DNA of 64,000 nt, from positions 35,493 to 99,492 of the forward strand of contig JAKSMB010000004.1 of NCBI GenBank assembly GCA_024400875.1, in the 5' to 3' direction. Below are positions 1-64,000 of this stretch, one piece after another. The first letter of the stretch is position 1, and each line of letters opens with the position of its first letter. Position numbers and translations under genes: made by a program. The notes beneath the pieces were generated by a model, which searched no databases, was not told where the DNA came from, and saw only the letters and a list, made by a program, of their open reading frames with translations. The stretch comes from Bacteroidales bacterium. GTDB lineage: Bacteria; Bacteroidota; Bacteroidia; Bacteroidales; WCHB1-69.

Positions 1-792
1 ACTGATGAGAACACCCATAACGACACCTGTCGTTTCCAACAAGTATTCCACAACTATTACGCATACGACGACGGCACTGCTGAAGCTGGTTACAGTTTGT
101 TGTCAACCACCAGCAGTCCAGAAGCCGCATTGGCAGTACAGTTCACCTTGGCAGAACCCGACACACTGCGTTGCGTTCGTTTCTGGTTCAACAGCGTGCT
201 TAACGATGATAATTTTGCATCATTCTCCTTAATGGTTTGGGACGACAATGATGGCAAGCCCGGCAATGTCATCTATGAACTGCCAGCTCAGTTGCCTGCA
301 CACGCCGAAAACTATCTCGATTTCATCAGCTACTACCCAGAAGAGCCAATACCCGTATCTGGAACTTTCTATGTTGGTTTCCAACAGAACCACGACATTC
401 AGCTGAACTTAGGTTTTGACCAGAACAATGATGCACGTGGTCATTTCTTCTATAAAACATCCAACAGCTGGAACGAATCTTTCTACAAAGGTGCGCCTAT
501 GGTTCGACCAGTTGTAGGCAAATACTATGATCACTCTGGTGTTGAAGAGCACGTTGCACAAAACATACGCTTCTATCCGAATCCAACAACCAATGTAGTG
601 TTTGTTACTGGATTAGACGAACTCAACTCCGATGTTCACTACCAGATTACAGACATCTACGGTAGGACCCTTGAGTCAGACAGACTGAATGGCAATGCTA
701 TTGAGATGAGATCTTATGCAGCTGGCGTCTATGTGATTCGACTCACATCTGGCAGCCAAACTATTAAAACTGAAAAAATAATCAAACAATAA
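1..792 (+). CDS. T9SS type A cargo protein, 5' end outside window
   Basis: The frame is open from base 1, so only the last 263 residues are present and the true start lies upstream. The C-terminal 80 or so residues form a type A T9SS sorting domain: a YPNPTTN motif near base 571, a central DIYGR strand motif, then AAGVYVIRL and a Lys-rich end (KTEKIIKQ). Such proteins cross the outer membrane through the type IX system, and the domain is removed or anchored at the surface. The upstream part begins with a YDDGTAE motif seen in many T9SS cargo proteins and looks like beta-sandwich material. No catalytic motif is visible, so the activity of the missing N-terminus is unknown. The exonuclease gene follows 9 bases downstream. 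Confidence 0.85.
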   Translation, partial: TDENTHNDTCRFQQVFHNYYAYDDGTAEAGYSLLSTTSSPEAALAVQFTLAEPDTLRCVRFWFNSVLNDDNFASFSLMVWDDNDGKPGNVIYELPAQLPAHAENYLDFISYYPEEPIPVSGTFYVGFQQNHDIQLNLGFDQNNDARGHFFYKTSNSWNESFYKGAPMVRPVVGKYYDHSGVEEHVAQNIRFYPNPTTNVVFVTGLDELNSDVHYQITDIYGRTLESDRLNGNAIEMRSYAAGVYVIRLTSGSQTIKTEKIIKQ

Positions 793-801
793 TATAACGT
801 T

Positions 802-1629
802 ATGAAACTAAACCTCGAACGTCCATTAATCTTTTTTGACCTGGAAACCACGGGTCTTAATGTCGGAAAAGACAAGATCGTAGAGATCTCCTTAATCAAG
901 GTTATGCCTAATGGCGAAGAAATCCGTCGTACGGAACTCATCAACCCAGGAATGCACATTCCTGAAGAATCCTCAGCCATCCACGGCATCTACGATAAAG
1001 ACGTTCAAGACAAGCCGACGTTTGATCAGATGGCTGACGACCTTTTGGCCTTCATTGGCGACGCCGACTTAGCGGGTTTCAATTCCAACAAGTTTGACGT
1101 ACCTTTGTTGGTAGAAGAATTCTTAAGATGTGGCAGATTTTTAGATTTACGTAACCGTCATTTGGTAGATGTACAAAACATATTCCACAGAATGGAACCT
1201 CGCAACCTCATTGCAGCTTATAAGTTCTATTGCGGTGGCAATCTGGAAGATGCGCACCAAGCAAGTGCCGACACCGCCGCCACCTACGAAGTATTCAAAG
1301 CACAATTGGAAAGATACGAGGATGTTGAGTACACCGATCCGCTGACCAAGAGCACCTACAAGCCCATCGTAGGAAACATCAAGGCCTTAAGTGACTTCAC
1401 GAGAAATACGCGTAACGTGGATATGGCTGGGCACATTGTCTGGAACGACAAAGACCAGGCGGTTTTCAACTTTGGCAAGCACAAAAGCATTCCAGTAAAA
1501 GCGGTATTTATGAAAGAGCCTGCCTATTACGACTGGATGATGAAAGCCGACTTCCCGCTTTACACAAAAGAAATCATCACACAAATCTTCAAGGAAGTTT
1601 GTCTGGAACGTAAGTTCAGCAAGCACTAA
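802..1629 (+). CDS. DEDDh 3'-5' exonuclease (DnaQ/ExoX-like)
   Basis: The 275-residue protein starts with FFDLETTGL, which supplies the first catalytic acids (D13, E15). GFNSNKFDVPLL gives the next Asp, and HQASADTAATYEV gives the His and Asp of the DEDDh family. These enzymes remove 3' nucleotides from DNA or RNA with two metal ions. The C-terminal 90 residues contain FGKHKSIPVKAVF followed by a YYDWMMKADFPLYTKE stretch. That resembles the accessory domain of ExoX-type exonucleases, so a stand-alone repair or processing nuclease is more likely than a polymerase III epsilon subunit. It lies 9 bases after the T9SS gene and may share its transcript. A strong terminator follows. Confidence 0.88.
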   Translation: MKLNLERPLIFFDLETTGLNVGKDKIVEISLIKVMPNGEEIRRTELINPGMHIPEESSAIHGIYDKDVQDKPTFDQMADDLLAFIGDADLAGFNSNKFDVPLLVEEFLRCGRFLDLRNRHLVDVQNIFHRMEPRNLIAAYKFYCGGNLEDAHQASADTAATYEVFKAQLERYEDVEYTDPLTKSTYKPIVGNIKALSDFTRNTRNVDMAGHIVWNDKDQAVFNFGKHKSIPVKAVFMKEPAYYDWMMKADFPLYTKEIITQIFKEVCLERKFSKH

Positions 1630-1640
1630 GAAGATATACT

Positions 1641-1690
1641 TGTTTAAGAAAAAACCGACAGTCATTCGATTGTCGGTTTTTTCTTAAACA
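1641..1690. terminator. Bidirectional intrinsic terminator
   Basis: A perfect 20-base inverted repeat (1641-1660 with 1671-1690) surrounds a 10-base loop. Its core is AAAAAACCGACA / TGTCGGTTTTTT, so each strand has a GC-rich stem followed by a T run. It lies between two converging genes, the exonuclease and the GT4 glycosyltransferase, and should stop both transcripts. Confidence 0.9.
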
Positions 1691-1742
1691 AATTTGTATT
1701 CACAAATATAAGACCCTCGCTTTCATGCATGCGCAGTGAGTA

Positions 1743-2870
1743 TTATGAGAGAATCTTATCAAAAGCTTCCAGCATGCGCGTCCAAGCGTATTTCTTCTTT
1801 TCTTCCACAATATTGGTTTCAAACACAACTTGTCTCTGATTTTCAAAGAAATCCACCAAGGCATCTGCAATTTGTGTTGCGTTAGGTTCAACCACATAAC
1901 CAATTTTCCCGTGCGGAACAATTTCTGCCAAACCGCCCACATTTGTCACAAGCATCGATTTTTCAAAATGGAAAGCTATCTGTGTAACGCCACTCTGAGT
2001 TGCAGTTTTATAGGGCTGCGTAATGATATTAGCCGCATTGAAATAGAGTTTCACCTTATCATTGGGAATAAAATCGGTATGTAGAATAACGCGATCACGA
2101 ATATTCAACGCATCAATCATCGACTGATAGTGGGCTTCATCCTCATAAAACTCGCCTGCAACAATCAACTTAGCATTCATTTTTTTCAATCTATCATCTG
2201 CAAAGGCGTTAAGCAGCAAGTCCAAACCCTTGTAAGCGCGAATAAAACCAAAGAAGAGGGCATAACAACACTCCGTATCGAGGTTTAATGCTGTAAGAGC
2301 CTCCTCTCGGCGCATCTTTTCTCCATAATGATCGTAGATCGGATGTGGCGCAAACGTTTTGGGTTTGTTCGTCCTGTCAAATTTATTTATGTCGTCAACC
2401 ACCGACTTTGACAAGGCCACAAAACCATCCATAGAGTTTACAAAATATGGTGGTAATATTTTGTCAAGAACATTGGTTTCATGAGGGATCATATTATGAA
2501 CCAACGCTACCACTTTAGAAACTTTATTCTTTCGAATTTGTCGTGCGATAGTTCCCATACACGGAGCCATAAAGGACATCCAATATGCGAAAATTACCAA
2601 ATCCGCTTTTTTAGCTGCCAACTGTCGGCCTACTTTCAACCAGTTAAACGGGTTGCATGAGTTGACTTCACGTCTGATCATTAGCTGTTCTGGAGCGGGA
2701 TCATTACTATATTGAGTTTTGCCGGGGAAAAGAAATCCGGGATATTGCAGTGTAAAAGTAACTACCTCAACCTCGTGACCTTCGCGAACATATTCTTGCG
2801 CCAGTCGTTCATTAAAGGCGGCTAACCCCCCTCTATACGGATATGCTGTTCCAACAATGATAACTTTCAT
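1743..2870 (-). CDS. Glycosyltransferase family 4 (GT-B fold)
   Basis: This 375-residue retaining glycosyltransferase has the N-terminal glycine-rich loop of GT-B enzymes (GTAYPYRGGLAAFNERLA). A FGFIRAYKGLDLLL segment opens the donor-binding domain, and TNVGGLAEIVPHGKIGYVV matches the usual GG-E-V-G nucleotide-sugar motif. It probably transfers a sugar from a nucleotide donor to a lipid-linked or protein-bound glycan at the cytoplasmic face of the membrane. Donor and acceptor cannot be read from sequence. It is transcribed alone from its own promoter, away from other glycan genes, so it may serve LPS, capsule or the T9SS anchor rather than a dedicated cluster. Confidence 0.88.
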   Translation of the reverse strand: MKVIIVGTAYPYRGGLAAFNERLAQEYVREGHEVEVVTFTLQYPGFLFPGKTQYSNDPAPEQLMIRREVNSCNPFNWLKVGRQLAAKKADLVIFAYWMSFMAPCMGTIARQIRKNKVSKVVALVHNMIPHETNVLDKILPPYFVNSMDGFVALSKSVVDDINKFDRTNKPKTFAPHPIYDHYGEKMRREEALTALNLDTECCYALFFGFIRAYKGLDLLLNAFADDRLKKMNAKLIVAGEFYEDEAHYQSMIDALNIRDRVILHTDFIPNDKVKLYFNAANIITQPYKTATQSGVTQIAFHFEKSMLVTNVGGLAEIVPHGKIGYVVEPNATQIADALVDFFENQRQVVFETNIVEEKKKYAWTRMLEAFDKILS

Positions 2871-2959
2871 AATGATGAACTATTTTTTTAACAAATAACA
2901 AGCAGATATTGTGTAGAAAATGCTGATTTTTGCATTATTTGATGAACAAATACGAATGG

Positions 2960-2967
2960 CAAAGATA
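2960..2967 (-). promoter_or_regulatory. Bacteroidetes -7 promoter element (GT4 gene)
   Basis: On the minus strand this reads TATCTTTG, matching the TAnnTTTG consensus of the Bacteroidetes primary sigma factor. It lies about 90 bases upstream of the GT4 start codon. No clear -33 TTTG is visible at the expected spacing. Confidence 0.6.
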
Positions 2968-3005
2968 CACAAAAAAACATCGTAAGACCTGCGCCCTTTT
3001 TTTCG

Positions 3006-3013
3006 TACTTTTG
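3006..3013 (+). promoter_or_regulatory. Bacteroidetes -7 promoter element (yfhO)
   Basis: TACTTTTG matches TAnnTTTG and lies 33 bases before the YfhO start. Together with the element at 2960-2967 it makes this intergenic region a divergent promoter pair. Confidence 0.65.
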
Positions 3014-3046
3014 CAGCCTTGATTAAAAAAATAAATTACTTACAAT

Positions 3047-5527
3047 ATGAAACCACTTCTTAAGAAAGTATTGACCCACTGCGGCATTATTGTTTTCTTC
3101 TTCATCATAGCCGCAGCCTACATGTCACCAGCCCTTGACGGTAGAGTTATTATGCAAGGCGATACAATGAAAGCCGACGCCATGGCCAAAGAACAACGCG
3201 ACTTTCACGACAAAACCGGCGACTATGCCCTTTGGAACAGCTCTATGTTTAGCGGCATGCCTGGTTATCAAGTAACGTCATCACCTTCTCCCAGCATCTT
3301 TGTTAAGATTCGAGAAGTATTTACATTTAAACACATTGGATATTCTCGAAACATTGGTATTGTATTCGTATATCTCTTAGGATTTTACCTCGCCCTAATT
3401 GCCATAGGTGTTAGTCCATGGTTGAGTCTGTTAGGTGCATTAGCCTTTGGATTAGGAAGTTACAACATTATCATTATTGAAGCAGGACACATTACCAAAG
3501 CAGTAGCCCTATCACTATTCGCTCCAATATTAGCCGGAATGATACTCACCTTCAAAAAGAAATACGTATGGGGTGGTATTTTATTCACCTTGGCATTGGG
3601 CATGCAAATATCGTGTAACCACATCCAGATCACCTATTACACCATGATTGCGGCCATCTTCTTGGGCTTGGCTTACCTTGTATATGCTATCAAAGACAAA
3701 GTTTTCAAACCCTTTTTAATTAGTGTAGCCGTATTGGTGGTTGGCAGTGCTATTGCCGTTGGCGGTAACGCCCGTCTGCTCTTCGTCAATCAAGAGTACG
3801 CCAAATACACCATGCGTGGCGGCGGCGACATTACCGTTACTCCCGAAGATCTTTACAAAGATGGCGAAACCAAATCCATTGCAGCAACCAACGGACTGGA
3901 TCTGGACTATGCTTTTAACTGGAGCTACGGCAAAGGCGAAACCTACACCATTCTCGTTCCAGGTGCTTACGGTGGCGGCTCCGGCGAAAAAGTAGGTACC
4001 GACTCTGAATTCTACAAGAACTTCCGTCAGAAACAGGCTCCTCTTTACTGGGGTGATCAACCGTTCACCTCTGGTCCAGTTTATTTCGGTGCTATCATTG
4101 TCTTCCTTTTTGTGTTGGGACTTTTCGTAGTAAAAGGCGCCGATCGTTGGTGGCTTTTGATTGCAACCATTCTGGCCATATTAATGTCATGGGGTAAAAA
4201 CCTGATGGGATTCAACGAATTCCTCTTCAATAATCTCCCCTTGTACAACAAGTTCAGAACGCCATCCATGAGTTTAGTCATCGCGAATGTATGTATGGTA
4301 TTCATGGCTATCTTGGCATTGAAGAATATCTTCGACAAAGAAAACCCTACAGACCGAAAGAAACTCAACCTTGGGTTGTACGTATCAACAGGTGTTACAG
4401 CCGGTATCATCTTATTGATGATGCTTTGTTCCGGCAGCATGTCCTTCTCCGGCGCCAGCGATACGCAGATGGCAAGTCAATATGGCAATCAATGGCAATA
4501 CATCCAAGACATTTTGGTTAAAGATCGTAAAGCGCTCTTCATGTCCGACTCTTGGCGTTCACTTGCCTTCATCGTACTATCTGCCGCTGCGCTTTGGCTC
4601 TACATCAACCAAAAGATCAAAAAGTCAGGCATTATCATCGGTATTTTAGCCGTTCTTGTATTGGTTGACATGTGGGGTGTTGACAGACGCTACCTGGACG
4701 ATTCCAACTTCGTTTCTGCCAAGAGAATCCAACTTAAGCCCACCGCCACCGACCAGATGCTGGATCAATATGCGGCTCAATTCAAGGACGAAGACTATCG
4801 TGTGTTCGACCTTTCCGTTAACACGTTCAACGATTCCTACCCATCTGCATTCCATCACCAGATTGGTGGATACAATGCGGCAAAATTGCGTCGCTACCAA
4901 GACATCATCGACTTCTACCTCTCTCGCCATATCAACTCCAACGTGCTGAACATGTTGAATGCTCGTTACGTGGTTGTTCCAAGTCAAGACGGTCAACCCA
5001 ACATCCAGCGCAACCCACAAGCATTGGGTAATGCATGGTTTGTGAACGAGTGTCAAATGGTAGAGGACGCCAACGCTGAAATCATAGCATTGAACACCCT
5101 CAATCCTGCGGATACCGCTATCGTAAACAAAGAGTTTGCCTCCATGATTCAGGGTAAGAACCTAGAACGCGACAGCAACTCCGTCATCGTCATGGAACAT
5201 CAAAAGCCGTACAATCCCGACTATCTGGTATATAAGACAAAAACGACAAAGGATCAGTTGGCGGTATTTTCAGAAGTATATTACGCACCCGACTGGCGTG
5301 TTTACATCGATGGAAAGCCAGCTGAATATTTCCGTGCCAACTACATCTTGCGTGCAATGGTTATTCCGGCAGGTGAGCACAAGATCGAATTCAAGAACGA
5401 AGCACCTCGTCTGCACAAGTTAGACAAAGTTACGATGCTCGTTTCCATCATTTTCGTAGTAGTAGTTGCAGGCAGTCTTTTCTTCTATTATCGAAAACCC
5501 AAAAAGGTTCAATTAAAAGAAAATTAA
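3047..5527 (+). CDS. YfhO family multi-pass membrane protein
   Basis: The 826-residue protein has a first membrane helix at about residues 12-30, then many hydrophobic segments (for example GIVFVYLLGFYLALIAIGV and WLSLLGALAFGLGSY) to about residue 560. A soluble domain of roughly 230 residues follows, and a last helix near residue 800. The tail contains YYAPDWRVYIDGKPAEYFR followed by RAMVIPAGEHKIEF, the hallmark of the YfhO family. In Gram-positives YfhO proteins are GT-C-like glycosyltransferases for teichoic acid decoration; in Bacteroidetes the substrate is not known. I infer a membrane glycosyltransferase using a polyprenyl-linked sugar. It is transcribed alone and followed by a terminator. 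Confidence 0.85.
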   Translation: MKPLLKKVLTHCGIIVFFFIIAAAYMSPALDGRVIMQGDTMKADAMAKEQRDFHDKTGDYALWNSSMFSGMPGYQVTSSPSPSIFVKIREVFTFKHIGYSRNIGIVFVYLLGFYLALIAIGVSPWLSLLGALAFGLGSYNIIIIEAGHITKAVALSLFAPILAGMILTFKKKYVWGGILFTLALGMQISCNHIQITYYTMIAAIFLGLAYLVYAIKDKVFKPFLISVAVLVVGSAIAVGGNARLLFVNQEYAKYTMRGGGDITVTPEDLYKDGETKSIAATNGLDLDYAFNWSYGKGETYTILVPGAYGGGSGEKVGTDSEFYKNFRQKQAPLYWGDQPFTSGPVYFGAIIVFLFVLGLFVVKGADRWWLLIATILAILMSWGKNLMGFNEFLFNNLPLYNKFRTPSMSLVIANVCMVFMAILALKNIFDKENPTDRKKLNLGLYVSTGVTAGIILLMMLCSGSMSFSGASDTQMASQYGNQWQYIQDILVKDRKALFMSDSWRSLAFIVLSAAALWLYINQKIKKSGIIIGILAVLVLVDMWGVDRRYLDDSNFVSAKRIQLKPTATDQMLDQYAAQFKDEDYRVFDLSVNTFNDSYPSAFHHQIGGYNAAKLRRYQDIIDFYLSRHINSNVLNMLNARYVVVPSQDGQPNIQRNPQALGNAWFVNECQMVEDANAEIIALNTLNPADTAIVNKEFASMIQGKNLERDSNSVIVMEHQKPYNPDYLVYKTKTTKDQLAVFSEVYYAPDWRVYIDGKPAEYFRANYILRAMVIPAGEHKIEFKNEAPRLHKLDKVTMLVSIIFVVVVAGSLFFYYRKPKKVQLKEN

Positions 5528-5540
5528 TCATCAACATATC

Positions 5541-5573
5541 AAAGGTTATTCTGGACAGAGTAACCTTTTTTTA
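5541..5573 (+). terminator. Intrinsic terminator after yfhO
   Basis: AAAGGTTA pairs with TAACCTTT across a short loop that can itself pair (TCTG/CAGA), followed by a run of seven T. Confidence 0.85.
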
Positions 5574-5586
5574 TTGACATTTTTCG

Positions 5587-5594
5587 TAATTTTG
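5587..5594 (+). promoter_or_regulatory. Bacteroidetes -7 promoter element (FISUMP gene)
   Basis: TAATTTTG matches TAnnTTTG and is 19 bases before the start codon, directly after the upstream terminator. Confidence 0.6.
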
Positions 5595-5613
5595 CGCCTC
5601 TAAAAATCATAAC

Positions 5614-6999
5614 ATGAAAAAGATACTATCCTTGACGCTTTGTCTTGCATTTGCTATAGCCTCCATGGCCCAAACCGTTACCCTGACATTCACGGGGATC
5701 GACAATCAAAACAACCACGTAAGCTTAGACAGCGTTGTTGTTACCAACCTAACACGTGGATGGCAGGAGGTATTGTATTATCCCGACACCACACTGATTC
5801 TCACGAACAACGTGGGTATTGCTGACAACGGACATGCAGCGTCTGTTGCGCAAAACATGCCCAACCCCTTCAACGGAACAACAAACGTTGGATTGTTCCT
5901 GATCCATCCCGAGAAAGTACAACTCACGGTTGTGGACGTGACGGGCAAGACATTTTGCCAACAGCATCATAAGTTGGACAAGGGCAACCATAACTTCCGC
6001 ATAACCTTATCCACGCCCCAGACCTACCTTTTACACATAACCGTGGGCAAGGAGCAGCATACTATTAAGATGATTAACGAGGGACATGCGGGAAGCAACA
6101 GCATCACCTATATGGGAACGGATGCGGCAAAAGGTCCGTCATTGCAGAGCAGTCATCCCTTCGTTTTTGGCGACTTCATGGAGTACGTTGGGTTCACCAC
6201 CTTCAACGATGAGGCTTACGAAAGTGCTCGTATCAACATCCAGCAGGGTTCTTCGCAAACGCACACACTGGTGTTCCCTATTTCCACCGTATGGGATGGC
6301 ACGGGGCTGAACCCGAACGATGGGAACACCTGTGCAGAGACTCCGGTAGTAACTGACTACGACGGCAATATTTACGCAACTGTTCAAATTGGCACGCAAT
6401 GCTGGATGAGAGAGAATCTGAAGACCACGCATTATAGCGATGGAACAAGCATACCTTTGGGAACCACGCAACTCACGCAATCCCAATCATATCGATATGC
6501 TCCAGGCAACGACATCAACAACGTGGATTACTTTGGTTATTACTACAACTGGCCTGCCATTATGAAAGGTGCTTCCGGTAACAACAACAATCCAAGTAAC
6601 ATACAAGGTATTTGTCCTAACGGATGGCATTTACCCAGCAGTGCAGAGTGGACAGTTTTAACCGAATACGTTGAAAGTCAGAGTGTTTACTTGTGTAACA
6701 ATACAACAACGAATATTTCCAAATCACTCTCCACAGCCAAAGACTGGTTACAAAGCGACAACAACTGTGCCACTGGTAACGCACAAGGTACTAACAACGC
6801 GACCGGTTTCAGTGCAAAACCAGCAGGCGGATACTCTGGTACATATAACAGTTTCGGGAATGGGTGTTGTTTCTGGACTTGCACTCCCAATTCTTATGGT
6901 TATGCTGTAGGAAGATCCTGGTATTACAATCTGAGTACAGTTGCCACTACAAGCAATGGCACCAACAATGGACGTTCCGTTAGATGTTTAAAAAATTAA
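5614..6999 (+). CDS. Secreted FISUMP-domain protein with internal T9SS-like domain
   Basis: The first 19 residues are a Sec signal peptide ending in ASMAQ. Residues about 79-160 (VAQNMPNPFNGTTNV through VVDVTGK to YLLHITVGKEQHTIKM) look like a type A T9SS sorting domain, but placed internally. The C-terminal half is a Fibrobacter succinogenes major paralogous (FISUMP) domain: GTQCWMRENLKTTHYSDG, GICPNGWHLPSSAEWTVL, AKPAGGYSG and the terminal NNGRSVRCLKN. FISUMP domains are surface or secreted modules of unsettled function, common in Bacteroidetes. No catalytic residues can be assigned. It is a single-gene unit between two terminators. An alternative reading is that the internal segment is a beta-sandwich unrelated to secretion. 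Confidence 0.85.
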   Translation: MKKILSLTLCLAFAIASMAQTVTLTFTGIDNQNNHVSLDSVVVTNLTRGWQEVLYYPDTTLILTNNVGIADNGHAASVAQNMPNPFNGTTNVGLFLIHPEKVQLTVVDVTGKTFCQQHHKLDKGNHNFRITLSTPQTYLLHITVGKEQHTIKMINEGHAGSNSITYMGTDAAKGPSLQSSHPFVFGDFMEYVGFTTFNDEAYESARINIQQGSSQTHTLVFPISTVWDGTGLNPNDGNTCAETPVVTDYDGNIYATVQIGTQCWMRENLKTTHYSDGTSIPLGTTQLTQSQSYRYAPGNDINNVDYFGYYYNWPAIMKGASGNNNNPSNIQGICPNGWHLPSSAEWTVLTEYVESQSVYLCNNTTTNISKSLSTAKDWLQSDNNCATGNAQGTNNATGFSAKPAGGYSGTYNSFGNGCCFWTCTPNSYGYAVGRSWYYNLSTVATTSNGTNNGRSVRCLKN

Positions 7000-7022
7000 A
7001 GATTTACTACGTTGATATTAAC

Positions 7023-7057
7023 AAGAAAGGCGCTTCACTTAATGAAGTGCCTTTCTT
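7023..7057. terminator. Bidirectional terminator
   Basis: AAGAAAGGC pairs with GCCTTTCTT, and the stem continues inward with CTTCA/TGAAG around a five-base loop. T-rich tracts lie on both sides. It sits between the converging FISUMP gene and the GT2 gene. Confidence 0.85.
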
Positions 7058-7082
7058 ATTTTAAAGGGTTAACTAGCTTTTA

Positions 7083-7988
7083 CTATTGGCGAGTTAACAA
7101 ACCCTTGGTTACGTTTCTTCTAAATCTAAATAAAGCATTTCCCTTATCAAATTGAAAGCGAATAGCAAACCCCATCCATAGTATGATGGTAGCACACCAT
7201 TTTATACACTCGGAGAAAATCCTTTTAACATACTTCATCTTAGAAATCTGGAGCGTACGATAACGTTCACTCACGCCTATTGAATAGGTTAAACGATTAA
7301 AATAGTCGGGCGTAAGTTTCTTTTCTGGAATAATATGGTAGAGGATGGCTGTAGGAAGATAATAGAAATGCATCTTCAGACTTGTCATTTTATCAAACAG
7401 ATCCTTTTCTTCAGCACCTATTAAGCTATTGCCTTTTCGACCTAATTCTACATTGAAAAGGCCTATTCTATCAAAGACAGATTTCCGATAAGCTGCATTA
7501 CCTCCACCAGGGAAACCATTTTTAGGGAATTCTCGTTCTGATTCACCCAGATACAACCTTCCAGTAATCAGCTGACGTGTATAATGTGACATCCAAGTGG
7601 GCTCTTCTGTTTCATAGACAGGAAGAATTGGACCTCCAGCGGCAACCGCAGCAGGATTCTTCTCAAAGAAATCCGAATACGTCTGCAAATATTTATCATT
7701 CACCAACGCATCATCATCAACATATACAAGGATATCGCCTTGGGATTCCTTAATACCTCTATTTCTGGCATACGATAAACCTTGATTTACCTCAACACAA
7801 TAATTGAATTGAACAGCAGGATAATCTGTTTGGAATCTTGAGCATTCTTTTTCAGTATCATCCGTACTATTGTTATTCACCAATACTATTTCATATTGAT
7901 TGGTTGGATATTGGTTTAGAGCAATGCTCTGAAGTACATTGTATATATACTTATCGCGATTATATGTGCAAAGAATTATTGAAAGCAT
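7083..7988 (-). CDS. Glycosyltransferase family 2 (GT-A fold)
   Basis: I chose the ATG at 7988 because the protein then begins MLSIILCTYNRDKY, the normal opening of a GT2 domain, and the gene no longer overlaps its neighbour; the ATG at 8009 is possible. VYVDDDALV carries the DxD motif that binds the metal and nucleotide sugar, and FPGGGNAAYRKSVF is the acceptor-side loop found in this family. Hydrophobic residues near the C-terminus (CATIILWMGFAIRF) suggest a membrane-associated segment. Predicted role: adds a sugar to a surface glycan repeat unit or lipid-linked oligosaccharide. It is the last gene of the glycan cluster and directly follows an unrecognised GT-B-like gene. Confidence 0.88.
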   Translation of the reverse strand: MLSIILCTYNRDKYIYNVLQSIALNQYPTNQYEIVLVNNNSTDDTEKECSRFQTDYPAVQFNYCVEVNQGLSYARNRGIKESQGDILVYVDDDALVNDKYLQTYSDFFEKNPAAVAAGGPILPVYETEEPTWMSHYTRQLITGRLYLGESEREFPKNGFPGGGNAAYRKSVFDRIGLFNVELGRKGNSLIGAEEKDLFDKMTSLKMHFYYLPTAILYHIIPEKKLTPDYFNRLTYSIGVSERYRTLQISKMKYVKRIFSECIKWCATIILWMGFAIRFQFDKGNALFRFRRNVTKGLLTRQ

Positions 7989-7993
7989 AGTTA

Positions 7994-8929
7994 TTAGTCT
8001 CGTTTCCAAGTTCCCCAGTATTCTTCCACTAGTTCAACCTGTTCTTTCGTTATTTCAAATGAAAAATCTCCAAAAGCCTTTTGAATTCGGTCTTCTGCCT
8101 CTATGACACTTTTATGTATCTCAACTGATTTCTTCTTGTCGTCAACATAGTGCATCGGTTGTTTTACAAACCAAACTGGCTTTTTCATACAAACAGAATA
8201 TCCTATATGTGTTCCAATGCCGTTTGTGAGCATTAAGTCTGATAATTGAATTAAATCTTTCTGGCGTGATAAGAAATAAGGATCACTTCTATGACCATTA
8301 CACACGATGTAGAATCCTGCCTTTTTATACAATTCAACCAACTCAGGGCTTTGTTTTATATCCTTCCAATATAAACACAAGAACACACTATCAAAACCAT
8401 CTCGAATTTTTCCAATCTCTTCTATTAAATAATCAGCATCATAGCTTACATTATTATTTTCAAAAGAATGGCACGGATAAACGAGCAGAATCTTTCCATA
8501 TTTACTCTTTATCTCATCAAGTTTATCTTTGTCATAAAAATTTGAAGCACCTAAGATATAAGGTCCAATGGCGTTTACTTTTCTTCCCTTCAGACCGTTG
8601 CGTTTGAGGTAACCTTCTATTACCTCTTTACGTCTATTTCCAAATGTATAGATATTCTTTATCAGCGGACGATTCACATAGCCCATTGTTCTTGCAGATT
8701 CAATAGTCTCCGTAAAACAAAGTCCATGCTCTAGATAATCTGTTATGAGATTAAATCTTTTACCCGTTAGAGCCTTAAGAGCCTTGAGGTTGCCATACAA
8801 AAACACACTGTTAAAATGCTTTGGAGGTGTAAAGTCCTCGCTCGTTAACTCTTGATAATGAAAGAAATCAAGCGACTGGCACCTTATGACTTGTTTAGAA
8901 TAAACTAATACTGATTTTAAAAAACTCAT
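7994..8929 (-). CDS. Unrecognised protein, GT-B-like, in glycan cluster
   Basis: I do not recognise this 311-residue protein by family. It is soluble, without signal peptide or membrane helices. Residues about 145-160 (KYGKILLVYPCHSFENN) have the beta-strand-loop pattern that opens a Rossmann half. DLMLTNGIGTHIGYSVCMKKPVWFV near residue 235 resembles the segment where polysialyl-, poly-alcohol-phosphate and Kdo-type GT-B transferases bind nucleotide (a surveyed site followed by G-T-H-x-G-x-A and K-P-V). I infer a capsule glycosyl- or glycosyl-phosphate transferase; this is inference only. It has its own promoter and is followed closely by the GT2 gene. If the operon upstream makes a CMP-sugar, this protein is a plausible user of it. 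Confidence 0.6.
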   Translation of the reverse strand: MSFLKSVLVYSKQVIRCQSLDFFHYQELTSEDFTPPKHFNSVFLYGNLKALKALTGKRFNLITDYLEHGLCFTETIESARTMGYVNRPLIKNIYTFGNRRKEVIEGYLKRNGLKGRKVNAIGPYILGASNFYDKDKLDEIKSKYGKILLVYPCHSFENNNVSYDADYLIEEIGKIRDGFDSVFLCLYWKDIKQSPELVELYKKAGFYIVCNGHRSDPYFLSRQKDLIQLSDLMLTNGIGTHIGYSVCMKKPVWFVKQPMHYVDDKKKSVEIHKSVIEAEDRIQKAFGDFSFEITKEQVELVEEYWGTWKRD

Positions 8930-8969
8930 AACATCTATTCGTACTGAAAATACTTTATATAACTTTCTG

Positions 8970-8977
8970 CAAAAATA
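8970..8977 (-). promoter_or_regulatory. -7 promoter element (GT-B-like/GT2 transcript)
   Basis: Minus-strand TATTTTTG matches TAnnTTTG and lies 40 bases before the start at 8929. It separates this two-gene transcript from the three-gene operon upstream. Confidence 0.6.
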
Positions 8978-9046
8978 CAGAAAATATCGCTATTGTTTGT
9001 CGCTACGCAGACATCCTAAATAACATCCTGCAACTAAAACAAACCA

Positions 9047-9703
9047 TCATACAATCAACGAAAAGATTTCATTCACCTTCTTAGCGCAGCCAATATTGGG
9101 ATACTTATCCACATCTTCCCGAGAGGTGAAGCCAAATCCATATGTAACGCCTAAGAAATCAACACCTGCCTCTTGAGCACCTATTGCATCGTGTAGCGTA
9201 TCTCCTACCAAAACAGCATTATCTTTCAAACCATTCATTTCAGAGATGCACAGATTTACGATATCCACTTTTTTCAACTGGTTTTTATCGTCTGCGCCAC
9301 GCATAACATCAAAATAGCGATCAAAACCAAAATGTTTCAGGATCATCAAAGCATAATCCTCTCGTTTATATGTTGCTACCGCCAACCGTTTTCCAGCGTC
9401 CTTCAATTGCTTGAGCAACTCAAATATTCCTTCATACGGTTTTGCTTTCAACAATGCTTTTTCCTTATAGTAAGTTCTGAAAATTGTAGATATTCTTTGA
9501 GCCTCCTCTTCCGATAATCCATAATGATTAACAAATGAGATCTGTACCGGTGGACCAATAAAGGAAAGCAATTGTGCATCACTTAACTCCGGCAGTTTCA
9601 TTTGTCCTATTGTGTATCTCACACTTTCAACAATACCCTCTGTTGTATCCAACAACGTACCATCTAGATCAAAGATTATGGTATTCTTATTTTTTTGATT
9701 CAT
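9047..9703 (-). CDS. HAD-superfamily phosphatase (phosphoglycolate phosphatase-like)
   Basis: The 218-residue protein begins with IIFDLDGTLLDT, which contains the nucleophile D12 and the acid/base D14 of haloacid dehalogenase phosphatases. An alpha-helical C1 cap follows. AVATYKRED is motif II, a Lys precedes motif III, and VGDTLHDAIGAQEAGV supplies the metal-binding Asp residues. It overlaps the end of the aldolase gene by 17 bases, so the two are translationally coupled. In the context of a pyruvate aldolase and a CMP-transferase, a likely job is to dephosphorylate a sugar-acid phosphate before activation, as KdsC does for Kdo-8-phosphate. KdsC itself is a shorter, cap-less HAD, so this would be an analogue rather than an orthologue. 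Confidence 0.85.
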   Translation of the reverse strand: MNQKNKNTIIFDLDGTLLDTTEGIVESVRYTIGQMKLPELSDAQLLSFIGPPVQISFVNHYGLSEEEAQRISTIFRTYYKEKALLKAKPYEGIFELLKQLKDAGKRLAVATYKREDYALMILKHFGFDRYFDVMRGADDKNQLKKVDIVNLCISEMNGLKDNAVLVGDTLHDAIGAQEAGVDFLGVTYGFGFTSREDVDKYPNIGCAKKVNEIFSLIV

Positions 9704-11291
9704 ACAGTGAAGGCGTTAAAAATTCTATATCAATTTCTGATGAAAGTTTCTCCAACTCTAACATTATCAACTCATTATTATGAATTGAATAACTTTCATT
9801 GCCAGCATAAGACAACGAGCTATCAAAATAATTTTCTCCCGTTGAAAATCCATCAAAACCAGCAAGGGTTACTTTATCAACACCTGCTCTCATCATTGCA
9901 GACAAACAGAGCAACAAAGCATTATCACTCTTTATCCCTCCAATCTGCATCAAAGATCGATAATTCAACGTAATATCTGCCGGCCTATCAAATGGGATGA
10001 CATTGGACGTAATCATTATCTTGGAATCTGAATTCTGCTGGCTATAAGTATCCATCAACTTGCTATATCTTTTCGCATTGCTAACAAACACATAATGACA
10101 ATCATACATATCTGATACAAAGTTCGTAGATATAATTATCGCTGCCTCATCTTTAATAAACTTTGATATGACATCTTGATACTCTCGAATGCTTTTTCCA
10201 GGACCTAGCAGTAAAATTTTTTTCCCTTTAAGTTCCTCCTGCAAACAAGAAACTGAAAGTTCATCATCTATAATTGTACTTTGATATTGGATATAAGATT
10301 CCTCTATGAATTGCTTATCATAATGAAGCTTTTTCTCTTCTGGTATAGTTGCCAAAATTTCATTGACAGCACTTATTGCTAGCGTTTTTTTGTCCAAAAG
10401 ATATTGAACATAATTTGGATGACAATTCTGCAATGCTGAGATATAGAAATTATACTTATACCCCCAATATTGTTTTTGATATACTGGCATCAAATCCGCA
10501 TCCAACACTTCCAAGAATTGGTTAATGTCATACTGTTTTCCATAGTATTGATTTAAATGCATGGATAATAGCTCAATAGGACAATTTCCTGCACTTTTTC
10601 CCATTCCATACACAGTTGCATCCACCACAAGCTCACGATTTGAATTTTGAGCTAAGAAATCTATTGAATTACTAAATGCTAACTGGAAATTGTTATGAGC
10701 ATGGTAACCTAACACAATATCGGAATCCAGGTTCGTATCAATAAGATCATAATAATGAGCCATCCTTTTCTTATCCAATAATCCGTAGGTATCTACAATA
10801 GAAAAAACATCCGGCTTTATTTCATTAATTTTTTCAATATATTGCAACATATCCATATCTGAATACGCCGTAATGGAGATTGCCTGGATAAACAATTTAT
10901 ATCCTTTATCTTTTATAGCCTTGCAAAAAGGAAGAGCCTGCTCAATTTTTTCTTTCTTGAAAATCACTCGAATGCCATCAATAAACGTGGAATCACAAGT
11001 TCCTATATTTTCCAAAGAACACGTTCCAAAATCAATCATGGCAACAGGGATGGCATGTTTTTTTTGAACATTCTTGAAAATTCTATTGAAACCTTCTGTA
11101 TTCGGTGTAATCGTTCGGTTTATATCAAAGGGGCGTCTATCATCAAGAAAACCAACTTCAATATAATCGACGCCAGAAGCATCCAGTTTTTTATACGTTC
11201 CAGTAATTACGCTATGTCCAAATTCCCAATCATTGATATAACCACCATCTCGAAGGGTGCAATCGAGTAAACTAGCTTTCTTTGCAAACAT
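9687..11291 (-). CDS. HMGL-type aldolase fused to a Rossmann-like domain
   Basis: Residues about 8-320 form an HMG-CoA-lyase/4-hydroxy-2-oxovalerate aldolase barrel. LLDCTLRDGGY holds the catalytic R14 and metal ligand region, GYHAHNN holds metal ligands H197 and H199, and VYGMGKSAGN is the glycine-rich loop. Such aldolases join pyruvate to an aldehyde with Mn2+, giving a 4-hydroxy-2-keto acid, the core chemistry of ulosonic acids. Residues about 350-530 are a second domain starting KGKKILLLGPGKSIREY and containing VTLAGFDGF. That pattern recalls the nucleotide-binding fold of DUF115/MptE or GT42 sialyltransferase proteins. Family aldolases are usually about 300-350 residues, so the extension is unusual. 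It lies 2 bases after the cytidylyltransferase and overlaps the HAD gene. Confidence 0.82.
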   Translation of the reverse strand: MFAKKASLLDCTLRDGGYINDWEFGHSVITGTYKKLDASGVDYIEVGFLDDRRPFDINRTITPNTEGFNRIFKNVQKKHAIPVAMIDFGTCSLENIGTCDSTFIDGIRVIFKKEKIEQALPFCKAIKDKGYKLFIQAISITAYSDMDMLQYIEKINEIKPDVFSIVDTYGLLDKKRMAHYYDLIDTNLDSDIVLGYHAHNNFQLAFSNSIDFLAQNSNRELVVDATVYGMGKSAGNCPIELLSMHLNQYYGKQYDINQFLEVLDADLMPVYQKQYWGYKYNFYISALQNCHPNYVQYLLDKKTLAISAVNEILATIPEEKKLHYDKQFIEESYIQYQSTIIDDELSVSCLQEELKGKKILLLGPGKSIREYQDVISKFIKDEAAIIISTNFVSDMYDCHYVFVSNAKRYSKLMDTYSQQNSDSKIMITSNVIPFDRPADITLNYRSLMQIGGIKSDNALLLCLSAMMRAGVDKVTLAGFDGFSTGENYFDSSLSYAGNESYSIHNNELIMLELEKLSSEIDIEFLTPSLYESKK

Positions 11292-11293
11292 AC

Positions 11294-12022
11294 CTATTTT
11301 GTATTTATTTTTGAAAGTACCACCTCAAGATCTCTCGGGGTGTCCACAGAAAGAGATTCTGAATCAACAAGTTTATACTTTATATGTATCTTATTCTCCA
11401 AAAAACGCTGCAAAGTGACATCTTCCACTGATTCCAAAAATCCTTTTGGTGTATTTACAAAGAAATTTAAAGCATTTTTGTTATAACACTCAACGCCAAC
11501 AACCTTTTTATATTTGAACTTCACAGTTTTATATGGAAATGGAACCGGAGATCTAGACAGCAACACACATTCCTCCTTATCATTTGTCACGATTTTAATA
11601 TTGGCAGGATCCATCACTTGTGCAGGATCTGTAAAATACCTACATAAACCTCCGACATACATTTCTTCACTATTCTCTTGCGGAACTGCAGCACGAATTG
11701 TGTCAGGATCAATCAATGGTTCATCGCCACACACTACCAAATAATAATCAGCAGAAATTCTTTCACTTACTTCGTGAATTCTATGCACGTGCGTCGGATG
11801 GTCGTTTCGCGTCATCACAACCTGCATGCCATATTCCTCGCACACCTTTTGGATTCTATCGTCGTCTGTGGCTACGAAGACCGCTGACAATTCAGGGACC
11901 TTCATCACCTGTTGGTACACCCACCATATCATGGGTTTGCCGCAAATATCTGCCAAAGGCTTGCCTGGAAATCTCGTGGACTGGTATCGTGCAGGAATCA
12001 CACCAATGATTTTCTTTTCCAT
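11294..12022 (-). CDS. KdsB-like CMP-sugar-acid synthetase (cytidylyltransferase)
   Basis: I chose the ATG at 12022 because the promoter element at 12040-12047 lies downstream of the alternative ATG at 12085. The 242-residue protein then begins MEKKIIGVIPARYQSTRFPGKP, the CTP-binding loop of CMP-Kdo and CMP-sialate synthetases. VCGDEPLID near residue 100 and SVDTPRDLEVV near the C-terminus are also family motifs. The segment NDHPTHVHRIHEV (from residue 73) differs from the H-x-S-G-T-D/E-R segment of true KdsB enzymes, so the substrate may not be Kdo. Reaction: CTP plus ulosonic acid gives CMP-sugar and pyrophosphate. It is the first gene of a three-gene operon with the aldolase and phosphatase. 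Confidence 0.85.
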   Translation of the reverse strand: MEKKIIGVIPARYQSTRFPGKPLADICGKPMIWWVYQQVMKVPELSAVFVATDDDRIQKVCEEYGMQVVMTRNDHPTHVHRIHEVSERISADYYLVVCGDEPLIDPDTIRAAVPQENSEEMYVGGLCRYFTDPAQVMDPANIKIVTNDKEECVLLSRSPVPFPYKTVKFKYKKVVGVECYNKNALNFFVNTPKGFLESVEDVTLQRFLENKIHIKYKLVDSESLSVDTPRDLEVVLSKINTK

Positions 12023-12039
12023 TTCTTTTTGATTTTTTG

Positions 12040-12047
12040 CAAAAATA
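12040..12047 (-). promoter_or_regulatory. -7 promoter element (cytidylyltransferase operon)
   Basis: Minus-strand TATTTTTG matches TAnnTTTG, 17 bases before the chosen ATG. Its position argues against the longer start at 12085. Confidence 0.6.
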
Positions 12048-12090
12048 CAACTTTTACACGCACAATTCTTACGCGTTTTCAACAAAAAAT

Positions 12091-14343
12091 CTACCGAATC
12101 ACCGTTATGCTCGTATGGGACGTCAACACTTTTTTACCCGTTAGAAGACATTGATAATCAACCACACCATAATACACGCCATCTGCATCCCGCTCTGCAG
12201 TCCACACAACATGATCAACACCACTTGTTTGGTACACCTTTTGGCCCCACTTGTTGTATATCGTCAGTTCCATACTGCCGAAGTCACCTTCCAACAAAGG
12301 AACAAACACATCATTCACTCCATCCCCATTAGGTGTTATCACATTCGGTAACGTTAACGTGCAAGGTCTTCCATTTAAAGAGACCGTGTTGTCTAAAAGA
12401 TCACATTCGAACGTCAACCCACCGTCCTGTGCAATACCATACCCAACGTTATTAGCAATTATGGCTATCGGGAAGGGCACCTCTTTTTGCTTTAATTCGG
12501 TTTGGGAATAGGTAATTGTCAGTTCTGCACATTCACCAGCATGTAGTTCCTCGGCAATCGAATCCACTCGGAACAAACTTCCATCACCCAAAAAAGTTGC
12601 TATATAAATTGGCGGGTAAAACGTTTCGTCTTCCGTATTGCACAGACTCAATTCCACGTTTATCTCATCACCATCAAATTGCACTTCCGAGCGCTGTTCC
12701 AGCCGTAGGTTTGCCATTGTTCCCATTGGTCGTCCATATTGGTCCATCCACGTGGTTTGTTGAAGAAAGTTGTTAAATGGACGGCGAACCTGAGCTGTTG
12801 GATCCACAAATGCCGTGGCATTATCAAACAATGGTGTTGGCACCGTTAGATCCTTATTGATATTGGTCACATTGTACATATACTGATTCCACACCGGACG
12901 TGCTGGGGGCCACGGGATATCACCCGCCAAGATGTTCAGTTGACCGCCCACCCAGCCCATTCCATTAGCTGTTTTTCCAGCCACAACAATCTCCGCTGCA
13001 CCGTCGCCATTAATATCCGCCACCACCGGATATTCGTTCCACGTTCCTGCATACATCGGGTAAGTGTACAGATTGTAGCAGCCCAACGTATCATTTCCCG
13101 TTATATGGCTTTTCCCGCTTCCATTCATCACTCTCAGATGTGACATATCACGATATACGATTTCGGGAACCTCATCCCTATTGAAATCAAACAGTGTCAT
13201 AGACGTTTGCGCCGATTCATCCGAATGGGATATTCTCCAACACTCGGAAAGGCCAACACCTGGCGTATATTTCTTCGCAACAATTCTTGACGAAGTCACC
13301 GGTGTTACATAGTATATATATATGAATTCAACATTCCCATCCCCATCTATATCTCCAACTGCTGGATAACCGACATCCTTTGAGAACTCTCCATGCACAA
13401 ATAGAAGTTCTCCACTAATCGGATCATACGCATAAAGGTACGTCGTATCTAAATAAGTATTCGCGGTAAACGTGCTGATGACCATAACGTCCAGGTTGCC
13501 ATCCAAATTAAAATCCGCCACAGCAACATGGCCATCCTGATGAATCCTATCCGGCAACGAGATTTTCTTCAGCAATTGTATCGAATTCTGAGTGGCATCT
13601 GTTCTACTTTGTATAGTAACTTCGTAAATACTATTTCCGCAAATCAACTCAGGTCTTGAATCTCCTAACACATTTGCCGCAAACGACATAACCACATGTG
13701 CTCGTTCGGTGGACTGTCCACGCCAACTACGTCCACAATTCACAGACGCATCGCCCGCTATCAGGCATTTCAACGTAGCAGCATCATAGATTGCATTTCC
13801 CACATACAACTCCGGATAACCATCTCCGTTAAAATCTACCACAGAAATCACGCCATCAAAAGGTGTTGCCACATCCGACTCATTGAGAAACTGCCCTGAG
13901 ACATCATACGATCTCAACTTATTGTCAATACAATGAAGGATAATAGCGCCTTGCATACCTCCATTTTGGGTAGGATAACGCACCAATGCCACGGCGCCCA
14001 CAAATCCCGAATACACTTTTTGAGGAACATTAATAGTGCCAACCCTGTTCAAATCTGTTCCTCTATAAATGGCTAATTTATTCGTATAATGGTCATTTTG
14101 TGTGGGCACACCCACCACTATTTCAACAACACCATCGCCATCCACATCCCCCACCATGGGTGTGTAATACGTATGCACATCATCTGTCACCCCCATACGA
14201 TGTGCCGACCATGGTGTTTGAAGCGGTGTAGCATAACAATCTTCATAAGCCATATTATCTGGCAGAGAAGTCTGAGCTACAACTACTGAGGTGTACACCA
14301 TAATAATGAGAAATACCCAAAAAGAGAATATTTTGTCCATCAT
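12091..14343 (-). CDS. FG-GAP/VCBS repeat protein with T9SS type B sorting domain
   Basis: The 750-residue protein has an N-terminal signal peptide ending VVVAQ. Several calcium-binding FG-GAP/VCBS blades follow, recognisable by D-x-D-G-D loops (DVDGDGVVEI, DFNGDGYPEL, DIDGDGNVEF, DINGDGAAEI), which indicate a beta-propeller of the integrin-alpha type. A beta-sandwich stretch follows. The last 85 residues are a gliding-motility-associated type B sorting domain: PNVITPNGDGVNDVF, YNKWGQKVY, DGVYYGVVDY. Type B proteins are exported by T9SS and attached to the surface, usually with a PorP/SprF-like partner; none is adjacent here. Likely role: surface adhesin or scaffold. Start could be either of two consecutive ATGs (14343 or 14340). 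Confidence 0.9.
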   Translation of the reverse strand: MMDKIFSFWVFLIIMVYTSVVVAQTSLPDNMAYEDCYATPLQTPWSAHRMGVTDDVHTYYTPMVGDVDGDGVVEIVVGVPTQNDHYTNKLAIYRGTDLNRVGTINVPQKVYSGFVGAVALVRYPTQNGGMQGAIILHCIDNKLRSYDVSGQFLNESDVATPFDGVISVVDFNGDGYPELYVGNAIYDAATLKCLIAGDASVNCGRSWRGQSTERAHVVMSFAANVLGDSRPELICGNSIYEVTIQSRTDATQNSIQLLKKISLPDRIHQDGHVAVADFNLDGNLDVMVISTFTANTYLDTTYLYAYDPISGELLFVHGEFSKDVGYPAVGDIDGDGNVEFIYIYYVTPVTSSRIVAKKYTPGVGLSECWRISHSDESAQTSMTLFDFNRDEVPEIVYRDMSHLRVMNGSGKSHITGNDTLGCYNLYTYPMYAGTWNEYPVVADINGDGAAEIVVAGKTANGMGWVGGQLNILAGDIPWPPARPVWNQYMYNVTNINKDLTVPTPLFDNATAFVDPTAQVRRPFNNFLQQTTWMDQYGRPMGTMANLRLEQRSEVQFDGDEINVELSLCNTEDETFYPPIYIATFLGDGSLFRVDSIAEELHAGECAELTITYSQTELKQKEVPFPIAIIANNVGYGIAQDGGLTFECDLLDNTVSLNGRPCTLTLPNVITPNGDGVNDVFVPLLEGDFGSMELTIYNKWGQKVYQTSGVDHVVWTAERDADGVYYGVVDYQCLLTGKKVLTSHTSITVIR

Positions 14344-14363
14344 TATCTTCCAATAATTATTTG

Positions 14364-14371
14364 CAAAGATA
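14364..14371 (-). promoter_or_regulatory. -7 promoter element (T9SS type B gene)
   Basis: Minus-strand TATCTTTG matches TAnnTTTG, 20 bases before the start codon. Confidence 0.6.
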
Positions 14372-14439
14372 CATTTTTTTATGACAATGATATACTAGCC
14401 CCAACGTGCGCATGGGTCGCCATTACCGCTACAGCGTGC

Positions 14440-14457
14440 GCAATCCTAACGGATTGC
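14440..14457. repeat. Isolated REP-like palindrome
   Basis: GCAATCCTAACGGATTGC is a 7-base-pair stem with a TAAC loop. It is the exact reverse complement of the palindrome at 16039-16056 in the RAYT-associated array, 1.6 kb away. Confidence 0.75.
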
Positions 14458-14677
14458 CCCCGCAACCGCAAATTCACACCGCATTTACGCTCTTCGAAGG
14501 CAACGCATAGGATAATTTCCGAATATAATTTCTGCTAATTTCTGGAAAAACCCTAAGCCAAACACATCGCAGGTTATACCAACTTGTATATCGCTACCTT
14601 TTTTATTCCTCATTGCTAGATTCTTTAACAAAATTATGTTAAAATATATTGATTTTCAATATTTTACAAATATTCAC

Positions 14678-14685
14678 TATCTTTG
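14678..14685 (+). promoter_or_regulatory. -7 promoter element (endonuclease/phosphatase gene)
   Basis: TATCTTTG matches TAnnTTTG, 25 bases before the ATG at 14711. It supports that start over the in-frame ATG at 14636, which would precede the transcription start. Confidence 0.65.
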
Positions 14686-14710
14686 CCGCTCAACTTTAAA
14701 ACACACAACT

Positions 14711-15745
14711 ATGTACAAAACGATTTTTCTTGCACTCTGTTGCAGCGGCATTATGGCCCTCACTAACGCACAAACACCCAGCGATTCCCTCATCATCGCC
14801 TTCTACAACGTGGAGAACCTCTTCCACCCTTCCAACGACTCGCTGACCAACGACGATGATTTTACCCCTACTGGCTCGTATCACTGGACCTACAAGAAAT
14901 ACTACAAAAAAATTTACAACATCGCAAAGGTGTTCATCGCCTTGGGCGAGGGCTATCCTCCTGCCATTATCGGCTTGGCCGAGATTGAAAACGAGCAAGT
15001 GTTGAAAGACCTTTGCTACCGGTCGCCCCTCCTGAAATACGGCTATCGCTACGTGCACCACGACTCGCCCGACCGTCGCGGGGTGGACGTTGCCCTGCTC
15101 TATCGCGACAGCATCGTACGCATCCTCCGCGAACAACCCGTGCCCATCGTGTTTCCCTTTGAACCCAACACCCGCAACCGCGACCTGCTCTACGCCTGCG
15201 CACAGTTCGCAAACGGCGACTCGCTGCACCTCATCGTCAACCACTGGACCTCCCGCTACGGGGGCTATGCGCCCACCATAGCAAAGCGCAACTACTACGC
15301 CGACCAATCCCGCAAACTCGCGGATTCACTATTGACAACAAATACCCACGCCAACGTTCTCATCATGGGCGACTTTAACGACTATTGCACCGACGAGAGC
15401 CTTACGAAGCACCTGCGCGCCCGCCCGTACCACCCCGACAATCTACAGGATACCCTTTTCAATTTGATGTTTCTTTTTGAGAAGATGAACAATGTGGGAT
15501 CGCACAAGCACGAGGATTTTTGGCGTTGCCTTGACCAAATCATCGTGTCGCGCGGCTTACTGTTCGACCACAACCGGTTGCACATCATCGACCATAAACC
15601 GCACATTTTCAACGCCGACTTCCTACTCGTTCCTGATGAGAAATACGGAGGCACGAAGACGTACCGAACCTTCTTGGGTCCACGTTACATTGGCGGTTTC
15701 GCCGACCACCTGCCCGTATTTGTGCGCATTATGTTGCACCCCTAA
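14711..15745 (+). CDS. Exported endonuclease/exonuclease/phosphatase family protein
   Basis: From the ATG at 14711 the protein has 344 residues and a signal peptide (MYKTIFLALCCSGIMALTNAQ). The DNase I-like fold is shown by IAFYNVENLF, GLAEIENEQVL (metal-binding Glu), NHWTSRYGG, LIMGDFNDY (Asp/Asn pair), and FADHLPVFV, where the Asp-His pair near the C-terminus completes the active site. Members cleave phosphodiesters or phosphomonoesters; a periplasmic or secreted nuclease or phosphatase is likely. The last four codons (MLHP) and the stop lie inside the RAYT-associated repeat that starts at 15733, so the native C-terminus may have been replaced when the repeat inserted. Confidence 0.87.
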   Translation: MYKTIFLALCCSGIMALTNAQTPSDSLIIAFYNVENLFHPSNDSLTNDDDFTPTGSYHWTYKKYYKKIYNIAKVFIALGEGYPPAIIGLAEIENEQVLKDLCYRSPLLKYGYRYVHHDSPDRRGVDVALLYRDSIVRILREQPVPIVFPFEPNTRNRDLLYACAQFANGDSLHLIVNHWTSRYGGYAPTIAKRNYYADQSRKLADSLLTTNTHANVLIMGDFNDYCTDESLTKHLRARPYHPDNLQDTLFNLMFLFEKMNNVGSHKHEDFWRCLDQIIVSRGLLFDHNRLHIIDHKPHIFNADFLLVPDEKYGGTKTYRTFLGPRYIGGFADHLPVFVRIMLHP

Positions 15746-16060
15746 CGGGGTGCCATTGTTTCACGACACACCCCGATGCTACAAAGCTATAAGCCCTACG
15801 GGCTACGATGCCATCACACTCCGTATGATAACCATCCTGCTCATCCTCTTTTTCCCACAGCATCTGTCGCAACCCGTTAGGACAAACACCGATGATACAA
15901 AGCTATAAGCCCTACGGGCTACGATGCCATCACACTCCGTATGATAACCATCCTGCTCATCCTCTTTTTCCCACAGCATCTGTTGCAATCCGTTAGGATT
16001 GTAAGCTTTGTAGCTAACGTACACACACATCAGCCTCTGCAATCCGTTAGGATTGCAACA
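15733..16060. repeat. RAYT-associated repeat array, left copies
   Basis: Unit A (15733-15882) is followed by a partial tandem unit B (about 15891-16001) offset by 116 bases, then a lone palindrome (16037-16058). Unit A contains three short palindromes: GCACCCCTAACGGGGTGC, AGCCCTACGGGCT, and CAACCCGTTAGG ending near 15880. Unit A is repeated without visible change at 16578-16727 on the other side of the transposase gene. Small open frames inside the array are not credible genes. The array occupies the 357 bases between the endonuclease and the transposase. Confidence 0.85.
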
Positions 16061-16102
16061 TTAGAAACACCTTAACAATATCATCATCAAAAAAATAAAA
16101 CA

Positions 16103-16564
16103 ATGGCAAACACCTACACCCAAATTCACATTCACGCAGTTTTTGCAGTTAAATATCGGGATGCTCTCATCGACAACTCTTTCAAGCAGCGGTTATACCA
16201 ATACATTGCTGCAATTTTACAAAACAATCATCATAAGATGCTTTCCATAGGGGGTATCGAGGACCACATCCACATTCTTTTCGGCCTTAATCCTTCCGAA
16301 TCGATTGCGAATATTCTGCTGAAAATAAAACGAGATTCTTCCTTGTGGATAAACAAAAACCATCTTACCAAACGACATTTTCAATGGCAGAATGGTTACG
16401 CAGCCTTCTCCATCAGTAAATCTGCAATTGACCGGGTAGTTAAATACATTATTAATCAGGAAACACATCATCAGAAAACATCCTTTCGAGACGAAACACT
16501 GAAAATCCTGCGTTCTCTCGAAATTGAATATAACATTCAATTCATCTTCTCTAATCTAGAATGA
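16103..16564 (+). CDS. RAYT-like Y1 (IS200-type) transposase
   Basis: The 153-residue protein is a HUH-superfamily Y1 transposase. EDHIHILFG carries the metal-binding H55-x-H57, and RVVKYIINQETHH carries the catalytic Y115. WQNGYAAFSIS is a family motif. Such enzymes nick single-stranded DNA at hairpins. The gene is flanked on both sides by palindrome-rich repeats at an offset of 845 bases. There is no TnpB partner and no tight IS200-type ends. That is the arrangement of REP-associated tyrosine transposases (RAYTs), which are domesticated or spread short palindromes around the chromosome. An intact IS200-like insertion is the alternative. No promoter is evident. Confidence 0.85.
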   Translation: MANTYTQIHIHAVFAVKYRDALIDNSFKQRLYQYIAAILQNNHHKMLSIGGIEDHIHILFGLNPSESIANILLKIKRDSSLWINKNHLTKRHFQWQNGYAAFSISKSAIDRVVKYIINQETHHQKTSFRDETLKILRSLEIEYNIQFIFSNLE

Positions 16565-16577
16565 CGAATAATATTGT

Positions 16578-16736
16578 GTTGCACCCCTAACGGGGTGCCA
16601 TTGTTTCACGACACACCCCGATGCTACAAAGCTATAAGCCCTACGGGCTACGATGCCATCACACTCCGTATGATAACCATCCTGCTCATCCTCTTTTTCC
16701 CACAGCATCTGTCGCAACCCGTTAGGATTGCAACAT
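16578..16736. repeat. RAYT-associated repeat, right copy
   Basis: Bases 16578-16727 match unit A (15733-15882) without visible mismatch over 150 bases. The copy then continues to GTTAGGATTGCAACATTA, which also ends the left array (from 16046). The element therefore carries an 18-base direct repeat at both outer edges of the transposase region. Confidence 0.88.
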
Positions 16737-16748
16737 TATTACATATCA

Positions 16749-20507
<3,759 letters not shown>

Positions 20508-20528
20508 TCAAAGATTTCAATCAATTCG

Positions 20529-20536
20529 CAAAGATA
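20529..20536 (-). promoter_or_regulatory. -7 promoter element (beta-galactosidase)
   Basis: Minus-strand TATCTTTG matches TAnnTTTG, 24 bases before the start codon. Confidence 0.6.
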
Positions 20537-20674
20537 GCACAATTAATCCGAACTATGACGTTTGTCCGTCACGGTGATTTCCAATTATATTCGTTTTTGG
20601 GGCGAGCGTTGGGCGACGTGCCCGCGTAGAGACGTGCTCTACAGTACGTACGCATTGGTAAAATGCGTGGTGAT

Positions 20675-20706
20675 TTTGCCATGCGTGCAAAAAACATGTA
20701 TTTTTG
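20675..20706 (+). promoter_or_regulatory. Full -33/-7 Bacteroidetes promoter
   Basis: TTTG (20675-20678) and TATTTTTG (20699-20706) are separated by 20 bases, the best consensus promoter in the window. It excludes the in-frame ATG at 20704 and supports the ATG at 20755 for the downstream gene. Confidence 0.8.
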
Positions 20707-20754
20707 CCACCGTTTTTTATTATTGTTACTATCTTACATTCAATATATTATAAA

Positions 20755-22725
20755 ATGAATTATAGAAGATTGCTCCGACACGACGGCTCTGTACTGCTGC
20801 TTCGGTTGTTGTTGCTCTATCCCATCCTATTCCTCTGTCGGATTGTTTTCTATCTTTACAACCAAACGCTATTGGGTGGCCTTCATTGGCAAGAGATTCC
20901 GGGGCTGATACAAGGATCCTTGCTTTTCGACACGGTTTCGATCTTATACCTCAACGTCCTTTTCATCATCTTATCGCTCCTTCCGTTTCGCTTCCGAAAC
21001 CGCAATGGATATCAAAAAATGTTGCAATGGATTTACCTCATCACCAACTCCATTGGGTTGATTATCTTGAACTTAGCAGACGCAATGTACTTCAGATATG
21101 CCTTCAAGCGTATCACACCCGAAGAGTTGCATTTTTTTCAGCAGGACGACAACACGTCCGACATCTTGCTGCACGAAATCGGCACCTATTGGTATATTCC
21201 GCTGATTGTTGCAGCGCTGATTGTGTTGTTGACTTTTGTTTACAAAAAGATTCAAATACGCCGTGTGGATGAGATTACGGCACGGCCACGTATTTACTAT
21301 CCTGTCCATACCTTACTATTATTGCTCTCGTTCGTGCTTTTCACCTTTGGTATTCGTGGGACCTTCAACTTCGAAAACCGTCCGGTGACCTTAAGCAACG
21401 CGGCGTTATACACCCAAGATGCGCAAAAGGCCTCTCTTATCTTAAGCAATCCATTCTGTATCATACGATTATCGGGGGTGAAAGAGATGGAGGTGTTGCA
21501 CTATTTTGACGATGCAACGGCAGCCCAGTACTTCTCGCCATACCACTATCCAAAGGGGGATTCGGGCTTTACGATAGGGAAAAAGAACATCGTCATCATC
21601 GTCTTGGAGGGGTTCAGCAAGGAGCACTCGAAGTACTTGTCGCCCAACCTATACCCCAACCAGGCGGGGTTTACGCCGTTTTTAGACTCGCTGATGCGCC
21701 AGGGCTATGTTTTCCGCAACGCTTTCGCCAATGGCACCCGTTCGGTGGAAGCGTTGCCCGCCATTTGGGCATCCATTCCTTCCTACGGGACTCCCTTTGC
21801 CGAAATGCCGCAGTGCGTCAACAACTTGGACGCCCTGCCCCGGCTGCTCGCCAACGAGGGGTATTCCACGCACTTCTTCATGGGGGCACACGCCAACCAG
21901 ATGGGGTTTGAGGCCTTCGCCAAGCTGGCGGGCGTGCAGCACTTCCACAACCGCACCGACTTTGAGGCGCACGACAAACGCAAAGGCATGGCCAACACGT
22001 GGGGCATCTGGGACATGCCGTTCCTGCAGTTCATGGCTCAGGAGCTCAACCGGATCGACACTCCTTTCTGTGCCACCGTGTTCACGCTCACCTCGCACCA
22101 TCCTTTTGTCTTACCCAAAGAATACGAGGGGAAGATGCCTACCGGTACCACGCCGATGCAGCCGTGCGTGGCTTATACCGACCTGTCGATACGGAAATTC
22201 TTCGCCACCGCGTCCAAGATGCCGTGGTTCAAAAACACGCTGTTTGTGTTCGTTGCCGACCACGTGTCGCCCAAAATCGCCTTTGAGGAGACACACAGCG
22301 CCAAGGGGCACACCGCCATCCAATACTTCCTGTACACCCCCGACGGGAGCCTGCGCGGCGAAAGTTACGACGTAACCCAGCAACTCGACATTATGCCTAC
22401 CGTTTTGGGACTCCTGAACTATCAGAAACCCTACTTCGCCTTCGGTCGCGACGTGTTCCACGAAACCGAACGTCGCCACGTCGCCACCAGCTACATCCAC
22501 GAAATGTACCAGTGCATCACCGACTCGATGAGCGTATATACCAACGGACAACAATGTCTGCACGTGTACGATGTTACCGACATCATGCAATATTCCGACA
22601 TCCGCAATCCGAACAACAAGCAACAGCAGGAGGTGGAGAACTACCTCAAGGCGCTGTTGCAATGCTACACGCAGCACGTGCACGACAACGACTTTCACGT
22701 GCCGGCACCACAAAAAAGCCACTGA
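20755..22725 (+). CDS. LTA synthase-like sulfatase-fold phosphotransferase
   Basis: The protein (656 residues from 20755) has about five N-terminal membrane helices (to about residue 200), then a large extracytoplasmic alkaline-phosphatase-fold domain. KNIVIIVLEGFSKEH supplies the first metal-binding Glu. FANGTRSVEALPAIWAS contains the likely nucleophile T328. FTLTSHHPF and FVFVADHVSP carry further metal ligands. This is the layout of LtaS and related phosphoglycerol or phosphoethanolamine transferases. Gram-negative members usually add glycerol-phosphate or ethanolamine-phosphate to periplasmic or outer-membrane glycans; the substrate here is unknown. The second half (about 21600-22700) is noticeably more GC-rich than the first. 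Confidence 0.87.
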   Translation: MNYRRLLRHDGSVLLLRLLLLYPILFLCRIVFYLYNQTLLGGLHWQEIPGLIQGSLLFDTVSILYLNVLFIILSLLPFRFRNRNGYQKMLQWIYLITNSIGLIILNLADAMYFRYAFKRITPEELHFFQQDDNTSDILLHEIGTYWYIPLIVAALIVLLTFVYKKIQIRRVDEITARPRIYYPVHTLLLLLSFVLFTFGIRGTFNFENRPVTLSNAALYTQDAQKASLILSNPFCIIRLSGVKEMEVLHYFDDATAAQYFSPYHYPKGDSGFTIGKKNIVIIVLEGFSKEHSKYLSPNLYPNQAGFTPFLDSLMRQGYVFRNAFANGTRSVEALPAIWASIPSYGTPFAEMPQCVNNLDALPRLLANEGYSTHFFMGAHANQMGFEAFAKLAGVQHFHNRTDFEAHDKRKGMANTWGIWDMPFLQFMAQELNRIDTPFCATVFTLTSHHPFVLPKEYEGKMPTGTTPMQPCVAYTDLSIRKFFATASKMPWFKNTLFVFVADHVSPKIAFEETHSAKGHTAIQYFLYTPDGSLRGESYDVTQQLDIMPTVLGLLNYQKPYFAFGRDVFHETERRHVATSYIHEMYQCITDSMSVYTNGQQCLHVYDVTDIMQYSDIRNPNNKQQQEVENYLKALLQCYTQHVHDNDFHVPAPQKSH

Positions 22726-22745
22726 CACATAATCTATAATTATTG

Positions 22746-22753
22746 TACATTTG
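22746..22753 (+). promoter_or_regulatory. -7 promoter element (lipoprotein gene)
   Basis: TACATTTG matches TAnnTTTG, 46 bases before the ATG at 22800. Confidence 0.5.
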
Positions 22754-22799
22754 CACCCTAATCAAAATCAACACGATTATTAATCATAATTCACTAAAT

Positions 22800-23324
22800 A
22801 TGAAAAAGATACACCTTGCAATTCTTGCCATTTTCGCAATTTTCGGTTTCATCGCCTGTGATCCTACTCCAGAACCTATCACCCCTGGCGAAGGCGAAGA
22901 TACCCCTACAGATACCGTTACTGTGAATCCTTTGTCTGCCTTCATTGGCGACTACGATTTGCAGATTAACGTAGACGGTTACTACGTTGACGATGTTGCC
23001 AGCGACAGTCAATCCGAGAACTTCAGCGGCACACTTTCCATCGCTTACCCAGAAGGCATTGAAAATCCGAACTATGTAAAGGTGGTGGGCACCTTCAACT
23101 TTGGTGGTGGCGAGCAACGTACCATCTACAACACCACGGGCACTTTAGATGCCAACGGCAACCTCAAGTTGGAAGACAACATCTTCTCTGCAAATGTTGA
23201 CATCAACATCGCCTATTCCCTCATCAACCCGGTGCAACCATTAACCTTCCACAGCACAATGACCTGCGATCTAATGGGTTACGGATTGCGTTACGAATTG
23301 GATAATATTGCCACCAGAAAGTAA
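22800..23324 (+). CDS. Predicted lipoprotein of unknown function
   Basis: Starting at 22800 the protein is 174 residues with a lipoprotein signal: MKKIHLAILAIFAIFGFIAC, with the acylated Cys at position 20. A Pro/Glu/Thr-rich linker follows (TPEPITPGEGEDTPTD), then a beta-rich domain of about 130 residues (FIGDYDLQINVDGYYVDD onward). The pattern of a linker after Cys and alternating strands resembles the calycin-like lipoproteins common in Bacteroidales. I do not recognise a specific family. It precedes an M6 protease gene by 24 bases and may share its transcript. Confidence 0.75.
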   Translation: MKKIHLAILAIFAIFGFIACDPTPEPITPGEGEDTPTDTVTVNPLSAFIGDYDLQINVDGYYVDDVASDSQSENFSGTLSIAYPEGIENPNYVKVVGTFNFGGGEQRTIYNTTGTLDANGNLKLEDNIFSANVDINIAYSLINPVQPLTFHSTMTCDLMGYGLRYELDNIATRK

Positions 23325-23348
23325 ACATCCATCAACATTCAGCAAAAT

Positions 23349-24944
23349 ATGACACGCAAATTACTCACGCTGTTACTGCTTCTTCCCATTTGCACGCTCC
23401 TGGCCTCCACGCCAGACACCCTGCTTCGCAATCGACCATTGCCACCGCGCACGCGCAAACCAATGCCCAAGGTCGATCTTCAACATCGCGATCAGATCAA
23501 CCTGACCAACTTAGTGGTTTTCATTCGTTTTGCCGATGACGAAGAGATCACACAATCTTTCAGCAGCATCGACAATATGTTTAATGATCAAACCGATGGA
23601 AGTGTGTCTGTCTATAACTACTTCGACGCGATGAGTTATGGAAAGATTCATTATAACACAGTATATACCAACCAGATAAACGGAAACACGATCGTATCAT
23701 ATCGCGACACCCACCCTCGTTCCTATTTCGAGCCATACAGTGCCAGCAATCCGAACGGCTACCAACCGTTCCCTGCCGAGTCGGTATGTCCACGCGAGCG
23801 CGTACTGCTTGCCGATGCGCTACACTACATCGATTCCTTGCACCTGGTAGATCCAAGCATCAATCTGGATGGAAATGAGGATGGCTACATCGACAATATA
23901 AGCTTCGTCGTTAAAGGCGATTGTGGCGGATGGGCAGAACTGCTTTGGCCACATATGGAGTTCTTCTCTCAAGACTCACTGGATTTGCCCTACACCATCT
24001 CTATCAACGGCAAACTTCCTTACACTTACAATTTCGAATTAGAAGCTTCGGGATATTACTTTTCAGCAAATGTATTCTGCCACGAGATGTGTCATTCCTT
24101 AGGGCTTCCCGATTTCTACCACTATTACCACTATACGAGCATCAGTCCGGTTTCCACTTGGGATATCATGGGACAAAACTGTTTGCAACAGCTGAGCACC
24201 ATCTTGAAGTACAAATTCTTAGGTATTGTTGACGAGCCTATTGAAATCACTGAAGATGGCACCTACACGCTATACAGCAATGCTGGAGCCGACTATCAAA
24301 ACTGCTACTACATTCGTTCTGCCATCGACTCCACCCAGTGGTACACCTTTGAATACAGAAACAAGAACGACTTCATGGACAATGTGTCCTCTTCCGGTTT
24401 AATTGTTGGCCGATGGGTGGACACCATGGATGTGAACGACATTTACTACTCCGGGGACGCCATGTTCGACTTCTACAACTACGCACACGGATACTGGGTA
24501 TTCCGTCCAGGCAGTAACATTGACACGTTGGATGGTAATGTGTACAGCGCCAACTTCTCACAATACGAAAGCCGAACGGCCTTTGGTCCAAACACGGATC
24601 CACATCCATACTTGACAGATGGAACACCTGAAACAAGTTTTGAAATCACCGACATCCGTGAAGAAGGCTCCACACTGAGTTTTCACGTTCATTTCCTGAA
24701 CGTTGGCATCGCGGAACAAGAGAGCGACCGGCTTCGCATCTATCCCAACCCGGCATCCGACCAACTGTATGTTGAAGGTAGCGACATCCAGTCCTTGTCC
24801 CTCTGCGACCTGTTAGGAAAAACGATATGCACCTTGTCGGGTAGCCAAAACAGCATCAACATCAGCACTTTACCTTCCGGAGTATATTGGTTAAGAGTAA
24901 CCACTTCCTCCGGTATTGTTACCAAGAAAATCGTGAAGAAATAA
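23349..24944 (+). CDS. M6-family metalloprotease with T9SS type A signal
   Basis: The 531-residue protein has a signal peptide (to about LLAS, residue 20). A zinc metalloprotease domain contains HEMCHSLGLPDFYHY, where H245-E246-x-x-H249 bind zinc and activate water and the following Asp region is the third ligand of the metzincin-like M6 (immune inhibitor A) family. STWDIMGQN contains the Met-turn that usually follows. The last 80 residues are a T9SS type A domain: LRIYPNPASDQLYV, LCDLLGK, SGVYWLRVTTSSG, KKIVKK. It should be secreted through the type IX system. A dedicated substrate is not evident. It probably shares an operon with the GAF-type reductase 6 bases downstream. Confidence 0.92.
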   Translation: MTRKLLTLLLLLPICTLLASTPDTLLRNRPLPPRTRKPMPKVDLQHRDQINLTNLVVFIRFADDEEITQSFSSIDNMFNDQTDGSVSVYNYFDAMSYGKIHYNTVYTNQINGNTIVSYRDTHPRSYFEPYSASNPNGYQPFPAESVCPRERVLLADALHYIDSLHLVDPSINLDGNEDGYIDNISFVVKGDCGGWAELLWPHMEFFSQDSLDLPYTISINGKLPYTYNFELEASGYYFSANVFCHEMCHSLGLPDFYHYYHYTSISPVSTWDIMGQNCLQQLSTILKYKFLGIVDEPIEITEDGTYTLYSNAGADYQNCYYIRSAIDSTQWYTFEYRNKNDFMDNVSSSGLIVGRWVDTMDVNDIYYSGDAMFDFYNYAHGYWVFRPGSNIDTLDGNVYSANFSQYESRTAFGPNTDPHPYLTDGTPETSFEITDIREEGSTLSFHVHFLNVGIAEQESDRLRIYPNPASDQLYVEGSDIQSLSLCDLLGKTICTLSGSQNSINISTLPSGVYWLRVTTSSGIVTKKIVKK

Positions 24945-24950
24945 TCAAGA

Positions 24951-25397
24951 ATGGAATCCAAAGACAAAACATACGAAGAAGCCTACAAGCAAATTGCAGG
25001 CTTGTTGGAAGGCGAAACCGACCTCATTGCCAAGATGGCCAACGTAGCCGCCTTGTTGCACGAAACGTTTCACTTCTGGTGGACCGGCTTTTATCGCGTT
25101 AGCGGCAACGAACTGATACTCGGACCCTTTCAGGGGCCCATTGCGTGCATGCACATTGCCTACGGGCGGGGTGTGTGCGGTGGGGCTTGGAAAGAGCAAC
25201 GCACTTTAGTCGTTCCCGACGTACATCAATTCCCAGGACACATTGCCTGCAGCAGTGCCTCTAACAGTGAAATCGTCGTTCCTGTTTTTGATGGCGATGA
25301 GATAATCGCCGTTTTAGACATTGACAGTGAACATTTCAACACCTTTGATGAGGTGGATCAGCAATGGCTTGAAAAAATCGTATTACATCTTTTCTAA
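24951..25397 (+). CDS. msrC: Free methionine-R-sulfoxide reductase (GAF domain)
   Basis: The 148-residue protein is a single GAF domain with HFWWTGFYRV, LGPFQGPIAC, GRGVCGGAW and HIACSSASNSEIVVPV. The three cysteines (C66, C76, C100) are spaced 10 and 24 residues apart, matching the catalytic set of E. coli fRMsr (C84, C94, C118, recalled from the literature). The enzyme reduces free methionine-R-sulfoxide in the cytoplasm using thioredoxin-type electrons. It lies 6 bases after the M6 protease and 6 bases before the thioesterase, so co-transcription is likely though no functional link is obvious. Confidence 0.92.
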   Translation: MESKDKTYEEAYKQIAGLLEGETDLIAKMANVAALLHETFHFWWTGFYRVSGNELILGPFQGPIACMHIAYGRGVCGGAWKEQRTLVVPDVHQFPGHIACSSASNSEIVVPVFDGDEIIAVLDIDSEHFNTFDEVDQQWLEKIVLHLF

Positions 25398-25403
25398 AGA
25401 AAA

Positions 25404-26162
25404 ATGATCTACACTTACAACGTCAATAAAAATCTAAGTTATTCTGAAATAGACCGTTCTGGGAATCCTGGAATCATAGGCTCCATGCAATTGGCGCAAG
25501 ATATGACCACCAGCTATTTCAACATAATGGGCACCGACAACCTGACGCTACGGGTAAAAGACAATGCGCTGTGGGTAATCACGCGTTCACGTTTTAGGAT
25601 ATACAAAAACACGATTTGGAATGCGCCCATCCGTATGAGCAGTCATCTGGTTCAACGAACACCGCTGCGTGTTACCGTTGAAACACGCATTACCGACGAT
25701 TGCGGGCAAATGATCATTGCCATCCGGCAGGAATTCTGTCCACTTGACCTAACCACACACCGGATACGCAAGATAGAAACCATCTCCTTTCCTTCTGATG
25801 CCGAGACCGAAACGGCTGTTTTCCAAGAGGATTACGAACCTCTGAAAGCCACATTCTGCGATGCGAACCTTATCCTCAACGCTCATATTGTGTCTTCTGA
25901 CATCGACTACAGCAACCACGTCAACAACGTGATGTATGTAAAATACATATACAATTGCTTCTCCTCAGATTTCTGGATAACCCATCAGCCTGTAGGATTT
26001 GAAGTACACCACATCGCAGAGGCAAAAGAAGATGAAGAAATTCATGTTTATTACAAAAAAGAGGGCGATAATACATTAGAGTTTCTCATTTCCAATGAGG
26101 AAAAGGAATTCTGTAGAGTGAAAGTAATGTTCAAAGAGTTGGATTTAAGTCGGATAGAATAA
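25404..26162 (+). CDS. Acyl-ACP thioesterase (FatA/FatB-like, double hotdog)
   Basis: The 252-residue protein has the two-hotdog layout of bacterial acyl-ACP thioesterases. The first half opens SEIDRSGNPGIIGSMQLAQD, and the second contains SSDIDYSNHVNNVMYVKY, whose D-x-N-H-V-N-N pattern includes the catalytic Asn and His. It hydrolyses acyl-acyl carrier protein to free fatty acid and ACP, and so sets chain length or membrane composition. It is packed tightly behind the msrC gene. Length is normal for the bacterial family. Confidence 0.9.
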   Translation: MIYTYNVNKNLSYSEIDRSGNPGIIGSMQLAQDMTTSYFNIMGTDNLTLRVKDNALWVITRSRFRIYKNTIWNAPIRMSSHLVQRTPLRVTVETRITDDCGQMIIAIRQEFCPLDLTTHRIRKIETISFPSDAETETAVFQEDYEPLKATFCDANLILNAHIVSSDIDYSNHVNNVMYVKYIYNCFSSDFWITHQPVGFEVHHIAEAKEDEEIHVYYKKEGDNTLEFLISNEEKEFCRVKVMFKELDLSRIE

Positions 26163-26218
26163 AGTAAAAGAACAACGCTTGAAGTGGTAAAAATGATTTT
26201 ATAACAGCATGGGAGAAT

Positions 26219-27136
26219 ATGGAAAAAAATAATCGTTTTATTGGCATATTAAGCGGTATCGTAGCGGCCATTTGCTACGGCACCAACCCGTTGGGGGCGT
26301 TGTTTCTCTATCAGGAGGGTGTCAACACGCACACCGTTCTTGGTCACCGCTTTTCCCTTGCCGCCATCTTGGTTGGCATCTTGATGCTCTTTCGCAAAGA
26401 GCACTTTCGCGTCACAAAACGGGAACTCGTTATTTTAATCTCCTTAGGCTTGCTCTTTGCGGCTTCCTCCATGTCGTTGTACTCCAGTTTTCACTACATG
26501 GATGCCGGCATTGCTTCCACCCTACTCTTCGTATATCCGTTGATGGTGGCCCTCATCATGAGTCTGTTTTTCCGCGAAAAGCTCACCCTGGCAACCCTGC
26601 TGTCCATTGCATTAGCCTTCTTAGGCATTGCCTTGCTGAACAAGACGGGCGACGGTGCGACCTTAAACACCACCGGTGTACTATTGGTTATGCTATCTTC
26701 CTTAACGTATGCTGTTTACATCGTTATCATCAACCAGACGAAGATTAAGATGTCGCCGTTCAAGATGAACTTTTACGTACTGATATTCTGTTTGGTAGGC
26801 ATCATAGCGCACTCCTTTTTCAGTCCAGATACGCACATACAGGTGTTGCCATCGGCACGTGCGTGGGGTTTTGCCATGTTGTTGGCCATCATGCCAACCT
26901 TCATGGCGCTCATACTGTTAACCGTTTCGATACGGAATGTTGGGTCCACGCCGGCTGCCATCATGGGCGCGTTGGAGCCCCTCACTGCCGTACTGATTGG
27001 GGTATTGGTATTCCACGAGCAATTCTCCTCCCGCCTGGCCTGGGGCATCCTGTTGGTTCTCGGAGGCGTGATGCTCATCATAGTAGGCAAAGACTGGCGT
27101 TGGAAACAGATTCGGGAAGCCCTACGCAGACGTTGA
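26219..27136 (+). CDS. EamA/DMT-family transporter
   Basis: The 305-residue protein consists of ten predicted membrane helices in two repeated EamA halves. It begins IGILSGIVAAICYGTNPLGALF, and the second half contains STPAAIMGALEPLTAVLIGVL with the characteristic A-x-x-x-x-L-E-P motif. Family members export amino acids or other small metabolites; the substrate cannot be told here. It lies 56 bases after the thioesterase and is likely the end of the operon that starts at the M6 protease. A full-length ORF is present with no sign of decay. Confidence 0.88.
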   Translation: MEKNNRFIGILSGIVAAICYGTNPLGALFLYQEGVNTHTVLGHRFSLAAILVGILMLFRKEHFRVTKRELVILISLGLLFAASSMSLYSSFHYMDAGIASTLLFVYPLMVALIMSLFFREKLTLATLLSIALAFLGIALLNKTGDGATLNTTGVLLVMLSSLTYAVYIVIINQTKIKMSPFKMNFYVLIFCLVGIIAHSFFSPDTHIQVLPSARAWGFAMLLAIMPTFMALILLTVSIRNVGSTPAAIMGALEPLTAVLIGVLVFHEQFSSRLAWGILLVLGGVMLIIVGKDWRWKQIREALRRR

Positions 27137-27151
27137 ATTCCATTATTTTAC

Positions 27152-27159
27152 TATTTTTG
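27152..27159 (+). promoter_or_regulatory. -7 promoter element (cyclophilin)
   Basis: TATTTTTG matches TAnnTTTG, 19 bases before the start codon. Confidence 0.6.
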
Positions 27160-27178
27160 CAAACAAAACTAACGTAAT

Positions 27179-27895
27179 ATGAAGAGAATAATTTGTTTAT
27201 CTATTTTATTAAGTATCATCACATTAAATGCGTGTTCCGCACAAAAGGACAAAAAGTCGAAGAAGAAAACAAAAGCCATGACGGAAGCCGCATCAGAAGT
27301 AACAAAAGAAAAAATGACAGAAGTACTCATTGAAACCAGTATGGGCAACATTCAAATTGCCTTGTACAACGAAACGCCGCAACACCGCGACAATTTCATC
27401 AAATTGGTAAAAGAAAACTATTACGACGGTGTTCTTTTCCACAGAATCATCAAAGGTTTTATGATTCAAACCGGCGACCCAGACTCCAAGGATGCTAAAC
27501 CTGGACAAATGTTAGGTGCTGGCGGTCCTGGCTACCGTATTCCTGCCGAGATCAACCCGAACCTTATTCACCGCAGAGGTGCAGTTGCTGCCGCTCGCGA
27601 CAACAATCCTCAGAAGGCATCCTCTGGCTCACAATTCTACATTGTAGATGGTACCGTTTACCCTACCAGTCAGCTTGTTAGCATGTGCCAACGCTATGGC
27701 AAGGCCCTCACTGCCGAACAGGAGAAAGTATACACCACCATTGGTGGCGCACCTTGGTTGGATGGTGAATACACCGTTTTCGGTCAGGTAGTTTCCGGAA
27801 TGGAAGTAGTTGATAAGATCGCTGCTGCTCAGAAAAACGCCAACGACCGTCCATTGGAAGACATCAAAATCATCAGCGTAAAAATCGTAGAATAA
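27179..27895 (+). CDS. Cyclophilin-type peptidyl-prolyl isomerase, lipoprotein
   Basis: The 238-residue protein begins with a lipoprotein signal (MKRIICLSILLSIITLNAC, Cys 19), then a Lys-rich linker. The cyclophilin core has VLIETSMGNIQIALYNETP, GVLFHRIIKGFMIQTGD, SGSQFYIVDG and VFGQVVSGMEVVDKI, including the conserved Arg of HRIIKGFMIQ. It catalyses cis-trans isomerisation of proline bonds and, being anchored by lipid, probably helps fold outer-membrane or periplasmic proteins. An insertion around residues 160-190 (QRYGKALTAEQEKVYTTIGG) is typical of Bacteroidetes members. Single gene flanked by its own promoter and a perfect terminator. Confidence 0.92.
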   Translation: MKRIICLSILLSIITLNACSAQKDKKSKKKTKAMTEAASEVTKEKMTEVLIETSMGNIQIALYNETPQHRDNFIKLVKENYYDGVLFHRIIKGFMIQTGDPDSKDAKPGQMLGAGGPGYRIPAEINPNLIHRRGAVAAARDNNPQKASSGSQFYIVDGTVYPTSQLVSMCQRYGKALTAEQEKVYTTIGGAPWLDGEYTVFGQVVSGMEVVDKIAAAQKNANDRPLEDIKIISVKIVE

Positions 27896-27920
27896 CTATT
27901 CAATCACTCATACTATAGTA

Positions 27921-27952
27921 GAGGCGCATCGTGGATGCGCCTCTTTTTTTTT
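27921..27952 (+). terminator. Intrinsic terminator after cyclophilin
   Basis: GAGGCGCATC and GATGCGCCTC form a perfect 10-base-pair stem with a GTG loop, followed by nine T. Confidence 0.93.
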
Positions 27953-28212
27953 GACGATGTTCTACCTTTCAACGATGGCCAGAACATCTCCATATCTTCT
28001 GTAATGCAGGTTGCCAAAAAAGTGTTATCTTTGCAAGTTGCATTATTATGCATCCGTATTGTGTCCTTTTCAGAAATATATTTTTTTATATTTCTAATTA
28101 TCAATATTATACAAAAAACATAATCCGTGATAATAAGGTAATAAAACGGATGCCATGCATGCATTATTCTTACGAAAAAATAAGATAAAAATTAAAGGAT
28201 ATACTAAGACAT
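27953..28212 (+). other. Long AT-rich leader region of pheS
   Basis: This 260-base region carries the promoter element at 28026-28033 and an AU-rich hairpin at 28072-28095 (AGAAATATA with TATATTTCT). I see no coding sequence, no T-box-like or known riboswitch motif, and no Phe-rich leader peptide. Confidence 0.45.
28026..28033 (+). promoter_or_regulatory. -7 promoter element (pheS)
   Basis: TATCTTTG matches TAnnTTTG. It is 180 bases before the start, implying an unusually long untranslated leader. Confidence 0.55.
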
Positions 28213-29235
28213 ATGAAATCTATTGACGAAATTAGAAGCGACATCGAAAGTTTCAAGATTGAGAATGCAGAAATGCTTGAGCAGTTCCGTCTCAAATTCT
28301 TATCCAAGAAGAGTGACATCCAAGCACTATTTGGAGAAATCAAGAACATAGCTCCTGAAGAGAGAAAATCTTTCGGTCAGGTTATCAACGAACTGAAAGA
28401 CAAAGCTCAACAACGATTTGAAGAGCACAAAGAACGTTTGGAAAACGCCATTAGCGCACAAAGTCAGATTGCAGACGTAACCCGTCCAGACCACAATTTC
28501 GGCATTGGCTCTATGCATCCAATCTCCATCATGATGAATCAGGTTCGTCGCATTTTCGAAGACATAGGTTTCACAACCGTAACAGGTCCAGACATTGAGG
28601 ACGACTGGCACGTATTTTCCGCATTGAACTTTGCCGAAGAGCATCCAGCACGCGATATGCAGGACACGTTCTTCATCGACTTGCATCCAGAAGTGTTGTT
28701 GCGCACGCACACCTCCTCCTTGCAGGTTCGTACTATGGAGAAGCAGCAACCCCCTATCCGCGTGATTTGTCCAGGTCGTGTATTCCGCAACGAGGCCATC
28801 ACCTCCCGCGCGCACTGCATCTTCCACCAGGTTGAAGGTCTTTACATTGCAGAAAACGTATCCTTCGCAGACATGAAGCAGACTTTGCTATACTTTGCAC
28901 AACGCATGTTCGGTCCAGACGTCAAGATCCGTCTTCGTCCATCATATTTCCCATTCACAGAGCCATCTGCTGAAATGGACATCTCCTGCTACATCTGCGG
29001 TGGCGAAGGTTGCAACCTCTGCAAACACACCGGCTGGGTAGAAATTCTCGGCTGCGGTATGGTTGACCCTAACGTTCTGGAAAACTGCGGTATCGACAGC
29101 AAAAAATACAGCGGCTTCGCATTTGGTTTAGGTATTGAACGTATGACGATGTTGAAATATACGACCAACGACATTCGTCTGTATTTTGAAAACGACGTTC
29201 GATTCTTGCAACAATTCAAGGCTGCAACCAAATAG
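28213..29235 (+). CDS. pheS: Phenylalanine--tRNA ligase subunit alpha
   Basis: The 340-residue protein is the catalytic alpha chain of PheRS. The N-terminal coiled coil (about residues 1-90) binds tRNA. Class II motifs follow: MHPISIMMNQVRRIFEDIGF (motif 1), VICPGRVFRNEAITSRAH (motif 2), and FAFGLGIERMTMLKY (motif 3). A Cys cluster (CYICGGEGCNLC) lies in the region where some PheS proteins bind zinc or form a loop. The enzyme charges tRNA-Phe as an alpha2-beta2 complex. The beta subunit gene (pheT) is not in the window; the next gene is a DUF2723 protein. Length is normal. Confidence 0.97.
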   Translation: MKSIDEIRSDIESFKIENAEMLEQFRLKFLSKKSDIQALFGEIKNIAPEERKSFGQVINELKDKAQQRFEEHKERLENAISAQSQIADVTRPDHNFGIGSMHPISIMMNQVRRIFEDIGFTTVTGPDIEDDWHVFSALNFAEEHPARDMQDTFFIDLHPEVLLRTHTSSLQVRTMEKQQPPIRVICPGRVFRNEAITSRAHCIFHQVEGLYIAENVSFADMKQTLLYFAQRMFGPDVKIRLRPSYFPFTEPSAEMDISCYICGGEGCNLCKHTGWVEILGCGMVDPNVLENCGIDSKKYSGFAFGLGIERMTMLKYTTNDIRLYFENDVRFLQQFKAATK

Positions 29236-29266
29236 TTTGATTCTGAAATAACAAACACTTTATCAA

Positions 29267-32200
29267 ATGGGTAAAAAATATAATTTCATCAACACGATCA
29301 TCGGCGTCATTGTAGGCATCGTGGCTTCTGCCATCTACATCATGACTGCTGAGCCTACCGTTTCCTGGTGGGATTGTGGCGAATACATTGCCACCACAAC
29401 GAAAATGTTAGTTGGACACCCCCCTGGGGCACCTACCTTCCAGCTCATCGGACGCATTTTCACACTTTTTGCCGGTGATGACCCTACCAAGATAGCTTTC
29501 TGCGTGAACAGTATGTCAGCCATCTGCAGCGGTCTTACCATAATGTTCCTCTACTTCACCATCGTACGCTTGGCACGTAAACTCTTCGCCAAACGTGGTG
29601 AGCTGAATATCCCTCGCTTTGTTGCCATCGTAGGTTCCGCCTTAGTTGGTTCTATGGCATACGCATTCTCCGACACCTTCTGGTTCTCAGCCGTTGAAGG
29701 CGAAGTATATGCTATGTCGTCCTTCTTCACAGCGCTGGTATTCTGGTGCATTCTCAAATGGGATGAGGAATATGACCATCCGAAAGAAAACACGAACCCT
29801 CACCGCTGGATTGTACTAATTGCCTATCTTGTAGGACTTTCCATCGGTGTTCACCTCTTGAACTTGCTGACTTTGCCAGCCATCGTGCTCATCGTTTACT
29901 ACAAGCTTTCCAAAGAAGCCACTGGCATGGGCGCCGTTCTCTCTTTCGCAATCATTTCCTTCTTCTTTGCATTTTTATGCTCTCCATTATGGATGTTCCT
30001 CATTTGGATCTTCGTAACCATTCCATTGTTCGTGCTCTGTGCGAAACGTGGCACACTCAAATCCAAAGCCGAATGGGGCGTCTTTGTAGCACTGGGCGCA
30101 TCCGTTGTTTTGTTGGGCGTTATCCTTTGGGGTATCATTCCACAAATCGTAAACTTAGCAGGTAAGTTCGACCTTGCTTTCGTGAATGGTCTGCATTTAC
30201 CATTTAACAGCGGTACCATCTTCTTCTTCCTTATCATTGCAGCGCTTATCGGCTGGGGATTATGGGCTGGTTATAAGAAGAACAAACCTGTTTTGCTCCT
30301 CAGCACCTATTGTTTTGCCTTCTTGTTGATTGGTTACTCCACTTTTTTCACATTGATTATCCGTTCAAATGCGAATCCTACCATCGACGAAAACAATCCT
30401 GAAGATGCCGTAGCATTGTTGGCATACCTCAACCGCGAGCAATACGGCTCAACCCCTATCTTCTACGGTCAAAGCTACAATACTAGAGTAATTGGTTCAA
30501 AAGATGGAAATCCTGTTTACGTAAAAGACAACACGAACAAACGTTACGTTGTTTCAAACAGCCGCAAAGATGAAAAACCGTTGTATGATCCTACAGGTTG
30601 TTCACTTTTCCCAAGAATGTGGTCATCCGACAAGAAAGGTGAATACATCAACTGGCTGAACAACAGATACAACAGCGAAAGTGCCTCCGACAAAGAAAAC
30701 CGTCGTTTGCTGGCTCGCAACGATGTGCCAACCTGGCAACAGAATGTGAAGTTTATGCAAACCTACCAGTTTGGTTATATGTACTGGCGTTACTTTATGT
30801 GGAACTTCGCTGGTCGTCAGAATGATCTTCAAGGCCGTGGTGACTATATGAACGGCAACTGGATTTCTGGTATTCCATTCATCGACAAGAAGATGGTTGG
30901 TGATCAGACAAACCTTCCTAAGGCTTTGCAACGTCCTGGTCACAACACCTATTACCTCTTACCTTTGATTTTAGGTCTTATCGGTATCTTCTTCCAAGTA
31001 AAAAAAGACACCAAGAATTCCTTCATCGTATTCTTGTTGTTCATCATGACCGGTTTGGCTATCGCCTTCTATTTGAATATGTATGCTTTCCAACCTCGTG
31101 AACGTGACTATGCATTTGCAGCCTCCTTCTATGCCTTTGCCATCTGGATTGGATTTGGCGTTTTGGCCATCTACGATCTTTTCGAAAAGGTGCAGAATGC
31201 CAAGGTACAGACTGCAGGTGCCGTATTAGCTACCGTTATCTGCTTCGGTCTTGTTCCTTGCGTAATGGGTAATCAAAACTGGAACGATCATGATCGTTCT
31301 AACCGTTATACCGCACTGGCCATCGCAAAGAACTATCTGGATTCTTGCGCACCTAACGCCATCCTTTTCACATTAGGTGATAACGACACATTCCCATTGT
31401 GGTACGTTCAGGAAGTAGAAGGCTATCGTACCGACGTTCGCGTATGTAACCTTTCATTGTTGAGCACCAGCTGGTACGTTGACCAAATGAAACGCAAAGC
31501 TTACAACTCCGACCCACTGCCAATCTCCATGACCTGGGATCAATATAAGGATGGAACACGTGACGTGCTTTATCTCGAGCCTGCTGGCAACCAATTTGTT
31601 GACCTCAACGCTATCGTTGACTACATCAAAGATCCTCAATTCGATCACTCAAGACATCTCCTGCTCCTTTCTCAAGACAAAGGTTATCGCGGCAATGGCC
31701 GTCCTATCCCTGCAAGCTTCTCCTTGAAAGTTGACAAAGAGAAAGTTTTGGCTAACGGTACTGTTGCAGCTAAGGATGCTGACCTTATCGTAGACCGCCT
31801 TGAATGGAATATGAGCACCTCTGGTGTAAATCCTTTGGCAAAAGCCTACATCATCATGATGGACATCTTGGCAAACAACAATTGGGAACGCCCTATTTAC
31901 TATGCATCTACCACCGGTTCAGAAGCTTACCTCGGTCTGGAAGACTACTTCCAATTGGAAGGCTTTGCTTATCGTCTTGTTCCTATCAAGACTCCTCGCA
32001 ACAACTACGCTGACATCGGCCGTATCGATTCCAAGATTCTCTATAACAACTTGATGAATGTCTTCATCGACCACAACCGTATCGACAGAGTGAACAACCC
32101 TAACGCTCCTGCAAAGGAAGCTTCCCAATATGCTTGGGGTGGTTTCAACGATACTCGTGTATATCATAGCGAAGACAACACCCGTCTTGTAGGACTTATC

Positions 32201-32917
32201 CGCAGATTGTATGGCCGTTTAGGCGAACAATTGATGCGCGAAGGGGACTTCAAGAAGGCTGAAGAAGTGTTGAACAAGGGTAATGAAATTCTTCCTAACG
32301 GAATATTCCCTTATGCTTCAACAATGTCATCAATGTATGGTTACACACAAAGCTGTTTGTTCTATGCTGAAGATTTCTTCCAGATGCACACGCCATCTGC
32401 AGATCAGAAAGGTTTAGCTATGACCAACGACATCTTCACTGGATTGTCTGAACTCATCAACTGGTACAACAACACTGATGAAAACACGATTGCATTACAC
32501 TCCAGCGACCTCCACTATGATTTCTTGTTCTTACATTATTTATTAAAGAACATCAACTATCCTGGTGATGGCCTCAGCTCAAGATATCACGAGTTGAAGT
32601 TAGACAAGGTGGCATCCTACTATGCAAACGAGCTCAACAACAGCGTTTCCAGAAAGATGCGTCAATACGACTTTGACCAACAAGCTATTGCAAGCGACAT
32701 CCAAGAAATGCATCAGTTGATGGAAGTTTGCAGCATCACCGGCAACAAAGCTATGGCTGATAAGATTCAGAAGATGGCTGAAGCACAATTCAACGCATTA
32801 GATGCAATGCAACCTGGTATGGGCGGTGCTTTCCGCAACTTCTTCAACACCATGGGTCAACCACGCGAAGAAGAAGCCGCTCAGGATACCGCACAAACTA
32901 CTGATACCAATAAATAA
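29267..32917 (+). CDS. DUF2723 large membrane protein (GT-C-like)
   Basis: The 1216-residue protein opens with a membrane helix (FINTIIGVIVGIVASAIYIM). TVSWWDCGEYIATTTKM and VGHPPGAPTFQLIGR follow, the signature of DUF2723. The acidic residues after the first helix are the expected GT-C catalytic site. About twelve further helices run to residue 660, then a soluble domain with TPR-like helical hairpins (LYGRLGEQLMREGDFKKAEEVL) to the end. From memory, CAZy lists these as a GT-C glycosyltransferase family (GT117) and Bacteroidetes use them in surface glycosylation. Substrate unknown. The start follows pheS by 31 bases, so co-transcription is possible. Confidence 0.85.
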   Translation: MGKKYNFINTIIGVIVGIVASAIYIMTAEPTVSWWDCGEYIATTTKMLVGHPPGAPTFQLIGRIFTLFAGDDPTKIAFCVNSMSAICSGLTIMFLYFTIVRLARKLFAKRGELNIPRFVAIVGSALVGSMAYAFSDTFWFSAVEGEVYAMSSFFTALVFWCILKWDEEYDHPKENTNPHRWIVLIAYLVGLSIGVHLLNLLTLPAIVLIVYYKLSKEATGMGAVLSFAIISFFFAFLCSPLWMFLIWIFVTIPLFVLCAKRGTLKSKAEWGVFVALGASVVLLGVILWGIIPQIVNLAGKFDLAFVNGLHLPFNSGTIFFFLIIAALIGWGLWAGYKKNKPVLLLSTYCFAFLLIGYSTFFTLIIRSNANPTIDENNPEDAVALLAYLNREQYGSTPIFYGQSYNTRVIGSKDGNPVYVKDNTNKRYVVSNSRKDEKPLYDPTGCSLFPRMWSSDKKGEYINWLNNRYNSESASDKENRRLLARNDVPTWQQNVKFMQTYQFGYMYWRYFMWNFAGRQNDLQGRGDYMNGNWISGIPFIDKKMVGDQTNLPKALQRPGHNTYYLLPLILGLIGIFFQVKKDTKNSFIVFLLFIMTGLAIAFYLNMYAFQPRERDYAFAASFYAFAIWIGFGVLAIYDLFEKVQNAKVQTAGAVLATVICFGLVPCVMGNQNWNDHDRSNRYTALAIAKNYLDSCAPNAILFTLGDNDTFPLWYVQEVEGYRTDVRVCNLSLLSTSWYVDQMKRKAYNSDPLPISMTWDQYKDGTRDVLYLEPAGNQFVDLNAIVDYIKDPQFDHSRHLLLLSQDKGYRGNGRPIPASFSLKVDKEKVLANGTVAAKDADLIVDRLEWNMSTSGVNPLAKAYIIMMDILANNNWERPIYYASTTGSEAYLGLEDYFQLEGFAYRLVPIKTPRNNYADIGRIDSKILYNNLMNVFIDHNRIDRVNNPNAPAKEASQYAWGGFNDTRVYHSEDNTRLVGLIRRLYGRLGEQLMREGDFKKAEEVLNKGNEILPNGIFPYASTMSSMYGYTQSCLFYAEDFFQMHTPSADQKGLAMTNDIFTGLSELINWYNNTDENTIALHSSDLHYDFLFLHYLLKNINYPGDGLSSRYHELKLDKVASYYANELNNSVSRKMRQYDFDQQAIASDIQEMHQLMEVCSITGNKAMADKIQKMAEAQFNALDAMQPGMGGAFRNFFNTMGQPREEEAAQDTAQTTDTNK

Positions 32918-32935
32918 CATTTAGAAAGAACTATT

Positions 32936-33586
32936 ATGAAAAAATTTGCTGTAATATTATGTGGATGCGGTTCAATGGACGGCAGTGAAATTCACGAATC
33001 CGTGATGACGCTTTTGGCAATCGACCGCAACGAATGTGAATACAGCATCTTCGCCCCAAACGACACTCAATATCACGTAATTGACCACACCACTGGTCAA
33101 GCTACCGATGAGAAACGCAATATGATGGTAGAGGCTGCCCGCATCGCTCGCGGGCAGATCCTCCCATTGGAAAAATGCAACGTCAACGATTTCGACGCAT
33201 TGGTATTCCCTGGCGGCTTTGGGGCTGCTAAGAACCTGTTCACATACGCGTTGGATGGTAAAGATTGCACCGTACGCGAAGATATTGCCAACCTCATCCG
33301 CACATTCCATGCACAACATAAACCTATCGGTGCGTTGTGCATCGCACCTGTGATGATCGCTAAAGTATTAGGCGACGTTACCATCACCGTAGGCAACGAC
33401 GAAGAGACCATCAACAATGTACTCTCATTTGGCTCCAAACACATCAACACCCTGCAAACTGGTGTTATCGCCGACAAGCAGAATATGATTTTCACAACCC
33501 CTTGTTATATGCTTCCGGCACGCATCTCCGACATTGCAGATTGCGCTGAAAACCTCATCGAGGCCATCCTCGAAAACATTCAATAA
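32936..33586 (+). CDS. elbB: DJ-1/PfpI-family ElbB-like protein (glyoxalase/isoprenoid-associated)
   Basis: The 216-residue protein starts MKKFAVILCGCGSMDGSEIHE, which matches ElbB/ES1 proteins. It contains LVFPGGFGAAKNLF and GALCIAPVMIAKVLG, with the nucleophile Cys in the G-A-L-C-I-A elbow. ElbB of E. coli was named for an effect on isoprenoid production and has weak glyoxalase activity. It lies 18 bases after the DUF2723 gene and one base before the shikimate kinase gene. No reason for the neighbourhood is apparent. Confidence 0.88.
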   Translation: MKKFAVILCGCGSMDGSEIHESVMTLLAIDRNECEYSIFAPNDTQYHVIDHTTGQATDEKRNMMVEAARIARGQILPLEKCNVNDFDALVFPGGFGAAKNLFTYALDGKDCTVREDIANLIRTFHAQHKPIGALCIAPVMIAKVLGDVTITVGNDEETINNVLSFGSKHINTLQTGVIADKQNMIFTTPCYMLPARISDIADCAENLIEAILENIQ

Positions 33587-33587
33587 G

Positions 33588-34106
33588 ATGAAAAACGTGG
33601 TGCTCGTTGGCTTCCCCGCTTCGGGAAAAACTACCATCGGTAGAACACTGGCGCCACAACTTGGCCTCAGCTTTGTGGACCTTGATGCCGCAATTGAGCT
33701 AAAATACCATACCACAGTTCCCCAACTTTTCAAAAAGTATGGGGAACTTGTTTTTCGTAAATGTGAATTCGAAACCCTATCCGAACTCCTGTTACAAGAA
33801 AACCTACTGATATCTACCGGAGGTGGAGCCCCCTGCTTTAAAGACGCGATGGCGCTCATAAATAAACACAGCGCCTCCGTCTATCTTAAGTTAGAAGAAG
33901 CGACCTTGGTTGAACGCCTGAAAGCCAGTCATAAAAAACGACCGCTCACAGACAATCTGAACACTACAGAACTCTCAAACTACGTTCACCAAACCTTGAT
34001 GGAACGCTCACCCTACTACGAGCAAGCCCACCTCACATTCATAGAATCGGACATTAACGACCTACACGCTCTGAAAGAACAGCTCCTAAAAAAAACACGC
34101 GTATGA
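33588..34106 (+). CDS. aroK: Shikimate kinase
   Basis: I start at 33588 because the protein then opens MKNVVLVGFPASGKTTIGR, a P-loop at residues 8-16. The Asp of the shikimate site (VDLDAAIE) and FRKCEFETL follow, then ISTGGGAPCF, which matches the shikimate-binding GGG loop. The 172-residue enzyme phosphorylates shikimate to shikimate-3-phosphate in chorismate synthesis. It overlaps the murF-alr gene by 4 bases (ATGA), so translation is coupled. Confidence 0.93.
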   Translation: MKNVVLVGFPASGKTTIGRTLAPQLGLSFVDLDAAIELKYHTTVPQLFKKYGELVFRKCEFETLSELLLQENLLISTGGGAPCFKDAMALINKHSASVYLKLEEATLVERLKASHKKRPLTDNLNTTELSNYVHQTLMERSPYYEQAHLTFIESDINDLHALKEQLLKKTRV

Positions 34107-36592
34107 CCATTTCTGAAATTTGTTTCATCACCAAGCCCATTGAAAGAAGCATTGCCAACGACCAAAAATACATCCAAGAGTTATGTATTGACAGTCGGCA
34201 GGTTCAGCATCCAAGTGAAACATTGTTCTTTGCTTTCAAAACAGAAAAAAACGATGGGCATCGTTTCATTGCAAGCCTGATACAGCGCGGTGTACGCAGT
34301 TTTGTGATTTTGAGGAAGATATCAGAGCTTACAGAACAACTTCAACAAAAAGGAATCACAAAAGAGGAGATTGCCTCCTGCGACTTCATCTCCGTTGCGG
34401 ACACCACGAAAGCCTTGCAAACCATCGCCCAACATCATCGCGAGGAGTACAACTGTCCGGTTGTTGGTATCACCGGCAGCAATGGTAAGACCATCGTCAA
34501 GGAGTGGCTCGCAAGCATCGTTTCCGAAGACTTTAACGTAACGTGCAGTCCGAACAGCTACAACTCCCAATTAGGCGTTCCCCTCTCCGTATGGCAGATG
34601 GTTGAGCAAACGGAAATCGCCATCTTTGAAGCAGGCATATCACAACCCGGCGAGATGAACAACCTCGCAAACATCATCCACCCCACCTTAGGCATACTGA
34701 CCAATGTGGGCATGGCTCACGCGCAGTTCTTCGAAAGCCAACAACAGAAAATCCGGGAAAAGCTGAGATTGTTTCAGAATACTCAGGCACTCATATATCA
34801 CAACGACAACGAAGAAATCAACAAGATACTTGCTGAACCCGAATATAACCACCTACGAAAAATATCTTGGGGCGACCCTCGGGCTACCTATCCCGTTGTT
34901 TATCGACATATCGACCACAATCACACATTGTTAACCATTCAGAATCAAGAATTCTGCATTCCTTTCCTGGATGCGGCCTCCATCGAGAATGCCATTCACG
35001 TGATTGTAGCCGCTCTCGAGTTGGGTATCGCATCAGACAATATCCGTCAACGTTTGCTACGCCTTACACGTATCAACATGCGTACCGAAATCCTGGAAGG
35101 CATCAATCACTCACTAATCATCAATGATACCTATAGCTTGGACATAAACTCATTGCGTGCTGCACTTGACTTTTGGGATACCCAGAACCAATTGACATCC
35201 AAGACCATCATCCTATCTGATTTTGATCAAGTGGGCGAGCTTGGAACGGATGATTACAAGCAACTGAACACCTTGCTGAAAAAGCATCACGTCAACACAC
35301 TCATCACCATAGGATCTGATTTTCAACAACATCGAAACTGTTTTGACATTGACAACGTGTTGACCTATACGGATACGGAATCCTTACTTCAGCGGTTGCC
35401 AGAGCTGGATTTCTCCTACCAATCCATCTTGATAAAGGGAGCGCGTATCTACCATTTCGAAAAGATCGTAAACCAACTTCAGCACAAGACCCATCTTACC
35501 ATCTTAAATGTCAGTCTGCCCGCCATCGCTCACAACCTCAATTACCATCGTTCCCTGTTGAAACCCGAAACGAAAATGGTAGCAATGGTGAAAGCTCATT
35601 CGTATGGCTTAGGTGATGCCGAGTTGGTAAACGAGCTCATCCACCAGAACATTGACTACTTGGCGGTGGCCTATACCGACGAAGGCGTGCGCCTACGCAA
35701 ACGTCACATTCAAACCCCTATCATTGTTTTGGGTGCCGAAGCTCACAGCTTTGACGTGATGGTGCAGCACAACCTCGAACCAGAGATTTTCAACTTTTAC
35801 TATCTATATGAATTAGAAAAAGTGTTGAAGCGCTATCCGCAAATCACGCATTTCAACATTCATATCAAATTAGACACCGGCATGCATCGACTTGGGTTCG
35901 ACGAGCAAGACCTGTCAAAGCTCATCAACATTGTAAAAGCAAATCCGCAGTTACGCATTGCCTCCATCTTCTCCCATCTGGCAGCCTCCGAAGATGCCAA
36001 CGAAGACGCATACACCTTGCACCAAATCGAGTTGTTCAAGCGGATGACCGAAACAATATGTCAGGCCTTTGATTATCCAATCTTGCGACACATCCTGAAC
36101 AGTGCCGGCATCGTTCGGTTCACCGAGCACCAACTAGATATGGTTCGATTAGGTATTAGTCTTTACGGGTTCTCCAGTCTGCCAGACGTACAAGCCAACC
36201 TTCAGAACGTAGCCACGTTGAAGACCGTCATCACGCAAGTGAAAACGATAGCTGCCAGCGAGACCATCGGCTATAACCGCAGCTATCGCGTATCACGAAA
36301 CACGCAGGTGGCCATCATCCCCATCGGCTATGCCGACGGCTATCCACGCGAGCTATCGAATGGTAAGGGAACGGTCATCATTCAAGGACAGAAAGTTCCC
36401 GTCATCGGAAAGATCTGTATGGATATGTGTATGTTAGATGTCACGGGACTCACCGTACACGAGGGCGACGAAGTAATCGTTTATGGGGAAGGCAACACCG
36501 CCGCTGATATGGCAAAAGCCGCCGGGCTTATCAGTTACGAGCTGCTCACCCGCATCTCGCAACGCGTGCCAAGAGTTTACATTAAAGAATAA
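34103..36592 (+). CDS. murF: Bifunctional MurF ligase / alanine racemase
   Basis: The 829-residue protein is a fusion. Residues 1-460 are MurF: GITGSNGKTIVKEW (P-loop, 122-131), MNNLANIIHPTLGILTNVG and the C-terminal Mur domain. MurF adds D-Ala-D-Ala to UDP-MurNAc-tripeptide. Residues about 465-829 are alanine racemase: MVKAHSYGLGD has the PLP lysine K497, IGYNRSYRVS has the second catalytic Tyr near residue 724, and CMDMCMLDVTG is the C-terminal substrate loop. It makes D-Ala, the precursor of MurF's dipeptide substrate. The same fusion is known across Bacteroidetes, so it is not novel. Overlap with aroK indicates translational coupling. Confidence 0.95.
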   Translation: MTISEICFITKPIERSIANDQKYIQELCIDSRQVQHPSETLFFAFKTEKNDGHRFIASLIQRGVRSFVILRKISELTEQLQQKGITKEEIASCDFISVADTTKALQTIAQHHREEYNCPVVGITGSNGKTIVKEWLASIVSEDFNVTCSPNSYNSQLGVPLSVWQMVEQTEIAIFEAGISQPGEMNNLANIIHPTLGILTNVGMAHAQFFESQQQKIREKLRLFQNTQALIYHNDNEEINKILAEPEYNHLRKISWGDPRATYPVVYRHIDHNHTLLTIQNQEFCIPFLDAASIENAIHVIVAALELGIASDNIRQRLLRLTRINMRTEILEGINHSLIINDTYSLDINSLRAALDFWDTQNQLTSKTIILSDFDQVGELGTDDYKQLNTLLKKHHVNTLITIGSDFQQHRNCFDIDNVLTYTDTESLLQRLPELDFSYQSILIKGARIYHFEKIVNQLQHKTHLTILNVSLPAIAHNLNYHRSLLKPETKMVAMVKAHSYGLGDAELVNELIHQNIDYLAVAYTDEGVRLRKRHIQTPIIVLGAEAHSFDVMVQHNLEPEIFNFYYLYELEKVLKRYPQITHFNIHIKLDTGMHRLGFDEQDLSKLINIVKANPQLRIASIFSHLAASEDANEDAYTLHQIELFKRMTETICQAFDYPILRHILNSAGIVRFTEHQLDMVRLGISLYGFSSLPDVQANLQNVATLKTVITQVKTIAASETIGYNRSYRVSRNTQVAIIPIGYADGYPRELSNGKGTVIIQGQKVPVIGKICMDMCMLDVTGLTVHEGDEVIVYGEGNTAADMAKAAGLISYELLTRISQRVPRVYIKE

Positions 36593-36648
36593 TTCATTAT
36601 TCGCCACTACTCCGTAAGAGCTCCTACACACAATAACATTTATTTGCT

Positions 36649-36656
36649 TACTTTTG
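36649..36656 (+). promoter_or_regulatory. -7 promoter element (dehydratase gene)
   Basis: TACTTTTG matches TAnnTTTG, 22 bases before the start codon. Confidence 0.6.
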
Positions 36657-36678
36657 CCTGCTAATTAGAACACATACA

Positions 36679-38595
36679 ATGATATCTCCTGTTAAGAAAA
36701 CATACCTGAGAATCAGGAAATTGCATATAACACCTCCTTGGTTAGTAATGTTGATAGATATGCTATTCGTTGTGCTATCCATCTACATAACCTTGTTTAT
36801 ACGTTCCAATTTCAATGTATCCTCAGCCCTTTACACCAGCGACTGGTATTACACCCCTATTGTCATCCTGGCCATTCGATTCCTATTTTTTGAAATCTTC
36901 CAGATTCATCATTTAGTCATCCGGTACACCAACACCCGCGACGTTGCTAAGATCTTCTTGTCGTGCGTATTAGGTACTATGTTCGTAGGCATCACCGACT
37001 TTGTCGGTTACGCAATCAATCAGAAGTTCCTGGTACCCACTTCCGTATGGATGATGGAATTCTTCATCACCACCGTAATCTTGGTTGCCTATCGTTTTGC
37101 TTTCAAGATGTACTACTTAGAATCCGTAAATCCTTCCAAACTAAGAAAGAACATCGTCATCTTCGGCGCAGGATCCTCCGGTGTAACCACCAAGCGCACC
37201 ATCGACCGCGACAACGCCTCCAAATACAACGTCTTAGCATTCTTTGATGAAGATGACAAGAAGATAAACATGCAACTGGAGAGTTTGCCTGTCATCGACT
37301 ACAAACATCTTGATGAATACCTGAGTATCAACAACATCTCCTTCCTCATCATTGCTGTGCAAAAGATCTCCAACGCTAAAATCAAAGAGATTACCGACAT
37401 CGCACTGCCTTACAACGTCAAAGTATTGAAGGTGCCACCTGTATCTCGTTGGTTGAATGGCAATTTGAGTTTCAAACAGATTAAGAAGGTAAGGATTGAA
37501 GATCTTCTGGAGCGTGATCCTATCCAACTGGATCTCTCCCTGTTGAATGCCGAGCTCAACAACCAGACCATAATGATTACCGGTGCGGCGGGTTCCATTG
37601 GTAGTGAAATAGTACGCCAATTGCTGAATTTCAACTACAAGCAACTGGTCTTGATAGATGAAGCCGAGACGCCGTGTTTCTTCCTGCAGAATGAAATTAT
37701 GCAGATCAATGGTATGGATCGTGTAAGTATGCACATCTTTGACATTTGCGACACGATGCAATTAGATAAAATGATGGCCCACTATAAGCCAGACATCATC
37801 TACCACGCCGCCGCCTACAAACACGTTCCTATGATGGAGAAAAATGTCCGCAGCGCCATTAAGGTCAACGTAGATGGCACAAAGACTTTGGCCGACTTTG
37901 CTGTGAAGTACGGAACAAAAAAGTTCGTGATGGTATCCACCGACAAGGCCGTCAACCCTACCAATGTTATGGGTGCCTCCAAGCGTATTGCAGAGATGTA
38001 CGTTCAGGCGCTCAACTTCCATCAAGACACCACCAAGTTCATCACCACACGCTTCGGCAACGTTCTGGGCTCCAACGGGTCGGTGATTCCAATCTTTAGG
38101 AAACAAATCGAAAATGGCGGTCCTATCACCATCACACACCCTGACATCACCCGTTATTTTATGACTATTTCTGAGGCCTGTCAGCTTGTAATCACCGCTG
38201 GCTCAATGGGCAATGGCGGTGAAATCTTTATCTTTGATATGGGCAAGTCGGTGCGTATTGCCGACCTTGCCAAGAAGATGATTCAGCTGTCAGGACTCAC
38301 CCTCGACAAGGATATCACCATTAAATACACAGGTTTACGTCCGGGTGAAAAGCTCTATGAAGAGCTGTTGGCTACCGAGGAAAATACGACAAAGACCACA
38401 CATAAGAAGATTATGATTGCCAAGGTGCGTTCATACGACTACAATGTCATTGTTCCGAAAATCGAAAACCTTATCGCACACCAGAACGATGACGACTTTA
38501 CCATCGTTTCTCTTATGAAAGATATTGTAGAGGAGTATAAGAGTCAAAACTCTATATTCGAATCCATTGACAATCAAAACAAAAACACAAAGTAA
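36679..38595 (+). CDS. Membrane-bound nucleotide-sugar 4,6-dehydratase (WbpM/CapD-like)
   Basis: The 638-residue protein has four N-terminal membrane helices (to about residue 150). A CoA-binding-like Rossmann domain follows (IVIFGAGSSGVTTKRTID), then a SDR domain with ITGAAGSIGSEIVRQ (NAD loop). YHAAAYKHVPMMEKN and STDKAVNPTNVMGASKR carry the Asp-Lys pair of these dehydratases, with Met where most SDRs have the catalytic Tyr. That substitution is known for WbpM-type enzymes. They convert UDP-GlcNAc to UDP-4-keto-6-deoxy sugars for O-antigen or capsule. The WlbA-like gene follows by 2 bases, which fits a nucleotide-sugar pathway. Confidence 0.92.
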   Translation: MISPVKKTYLRIRKLHITPPWLVMLIDMLFVVLSIYITLFIRSNFNVSSALYTSDWYYTPIVILAIRFLFFEIFQIHHLVIRYTNTRDVAKIFLSCVLGTMFVGITDFVGYAINQKFLVPTSVWMMEFFITTVILVAYRFAFKMYYLESVNPSKLRKNIVIFGAGSSGVTTKRTIDRDNASKYNVLAFFDEDDKKINMQLESLPVIDYKHLDEYLSINNISFLIIAVQKISNAKIKEITDIALPYNVKVLKVPPVSRWLNGNLSFKQIKKVRIEDLLERDPIQLDLSLLNAELNNQTIMITGAAGSIGSEIVRQLLNFNYKQLVLIDEAETPCFFLQNEIMQINGMDRVSMHIFDICDTMQLDKMMAHYKPDIIYHAAAYKHVPMMEKNVRSAIKVNVDGTKTLADFAVKYGTKKFVMVSTDKAVNPTNVMGASKRIAEMYVQALNFHQDTTKFITTRFGNVLGSNGSVIPIFRKQIENGGPITITHPDITRYFMTISEACQLVITAGSMGNGGEIFIFDMGKSVRIADLAKKMIQLSGLTLDKDITIKYTGLRPGEKLYEELLATEENTTKTTHKKIMIAKVRSYDYNVIVPKIENLIAHQNDDDFTIVSLMKDIVEEYKSQNSIFESIDNQNKNTK

Positions 38596-38597
38596 GG

Positions 38598-39560
38598 ATG
38601 AAGAATTTTGCCCTCATCGGTGTTGGTGGCTATGTTGCACCACGCCATTTGAAAGCTATAAAAGAGACTGGAAACACGTTGATTGCCGCTTACGACAAGT
38701 CGGATAGTGTAGGCATTTTAGACAGTTATTTCCCTGAAGCATCCTTCTTCACTGAGCAAGAACTCTTTGATCGCCACTGCACAAAGTTCAACCATTCCAA
38801 CCACATTGACTACGTATCGGTATGTACTCCAAATTATCTCCACGACTCTCACACTCGCTATGCTCTTCGTTTAGGTGCAGATGTGATTTGCGAAAAGCCC
38901 CTGGTTTTAAACCCTTGGAATATTGATGGATTGAAGCAATTGGAAGAGGAAACAGGAAAAAAAGTCAACAACATACTCCAGCTTCGTCTTCACCCAAGCA
39001 TAATAGCATTAAAGAAACGCATTGATGAAGGTCCACAAGACAAAATATACGATGTTGACCTAACCTATATCACCTCCCGAGGCTACTGGTATTTTGCATC
39101 CTGGAAAGGTGATGTGCGCAAAAGCGGTGGCATTGCTACTAATATCGGTGTACATTTTTATGACATGTTGGCTTATATCTTTGGGGATATTGAAGAAAAC
39201 ATCGTACACATTGCCACCCATGATCGAGTTGCCGGATTCTTGCGTTTCAAGAAAGCACGTGTTCGTTACTTCTTAAGCATCAATGCCGCAACGCTCCCTG
39301 CAGATGTAGCGGCACAAGGTCTTCGAACCTATCGTTCTATCAAAATCGAAAACGAAGAATTTGAATTCAGTGGCGGCTTTACCGATTTGCATACGGAAAG
39401 TTACAAGCGTATTCTCCAAGGCGACGGATTTGGGCTTGAAGAAGTACGCAATTGCATACAAATCGTATACGATATCCGCAATGCGAAACCCGTTGGACTC
39501 GTTGGAGAGTATCACCCACTGGCTGCGCTACCCGTTACCGAACATCCGTTTGGTTGGTAA
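38598..39560 (+). CDS. wlbA: WlbA/WbpB-like UDP-sugar-acid dehydrogenase (Gfo/Idh/MocA)
   Basis: The 320-residue protein begins FALIGVGGYVAPRHLKAIK, matching the NAD loop of WlbA/WbpB. VSVCTPNYLHDSH and VICEKPLVLNPW follow, with the E-K-P motif typical of Gfo/Idh/MocA enzymes. It also has LTYITSRGYWYFASWKGD and GVHFYDMLAYIFGD. WlbA oxidises the 3-hydroxyl of UDP-GlcNAc-uronate during synthesis of UDP-2,3-diacetamido-uronic acids. The usual partners (aminotransferase WbpE, acetyltransferase WbpD, epimerase WbpI) are not in the window. They may lie elsewhere, or have been lost where the next region shows decay. The symbol is my best match. Confidence 0.85.
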   Translation: MKNFALIGVGGYVAPRHLKAIKETGNTLIAAYDKSDSVGILDSYFPEASFFTEQELFDRHCTKFNHSNHIDYVSVCTPNYLHDSHTRYALRLGADVICEKPLVLNPWNIDGLKQLEEETGKKVNNILQLRLHPSIIALKKRIDEGPQDKIYDVDLTYITSRGYWYFASWKGDVRKSGGIATNIGVHFYDMLAYIFGDIEENIVHIATHDRVAGFLRFKKARVRYFLSINAATLPADVAAQGLRTYRSIKIENEEFEFSGGFTDLHTESYKRILQGDGFGLEEVRNCIQIVYDIRNAKPVGLVGEYHPLAALPVTEHPFGW

Positions 39561-39892
39561 AAGAGGAAAAGGGATGAATAGACAATAAAAAGGAAGGAAC
39601 AACCAAATAGAAGAAACCACCCTCATCAAAACCTACGAATTGCTGTTCCGCATAGCGGACGATGATTAACCTGAATAGGATTCAACTCTTTCGTTACAAA
39701 CTCCATCCCATCGATCGAGGTGGAGATTTTGCGATATTTGGATTGTTCCCTCATGTAAATGTGTGTTCTGCATCATCTTTCCCTCATAAAAGTGTACTTG
39801 TTTTGATATTATTCCCTATGATTAATGTAATTATGCTTGCGTAACTAGTTTAAGTTTAGTAATTTTGCACCCAAGATAAACTAAAGAGTAAA
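39561..39892. other. Intergenic region, possible decayed coding sequence
   Basis: This 332-base stretch has no convincing gene. A frame at about 39600-39668 reads EETTLIKTYELLFRIADDD before a stop and has no start codon, which could be a fragment of a lost gene. The downstream end holds a promoter for the DUF4143 ATPase. Base composition is more AT-rich than the flanking genes. Confidence 0.4.
39836..39867 (+). promoter_or_regulatory. -33/-7 promoter (DUF4143 ATPase)
   Basis: CTTG (39836-39839) and TAATTTTG (39860-39867) are separated by 20 bases, close to the Bacteroidetes consensus, 26 bases before the start. Confidence 0.65.
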
Positions 39893-41233
39893 ATGATGAA
39901 GAGAAATATCTATTCTGAACTCATCAAGTGGAAGGAAAATCCTGCTCATAAGCCTCTTGTGTTATTGGGTGCAAGACAGGTTGGCAAGACGTACATCGTA
40001 AAGGAATTCGGCATGGCGGAATTCGAAAATATGGTGTATGTGAATTGTCATAACAATACGTTTGTAACGAATCTGTTTTCTGATTTCAACATCGAGCGAA
40101 TCATCTATCAGTTGGAGCAGGCATACGAACAGAAAATTGATACAGGGAAGACGTTGCTGTTCTTTGACGAAATTCAAGAGGTGCCGAACGGCATTCCCGC
40201 CTTGAAGTATTTCTGCGAGGACAAGCGCGAACTGTATGTTGTCGTTGCTGGCTCGTTGCTGGGAATCTCGCTACGAGAGGAAGAGAGTTACCCTGTTGGC
40301 AAGGTGGATGATCTGCGCATGTATCCCATGACCTACGATGAATTTCTGCTTGCCAATGGCAGGGAGTTGCTGGCGGAGGCCGTGAGACGATTGGATTGGG
40401 GTTCGATGGCGATGCATCATGACACGCTGGTGGAATATTTGCGTCAGTACTACTTCACAGGTGGTATGCCGGAAGCCGTCAGCACATGGCTTGAGGATCA
40501 TGATGCGAAGAAGACGCGAAAAGTACAACGCTCCATCCTCGCAACATACAACAGGGATATGGGTAAGCACACCAAAACGGAGGTGGCACGCATCCGAATG
40601 GTGTGGAACAGCATTCCTGCTCAGTTGACAAAGGAGAACAAGAAGTTTGCCTATAAGGAGGTAAAGAAGGGCGGTCGTGCTGCCGAATTTGAGAAAGCCA
40701 TTCAGTGGTTGGTCGATGCAGGACTTATCTATCGTGTAACGCGTGTGACCAAACCCGAAGAACCGCTGAAGTTCTATGCCGAAGATGCTTTCTTCAAGGT
40801 TTACATGCTTGACCATGGCCTTCTTGCTTGTATGACGGGAGCACGCTCTCGCGAGATGCTGCTTGGCATGAAGGTGTTCAGCGAGTTCAAAGGGGCTTTT
40901 ACGGAGAACTTCGTGTTGTCGCAGATGAAGTCGCTGGAGTTGCATGACGAGATGGATAAGAACATCTTTTACTATTCAAAGGACAATTCAACCATGGAAG
41001 TGGATTTTGTGGTGCAGACAAGCGACAGGGTCATCCCGACGGAAGTAAAGGCAGAAGAGAATGTGCGAGCAAAATCTCTGCGAACATTCATCACAGAAGA
41101 GTTTGGTGACCTGAACCTTAAAGGATTGCGAGCTTCTATGAAGGCATACGTTGACCAGGAATGGATGGAGAGCATCCCATTGTACGCGACAGAAGCATAC
41201 TTCAAAAACAAAGGGTTGGGAACTGACGAATGA
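39893..41233 (+). CDS. ATP-binding protein with DUF4143 (AAA+ ATPase)
   Basis: The 446-residue protein has a Walker A loop (GARQVGKT, residues 26-33), a Walker B segment (LLFFDEIQEVP) and sensor-like VVAGSLLGIS. The C-terminal half is DUF4143: LHDEMDKNIFYYSK, then STMEVDFVVQT with VIPTEVKAEENV. The D-F-V and E-V-K residues there resemble a PD-(D/E)XK nuclease-like core. These proteins are frequent in genomic islands of Bacteroidetes and their role is unproven. It stands between a decayed region upstream and a restriction-modification scar downstream, so it looks like accessory DNA. Start may be the second ATG (39896). Confidence 0.85.
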   Translation: MMKRNIYSELIKWKENPAHKPLVLLGARQVGKTYIVKEFGMAEFENMVYVNCHNNTFVTNLFSDFNIERIIYQLEQAYEQKIDTGKTLLFFDEIQEVPNGIPALKYFCEDKRELYVVVAGSLLGISLREEESYPVGKVDDLRMYPMTYDEFLLANGRELLAEAVRRLDWGSMAMHHDTLVEYLRQYYFTGGMPEAVSTWLEDHDAKKTRKVQRSILATYNRDMGKHTKTEVARIRMVWNSIPAQLTKENKKFAYKEVKKGGRAAEFEKAIQWLVDAGLIYRVTRVTKPEEPLKFYAEDAFFKVYMLDHGLLACMTGARSREMLLGMKVFSEFKGAFTENFVLSQMKSLELHDEMDKNIFYYSKDNSTMEVDFVVQTSDRVIPTEVKAEENVRAKSLRTFITEEFGDLNLKGLRASMKAYVDQEWMESIPLYATEAYFKNKGLGTDE

Positions 41234-41254
41234 TAGCAGAAAGTACATAGGTTC

Positions 41255-41317
41255 ATGCTCGACAACGATATTACGGACAAAGATTCGTTCGATGACTATC
41301 AGAAAGAAATCAATTAA
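41255..41317 (+). CDS. Short 20-residue open frame, unknown
   Basis: Starts MLDNDITDKDSFDDYQKEIN. It is too short and unremarkable to assign, and may be the tail of a deleted gene. I list it because it lies directly before the truncated regulator. Confidence 0.25.
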   Translation: MLDNDITDKDSFDDYQKEIN

Positions 41318-41332
41318 CGAAAGGAGGACTCA

Positions 41333-41509
41333 ATGAAAACGCATGAGGAAATTATCTCTAAACTGAAGGAACATCAGTCGCCCACGCCATCAAAGTGGCG
41401 CGAGAATGCCGAGTGGCGTAGGAAGAACAGAGCGTGGTTGCGCCATTCGCAACACATCGCCACGATGATGCTGGATAAGATGGAGAAGTTGCGAATGTCG
41501 CAGACATAG
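41333..41509 (+). pseudogene. Truncated XRE-family regulator/antitoxin (5' part)
   Basis: A 58-residue frame begins MKTHEEIISKLKEHQSPTPS and continues SKWRENAEWRRKNRAWLRHS, QHIATMMLDKM and LRMSQT. This is the N-terminal region of an XRE-type regulator or antitoxin common in Bacteroidetes. The helix-turn-helix domain that should follow the M-S-Q-T position is absent: the frame hits a stop and the next bases belong to a different gene. An AAGGAGG Shine-Dalgarno at 41321-41327 precedes the start, unusually strong for this genome. I infer a deletion that removed the rest of the gene. Confidence 0.7.
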
Positions 41510-41699
41510 AGAGCGAAAGCTCAACCATGGTAGCCGAGGACGTTGTAGAATACGAAGAATAGCAACTCACCACCCTCGTTGACTGCATTCTCTCGGTCAA
41601 GAAATCGACCACCTCGTCTATGACCTCTACGGCTTGACGGAAGACGAAAATCGCGATATATTCCTCATGACTTTCTATTACTGTCCGAGAAAAAATTAG
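41503..41699 (+). pseudogene. Remnant of Eco57I-type restriction-modification gene (3' end)
   Basis: From 41503 one frame reads DIESESSTMVAEDVVEYEE, meets an in-frame TAG at 41560, and continues QLTTLVDCILSVK. After a frame change near 41597 it reads QEIDHLVYDLYGLTEDE before a final stop. The two halves together match the C-terminal tail of Eco57I/type IIG methylase-restriction proteins, with about 15 codons missing between them. No catalytic part remains. It directly abuts the truncated XRE gene. Confidence 0.65.
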
Positions 41700-41720
41700 A
41701 TAAGCTCTACCGCTTCTTAA

Positions 41721-41760
41721 CAATAGTAGAGATGCACACATGGTACACCTCTACTATTTT
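41721..41760. terminator. Bidirectional terminator
   Basis: AATAGTAGAG pairs with CTCTACTATT over a 17-base loop, followed by T on the plus strand and a T-rich stretch on the minus strand. It separates the decayed island from the nucleoside transporter gene on the opposite strand. Confidence 0.7.
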
Positions 41761-41776
41761 ACGATATCTGTTGCGA

Positions 41777-43054
41777 TTATACGTTTTCTTTCTTGTAACG
41801 GAAGGCGAAGATGAAGGTAACGGCAACGATCAATGCATACAACGCAAAGATGCCCCAAACAGATACCCAATCGCCAACCAGGAACATTCGCTCACCGGCC
41901 TCGGTGGCAACAGTCTGCCACGAGCAGAAACGGTTAACCACAAACTGAGCGCCAAAAGTACCAATGGTAGCACCAATACCGTTCGTCATCAGCATAAAGA
42001 GTCCTTGTGCAGAGGAACGCATTGTGATGTCTGTTTCCTTATCCACGAACAGCGAGCCACTGATATTGAAGAAGTCGAAGGCCACGCCATAAACGATCAT
42101 TGAAAGAACAAACAACCAAACACCTGCACCCGGGTTGCCCACGCCAAAGAGACCGAAACGGAGAACCCACGCGAACATTGCAATCAACATAACACGCTTG
42201 ATGCCAAACTTTTTCAGGCAGAAAGGAATCAGAAGGATGCACAAGGTTTCAGAGATTTGTGAAAGAGAAACCAACATATTCGCGTGTTGTACGCCAAACG
42301 TCTGGGCAAACTCAGCCTTTGCGCCGAAACTTGAGATATAAGGGTTGGCAAAGCCATTTGTTATCTGCAAGGAAACACCTAACAACATAGAGAAAATGAA
42401 GAACACAGCCATTCTTTTCTCCTTGAAAAGCGAGAAGGCCTTCAAGCCCAAAGCTTCAACCACTGATTTTTTCTCTCCTGTTTTCGCAATCGGACAAGCA
42501 GGTAAAGTGAAAGCATAGGCAGCCAAAACAAGACCTATGCCACCGCTAACCACAAATTGCATAGCGCTTTCTTGGAAGCCAAGCAAATCAACAATCCACA
42601 TAGAAACGATAAAGCCAACCGTACCAAACACGCGGATAGGCGGAAAAGCCTTCACCGTATCCATACCAGCCTGATCCAAGGCATTATAAGCCACGGAGTT
42701 AGACAAAGCAAGGGTTGGCATATAAAAAGCTACTGCAATGGTGTACAACGTGAAAAGATGCGAGAAGCTGGCGTGGTCACCAGCACCAAGGCCATAAACA
42801 CCTGCCAATATCATAGCAGCACCCGAAATGGCGTGACTGATACCCAACATCTTCTGCGCCGGAATCCAGCGGTCGGCAACAATACCTAATAATGCGGGCA
42901 TGAAAATGGAAACGATACCCTGGATTGAGTAGAACAATCCAATATATCCACCCATACCGTGCGGACCTAAGTAGCGGCCCATACAGGTTAAATAAGCTCC
43001 CCAGATGGCAAACTGGAGAAAGTTCATAATGATAAGACGAAGTTTCAGTTGCAT
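41777..43054 (-). CDS. MFS nucleoside transporter (NupG/XapB-like)
   Basis: The 425-residue protein is a 12-helix major facilitator. It starts MQLKLRLIIMNFLQFAIWGAYLTCMGRYL and contains GIVADRWIPAQKMLGISH, matching the nucleoside:proton symporter group (NupG, XapB). The last helix region has WGIFALYALIVAVTFIFAF. It takes up nucleosides by proton symport. It follows the FAH hydrolase by 29 bases and may be the distal gene of the recA operon, although the functional link to recombination is only that nucleosides feed DNA precursors. Confidence 0.85.
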   Translation of the reverse strand: MQLKLRLIIMNFLQFAIWGAYLTCMGRYLGPHGMGGYIGLFYSIQGIVSIFMPALLGIVADRWIPAQKMLGISHAISGAAMILAGVYGLGAGDHASFSHLFTLYTIAVAFYMPTLALSNSVAYNALDQAGMDTVKAFPPIRVFGTVGFIVSMWIVDLLGFQESAMQFVVSGGIGLVLAAYAFTLPACPIAKTGEKKSVVEALGLKAFSLFKEKRMAVFFIFSMLLGVSLQITNGFANPYISSFGAKAEFAQTFGVQHANMLVSLSQISETLCILLIPFCLKKFGIKRVMLIAMFAWVLRFGLFGVGNPGAGVWLFVLSMIVYGVAFDFFNISGSLFVDKETDITMRSSAQGLFMLMTNGIGATIGTFGAQFVVNRFCSWQTVATEAGERMFLVGDWVSVWGIFALYALIVAVTFIFAFRYKKENV

Positions 43055-43083
43055 ATTATCAAGTTTTTAATGTTTCACTTGCA

Positions 43084-43695
43084 TTATTTGACATTAAAGT
43101 CAAACATTTTTTGATCTTCGATGAAACCTTGCAGACGGTCATTGATATGTACAGGTCCAACGCCTACGGGTGTGCCCGTAAAGAGAATATCTCCCATCTT
43201 CAAGGTCATATACTTTGAAACGTGGGAAATCAAACGGTCGATGGTAAAGAGCATATCCTTCGTGTTGCCCTTTTGCACCATCTCACCATTCTGCAATAAA
43301 TGGAAGTTGATATTCTGAACATCAGCAAATTGCGATTTAGGCAAAAACTTGCCCACCACCGCGGAGCCATCAAAAGCTTTAGCTATCTCCCAAGGATTGC
43401 CTTGTTCTATACATCGTTTCTGCACATCACGAGCCGTAAAATCCACGCCCAAACCAATTTCATCATAATACAGATGAGCATGTTTTTCGGAGATGCACTT
43501 TCCCAATCTATTGATTTTCACAATGATCTCGGTCTCGTAATCCACTCTTTCGGAAAAATCTGGAATAAAGAATGGCCTATTACAGCGGGTAATGGCATTT
43601 TCCTGTTTCAAGAAGAAAACAGGTTCTTGAGGAGTTTCGTGTTCCAGTTCCTCAATATGTTTAGCATAATTACGAGCGATACAGATGAATTTCAT
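43084..43695 (-). CDS. Fumarylacetoacetate hydrolase family protein
   Basis: The 203-residue protein is a FAH-fold enzyme. FICIARNYAKHIEE opens the domain. YETEIIVKINRLGK holds a metal-binding Glu, GLGVDFTARDVQ the Asp, and GDILFTGTPVGVGPV is the family C-terminal loop. Family members hydrolyse C-C bonds in beta-diketo acids or decarboxylate oxaloacetate (FAHD1-like). The substrate here cannot be told. It lies 2 bases after the outer-membrane protein gene and is co-transcribed with the recA group. Confidence 0.9.
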   Translation of the reverse strand: MKFICIARNYAKHIEELEHETPQEPVFFLKQENAITRCNRPFFIPDFSERVDYETEIIVKINRLGKCISEKHAHLYYDEIGLGVDFTARDVQKRCIEQGNPWEIAKAFDGSAVVGKFLPKSQFADVQNINFHLLQNGEMVQKGNTKDMLFTIDRLISHVSKYMTLKMGDILFTGTPVGVGPVHINDRLQGFIEDQKMFDFNVK

Positions 43696-43697
43696 AT

Positions 43698-44507
43698 CTA
43701 GAAGAAATTAATGTGTAATTCTATTTCAAAATAGCCCATCGTTGTGGCAGGATTCACCTTCAAGACAGAATTATAGGCCTGATTGCCACCCTTAAAGAAA
43801 TTGGTAAAGGTTTGCACATAATTAGCCATCAATCCTGCACGCATAGTAGGCGTTACGGAATACTCAAAGCCAAGTCCGGCAAAAAATGCCTCCTTGAAAG
43901 TGGAAGCATCTTTATATGTTTTCTTTGAACGGGTCCACATCTCGCTTCCAAGCACGTAACTATCTATTGTATTGACTTTTAGCAAAAGACTGTTGTACAC
44001 GCCAGCATTGCCGCATAAGAAAAAGTTGTTCATCGATCGGGTTTTCAAGGTGATACCCAATGGCACCGTGAGATACATCGGATGGAACGCCGTATGCACT
44101 TCCGAATTTTCGGATATGCCTACCTCCGGAATCGACACGCCATTTCTGTAGCATAGCTTTCCGCCAATTTGTTCCACATAAACGCCTGTACAGACGTAGT
44201 AACTCTTCCGATGCGTTAAGTTGATATTCAACGGAATGCCATAGCGCATACCCATCACAGCACCATCGCGGGAATAACCTTCGCTTGTGGGGTACATCCA
44301 GCAGAACGTCGGTGCGAATGAAAGTCCGAAGTTGATGGCCGCACCCTCACCCTTATCCTTGATGTATGTTACAGGGCGTGGTTCTGGGAAGCGCGGTGGC
44401 GCTTGATGCGTTCTGCGCTTCTGCTTTTTTTCGGGCATATCCTGTGCAGACAGACCGAAACAGAACCCTATCAAAATCAAGACTACGATGGAGAAAATTC
44501 TTTTCAT
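43698..44507 (-). CDS. Outer membrane beta-barrel protein
   Basis: The 269-residue protein has a signal peptide (to about LSAQ, residue 21) and a basic linker (KKQKRRTHQAPPRFP). Alternating strands typical of a small outer-membrane barrel follow. It ends GYFEIELHINFF, with the terminal aromatic that marks barrels for the BAM machinery. Layout and size resemble PorT-family barrels, but I cannot place it firmly, and several unrelated Bacteroidetes barrels share it. It lies 11 bases downstream of ruvB and 2 bases upstream of the FAH gene. Confidence 0.75.
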   Translation of the reverse strand: MKRIFSIVVLILIGFCFGLSAQDMPEKKQKRRTHQAPPRFPEPRPVTYIKDKGEGAAINFGLSFAPTFCWMYPTSEGYSRDGAVMGMRYGIPLNINLTHRKSYYVCTGVYVEQIGGKLCYRNGVSIPEVGISENSEVHTAFHPMYLTVPLGITLKTRSMNNFFLCGNAGVYNSLLLKVNTIDSYVLGSEMWTRSKKTYKDASTFKEAFFAGLGFEYSVTPTMRAGLMANYVQTFTNFFKGGNQAYNSVLKVNPATTMGYFEIELHINFF

Positions 44508-44518
44508 TTCTATGATGA

Positions 44519-45544
44519 TTAAAACAGGTCAAGCTGATCAGCGACAAATCTACTTTTCCCTAAATGAGTATATGCCAAGTCGGTAACCTCTCTACCGCGT
44601 GGTGTACGCATCAGATAGCCTTCTTGGATCAAGAACGGTTCGTAAACCTCCTCAATGGTACCTGAATCTTCGCCCACAGCCGTAGCGATCGTAGAAACAC
44701 CCACAGGGCCACCTTTAAACTTATCGATAATGGTGCTCAAGATACGATTATCCATTTCATCCAAGCCGTGTTGATCCACATTCAGCGCTTTTAGTGCAAT
44801 CTGCGTAATCGGCAGCGTGATGGTACCATCGCCTTTAATTTGTGCGAAGTCGCGAACACGTCGCAGCAGTAAGTTTGCGATACGAGGCGTGCCTCTACTA
44901 CGGGAGGCAATCTCATAGGCGGCATCCTCGTCAATAGGGATATCCAAGATGGCTGCTGAACGTTTCACAATCTTTGCAAGTGTCTCTGCCTCATAATATT
45001 GCAGACGGAGGGTGATTCCAAAACGGGAGCGCAACGGCGCCGTAAGCAAACCTGAGCGCGTAGTGGCACCCACCAAGGTAAAAGGATTCAAGGATATCTG
45101 CACCGTACGGGCACTTGGACCACTATCAATCATGATATCGATTTTGTAGTCCTCCATCGCCGAATATAGATACTCTTCCACAACGGGAGACAAGCGATGA
45201 ATCTCATCGATGAAAAGCACGTCGTGTGGCTCCAGATTGGTCAGCAATCCAGCAAGGTCACCGGGTTTGTCGATGACGGGGCCTGATGTGCAGCGCACAT
45301 TCACGCCCATCTCATTGCCGATAATGTGCGAGAGGGTTGTTTTACCCAAGCCAGGAGGGCCGTGTAGCAGCACGTGATCCAAAGCTTCCCCGCGGGCCTT
45401 AGCAGCGTGAACGAACACCATAAGATTCTCCAACACCTGCTGTTGTCCCTGGAACTCCTGGAACGCACCCGGACGAATAGCTCTTTCGAACTCCTTCTCC
45501 GCTGCTGACAGACGATTTGCCGAAGGGTCTAAGTTTTCGTTCAT
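44519..45544 (-). CDS. ruvB: Holliday junction helicase RuvB
   Basis: The 341-residue AAA+ ATPase has the Walker A loop [10 protein letters not shown] (61-70) and Walker [24 protein letters not shown] and the C-terminal winged helix ([17 protein letters not shown]) are also typical. It drives branch migration of Holliday junctions with RuvA. RuvA and RuvC are not nearby. It lies 2 bases before the TPR gene in the same transcript as recA, an arrangement that links the two recombination proteins. Confidence 0.97.
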
Positions 45545-45546
45545 AC

Positions 45547-46545
45547 CTACTGTAGTTTATCTAATCGGTTAAGACCTTTAATAGCTGGTTCAAAGTTCGT
45601 TTGCAACTTCAAGGCCTTTTCATAATCCTTGCGTGCTTTGGCATATTCTCCCAGATATTCATAAGCAACACCACGGTTACATACGGAATATACAAACTGT
45701 GGATTAGCTTTGATAGCCTGCGTAAACAAGTCAACGGCCTCTGAATAACGAGCCACCGTATCATCCAGGTACATATAACCTAAGTTATTCAATGCAGCAA
45801 TATTCTTTGGATCTATCTGAATTACAGTCTTGTATTCCTGTTCAGCCTCATCGGTCTGACCAAGATCCTGATACAACTTACCTAAGTTGTAATGCAATTC
45901 CGTATTATTAGGATCCACATTAATACCATTCTGGTAATAACTGATTGCCAACGGGTTGAGTTTTTGCTGGTAGTAATAACCCAATTCCAAGAAAGCCTTT
46001 ACCTCCTTAGGGTCTTGGTCAATAACTAATTGCAGCATACGAAGATAGCCCGTTGTATCAGCGCTTTCTTTCAACATGAAAGCTTTGATAAGATAGGCTT
46101 TAGGATTGAACTTTTGTCGTTCAATAGCTTCATCCAGCGCCGTGCTACATTGATCCATCATGCGAAGATGGAAGTACAATTCTGCTAACTTCAAGCGAGC
46201 TTCATTATTGCTAGGCTCTTTTTTTATTGCAGTTTGAAGCACCTCTTCTGCAAGGTCGGTTTCGCGTTGTGCGAAATAAAGGTCCGACAACTTAACATAA
46301 TATTTACTACTATCGGGAGCCAGGCGTATTGCCATTTGCATATCTGCAATACCCTTTTCAAGATCCTTGTGATAGTAGTAGTAATCGGCACGCTGATAGT
46401 ACAATTCAGCGCGTTTAGGATGCTTATCGATATTTTTACACAAGGTAGCCAATTCTGCGGGCATACCTTCATATTTTTTATTAGAGTGACATCCTGCGAG
46501 GCACACGAGAGCGCATAACAACAGGACGACAATACGGTTTCTCAT
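45547..46545 (-). CDS. TPR-repeat lipoprotein
   Basis: The 332-residue protein begins with a lipoprotein signal ([19 protein letters not shown], Cys 19), then about eight TPR units from residue 35 to the end. Clear examples are [38 protein letters not shown] and [23 protein letters not shown] lipoproteins usually scaffold envelope complexes. It sits between ruvB and recA in a tight cluster (2 and 8 bases), where an envelope lipoprotein is not an expected partner of recombination. Confidence 0.88.
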
Positions 46546-46553
46546 AATGTATA

Positions 46554-47576
46554 TTATTGTTGATTATTCTTGATTGCTTCGCGAATCTTAGCTTCGAGAT
46601 CATCGCAAAGTTCCGGATTATCAGCCAACAGCTGTTTCACAGCCTCGCGTCCTTGAGCCAGTTTGCTATCCTCGTATGAGAACCAGGAACCTGACTTCTT
46701 AATCACATTGTATTCAACACCCAGGTCAATGATTTCACCGCGTTTGGAGATACCTTCACCAAACATAATATCGAATTCTGTCTGACGGAATGGAGGGGCC
46801 ACTTTGTTCTTCACCACCTTAACTTTCACGTGGTTACCAATAGATTGGTCGCCGTCCTTGATTTGAGCTTGACGACGGATATCCAAGCGAACAGAGGCAT
46901 AGAACTTCAGAGCATTACCACCTGTAGTTGTTTCAGGGTTGCCAAAAAGAACACCTATTTTTTCACGCAGCTGGTTGATAAAGATACAGCAGCAACCTGT
47001 TTTATTGATGGTTGCAGTCAGCTTACGCAAAGCTTGAGACATCAAACGAGCTTGGAGGCCAACCTTAGAATCGCCCATATCGCCTTCAATTTCGCTCTTT
47101 GGGGTCAAGGCAGCCACAGAGTCGATAACGATAATGTCGATAGCGCCTGAACGGATCAGGTTGTCGGCAATCTCAAGAGCTTGTTCGCCGTTATCAGGTT
47201 GAGAAATCAGGAGGTTAGAAGTATCCACGCCTAATTTCTCAGCATAAAAGCGGTCGAAAGCGTGTTCTGCATCAATGAAAGCAGCAATACCGCCCTGTTT
47301 TTGAGCTTCTGCAATCACGTGGATAGCCAATGTTGTCTTACCGGATGATTCCGGTCCGTATATTTCAATAATTCTTCCCTTTGGTAAACCGCCAACGCCC
47401 AGCGCAACGTCCAAACCGATAGAGCCCGTTGAGATGACATCCATCTCGTCTACCTTCGTCTCGCCCATACGCATAATCGCACCCTTACCAAATTGTTTCT
47501 CCAACTTCTCGAGCGTAGAATTGAGAACTTTGAGTTTTTCAGCATTAACGCCTTTCATCACATCTTCTTTTTCCAT
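46554..47576 (-). CDS. recA: Recombinase RecA
   Basis: The start is the ATG at 47576. The longer frame beginning at 47612 would start inside the -7 element. The 340-residue protein has GPESSGKTT (74-82, Walker A), [27 protein letters not shown] (Walker B) and [17 protein letters not shown] (loop L2). It also has [16 protein letters not shown] and an acidic C-terminus. RecA coats single-stranded DNA and catalyses strand exchange. No LexA-box-like palindrome is apparent to me in the upstream region, but Bacteroidetes SOS boxes are poorly defined. Confidence 0.98.
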
Positions 47577-47609
47577 ATATGTATTGTGTTTTCGTTTGTA
47601 ATATGACCG

Positions 47610-47617
47610 CAAAGATA
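47610..47617 (-). promoter_or_regulatory. -7 promoter element (recA)
   Basis: Minus-strand TATCTTTG matches TAnnTTTG, 33 bases before the ATG at 47576. It decides between the two possible start codons. Confidence 0.65.
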
Positions 47618-47728
47618 CGTATTTTTCGCATACAAAAAAGGGTCTTTTTTAACACCTATATGTAAAAATCGATTTGCAAAATATCTGTCAATCAAATCAA
47701 TACATATATTTAACATTCAAATGTAAAT

Positions 47729-47752
47729 GAAAAATTCGGAGCGAATTGCTCC
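47729..47752 (-). terminator. Terminator of the rpsP-rimM operon
   Basis: On the minus strand GGAGCAATTCGCTCC forms a five-base-pair stem, followed by GAATTTTTC. It is short but correctly placed after rimM. Confidence 0.6.
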
Positions 47753-47761
47753 ATATAGCCA

Positions 47762-48283
47762 TTAGCTGAGATAAACATCTATGAGTCCTTCAGGAGCGTT
47801 GATATGCAGGACGCCATTTTCGCGGTCAACGGAGGTGATGAACTGTTGGCTTGCCGGGATCAGGATTTCAGACTCGCCATGCATCACAACCATAATAGGA
47901 TTGTTGCTAACTTCCAGGAATTCCTTACAGTAGCCTATTTCTCCTTTCAGTTCATCTTCAACCTTAAAGCCGATCACCTCGTGGAAGTAAAAGCGGTTGC
48001 CTGGCAATTTAGGAAGATCACTGATAGGCAAATAGAGTTCCACGCCAACGAACTCGCGGGCGGCGTTCGCATCCAAGCCCTCGAACATTATGATATACTG
48101 ATTGTTGCCTCTATAGGTTATCGATTCAATGTTATAAGGAATTTTCTCGCCATCCAGGTCGAGGAAGACAGCAGGAAGCGAGGTATAGTTTTCAGGGTTG
48201 TCGGTATCAAAAAAGGCACAAAGACCGCCCTTTAGTCCAAAGGGTTTGGTCAATGTGCCTAAATAAAAGAATTCGTTTTTCAT
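47762..48283 (-). CDS. rimM: Ribosome maturation factor RimM
   Basis: The 173-residue protein starts MKNEFFYLGTLTKPFGLKGG, the family signature of the N-terminal beta-barrel. RFYFHEVIGFKVED marks the PRC-barrel C-terminal domain. RimM binds S19 and helps assemble the 30S head. It overlaps rpsP by one base (48283), so the two are translationally coupled, the standard pairing. Confidence 0.95.
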   Translation of the reverse strand: MKNEFFYLGTLTKPFGLKGGLCAFFDTDNPENYTSLPAVFLDLDGEKIPYNIESITYRGNNQYIIMFEGLDANAAREFVGVELYLPISDLPKLPGNRFYFHEVIGFKVEDELKGEIGYCKEFLEVSNNPIMVVMHGESEILIPASQQFITSVDRENGVLHINAPEGLIDVYLS

Positions 48284-48825
48284 TATGCTTCAGGAGCAGC
48301 TTCTTCTGTTGCAGGAGCTTCTTCTGCGGCTGCTTCTGCAGCTGCTTCAGCAGCCTTAGCTGCGATTTCTGCATTGCGAGCAGCAATCTTTGCAGACATA
48401 GCTTCTTTAACCTTAGTTTCAGCAGCCAAACGTTCTTTCTTTACGTTGCGAGCCTTGTCAGCTTCTTCACGTACGATGTTACCAAGCTTGCTGTCTTTTT
48501 CTTGCTTCCAAGCATTAAATTTTTGTTGAGCTTGAGCTTCACTGAGAGCACCCTTAGCGATACCGCCTCTGAGGTGTTTCATCAAATAAACGCCTTCACG
48601 TTTAAGAATCGCACGAGCCGTATCTGTAGGAGCAGCACCTGTTTCCAACCAATACAATGCGCGGTCGAAGTTAATGTTCAATGTTGCAGGATTGGTCAAT
48701 GGATTGTAAGTACCAAGATCTTCGATAAAACGTCCGTCACGTGGTGCACGACCATCCGCAATTACAAGGTGATAAAAAGGTTGGTTCTTTTTACCTCTTC
48801 TCTGTAATCTGATTCTTGTTGCCAT
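48283..48825 (-). CDS. rpsP: 30S ribosomal protein S16 with C-terminal extension
   Basis: Residues 1-85 are the S16 core (MATRIRLQRRGKKNQPFYHL, ADGRAPRDGRFIEDLGTYNP). The remaining 95 residues are an Ala/Glu/Lys-rich, probably helical tail (AEAAAEAAAEEAPATEE near the end). E. coli S16 has 82 residues. Long S16 tails are found in other Bacteroidetes from what I recall, so the extension is lineage-typical rather than an error. Its function is unknown. Confidence 0.95.
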   Translation of the reverse strand: MATRIRLQRRGKKNQPFYHLVIADGRAPRDGRFIEDLGTYNPLTNPATLNINFDRALYWLETGAAPTDTARAILKREGVYLMKHLRGGIAKGALSEAQAQQKFNAWKQEKDSKLGNIVREEADKARNVKKERLAAETKVKEAMSAKIAARNAEIAAKAAEAAAEAAAEEAPATEEAAPEA

Positions 48826-48848
48826 AAATTAATTTTTAAGTTTTAAAG

Positions 48849-48872
48849 TTATTTTTGGGGCGGCAAAAATAC
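48849..48872 (-). promoter_or_regulatory. rpsP promoter and shared leader motif
   Basis: Minus-strand TATTTTTG (48864-48871) is the -7 element, followed by GCCGCCCCAAAAATAA at the presumed transcript start. The 24-base segment is identical to that upstream of rpsF (55211-55234). Confidence 0.75.
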
Positions 48873-48897
48873 AAAAAAATCTATTGCGCAATTTTAT

Positions 48898-48905
48898 TAT
48901 TTTTG
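48898..48905 (+). promoter_or_regulatory. -7 promoter element (TolB-like barrel gene)
   Basis: TATTTTTG matches TAnnTTTG, 18 bases before the start codon, and forms a divergent pair with the rpsP promoter. Confidence 0.55.
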
Positions 48906-48923
48906 CATCGTTAACTTTTTTAT

Positions 48924-51900
48924 ATGCAAAAGATGAAGAGATTAGACAAAACACTGCACTACAGCTTATTAACCGCTGTACTATTTCTTCTTCTTTGCCC
49001 ACTTATCGGCTTTTCCCAATTCTACAACGGTTCCCAGCTCAGTTTTGGTAAAAACCGCGTGCAGCACCAGAACTTCAACTGGCAGTACATGCGTGCCGAC
49101 CAATACGACGTTTACTTCTACCCCACCGGAAAAGCGCTCGCTCAATATACCTTCTACAAGATACCTGATTATATCTCTGAAATAGAGCATCTTATAAACT
49201 ACAGTTCCCGCAAAAAGATTCAGTTTATCGTCTACAACACCCAAGCCGACTTTCGGGAATCCAACTTCGCTTACGACAACGACGACTTTTACAACCAGGG
49301 CGGCATCACCAACATCTATGGAACCAAAGTGTACCTCTATTTTGATGGCAATCGCGACCATTTCGACCAGATGATCCGCAGCGGTATTATGAACATATAC
49401 GCACACTGGCTGGTAGAAGGTGCGTCAATGGGCTCAAACATTTCTACCAGCTACCTGATTGATGTCCCCAACTGGTTTTACAGCGGCATATCCTCCTACT
49501 TTGGCCAAAGATGGAATAGCGATATCGACGCACACGTAAAAGATGGTATCCTTTCCAAGAGATATGCTGATTTCGATGAGCTGACGCCTATGGAGGCAAC
49601 CTACGCTGGACACTCCTTCTGGAAATATATTGCCGACACCTACGGAGAACGTGCCATCCCAAAGATCTTATACAGCGTGCGTTCCACAAAATCCATCGAA
49701 CGGGGTTTCTATTTCGGTACGGGCACACCCTATCGCGAACTGCTCACAAACTGGTTCAAGCATTACTACATCATGTTCCATCCGGATAAGAGTAAAGAAC
49801 TTCCCGATGGAACAGAATTGTTGAAACACCCCAAAAAGAGAAGAGAATACAATCAAATTCGTGTTTCCCCTGACGGCGACATGCAGGCCTATGTCACGAA
49901 CGATGCCGGACAGTTCCGCGTATGGATTCAACAGGGTGACAAAAAACGTTGCATACTAAAGCGTTATCAAAAGACAGAAGACAATCCAGACCTGTCCTAT
50001 CCCCTTATCTGCTGGCATCCTCTAGGCGAAATTCTTGGACTTACATTAGAAGACAAGGGGCATTGTTACTACTATCCTTACAACCTAGAAAAGAAAAAAT
50101 GGGAGAAAAGATTTCTCGTTGATGTGGAGAAAATCACCTCCTGGTGCTACTCCAACGATGGTAAGCTGATGCTATTCTCCGGCTTTCAGAATGGTCAATC
50201 CGACCTCTTCCTGTACAGCTTCCTTTCTCGTTCCTTTGAAAATATCACCAAAGATTTCTATGACGATTATGGTCCTATTTTCCTGAACAACAAACAAATC
50301 GTTTTCGCTTCCAACAGGAATCGAGATTCCATAACCCTAAAGGAAGATTTTATGGATGCTACACCACAAAGTCAATATGATCTTTTCCTTTATGACTACG
50401 GTAGTAAAAATCCAGCGCTACTGCGAGTCACAAACACCCCATACGCCAATGAGTACAACATCCAACGCGTTGGAAAACAACAAATCATATACTTAAACGA
50501 CAGTTATAGCACGGCCAACAGATATACTGCCCAATTTGACAGCACCATCGGGCGTATCGACACGGCCATACATTATATATATTATGCCAAGAATCACCCT
50601 TTGACCGACAGAGCCTATAGCATACTGGAACAATGTTACGACCCTAACAGCAACACCGTAACCGATATCACCTTAAAAGACAATATAAAACACATCTTCA
50701 CGGCCCCGCTGGATTTAGATCGCAACCCTGAATCGTCGCCATCCATCTTCCATAATAAGATACAGCGAGAGTTGGTTAAACAACACTCCAGCAACTCTGC
50801 CGCCGACAGTATCAAGCATAACCAGAAGAGCGGGGTTATTCGACACGGCTTCTCTCTGGTATACAAAAAAGATGGCGCCTCAGAAACTGCTGCCGAGGAA
50901 GACACCTTGGCCTCAGGTGAAGAGAAACAGAAATTCCACATACCCGTTGCCAGCGGTTATCGCGTGCAATACTCTATCAACAAACTGATTACGCAAGCTG
51001 ATTTCAGTTTCCTGAACACCTCTTACCAACAATTTGAAGGAGGCTCCTCCCCCATCTATCTAAATACTGGTTTTAATGCACTTTTTATGGTTGGCATCAA
51101 CGATTTGTTTGAAGACCATCGAATTACAGGAGGTGTACGGTTATCCATAGACTTAGAAAGCAACGAATTCATGTTCAGCTACGAAGACCTTTCACGCCGA
51201 TTGGATCGCCAGATTGTTTTGTACCGACAATCCATTTCCGGCTCCGAGGGTGGGGACGTTTATCGACAAACTGCTAACAGCATCTTTTATATTCTCAAAT
51301 ACCCTTTCAACAAGACAAACAGCCTTCGTCTTTCCTTGAAAGGACGTTACGAAACAAATATCGTTCGTGCGTTGAGTGACAACACCTTACAAGCACCCAA
51401 CAACCATCACTTGTGGGGTGGTGCGAAATTAGAGTACATCTTCGACTCCTCTAAAGAAATGTACACCAACTTATGGCGTGGTACAAAGTTAAAGATATTT
51501 GCTGAGTACGAACAACGTGCGGAAAAAGAGACCAAAAACCTATTCGTTGTAGGCTTAGATTTCCGACGTTCCTTCAAGCTATATCGCAACATGACGTTTG
51601 CTGTACGTGCAGCAGCCTCAACAAACGTTGGTTCTGCCCGATTAGTCTATTATATGGGCGGCGTTGACAATTGGATTGCGGCCAAGTTCAACAGCGACAT
51701 CTGGGTAGATCAAAGCAAAGGCTACACCTACCAAACGTTGGCCACAAGCATGCGTGGATTCCAGCAAAACATACGTAATGGTACGTCTTTCGCGTTGGCA
51801 AATGCCGAGCTGCGCATACCTTTCGTGCAACTTATTGCTGGCCATAAGGTATCCTTCAATTTCCTAAACTCATTGCAATTGAATCTGTTCGGCGACTTCG

Positions 51901-52148
51901 GTACGGCCTGGACTGGGCTCACCCCTTATTCTGAGGACAACAGTCTGTATACCCGCTACATCTACTCCGGCCCTATTACCGTTATGGTTAAACGACAAAC
52001 TGATCCATTTGTGGGCGGTTTTGGCGCTGGTCTACGATGCACGCTGTTGGGATACTTCCTGCGTTTCGATTACGCTTGGGGTGTTGAAGACTTCAAGATC
52101 ACAAGCAAGCGTGGAATGTTCACATTCTCCATAGGAACAGACTTTTAG
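48924..52148 (+). CDS. TolB-like propeller protein fused to an outer membrane barrel
   Basis: The 1074-residue protein has a signal peptide (to about GFSQ, residue 32). Residues about 35-270 look like a peptidase-MA-type domain, but where the HExxH should be I read GIMNIYAHWLVEG, and the distal W-F-x-E-G motif reads NWFYSGISSYFG, so it is probably inactive. Residues about 300-560 are a TolB/WD40-like propeller (RVSPDGDMQAYVTNDAGQFR, SNDGKLMLFSGFQ). After a linker, residues about 680-1074 have alternating strands and end SKRGMFTFSIGTDF, like an Omp85-type or surface-antigen barrel. I infer a barrel with a periplasmic sensing or docking domain in envelope biogenesis. Start may be the second ATG (48933). 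Confidence 0.78.
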   Translation: MQKMKRLDKTLHYSLLTAVLFLLLCPLIGFSQFYNGSQLSFGKNRVQHQNFNWQYMRADQYDVYFYPTGKALAQYTFYKIPDYISEIEHLINYSSRKKIQFIVYNTQADFRESNFAYDNDDFYNQGGITNIYGTKVYLYFDGNRDHFDQMIRSGIMNIYAHWLVEGASMGSNISTSYLIDVPNWFYSGISSYFGQRWNSDIDAHVKDGILSKRYADFDELTPMEATYAGHSFWKYIADTYGERAIPKILYSVRSTKSIERGFYFGTGTPYRELLTNWFKHYYIMFHPDKSKELPDGTELLKHPKKRREYNQIRVSPDGDMQAYVTNDAGQFRVWIQQGDKKRCILKRYQKTEDNPDLSYPLICWHPLGEILGLTLEDKGHCYYYPYNLEKKKWEKRFLVDVEKITSWCYSNDGKLMLFSGFQNGQSDLFLYSFLSRSFENITKDFYDDYGPIFLNNKQIVFASNRNRDSITLKEDFMDATPQSQYDLFLYDYGSKNPALLRVTNTPYANEYNIQRVGKQQIIYLNDSYSTANRYTAQFDSTIGRIDTAIHYIYYAKNHPLTDRAYSILEQCYDPNSNTVTDITLKDNIKHIFTAPLDLDRNPESSPSIFHNKIQRELVKQHSSNSAADSIKHNQKSGVIRHGFSLVYKKDGASETAAEEDTLASGEEKQKFHIPVASGYRVQYSINKLITQADFSFLNTSYQQFEGGSSPIYLNTGFNALFMVGINDLFEDHRITGGVRLSIDLESNEFMFSYEDLSRRLDRQIVLYRQSISGSEGGDVYRQTANSIFYILKYPFNKTNSLRLSLKGRYETNIVRALSDNTLQAPNNHHLWGGAKLEYIFDSSKEMYTNLWRGTKLKIFAEYEQRAEKETKNLFVVGLDFRRSFKLYRNMTFAVRAAASTNVGSARLVYYMGGVDNWIAAKFNSDIWVDQSKGYTYQTLATSMRGFQQNIRNGTSFALANAELRIPFVQLIAGHKVSFNFLNSLQLNLFGDFGTAWTGLTPYSEDNSLYTRYIYSGPITVMVKRQTDPFVGGFGAGLRCTLLGYFLRFDYAWGVEDFKITSKRGMFTFSIGTDF

Positions 52149-52175
52149 GGCATAGAAAACGAAGACACCACATAT

Positions 52176-52207
52176 AAAAAAAGGATGGCGCTTGCCATCC
52201 TTTTATC
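52176..52207. terminator. Bidirectional terminator
   Basis: AAGGATGGC and GCCATCCTT pair around a GCTT loop, with A and T runs on either side. It lies between the converging barrel gene and gcvH. Confidence 0.87.
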
Positions 52208-52225
52208 TTATAAGACTATTGGTTA

Positions 52226-52603
52226 TTAGCCGATCATAGCTTGGTAGCCAGCAGCGTCGAGCAATTCGTCAGCTTCAGCTGGGTTGCTAACTTTGATTTT
52301 AACGATCCAACCAGCACCGTATGGGTCAGAGTTAACCAATGCAGGTTCACCTTCGAGAGCTTCGTTGAATTCAACAACTTCGCCACCTACAGGCAACATA
52401 AGATCGGAAACGGTCTTAACTGCTTCGATAGAACCGAAAACTTCGTCTTTGCCTAATGTTTCACCTACGGTTGTGATATCGAGGAAAACGATGTCACCCA
52501 ATTCGTTAGCTGCGAAAGCAGTAATACCTACGTAAGCGAATTCACCTTCCATTCTTAACCATTCGTGGTCGTTGGAATACTTCAAATTTTCAGGAATATT
52601 CAT
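52226..52603 (-). CDS. gcvH: Glycine cleavage system H protein
   Basis: The 125-residue protein has the H-protein core with [18 protein letters not shown] and [12 protein letters not shown], where K63 carries the lipoyl group. It shuttles the aminomethyl group between the P, T and L proteins. The other gcv genes are not in the window. It lies 46 bases after frr and may be the distal gene of pyrH-frr-gcvH. Confidence 0.96.
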
Positions 52604-52649
52604 TGTGTTAAATTTATTAAGTTGATAATTAATTGATTATAGTCTGTTA

Positions 52650-53207
52650 TTAAACGGTCATGATTTCTTTTTCCTTAGCATCCATGATTTTCTCCACTTT
52701 AGCGATAGCATCATCGGTAGCCTTTTGGATATCGGTTTCCAGTTTCTTGATTTCATCCTCTGGGGTACCGTCGTCCTTCAACTTTTTAGCTTCATCGTTT
52801 GCAGAGCGGCGAATGTTGCGGATAGAAACCTTTGTTTGTTCAGCTTCTTGTTTTGCCTTTTTCACCAGTTCTTTACGGCGTTCTTCGGTTGGAGTAGGAA
52901 CTACGAGACGGATAAACTCACCATTATTTTGAGGAGTAAGGCCCAAGTTAGCAGCCAAGATAGCTTTTTCGATAACTGGGAGCATATTGCGTTCCCAAGG
53001 TTGAATAACGATCTGGTGAGCGTCTGGGGTGTTGATGTTACCTACTTGTTCGATAGGGGTAGGGTTGCCATAGTAGTCCACCTTAAGACCTTCAAGCATT
53101 TGAGGAGAAGCCTTACCAGCGCGGATTTTTTGTAATTCTTTATCAAAGAAAGTAACGGTAGCGTTCATGCTTTCTTTGGCATTTTTCAGACAGGTTTGTG
53201 TATCCAT
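52650..53207 (-). CDS. frr: Ribosome recycling factor
   Basis: The 185-residue protein contains LQKIRAGKASPQMLEGLKVDYY and PTPTEERRKELVKKAKQ, the family signatures, and consists mostly of a three-helix bundle with a small beta domain. It splits post-termination ribosomes with EF-G. It lies 26 bases after pyrH, the usual bacterial order. Confidence 0.97.
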   Translation of the reverse strand: MDTQTCLKNAKESMNATVTFFDKELQKIRAGKASPQMLEGLKVDYYGNPTPIEQVGNINTPDAHQIVIQPWERNMLPVIEKAILAANLGLTPQNNGEFIRLVVPTPTEERRKELVKKAKQEAEQTKVSIRNIRRSANDEAKKLKDDGTPEDEIKKLETDIQKATDDAIAKVEKIMDAKEKEIMTV

Positions 53208-53233
53208 ATTCAGTATAAGTTAAGATTCAACAA

Positions 53234-53938
53234 TTATTGCAAAAGAGTGCCTATAGCTTCGCCTTTCAACACTTTAGCGAGATTGCCAGGTTGGTTGGCA
53301 TCATAAACGTAGATCGGCATTTTATTTTCCTTACAGAGTGTGAAAGCCGTCATATCCATAATCTTAAGATGTTTCTCATAGGCTTCATCAAAAGAGAGTG
53401 TAGAGAACTTCTTTGCGGTAGGATCCTTTTCAGGGTCGGCGGTATAGACGCCATCCACGCGGGTACCTTTCAGGAGGAGATCGGCCTTGATTTCAACAGC
53501 GCGGAGAGCAGCTGCGGAGTCGGTAGTGAAAAACGGGTTGCCCGTGCCGCCACCCAAAATGACTACATTACCTTGGTTGAGCAGGTCATCGGCCTTGCGC
53601 CAAGAGATCTTGTCGCTCACTCCTTCAATGGTAACAGCGGTAAGCATTTTAGCAGGAACGCCCAATTCTTCGAGTACAGCCTGCATAGCCATTGCGTTGA
53701 TGATGGTTGCCAGCATTCCCATTTGGTCACCTTGACGGCGATCGAAACCTTTGTCGGCACCTTGAACGCCACGGAAGATGTTGCCGCCACCGATAACGAC
53801 GCCCACCTGAACGCCCATATCTACTGCGGATTTAATCTCTGTGGAAAAGTGTCGAACCATCTGATAATTAATACCATACGAATCATTACCCATCAATGAT
53901 TCACCACTAAGTTTAAGAAGTATACGTTTATATTCCAT
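53234..53938 (-). CDS. pyrH: UMP kinase
   Basis: From 53938 the protein begins MEYKRILLKLSGESLMG, the amino-acid-kinase phosphate loop. VGVVIGGGNIFRG, ATIINAMAMQAVLE and GTGNPFFTTDSAAALRA are typical bacterial UMP kinase motifs. It phosphorylates UMP to UDP. I prefer 53938 over the ATG at 53944 because the -7 element at 53956-53963 would leave too short a leader for the latter. It is transcribed with frr. Confidence 0.96.
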   Translation of the reverse strand: MEYKRILLKLSGESLMGNDSYGINYQMVRHFSTEIKSAVDMGVQVGVVIGGGNIFRGVQGADKGFDRRQGDQMGMLATIINAMAMQAVLEELGVPAKMLTAVTIEGVSDKISWRKADDLLNQGNVVILGGGTGNPFFTTDSAAALRAVEIKADLLLKGTRVDGVYTADPEKDPTAKKFSTLSFDEAYEKHLKIMDMTAFTLCKENKMPIYVYDANQPGNLAKVLKGEAIGTLLQ

Positions 53939-53955
53939 AAGCATTAATATGAGTG

Positions 53956-53963
53956 CAAAAATA
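53956..53963 (-). promoter_or_regulatory. -7 promoter element (pyrH)
   Basis: Minus-strand TATTTTTG matches TAnnTTTG. It directly follows the T tract of the rplI terminator. Confidence 0.6.
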
Positions 53964-54001
53964 ATAAAAAAAAGCTCTCCACGAAATCGGGAGAGCTTTT
54001 C
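53964..54001 (-). terminator. Terminator of the rpsF-rpsR-rplI operon
   Basis: On the minus strand AAAAGCTCTCC and GGAGAGCTTTT form a stem around an eight-base loop, followed by a long T-rich tract that runs into the pyrH promoter. Confidence 0.85.
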
Positions 54002-54019
54002 ATTTATGAAAATAAGATA

Positions 54020-54478
54020 TTATTCTTGTTCAGCAACAACGTTGAGCTTGAGAGCAACCTTGTTGAATTCTTTGTGAAGGTTAACCAAAGCGGTGTATTC
54101 ACCGAGTTCTTTGATATGATCTTCGTGCATAACGATCTTTCTGCGATCGATATCGATGTTGTGTTGTTCTTTAAGAGCTTCAGCAACAGCGATAGAAGTA
54201 ACAGAACCGAAGATAGTGCCTTTTTCAGAAGCCTTAGTAGCGATAGTTACTACAACGCCTTCGAGTTGAGCAGCGATTGCTTCAGCGTCTTTTCTGATCT
54301 TTTCAGCTTTGAAAGCGCGTTGTTTCAAAGTTTCAGCAAGCATTTTCTTCTTTGCAGGAGTTGCGAGTTCTGCATAACCTTGTGGGATAAGGTAATTACG
54401 AGCGTAACCGTCTTTAACCTTTACGAGATCATCGGCATAGCCCAAATTGTTAACGTCTTGTTTTAAAATGATTTCCAT
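54020..54478 (-). CDS. rplI: 50S ribosomal protein L9
   Basis: The 152-residue protein begins MEIILKQDVNNLGYADDLVKVKDGYARNYL, the L9 N-terminal domain, followed by a long helix and a C-terminal domain (GSVTSIAVAEALKEQHNI). It is the last gene of the rpsF-rpsR-rplI operon. Confidence 0.96.
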   Translation of the reverse strand: MEIILKQDVNNLGYADDLVKVKDGYARNYLIPQGYAELATPAKKKMLAETLKQRAFKAEKIRKDAEAIAAQLEGVVVTIATKASEKGTIFGSVTSIAVAEALKEQHNIDIDRRKIVMHEDHIKELGEYTALVNLHKEFNKVALKLNVVAEQE

Positions 54479-54492
54479 GTCAATTCCTCCTA

Positions 54493-54765
54493 TTAGTTAG
54501 ATTTTAAATTATCGGTTACAAATGGAAGCAAAGCTAAGTGACGAGCTCTCTTAACTGCTTGAGCGACTTTCTTTTGGTATTTCAAAGATGTACCAGTGAG
54601 ACGACGAGGTAAAATCTTACCTTGTTCGTTTACGAATTTCTTCAAGAATTCGCCATCTTTATAATCGATGTATTTGATACCGCTTTTTTTGAAACGGCAA
54701 TATTTTTTCTTCTTAATATCAACTGCTACTGGAGCAATGTATTTAATATCGTTTTGTTGTGCCAT
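54493..54765 (-). CDS. rpsR: 30S ribosomal protein S18
   Basis: The 90-residue protein has [19 protein letters not shown] and [22 protein letters not shown], the S18 signatures. It follows rpsF by 5 bases, as in most bacteria. Confidence 0.97.
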
Positions 54766-54770
54766 AATGA

Positions 54771-55178
54771 TTAAGCTTGTTCTGTTTGATTAGACTCATT
54801 GTTAACTGCTGGTTGTTCTGCAACAACTTCCTTTTGAGCGGCTTTAGCACTGCGGTTAGCACGTCTCTTTTCAGCGTATGCGATAGCATATTTGTCCATG
54901 CTAACAGTGAGGAAGCGCATGATGCGTTCGTCACGACGATATTGAAGTTCGAGGTTTGCTACTACTGTAGGTTCAGCCTTGAATTCAATAAGTTGATAAA
55001 AACCAGAGGTTTTCTTTTGGATAGGATACTCGAGCTTACGGAGACCCCAGTTTTCTTGATGTACGATCTCAGCGCCTTTGTCGGTGAGAATCTTTTCGAA
55101 CTTTTGGACCGTTTCCTTCATCTGATCTTCAGACAAAACGGGCGTCATAATGAAAACGGTTTCGTACTGATTTACCAT
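54771..55178 (-). CDS. rpsF: 30S ribosomal protein S6
   Basis: I start at 55178 ([19 protein letters not shown]), giving 135 residues; the in-frame ATG at 55253 lies upstream of the promoter. [25 protein letters not shown] is the central S6 motif. The C-terminal tail is Ala/Glu-rich. First gene of the operon with rpsR and rplI. Confidence 0.96.
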
Positions 55179-55210
55179 AATTTTTTTAGTTTGTTTGTTT
55201 AAAAATGTGT

Positions 55211-55234
55211 TTATTTTTGGGGCGGCAAAAATAC
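55211..55234 (-). promoter_or_regulatory. rpsF promoter and shared leader motif
   Basis: Minus-strand TATTTTTG (55226-55233) followed by GCCGCCCCAAAAATAA. The 24 bases are identical to the segment upstream of rpsP (48849-48872). It sits about 33 bases before the S6 ATG. Confidence 0.75.
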
Positions 55235-55374
55235 ACTTTTTTTCTTTGGCCACACCTCCCTTACTATAAAAAAATTATCCCCCACATGAACACCCATTCA
55301 AACTTCAGTTTTCAATAGCTATATATAGTCAATCCTATTTTAGCACCACCCATATCACAAAGTCAAATAATATT

Positions 55375-55382
55375 TATTTTTG
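55375..55382 (+). promoter_or_regulatory. -7 promoter element (BamA-type barrel gene)
   Basis: TATTTTTG matches TAnnTTTG, 24 bases before the start codon. Confidence 0.6.
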
Positions 55383-55406
55383 CACCTTGTATAAAAATAA
55401 AGAGGT

Positions 55407-56819
55407 ATGAAAAAAACTTTACTTTTCGTATTGACAATCTGCATATTAGGAACATCTTCCCTCTATGCTCAAAAAACAGAAAAGAGTGAGAAACCTAAAA
55501 AAGAGAAAAAAGAAAAGAGCGAAGTGCGCACCGGTTGGACCTTCGGCGTGCTCCCGAGCGTAGCTTTTGATGCCGACAAGGGCTTTCAATACGGCCTTCT
55601 ATCGAATATCTACAACTTCGGCGACGGCTCCATCTATCCCGAATATTTTCACTCCCTTTACTTTGAAGCTGCCTACACCACCAAGCGTTCCGGTCTTTTC
55701 CGTTTTGCGTACGACTCTAAATATCTCATTCCAAATCATCGCTTGAAAATCGACGTCTCGTACCTACCCGACGCCCTTTGCGACTTTTACGGATACAATG
55801 GCTATCAAACGGTTTACAACGCCGACTGGAGTCGCAAGAAATCGGAGACCTGTGTTTCGCGTGCCTTCTACAAATCGCAACGCGACCTGTTGCGTCTGGC
55901 TGCCGACATCGACGGTTCTATCGGTGACAACTGGTACTGGAACGCCGGCGTTGGTATGTTGGGTTATATGATCGACACGGTGAACACCACGATGATCAAC
56001 CGCAACAAGACCGAAGAGCGTATGCTGCCCGAAGTGGATGGCTTGTACGAGAAATACTGCAAATGGGGCATTTTGGCTCCCAACGAAGCCAACGGCGGCT
56101 GGCATCCTTACCTGCGCGGCGGTATCACCTTCGACAACCGTGACCGTCAGCAGAACACCCACAAAGGTATCAACGCCGAGATCTTCTGGACCTACAACGC
56201 GGCCTTCGGCGAAGATAAGAACTTCAACAACCTGATGTTCAACGCCTCCTTCAAACACTTCGTTCCCGTTTACAAAGACTACATCACCTTCGCCTATCGT
56301 GTGGGTACGCAACTCACCGTGGCTGGCAACTCGCCGTTCTACCTCAACAACTACTACAACAACCTGTTCATCCAACGTGTATTATACGAAGGATTGGGCG
56401 GTGCCAACACCGTTCGCGGCGTCTTGCGAAACCGTGTGACAGGCAAAGGTTTTGCCTTCGCCAACGTGGAAATGCGCCTTAAACTTTGCAGTTTCTCCAT
56501 AAAGAAGGAAAACTTCCACATCGGTCTCAACCCGTTCATCGACGCGGGTATGATCCTGCAAGCATACGAGATGAACGAAAACCAGATCCGCAGCAACATT
56601 GCGGCCAACGATCCCGACTTCGATCTCGACCAACTGGACAACTACCTCGTCTTTGGCGACCAAGCCGAAGTGTACCGTCCGCACCTGGCTGGCGGCGTTG
56701 GACTCAAGCTGATGATGAACGACAACTTTGTGCTTTCCATCGACTGGGCCGCACCCTTTGACAAGCGCGACAACCACAGCAAAACCAACTTCTACATCAA
56801 GATGGGTTATATGTTCTAA
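55407..56819 (+). CDS. BamA/TamA-type outer membrane barrel without POTRA domains
   Basis: The 470-residue protein has a signal peptide (to about LYAQ, residue 22) and a Lys-rich linker (KKEKKEKS). An Omp85-like barrel follows, with NTVRGVLRNRVTGKGFAFANVEMR, close to the conserved V-R-G loop motif of BamA-type barrels, and GLNPFIDAGMI. It ends FYIKMGYMF. No POTRA repeats are present, so it is a barrel-only member whose client proteins are unknown. It is followed by murB after 11 bases and may be the first gene of that operon. Confidence 0.85.
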   Translation: MKKTLLFVLTICILGTSSLYAQKTEKSEKPKKEKKEKSEVRTGWTFGVLPSVAFDADKGFQYGLLSNIYNFGDGSIYPEYFHSLYFEAAYTTKRSGLFRFAYDSKYLIPNHRLKIDVSYLPDALCDFYGYNGYQTVYNADWSRKKSETCVSRAFYKSQRDLLRLAADIDGSIGDNWYWNAGVGMLGYMIDTVNTTMINRNKTEERMLPEVDGLYEKYCKWGILAPNEANGGWHPYLRGGITFDNRDRQQNTHKGINAEIFWTYNAAFGEDKNFNNLMFNASFKHFVPVYKDYITFAYRVGTQLTVAGNSPFYLNNYYNNLFIQRVLYEGLGGANTVRGVLRNRVTGKGFAFANVEMRLKLCSFSIKKENFHIGLNPFIDAGMILQAYEMNENQIRSNIAANDPDFDLDQLDNYLVFGDQAEVYRPHLAGGVGLKLMMNDNFVLSIDWAAPFDKRDNHSKTNFYIKMGYMF

Positions 56820-56830
56820 AAAAAACTACT

Positions 56831-57835
56831 ATGAATATCTATAAGAACTACTCGTTAAAAAACCACAACACGTTCAAGATGGACGTAAGCTGCGACCGTT
56901 TCGTAGAAATCGAAGCAGAAACCGACATCCCTGCAATGGTGATGAAGGGCCTATTCCGTGAGCCGTTCTACATCCTTGGTGGTGGCAGCAACACACTATT
57001 CACGCAGCACTACCGCGGCACCATCATCCATCCCATTTTCAAGGGCATACAAGTAATGGAAGAAACCGACGACCACGTGTTGTTGGCAGTATCCGCAGGC
57101 GAAGAATGGAGCTCTCTTATAGATTATTGCATTGAACATCAATACTATGGATTAGAAAACTTAGCGGGCATACCGGGCAACGTGGGCAGTTCGCCCGTGC
57201 AAAACATCGGCGCATACGGCGTGGAAGTCAAGGACTGCATCGAACGAGTAGATGCCTACTACACCCTTTACGGCAATGCCTTTTCGTTAACAAACGAGCA
57301 ATGCCAGTTCGGCTATCGCAACTCCATATTCAAAAACGAATATAAGAACCATTGCCTCATCAGTCGCGTATGGTTCCGCCTGTCGAAGAAAGAACACTAC
57401 AACCTGTCGTACAAAGCCTTAGCCGACGCCATCGGCAATGAAACCCCAACCTTGAAGAACTTGGTTAACACCATTATCAACATCCGGAACAACAAACTTC
57501 CCGACATACGGAAAATTGGCTGTGCAGGCAGTTTCTTTAAGAACCCTGTAGTCACCAAAGCCCAACATGCCACACTGCTGGCGCAACATCCCGACCTGGT
57601 ATCCTACCCGGTAGATGAGGAATCCGTAAAGTTGGCAGCCGGACAGCTCATCGAGAAAGCCGGTTGGAAAGGCAAACGCATTGGCGATGCGGGAGTTTAC
57701 GACAAACAGGCCTTGGTCGTTGTCAACTACGGCAACGCCTCTCCGAAAGAGATCACCCAAACATACGAAAACGTCATCTCTGACGTTAAGAACATATTTG
57801 ACATCGAACTTAGTCCTGAAGTGAACATATTATAA
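56831..57835 (+). CDS. murB: UDP-N-acetylenolpyruvoylglucosamine reductase
   Basis: The 334-residue FAD enzyme has ILGGGSNTLF (FAD loop), LAGIPGNVGSSPVQNIGAYG (type I MurB signature) and AGSFFKNPVVT. It also has LIEKAGWKGKRIGDAGVYDKQALV near the C-terminus. It reduces enolpyruvyl-UDP-GlcNAc to UDP-MurNAc, the committed step of peptidoglycan synthesis. The stop codon and the start of the next gene share one base (TAATG), so the two are coupled. Confidence 0.97.
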   Translation: MNIYKNYSLKNHNTFKMDVSCDRFVEIEAETDIPAMVMKGLFREPFYILGGGSNTLFTQHYRGTIIHPIFKGIQVMEETDDHVLLAVSAGEEWSSLIDYCIEHQYYGLENLAGIPGNVGSSPVQNIGAYGVEVKDCIERVDAYYTLYGNAFSLTNEQCQFGYRNSIFKNEYKNHCLISRVWFRLSKKEHYNLSYKALADAIGNETPTLKNLVNTIINIRNNKLPDIRKIGCAGSFFKNPVVTKAQHATLLAQHPDLVSYPVDEESVKLAAGQLIEKAGWKGKRIGDAGVYDKQALVVVNYGNASPKEITQTYENVISDVKNIFDIELSPEVNIL

Positions 57836-58197
57836 TGAAGAAGATTCTGCATATCTCACTACTCTTGGTGTTGACCATACTGCTTGCCGGTTGTGACTCA
57901 TTTTTCAGCAAACCGAAATTTGACGCCACCCTGTTGGCAGGACATTGGCTTTCAGGTACAGTACACGAATATTTCAATGCCAATGGCACCGGCTACACCT
58001 GGGATACGGCCGATGATGTAACCGAAGACGAGGCACAACCGTTCACCTGGTCGCTCACCAACGCCAACCTCACCTTGAATCACAAGATGGAGATGGGCGG
58101 GGTTGTGCCCAAAAGCTACACCGTCACCAAACTCAACGCCACTACCCTTTCCTATCACGACAATTATGGTGTAACATACACGTTTATAAGACAATAA
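57835..58197 (+). CDS. Small lipoprotein, lipocalin-like
   Basis: The 120-residue protein has a lipoprotein signal (LLLVLTILLAGC, Cys 20). A compact beta-rich domain follows: LLAGHWLSGTVHEYFNANGTGYTWD and NLTLNHKMEMGGVVPKSYTV resemble the lipocalin-like family common in Bacteroidales. Function unknown. It overlaps murB by one base and precedes the AsmA gene by 4 bases. Confidence 0.82.
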   Translation: MKKILHISLLLVLTILLAGCDSFFSKPKFDATLLAGHWLSGTVHEYFNANGTGYTWDTADDVTEDEAQPFTWSLTNANLTLNHKMEMGGVVPKSYTVTKLNATTLSYHDNYGVTYTFIRQ

Positions 58198-58201
58198 ACT
58201 T

Positions 58202-61200
58202 ATGAAGAAAGGTCTCAAGATCATACTTATATCGCTCGTTTCACTCATCGGCATCCTACTTCTTGCCGGAGGCATCACCATTGCCAGCATCTTGTCGCCC
58301 AACCGTTTAACCAAGATTGTAAACAAAGAGGCGCCCAAATTCCTAACGTGTAAGTTTCATCTTGACAAAGTGGATCTCACCTTCTTCAAAACCTTTCCAA
58401 AAATTGGTGTTGAGATTCACAATCTCACCCTGCTCAATCCGGTATATGGGGCGCCCACCGACACCTTGCTGGATGTAAAATCCTGCGTAGCTGCGTTGAA
58501 CATTCGTGAATTTCTGAAAAACGACCACATTCTTGTCAAAAACTTCAAATTGCAAGACGGCACCGTTAACCTTTTCACAACCTCAGATGGCAAAACCAAC
58601 TACGACATTCTCATCACCGACGCATCGAAGCCCTCCACGGAGTTTACCTATTCCGTTGATTTGGAAAAAGTAAGCACAGAGGATATCGACATCCGATACA
58701 TCGACTTAAGTAACAATATCTTAGCACAGGCAAAAGATTTAAATCTCAACATCAAAGGTGATTATACCAATAAGGATGTGGACGGACAACTGCGACTGAA
58801 CACGCAAGAAATGCTCTTCAAGACGTTGGACAGCAACCGGACATCCGTAAGTTGTCACCAACTTGACCTTCGATTCAAAGGCACGATGGCTCAGCTCAAC
58901 CAATTGGATGGCGACCTGAAGGTTAACCTCAGCCAAGCCGCCCTGCAAACCGCCGCCAATTCCTACTTCGACTCGTTGGACATTGTGCTAAACAGCAACC
59001 TTTCCGCCAACCTCTCCAATCAACAACTGCAGTTGGACGAGACAAAGTTGAAGATCGACCAATACAGCATCACGCTCTCGGGCAAGGCGCAACGCGACAC
59101 ATCCACAGGCAACATCGACCTTGACCTAAGCTACAAGACCGACACCTGGCCACTTCACGATGTATTGGCAATGATTCCGGAAAACATCCTTGGGGATATG
59201 CTTGACGGTATGGACTTGGACGGAAAACTGGGGCTCGCCGGCACTGTTGTAGGCACGCTCAGCGACAGTCAAACGCCGGTAGTCACCGCCGACATCATCC
59301 TAAAAGAAGGCACCTTTGCTATGGACAATATGCCTTTGACCTTCCACAAGATAAACACCCAGGTAGGGCTCAACCTGGACTTAGAGCATCAAAGCGACGT
59401 CAACATCAAGGAGCTCACCTGCTATACCGGCAACAACAAGCTTGCCGCCTCCGGCACCATTCGCGACCTGATGGGGAAGATGCTGTTCGACATCAACGCT
59501 TCCGGCGACCTTCATTTGGCCGACTTCAAACAGTTCCTCCCGAGCGCCATCACCAAATGCAACGCCGAAACGCACGCCAACATACACGCAAAGTTCGACT
59601 ACCAACAACTAACAGCTATGGCCATTGACCAGATGAAAGCATCTGGCACCTTGCATTTCAAACAGTTAGATTTCTGCTATGACGACTCCCTAACCATTCA
59701 GTCGCCAGACGCCACCGTGGACATTCAATTCCCGGTTAGCGAAAAGCCTTACAACATCGGGGAGTGGGCGGCGATAAAACTCCGCGCCGGCAGCTTGACG
59801 GGCAGCAAATTAGGAATGGGAGAAATACTGGCCAAGGAAACCAACCTCAGCGCATACATCAACAACCTGATGGACAGCACACAAGAACTGAAGTGCGGCG
59901 TAGTGTACGACTTTGGCACCTTGACGGGAAAGATGGACACTCTCAACGTACATCTTCAACATCCAACAGGCAAGTTTGTGATGCAGAACAGCAACGACCT
60001 GGCTTTAATATTGAACAGCAATGCTTTAAATGCACAGATGGGGCGCGACTTGGCGGCCACCACGGGAACACTCTCCATTAATGCTAAGTCGCACTACAAT
60101 GAAAAAGCTACCAGCACCCTGCTCCAATGGAATCCAGAAGCCAAAATCGACCTGAGTCAAGGCATGTTGGTGCTCAACAACTTAGAGATCCCCGTTTCTG
60201 TTCAGAAATTGAAAGCGGATCTAACCACCGAACAACTCACCATCAAGCAAGCCAACGGACAGTTCGGACACTCCGACTTTGACCTAAATGGTAAGATCGT
60301 GGACATTGATAAGTATCTGGACAACAAAGGCGTCTTGGCAGGCAACCTCAACCTCAAATCCAACTACATCGACATCAACCAGATTATGGACATCGTGAGC
60401 GGGATGGGGGTAGAAGATTCCATCATGGCCGAAGTTCCCGAGAGCTCAAAGGAAGATCCTTTTATGGTTCCTTTCGGTATGGACGTACGGTTGAACACGC
60501 ACATCAACAGAGCTTTATATGAAGATGTAGAAGTTCGCAACATTGGTGGTCACGTATCCGTAAAGGACGGCATCCTGGTATTGGATGAAATGGGTTTCAC
60601 CTCCGAGGCGGCGCGTATGCAGCTGACGGCTATGTACAAATCACCTCGCAAGAACCACCTATTCCTGGGTTTAGACTTCCACCTGTTAGACATCAAGATT
60701 GACAAGCTCATCGAAATGATTCCTGAAGTGGACACCGTAATGCCGATGTTGAAATCCTTTGCGGGCAACGCAGAATTTCACTTCGCCATCGAAACCTATC
60801 TGAAATCCAACTATGACTTAAAGTACTCCACCTTGCGTGGTGCTGCAGCCATCAACGGTAAAGACCTTGTAGTCTTGGATCAGGAGACCTACAACAAGAT
60901 ATCCAAACTGCTTCGTTTCAAAAAGGGCACCACCAATCGCATCGACAGTCTCTCAGCCGAGGCAACCATCTTCAAGAACGAAGTGGACGTATATCCTTTT
61001 GCCGTCTCCATCGACAAATACCAAGCCGTATTGTCAGGACGACACAACTTAGATATGACCTACAACTACAACATATCCCTCTTAAAACCTATTCGTCTTG
61101 GCTTAGACATCATCGGTACCGACAAACGAAAGTTCAAAGTCGGCAAGGCTAAATACGCCACCATGTTCAAGCCTGAGAAACAAAATGTTGTAGAAAAGAA

Positions 61201-61264
61201 TGTGATGCAATTGAAAACACAGATCAACAATGCATTGAAGGCCAACGTTAAAGAGCAGCCTTAA
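58202..61264 (+). CDS. AsmA-like envelope protein
   Basis: The 1020-residue protein has one N-terminal membrane helix (about residues 5-27), with the rest periplasmic. The N-terminal AsmA motif (FHLDKVDLTFFKTFPKIGVEIHNLTL) and a long repetitive beta-rich region follow. The C-terminal AsmA domain contains LDIKIDKLIEMIPEVDTVMP and LRGAAAINGKDLVVL. AsmA-like proteins (TamB, YhdP family) form hydrophobic grooves that carry lipids between the membranes. Here it follows murB and a lipoprotein in what looks like an envelope operon. Confidence 0.88.
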   Translation: MKKGLKIILISLVSLIGILLLAGGITIASILSPNRLTKIVNKEAPKFLTCKFHLDKVDLTFFKTFPKIGVEIHNLTLLNPVYGAPTDTLLDVKSCVAALNIREFLKNDHILVKNFKLQDGTVNLFTTSDGKTNYDILITDASKPSTEFTYSVDLEKVSTEDIDIRYIDLSNNILAQAKDLNLNIKGDYTNKDVDGQLRLNTQEMLFKTLDSNRTSVSCHQLDLRFKGTMAQLNQLDGDLKVNLSQAALQTAANSYFDSLDIVLNSNLSANLSNQQLQLDETKLKIDQYSITLSGKAQRDTSTGNIDLDLSYKTDTWPLHDVLAMIPENILGDMLDGMDLDGKLGLAGTVVGTLSDSQTPVVTADIILKEGTFAMDNMPLTFHKINTQVGLNLDLEHQSDVNIKELTCYTGNNKLAASGTIRDLMGKMLFDINASGDLHLADFKQFLPSAITKCNAETHANIHAKFDYQQLTAMAIDQMKASGTLHFKQLDFCYDDSLTIQSPDATVDIQFPVSEKPYNIGEWAAIKLRAGSLTGSKLGMGEILAKETNLSAYINNLMDSTQELKCGVVYDFGTLTGKMDTLNVHLQHPTGKFVMQNSNDLALILNSNALNAQMGRDLAATTGTLSINAKSHYNEKATSTLLQWNPEAKIDLSQGMLVLNNLEIPVSVQKLKADLTTEQLTIKQANGQFGHSDFDLNGKIVDIDKYLDNKGVLAGNLNLKSNYIDINQIMDIVSGMGVEDSIMAEVPESSKEDPFMVPFGMDVRLNTHINRALYEDVEVRNIGGHVSVKDGILVLDEMGFTSEAARMQLTAMYKSPRKNHLFLGLDFHLLDIKIDKLIEMIPEVDTVMPMLKSFAGNAEFHFAIETYLKSNYDLKYSTLRGAAAINGKDLVVLDQETYNKISKLLRFKKGTTNRIDSLSAEATIFKNEVDVYPFAVSIDKYQAVLSGRHNLDMTYNYNISLLKPIRLGLDIIGTDKRKFKVGKAKYATMFKPEKQNVVEKNVMQLKTQINNALKANVKEQP

Positions 61265-61289
61265 TTCCGATAAAGTTAAGACTTACAAA

Positions 61290-62381
61290 TTACGGGGTCA
61301 TTCTTTGCAACTTCTTTGTTTTCTTTTCTTGATGAAGTTTCGACATCTCATCCAGATTCAAAGCAAAGTTAAAGCAATTGGGTGCAGCGCCAGGCGCATA
61401 TTGTTGGCGAGCGAAACCGAATTGGATTGTTCTCACATTAATCATAAATCCATACGAGAAACCCGCCAAGGAACTTCTTGACATAATCTTCATCTCCTGA
61501 TGAACATTATGATTATAAGCCAATTGGAATGAAAAATATTTAGAAGGTTCTATTTCCAATCCAAAGATGAAATGACGGAACAAGTTGTCAAAGAATTGGG
61601 AGGTTTTGCTTGGATAAACAATTTGATTTGACAGAGCATCCGTTTCCATAAAAGGGTTATCCGCGCCATAATAGTTCATATTCCAGCGGTAGAGTGAATG
61701 CAGGGAGATATGATAGCGGAAAGGCACGTGGGCGAGGCGTTGCGACAAAGCAAACTGCAGATCGAAAGGCGTGCGGCCATACGTGCCGGGGGCAAAGGTC
61801 TTAAGCTCGGAGCCTATATTTTTTGCCAACAAAGTCATTGACAACCTTTTATCTTCATTATAGTAACTAGCAGCCACATCGGCGGCGAGGCCAAAAGAGT
61901 TGTACATCTCGTAGTTGCAGAAAATCATTTTCAGGTTGGCACCGATAGAAAAGCGAGAGGAAAGTTGTCGTCCCCAGCCCACTGTCACTGCATAATCGTT
62001 GGCAGAGAAAGAGCCCGTTTCCATACCTGAGATGTCCGCGCCACGGAAATCGCCATAGCCCACATAGCACACCTCAAAGGCCAAGTTTCCCAATTTGGGG
62101 AACGTATGTGCATAGAGTGCAGACAAATAATTGGTGCTGGCAAAATAATTCGTGAAATCCAAGGCCAGCGTATTATTAAATCGAGCATCCAGATAAGATG
62201 GATTCACATTTAAAAGCGTGGCATCATCATCATGAACGGAAATCAAGCTTCCGCCCAAGGCCGTCATACGAGTTGAATAACTGAAATTGAGGAAATTATA
62301 TACGCTTCCGCCGCCCGTTTGCGCCAAGCAGTGTAACAGTCCGGCTGTTATAACCATCCACAAAATCAATATCTTTTTCAT
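61290..62381 (-). CDS. porQ: Type IX secretion system protein PorQ
   Basis: I start at 62381, giving MKKILILWMVITAGLLHCLAQ as signal peptide; the longer start at 62480 lies upstream of the -7 element. The 363-residue barrel contains NFLNFSYSTRMTALGGSLIS, matching the PorV/PorQ N-terminal segment, and DDDATLLNVNPSYLD. PorQ is an outer-membrane barrel that works with PorZ and PorU on T9SS cargo in Porphyromonas. Its presence, with type A and B cargo in this window, implies a functional T9SS. Other por genes are not in the window. Confidence 0.85.
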   Translation of the reverse strand: MKKILILWMVITAGLLHCLAQTGGGSVYNFLNFSYSTRMTALGGSLISVHDDDATLLNVNPSYLDARFNNTLALDFTNYFASTNYLSALYAHTFPKLGNLAFEVCYVGYGDFRGADISGMETGSFSANDYAVTVGWGRQLSSRFSIGANLKMIFCNYEMYNSFGLAADVAASYYNEDKRLSMTLLAKNIGSELKTFAPGTYGRTPFDLQFALSQRLAHVPFRYHISLHSLYRWNMNYYGADNPFMETDALSNQIVYPSKTSQFFDNLFRHFIFGLEIEPSKYFSFQLAYNHNVHQEMKIMSRSSLAGFSYGFMINVRTIQFGFARQQYAPGAAPNCFNFALNLDEMSKLHQEKKTKKLQRMTP

Positions 62382-62421
62382 CTTAAAGACAACTTCGTAC
62401 AACCCTAAGATTTGCGAAGCG

Positions 62422-62429
62422 CAAAGATA
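62422..62429 (-). promoter_or_regulatory. -7 promoter element (porQ)
   Basis: Minus-strand TATCTTTG matches TAnnTTTG, 40 bases before the ATG at 62381. Confidence 0.6.
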
Positions 62430-62480
62430 CGCTTTTTCTAAATACACCCGAAAACACATTCTCCGCACAGGCATCGTCAT

Positions 62481-62519
62481 TTTGCTACACTGTCGGCTAC
62501 ATCTATTTTTGTATATTTG
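62481..62519 (+). promoter_or_regulatory. -33/-7 promoter (saccharopine dehydrogenase-like gene)
   Basis: TTTG (62481-62484) is 19 bases before TATTTTTG (62504-62511), matching the consensus. A second candidate -7, TATATTTG, follows at 62512-62519. Confidence 0.7.
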
Positions 62520-62561
62520 CCGCCTTATACACTTTTAAAAAAAAGAACTAATACCTAAGAA

Positions 62562-63770
62562 ATGAAGATAGCTTTGATCAAAGAAACCAAGGTGCCCATT
62601 GACAATCGTGTGGCGTTTTCCCCGAAGCAGATGGCCCAGTTGCAGAACGACTATCCCGAACATCAGTTCGTGGTGCAACGCAGTGACGTTCGCGCATTTG
62701 CCGACGAGGAATATCAAGATGCCGGATTGGCATTAGTTGAAAACGTGGACAATTGCGACATCCTCTTTGGCATCAAGGAGGCGCAGATCGACACGCTAAT
62801 TCCGAACAAGCACTACATTTTCTTTGGTCATATTGCGAAAATGCAGGCCTACAACCGTCCGTTGCTGCAGGCCTTCATCCGCAAGGGCATCACCTTCACC
62901 GATTACGAATATATGGTGGATGATGCGGGCGTGCGGGTATGCGCTTTTGGCTGGTGGGCCGGCATCGTGGGCGTGTATTACACCCTCCGTGGCTACGGTT
63001 TGCGCCACAACCTCTACCAACTTCCCAAACCCGACAAACGTTTCACCCTTGATGAGCTGAAAACAGCTTTACAGTCGGCGGCACTGCCGAACATCAAAAT
63101 CTTAGTGACCGGCAACGGTCGCGTATCGCAAGGCGCACAATACATCCTAGATGCCATTGGCGCACAACGTCTTTCCGAAGCAGAATTCTTATCAACAAAC
63201 AACGTTTCCCACCTGTCATACACGGTGGCCGACGTTGACAAACTGGTAAAACGTAGCAACGGAGAAGCCTTCTCCTGGCCACACTTCACAAAATGTGCGT
63301 CCGAATATCAGAGCGACTTCATGCGCTGGGGTACGGCAGCCGACATACTGGTATGCGCCCACTTCTGGGCACCGGAAGCGCCCGTATATCTCTCCGAAGA
63401 AGACCTGCGCAATCCACAACTGCGCATCAAGATGATTGGCGATGTTACTTGCGACATCCAAGGCAGTGTGAAGTCCACCCTGCGTTCCTCCACACACGAC
63501 GAACCTTACTTCGACTACAACCCGCAGTCAGCCACCGAAGAAGAGGCCTTTTCTTCCAACAACAACATCACCGTCATGGCGGTAGATACCTGTCCCAATG
63601 CACTGGCCATGGACACCAGCGCCTACTTTGGCGATATGCTGATACAGTACGTGATGCCCGGACTGCTGTCGGGCAACCACAGCGAAGTAGTGCTGCGCGG
63701 CACCATCCTCGACAAAGGCAAGCTCACCCCTCGATTTGCCTATCTGGAAGATTTTGCAAACGGAAAATAA
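62562..63770 (+). CDS. NAD(P)-dependent saccharopine/alanine dehydrogenase-like enzyme
   Basis: The 402-residue protein begins MKIALIKETKVPIDNRVAFSP, the N-terminal motif of alanine dehydrogenase and saccharopine dehydrogenase (lysine-forming). ILFGIKEAQIDTLI and FFGHIAKMQAYN follow, then a NAD-binding segment (ILVTGNGRVSQGAQYIL). Saccharopine-type enzymes catalyse reversible reductive amination with 2-oxoglutarate. Bacteroidetes lack the fungal lysine route, so the real substrate is uncertain. The next gene begins 22 bases on and may share the transcript. Confidence 0.83.
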   Translation: MKIALIKETKVPIDNRVAFSPKQMAQLQNDYPEHQFVVQRSDVRAFADEEYQDAGLALVENVDNCDILFGIKEAQIDTLIPNKHYIFFGHIAKMQAYNRPLLQAFIRKGITFTDYEYMVDDAGVRVCAFGWWAGIVGVYYTLRGYGLRHNLYQLPKPDKRFTLDELKTALQSAALPNIKILVTGNGRVSQGAQYILDAIGAQRLSEAEFLSTNNVSHLSYTVADVDKLVKRSNGEAFSWPHFTKCASEYQSDFMRWGTAADILVCAHFWAPEAPVYLSEEDLRNPQLRIKMIGDVTCDIQGSVKSTLRSSTHDEPYFDYNPQSATEEEAFSSNNNITVMAVDTCPNALAMDTSAYFGDMLIQYVMPGLLSGNHSEVVLRGTILDKGKLTPRFAYLEDFANGK

Positions 63771-63791
63771 ACCCTACCCCACACTCCAACA

Positions 63792-64000
63792 ATGGCAACT
63801 GACTTGAAACAGAAAACCATCACGGGTATGATCTGGAGTGGCATCGGACGTGTCGGCACCGTCGGCATCTCCTTCATCTCCAACATCGTGTTAGCCCGTC
63901 TGCTGATGCCCGACGACTTCGGATGCATCGGGATGCTGTACGTCTTCATTGCCATCTCCGGAATCTTCATCAGCGGCGGCTTTGGACAAGCCCTCATCCA
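63792..64000 (+). CDS. Polysaccharide flippase (Wzx/MATE-like), 3' end outside window
   Basis: The 69 visible residues begin MATDLKQKTITGMIWSGIGRVG, the usual start of Wzx-type lipopolysaccharide or capsule flippases of the MOP superfamily. Two membrane helices follow, with ARLLMPDDFGCIGML between them. It would move undecaprenyl-linked glycan units across the inner membrane. The reading frame runs off the window, so integrity cannot be judged. Confidence 0.85.
   Translation, partial: MATDLKQKTITGMIWSGIGRVGTVGISFISNIVLARLLMPDDFGCIGMLYVFIAISGIFISGGFGQALI

Follow-up and report, generated by a model that had tools for sequence, protein, structure and literature searches.

Three adjoining minus-strand genes in a Bacteroidales genome probably constitute a self-contained module for a CMP-activated 3-deoxy-2-ulosonic acid that would be made without a PEP-dependent synthase, the individual steps being assigned by sequence comparison. 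In the KdsD-KdsA-KdsC-KdsB pathway, a 3-deoxy-2-ulosonic acid phosphate is made, a HAD enzyme dephosphorylates it, and a PF02348 cytidylyltransferase activates the product to CMP-Kdo. The route proposed here shares this order (ulosonic acid phosphate, HAD removal, PF02348 activation) but substitutes an HMGL aldolase for the PEP-dependent synthase and has a phosphoglycolate-phosphatase-like HAD rather than KdsC, and a cytidylyltransferase without the ordinary KdsB signature. To our knowledge, CMP-sugar acids (sialic acids, Kdo and their kin) are known from PEP-dependent synthases, and a search by title and abstract, subscription papers aside, found no description of an aldolase combined with a cytidylyltransferase.

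The three-gene locus and its enzymes

The window, i.e., the whole stretch of 64,000 nucleotides that was analysed, comes from a genome 51% complete and carries the following features:

11294..12022, minus strand: KdsB-like cytidylyltransferase (KdsB'), 242 amino acids from an ATG; proposed CMP-ulosonate synthetase
9687..11291, minus strand: HMGL/DRE-TIM aldolase with a C-terminal extra domain, 534 amino acids; proposed pyruvate aldolase yielding a 3-deoxy-2-ulosonic acid
10509..11273, minus strand: HMGL-like catalytic domain of the aldolase, residues 7-261
9690..10265, minus strand: extra C-terminal domain of the aldolase, residues 343-534; weakly MptE-like/GT42-like
9047..9703, minus strand: HAD phosphatase, phosphoglycolate phosphatase-like, 218 amino acids; proposed ulosonate-phosphate phosphatase
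7994..8929, minus strand: 311-amino-acid protein downstream of the trio, without a Pfam or NCBIfam match
7083..8009, minus strand: GT2 glycosyltransferase overlapping the 311-amino-acid gene; bounds the cassette site on one side in several genomes of the same genus
12091..14343, minus strand: FG-GAP/CHU_C secreted protein upstream of the trio; opposite edge of the cassette site

The first-pass annotation had described three coupled minus-strand genes of these families, and the reading frames, the 2-base gap between KdsB' and aldolase (11292-11293), the 17-base overlap of aldolase and HAD (9687-9703) and the Pfam matches (CTP_transf_3, E 1.6e-41; HMGL-like, 3.4e-20; HAD_2, 2.4e-39) all agree with that description. 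For KdsB', an alternative TTG start at 12085 is possible. The trio genes are AT-rich (GC 40.2, 34.0 and 38.1% against 44.8% for the window), which might fit a moved cassette. Their immediate neighbours are the glycosyltransferase and the 311-residue protein, which has no assigned family.

The aldolase matches PF00682 with 73 bits against a cut-off of 29 and thus belongs to the HMGL/DRE-TIM enzymes. The match is limited to residues 7-261, the rest of the 534 residues lacking a Pfam family, and the extra part spans about 343-534, which bears out the earlier description of an HMGL aldolase with an additional domain. R14, D15, H197, H199 and N236, the R-D, H-x-H and N residues conserved in HMGL/DRE-TIM enzymes, do not vary across the 29 relatives aligned. 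When the aldolase profile was compared with characterised structures, 4-hydroxy-2-oxovalerate aldolases scored best (E 5e-27), followed by citramalate synthase (2e-17) and isopropylmalate synthases (3e-16). The nearest characterised kin of the catalytic domain is therefore the DmpG-type 4-hydroxy-2-oxovalerate aldolase, from which the window protein differs in its C-terminal extra domain and in a score far under the TIGR03217 equivalog cut-off (67.3 vs 286 bits). The closest solved structure, PDB 3dxi (E 2.8e-32 with the window protein, 3.8e-140 with the profile), has a chain of 320 residues, and the match covers only the HMGL part; its molecule name, "Putative aldolase", conveys no function. 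It is very improbable that the aldolase is catabolic or an acetyl-CoA-using Claisen-type synthase: the HMGL superfamily does include such enzymes, but of the characterised structures, pyruvate aldolases match best, and it is genes for nucleotide sugars and glycans that recur in the neighbourhood.

The extra domain appears weakly MptE/GT42-like. Its profile matches in the PDB are weak (MptE, E 0.024; SteA-like, 0.025; Cst-I, 0.07); PF01973 was found at E ≤0.01 in 7 of 18 related long aldolases and, in a separate scan, in 2 of 29 extra domains, the window domain not among them. A search of 295 genomes with the GT42 profile PF06002 carries no information on this point, since it gave no match anywhere and the controls were likewise silent. 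As to the HAD enzyme, the KdsC model TIGR01670 (cut-off 107 bits) is absent from the best 25 of its 28 NCBIfam matches, which run down to 22 bits. At locus L097, a KdsC-type HAD (TIGR01670, 137 bits) stands in its place, and the kind of HAD, phosphoglycolate-phosphatase-like or KdsC-type, varies among cassettes of one genus.

In the proposed pathway, the HMGL domain, acting as a metal-dependent pyruvate aldolase, would join pyruvate to a phosphorylated aldose to yield a 4-hydroxy-2-oxo acid phosphate. The HAD enzyme would then strip the phosphate from this ulosonate phosphate, and KdsB' would convert the dephosphorylated acid with CTP to the CMP-linked acid. Finally, a nearby transferase may pass the sugar to a surface glycan, perhaps the 311-residue protein here and GT52/polysialyltransferase-like proteins in some relatives. 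Since the genes around the trio include none recognisable as dedicated to an aldose phosphate, the best guess, a tentative one that falls somewhat short of even odds, is an aldehyde of central metabolism, for instance glyceraldehyde-3-phosphate or erythrose-4-phosphate; the product would then be an acid of six or seven carbons.

Recurrence and exchange of parts

Recurrence was analysed in a Bacteroidota set of 52 loci with 22 long aldolases (at least 480 amino acids; elsewhere, in Bacillota, the same definition takes in the partial L005), partners being same-strand genes no more than 5 kb away. A PF02348 cytidylyltransferase partners 19 of the 22, and 18 have a HAD as well; the remaining three adjoin a ThDP enzyme. 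Among 21 chorismate-mutase-linked aldolase relatives, neither a cytidylyltransferase nor a ThDP partner was found (one of these neighbours was checked with Pfam). The trio grouping is thus above chance, since 19/22 contrasts with 0/21. The chorismate-mutase-linked aldolases were rejected as members of the same pathway because they occupy a separate setting, and served as the control. Genes from these very loci formed part of the training data for the NeuA, HAD and ThDP profiles; as the independent check, Pfam confirmed 25/25 cytidylyltransferases and 18/18 HADs submitted. Together with L004 (Bacteroidales), which carries all three functions beyond this set, the 18 loci uphold the expectation that the trio is conserved. 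No HAD was found near L129. The order and phylum searches scored up to three candidates per genome at E 1e-40 and 1e-60, so that sites may have been missed, and some loci end at contig edges. L134, found via KdsB, lies outside the aldolase counts and was counted once with its repeat L065, as were L159 and L167, which hold the same genes as L176 and L177. L045 has no aldolase by profile. The aldolase tree omits 28 of 95 rows, 25 by a motif filter (17 named within L114-L142, plus L041, L097, L098, L099, L100, L113, L128 and L131) and L014, L030 and L036 by hand.

Within one genus, the cytidylyltransferase is KdsB-type in the window, L095 and L096, and NeuA-type in L093, L097, L098, L132 and L133. 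With the HAD varying as well, the same functions are, judging by family assignments, filled by different families. The NeuB-NeuA pathways also supply a CMP-ulosonate for a surface glycan, and NeuA-type enzymes replace KdsB' in these sister cassettes; the proposed route differs in that a NeuB match is absent from nine of ten genomes tested, though neuB is present at L112. The suggestion that the trio recurs without kdsA or neuB stands for the window locus, where no KdsA- or NeuB-type synthase was seen among ten genes scanned, and for the Bacillota metagenome assemblies G104 and G106, KdsB' and aldolase carriers in which neither the KdsA equivalog nor NeuB was found. It fails at L112 and at L111, the latter having kdsA and kdsD alongside its NeuA-type, KdsB' and aldolase genes. 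In L168, a gene judged NeuB-like by eye is some 3 kb distant from the aldolase, and a second aldolase family, HpcH/HpaI, occurs in L112 and L169-L171.

An association with glycosyltransferases had also been anticipated, and it holds in part: GT52 and polysialyltransferase matches above the Pfam cut-off directly follow the trios L132 and L171, but similar matches after L095 and L096 fall under it. Pfam recognises neither the 354-amino-acid gene that follows trio L172 nor the 193-amino-acid one behind L111. Homologues of the 311-residue protein, 43-45% identical, occur in the NeuA-type/short-aldolase cassettes L097 and L098; the protein is a weak candidate for the transferase of the CMP-sugar acid. 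Aldolase matches in plasmids (eight records, none covering 80%) and phages (one record, 40%) are partial, with none in E. coli DNA. Plasmid matches to the cytidylyltransferase are 33-37% identical, with kdsB by name in 7/8 records, and a scan of viral contigs with the same protein gave no relative.

The cytidylyltransferase and ordinary KdsB

By family models, KdsB' lies near ordinary KdsB: it passes NF003952, a broader subfamily named for Kdo cytidylyltransferase (220.4 vs 193 bits), and stays under the kdsB equivalog TIGR00466 (132.3 vs 155.2 bits) and PRK13368 (231.9 vs 255). The name and the NF003952 score could suggest that it makes ordinary CMP-Kdo or a relative such as 8-amino-Kdo for a glycan, aldolase and HAD making another, separately used sugar, and kdsA and kdsD at L111 would suit such a division. 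We regard this as unlikely. In the KdsB tree, the aldolase-linked enzymes, the window's included, form a separate side-branch (8/8, support 100/97). At window positions 98, 174, 178, 203 and 204, Q, H, Y, E and Q occur in 26/26 other KdsBs aligned (taken from the best 30 of 98 places, 94 of which lie outside the special clade) and in five further ordinary KdsBs inspected, but none of the five residues is present in any of the eight aldolase-linked enzymes. We take these signature residues to contact Kdo directly. R12, R17, K21, D100 and D227, in contrast, are kept in 34/34 KdsBs (the 8 and the 26). In the structural account, the equivalents of these five residues bind CTP/Mg and the C-terminal domain of KdsB binds Kdo (PMC3149649). 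Pointing the other way, L172 and L173 have KdsB-type enzymes that retain part of the ordinary signature. Further points against ordinary CMP-Kdo are that the KdsA equivalog is missing from both Bacillota carriers, which are metagenome assemblies, and that NeuA-type enzymes occupy the same place in sister cassettes.

The first-pass annotation had asked whether this might be the sole, Kdo-specific KdsB of its genome. The relatives G017, G024 and G049 each possess an ordinary KdsB besides the KdsB' paralogue; a search of the window genome (51% complete) turned up KdsB' alone. Given these relatives and the lost signature, we infer that KdsB' would not be the sole, Kdo-specific enzyme there.

The ThDP-linked setting and wider significance

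In Bacillota, the aldolase mostly accompanies acetolactate-synthase-like ThDP genes. Three loci there show it with a cytidylyltransferase but not as a full trio: L003, where the two genes are 4.2 kb apart and a ThDP gene is adjacent; L005, which ends at a contig edge; and L033, with a short aldolase. An example of the ThDP-linked form is L006 of Anaerovibrio slackiae. In a separate, ThDP-rich set of 32 long aldolases (in L037 and L038 the extra part is a GT2, not the window-type domain), 26 adjoin a ThDP gene, with RfbF or RfbH no more than 5 kb away in 14 of these, and three, L003 among them, have a cytidylyltransferase partner. The window-type extra domain is present in both the cytidylyltransferase-linked and the ThDP-linked setting. 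By their surroundings, these ThDP genes are inferred to be YerE-like. YerE-like branching (yersiniose, erwiniose, caryophyllose) resembles the trio in that a homologous long aldolase, often with a HAD, is found at many loci beside ThDP genes; it differs in that the product reaches a CDP-4-keto-sugar by ThDP chemistry and does not go to CMP. For two characterised enzymes of the YerE-like kind, ErwE and MMAR_2332, a preference for hydroxy-2-oxo acids is reported (PMC12247030), and an HMGL aldolase of the trio type would make such acids. The mycobacterial caryophyllose literature yielded no information on an aldolase.

These loci raise the possibility that the aldolase serves only as the source of a hydroxy-2-oxo acid, which a YerE-like ThDP enzyme then attaches to a CDP-4-keto-sugar, the cytidylyltransferase being unrelated. 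L003, with both partner kinds, and L097, L098 and L113, where a split ThDP gene and a NeuA-type cytidylyltransferase occur together, can be read this way. We nevertheless consider it improbable for the trio: the window itself has no ThDP, RfbF or RfbH match, and the ThDP protein of L027 (E 1e-20) found no counterpart in the window genome (51% complete) or in five genomes of the same genus with cytidylyltransferase-linked aldolases, G008 (97% complete), G009 (63%), G017 (91%), G024 (84%) and G027 (98%). The same query did detect such a protein at the aldolase locus in G003, G022 and G088. The contrast is blurred by a 105-residue fragment (72%) in G049 and by matches of 29-31% on other contigs of the L004 and L005 genomes.

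The comparison thus supports the aldolase/HAD/cytidylyltransferase pathway that the first-pass annotation had proposed, with the correction that CMP pathways are not the only setting of this aldolase family; the enzyme steps stay predictions. The chances are roughly balanced that a broader picture holds in all its parts, namely, that a third, PEP-independent CMP-ulosonate route built on HMGL pyruvate aldolases is scattered in Bacteroidota and reaches Bacillota, that the same aldolases interchangeably supply 3-deoxy-2-keto sugar acids to CMP activation or ThDP branching, and that the MptE/GT42-like domain binds or even transfers a cytidine-linked sugar. E. coli K3 reportedly carries a 4-deoxy-2-hexulosonic acid in its glycan, and a trio-type route could bear on such short ulosonic acids. 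If the proposal is true, a recurring module with a different carbon-carbon bond former would add a class of surface sugar acids, one that annotation as Kdo cytidylyltransferase at present conceals.

Composition and surroundings of the trio

The three open reading frames of the first-pass annotation and their spacing—a 2-base gap followed by a 17-base overlap—are borne out by the ORF coordinates:

11294–12022, minus strand: cytidylyltransferase (KdsB′)
9687–11291, minus strand: 534-aa HMGL aldolase
9047–9703, minus strand: HAD phosphatase

By Pfam and NCBIfam, the cytidylyltransferase is of KdsB type, the HMGL domain occupies residues 7–261 of the aldolase, and the HAD phosphatase is phosphoglycolate phosphatase-like. 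Their nearest solved structures are, respectively, the CMP-Kdo synthetase 1gq9 (KpsU), 3dxi, an aldolase without assigned function, and HAD phosphatases. An FG-GAP/CHU_C protein gene lies upstream; downstream, on the same strand, come a gene whose 311-aa product matches no family and, overlapping it, a GT2 glycosyltransferase gene. The GC content of the trio genes is 34–40%, compared with 44.8% for the window.

The aldolase-linked cytidylyltransferase

Matches to the window cytidylyltransferase occur in 94 of 104 same-family genomes. Full-length matches of 49–63% identity, besides the window's own, are confined to G017, G024, and G049, each adjoining a long aldolase (at least 480 aa); the remaining full-length matches are 31–42% identical. 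All three genomes carry a second, ordinary KdsB on a separate contig. Eight aldolase-linked KdsB′ sequences form one clade (support 100/97). At window positions 98, 174, 178, 203, and 204, presumably direct Kdo contacts, all 26 other family KdsBs aligned, drawn from the best 30 of 98 family matches, have Q, H, Y, E, and Q, residues found in none of the eight KdsB′. All 34 sequences retain R12, R17, K21, D100, and D227. According to PMC3149649, equivalents of these residues bind CTP and Mg, and the C-terminal domain (residues 100–210 of the Aquifex enzyme) binds Kdo. Since KdsB-type enzymes at the more distant aldolase loci L172 and L173 retain part of the signature and that of L112 is divergent, the signature-loss rule is limited to the window's own KdsB′ clade. 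Judged by these alignments, the window cytidylyltransferase is not an ordinary KdsB.

KdsB′ genes at L096:478-1251 and L111:6103-6876 are near-identical across two families of the order, which suggests recent transfer. A cluster of KdsB, aminotransferase-like, and oxidoreductase-like genes (L134:17-2963) resembles an 8-amino-Kdo cluster.

Recurrence of the module and apparent cassette exchange

An aldolase match (E 1e-20) was found in 14 of the 104 family genomes, the window's included, and the surroundings of all 14 sites were inspected. In nine, a PF02348-type cytidylyltransferase adjoins the aldolase: KdsB-like in the window, G017, and G024, NeuA-like in G008, G009, G021, G027, and G028, and both in G049. 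HAD genes accompany all nine, six of the window's kind, another subtype in G049, and KdsC-type in G021 and G028, where a short aldolase and a split ThDP gene also occur. An acetolactate-synthase-like (ThDP) gene takes the place of the cytidylyltransferase in the other five (G003, G022, G048, G059, G088), with CDP-sugar genes at all but G048.

Order-wide (E 1e-40) and phylum-wide (E 1e-60) searches matched 30/393 and 10/395 genomes; every site listed was included, giving with the family sites a Bacteroidota set of 52 loci. The three-gene association, whose recurrence the first-pass annotation had proposed as a check, does recur there: 19 of 22 long aldolases have a same-strand cytidylyltransferase no more than 5 kb away, 18 of these together with a HAD gene, and the other three adjoin a ThDP gene. 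The 19 are not independent, seven coming from the window's family and two (L170, L171) from one genome. Neither partner accompanies any of the 21 short aldolases adjoining a type II chorismate-mutase-like gene. The module occurs in 8/395 genomes of the phylum sample, the window's not counted; it is scattered, not common.

An independent GTDB scan with the window protein returned 44 loci, 43 with the aldolase by profile. Among 32 long aldolases, 26 lie by a ThDP gene, three by a cytidylyltransferase (L003, Agathobacter; L004, Bacteroidales; L005, Lachnospiraceae), and four by neither, L003 entering both first counts; 15 have a HAD gene. Within this set, the full trio was seen at L004 only; L005 ends at a contig edge and L003 has no HAD gene within 5 kb. 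When mapped on a 67-member tree of the catalytic domain, the cytidylyltransferase setting takes five changes, of which well-supported branches require at least four. The window aldolase clusters with those of L003, L004, and L005, all KdsB′ loci. At L033 (Clostridiales), a short aldolase touches a NeuA-type gene.

At 21 loci among L114–L142, a 315–332-aa HMGL aldolase adjoins a chorismate-mutase type II gene (~100 aa; isochorismate-lyase-like, below cut-off, at L114). This pair is found in many genomes of the order, and we know of no role for it. A 1054-aa fusion of HMGL aldolase and a GT2-like stretch (L037:8007-11171, L038:8007-11171), alongside split transketolase genes, is carried by Gastranaerophilales and a near-identical uncultured bacterium.

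Cassettes at L097, L098, and L132 are flanked by homologues of the window FG-GAP and GT2 genes; L093, L095, and L096 have one landmark gene each, and L133 neither. This arrangement suggests a site of glycan variation at which one cassette can replace another. Within the genus, this site (window 7083-14343; L097, L098, L132) has FG-GAP/CHU_C at one edge, GT2 at the other, and varied sugar genes inside. At L097:5144-6777, L098, and L113, the acetolactate-synthase-like ThDP enzyme is split in two genes (175 + 369 aa in L097), which adjoin a NeuA-type cytidylyltransferase and a KdsC-type HAD gene as well as the short aldolase.

Predicted product, its users, and competing routes

The aldolase profile matches DmpG-type 4-hydroxy-2-oxovalerate aldolases at 5e-27, against 2e-17 and weaker for Claisen-type synthases; expected products would be hydroxy-2-oxo acids. 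The ThDP setting is informative because such acids, reported in PMC12247030 to be preferred by the YerE-like enzymes ErwE and MMAR_2332, are what this kind of aldolase would make. The ThDP genes belong to the acetolactate synthase family, below the equivalog cut-off, and RfbF or RfbH lies within 5 kb at 14 of the 26 ThDP-type long-aldolase loci; from neighbours and family we infer that they are YerE-like. Given this fit, one aldolase family plausibly feeds 3-deoxy-2-keto acids to two users, cytidylyltransferase and ThDP enzyme. At E 1e-20, no match to such a ThDP protein was found in the window genome (51% complete), G008, G009, G017, G024, or G027, and G003, G022, and G088 have one at the aldolase locus itself. 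In G049 a fragment of 105 residues matches, and the L004 and L005 genomes have 29–31% matches elsewhere. On this comparison, the window's user is most likely the cytidylyltransferase.

The C-terminal extra domain of the window aldolase (residues 343–534) has a best Pfam match of E 0.059. Seven of 18 related long aldolases match MptE-like PF01973 (E ≤ 0.01). When 247 genomes were searched with PF01973, two long aldolases scored, both under the curated cut-off and both in a HAD–NeuA–aldolase trio. The best PDB matches of its profile are MptE (0.024), a SteA-like protein (0.025), and the sialyltransferase Cst-I (0.07). Our guess is that the domain binds a nucleotide or sugar-nucleotide, which would fit both settings.

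GT52 and polysialyltransferase families use CMP-sugar acids. Directly after the trio, L132 has matches to both and L171 to the latter, above Pfam cut-off; L095 and L096 have similar matches below it, and the genes following the trios of L172 and L111 have no Pfam match. The 311-aa window protein, with 43–45% identical homologues in cassettes L097 and L098, is weakly indicated as a candidate transferase.

The expectation that the trio would stand without kdsA or neuB holds at the window locus, over the ten genes scanned, but not at L111, with kdsA and kdsD alongside, or L112, with neuB; L168 has a NeuB-like gene identified by eye. An HpcH/HpaI aldolase adjoins the HMGL aldolase in L112 and L169–L171 (one checked against Pfam). 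At all these loci, L111 and L168 included, formation of the sugar acid may call for a pair of aldolases or for a PEP synthase. For the L170 HpcH/HpaI-type enzyme, the closest families, each scoring below its cut-off, are the 4-hydroxy-2-oxoheptanedioate and dehydro-deoxyglucarate aldolases. Across ten genomes, NeuB was not found in nine; a KdsA equivalog is present in five, gave no above-threshold match in G000, G021, and G049, and had no match at all in two Bacillota metagenome assemblies.

The openly accessible literature searched contains no account of this pathway, and one may exist elsewhere. Gene recurrence and sequence comparison make the originally proposed route—aldolase, HAD phosphatase, and cytidylyltransferase, each step predicted—the best reading, namely, a putative variant of CMP-ulosonate biosynthesis in which another kind of enzyme forms the carbon–carbon bond.
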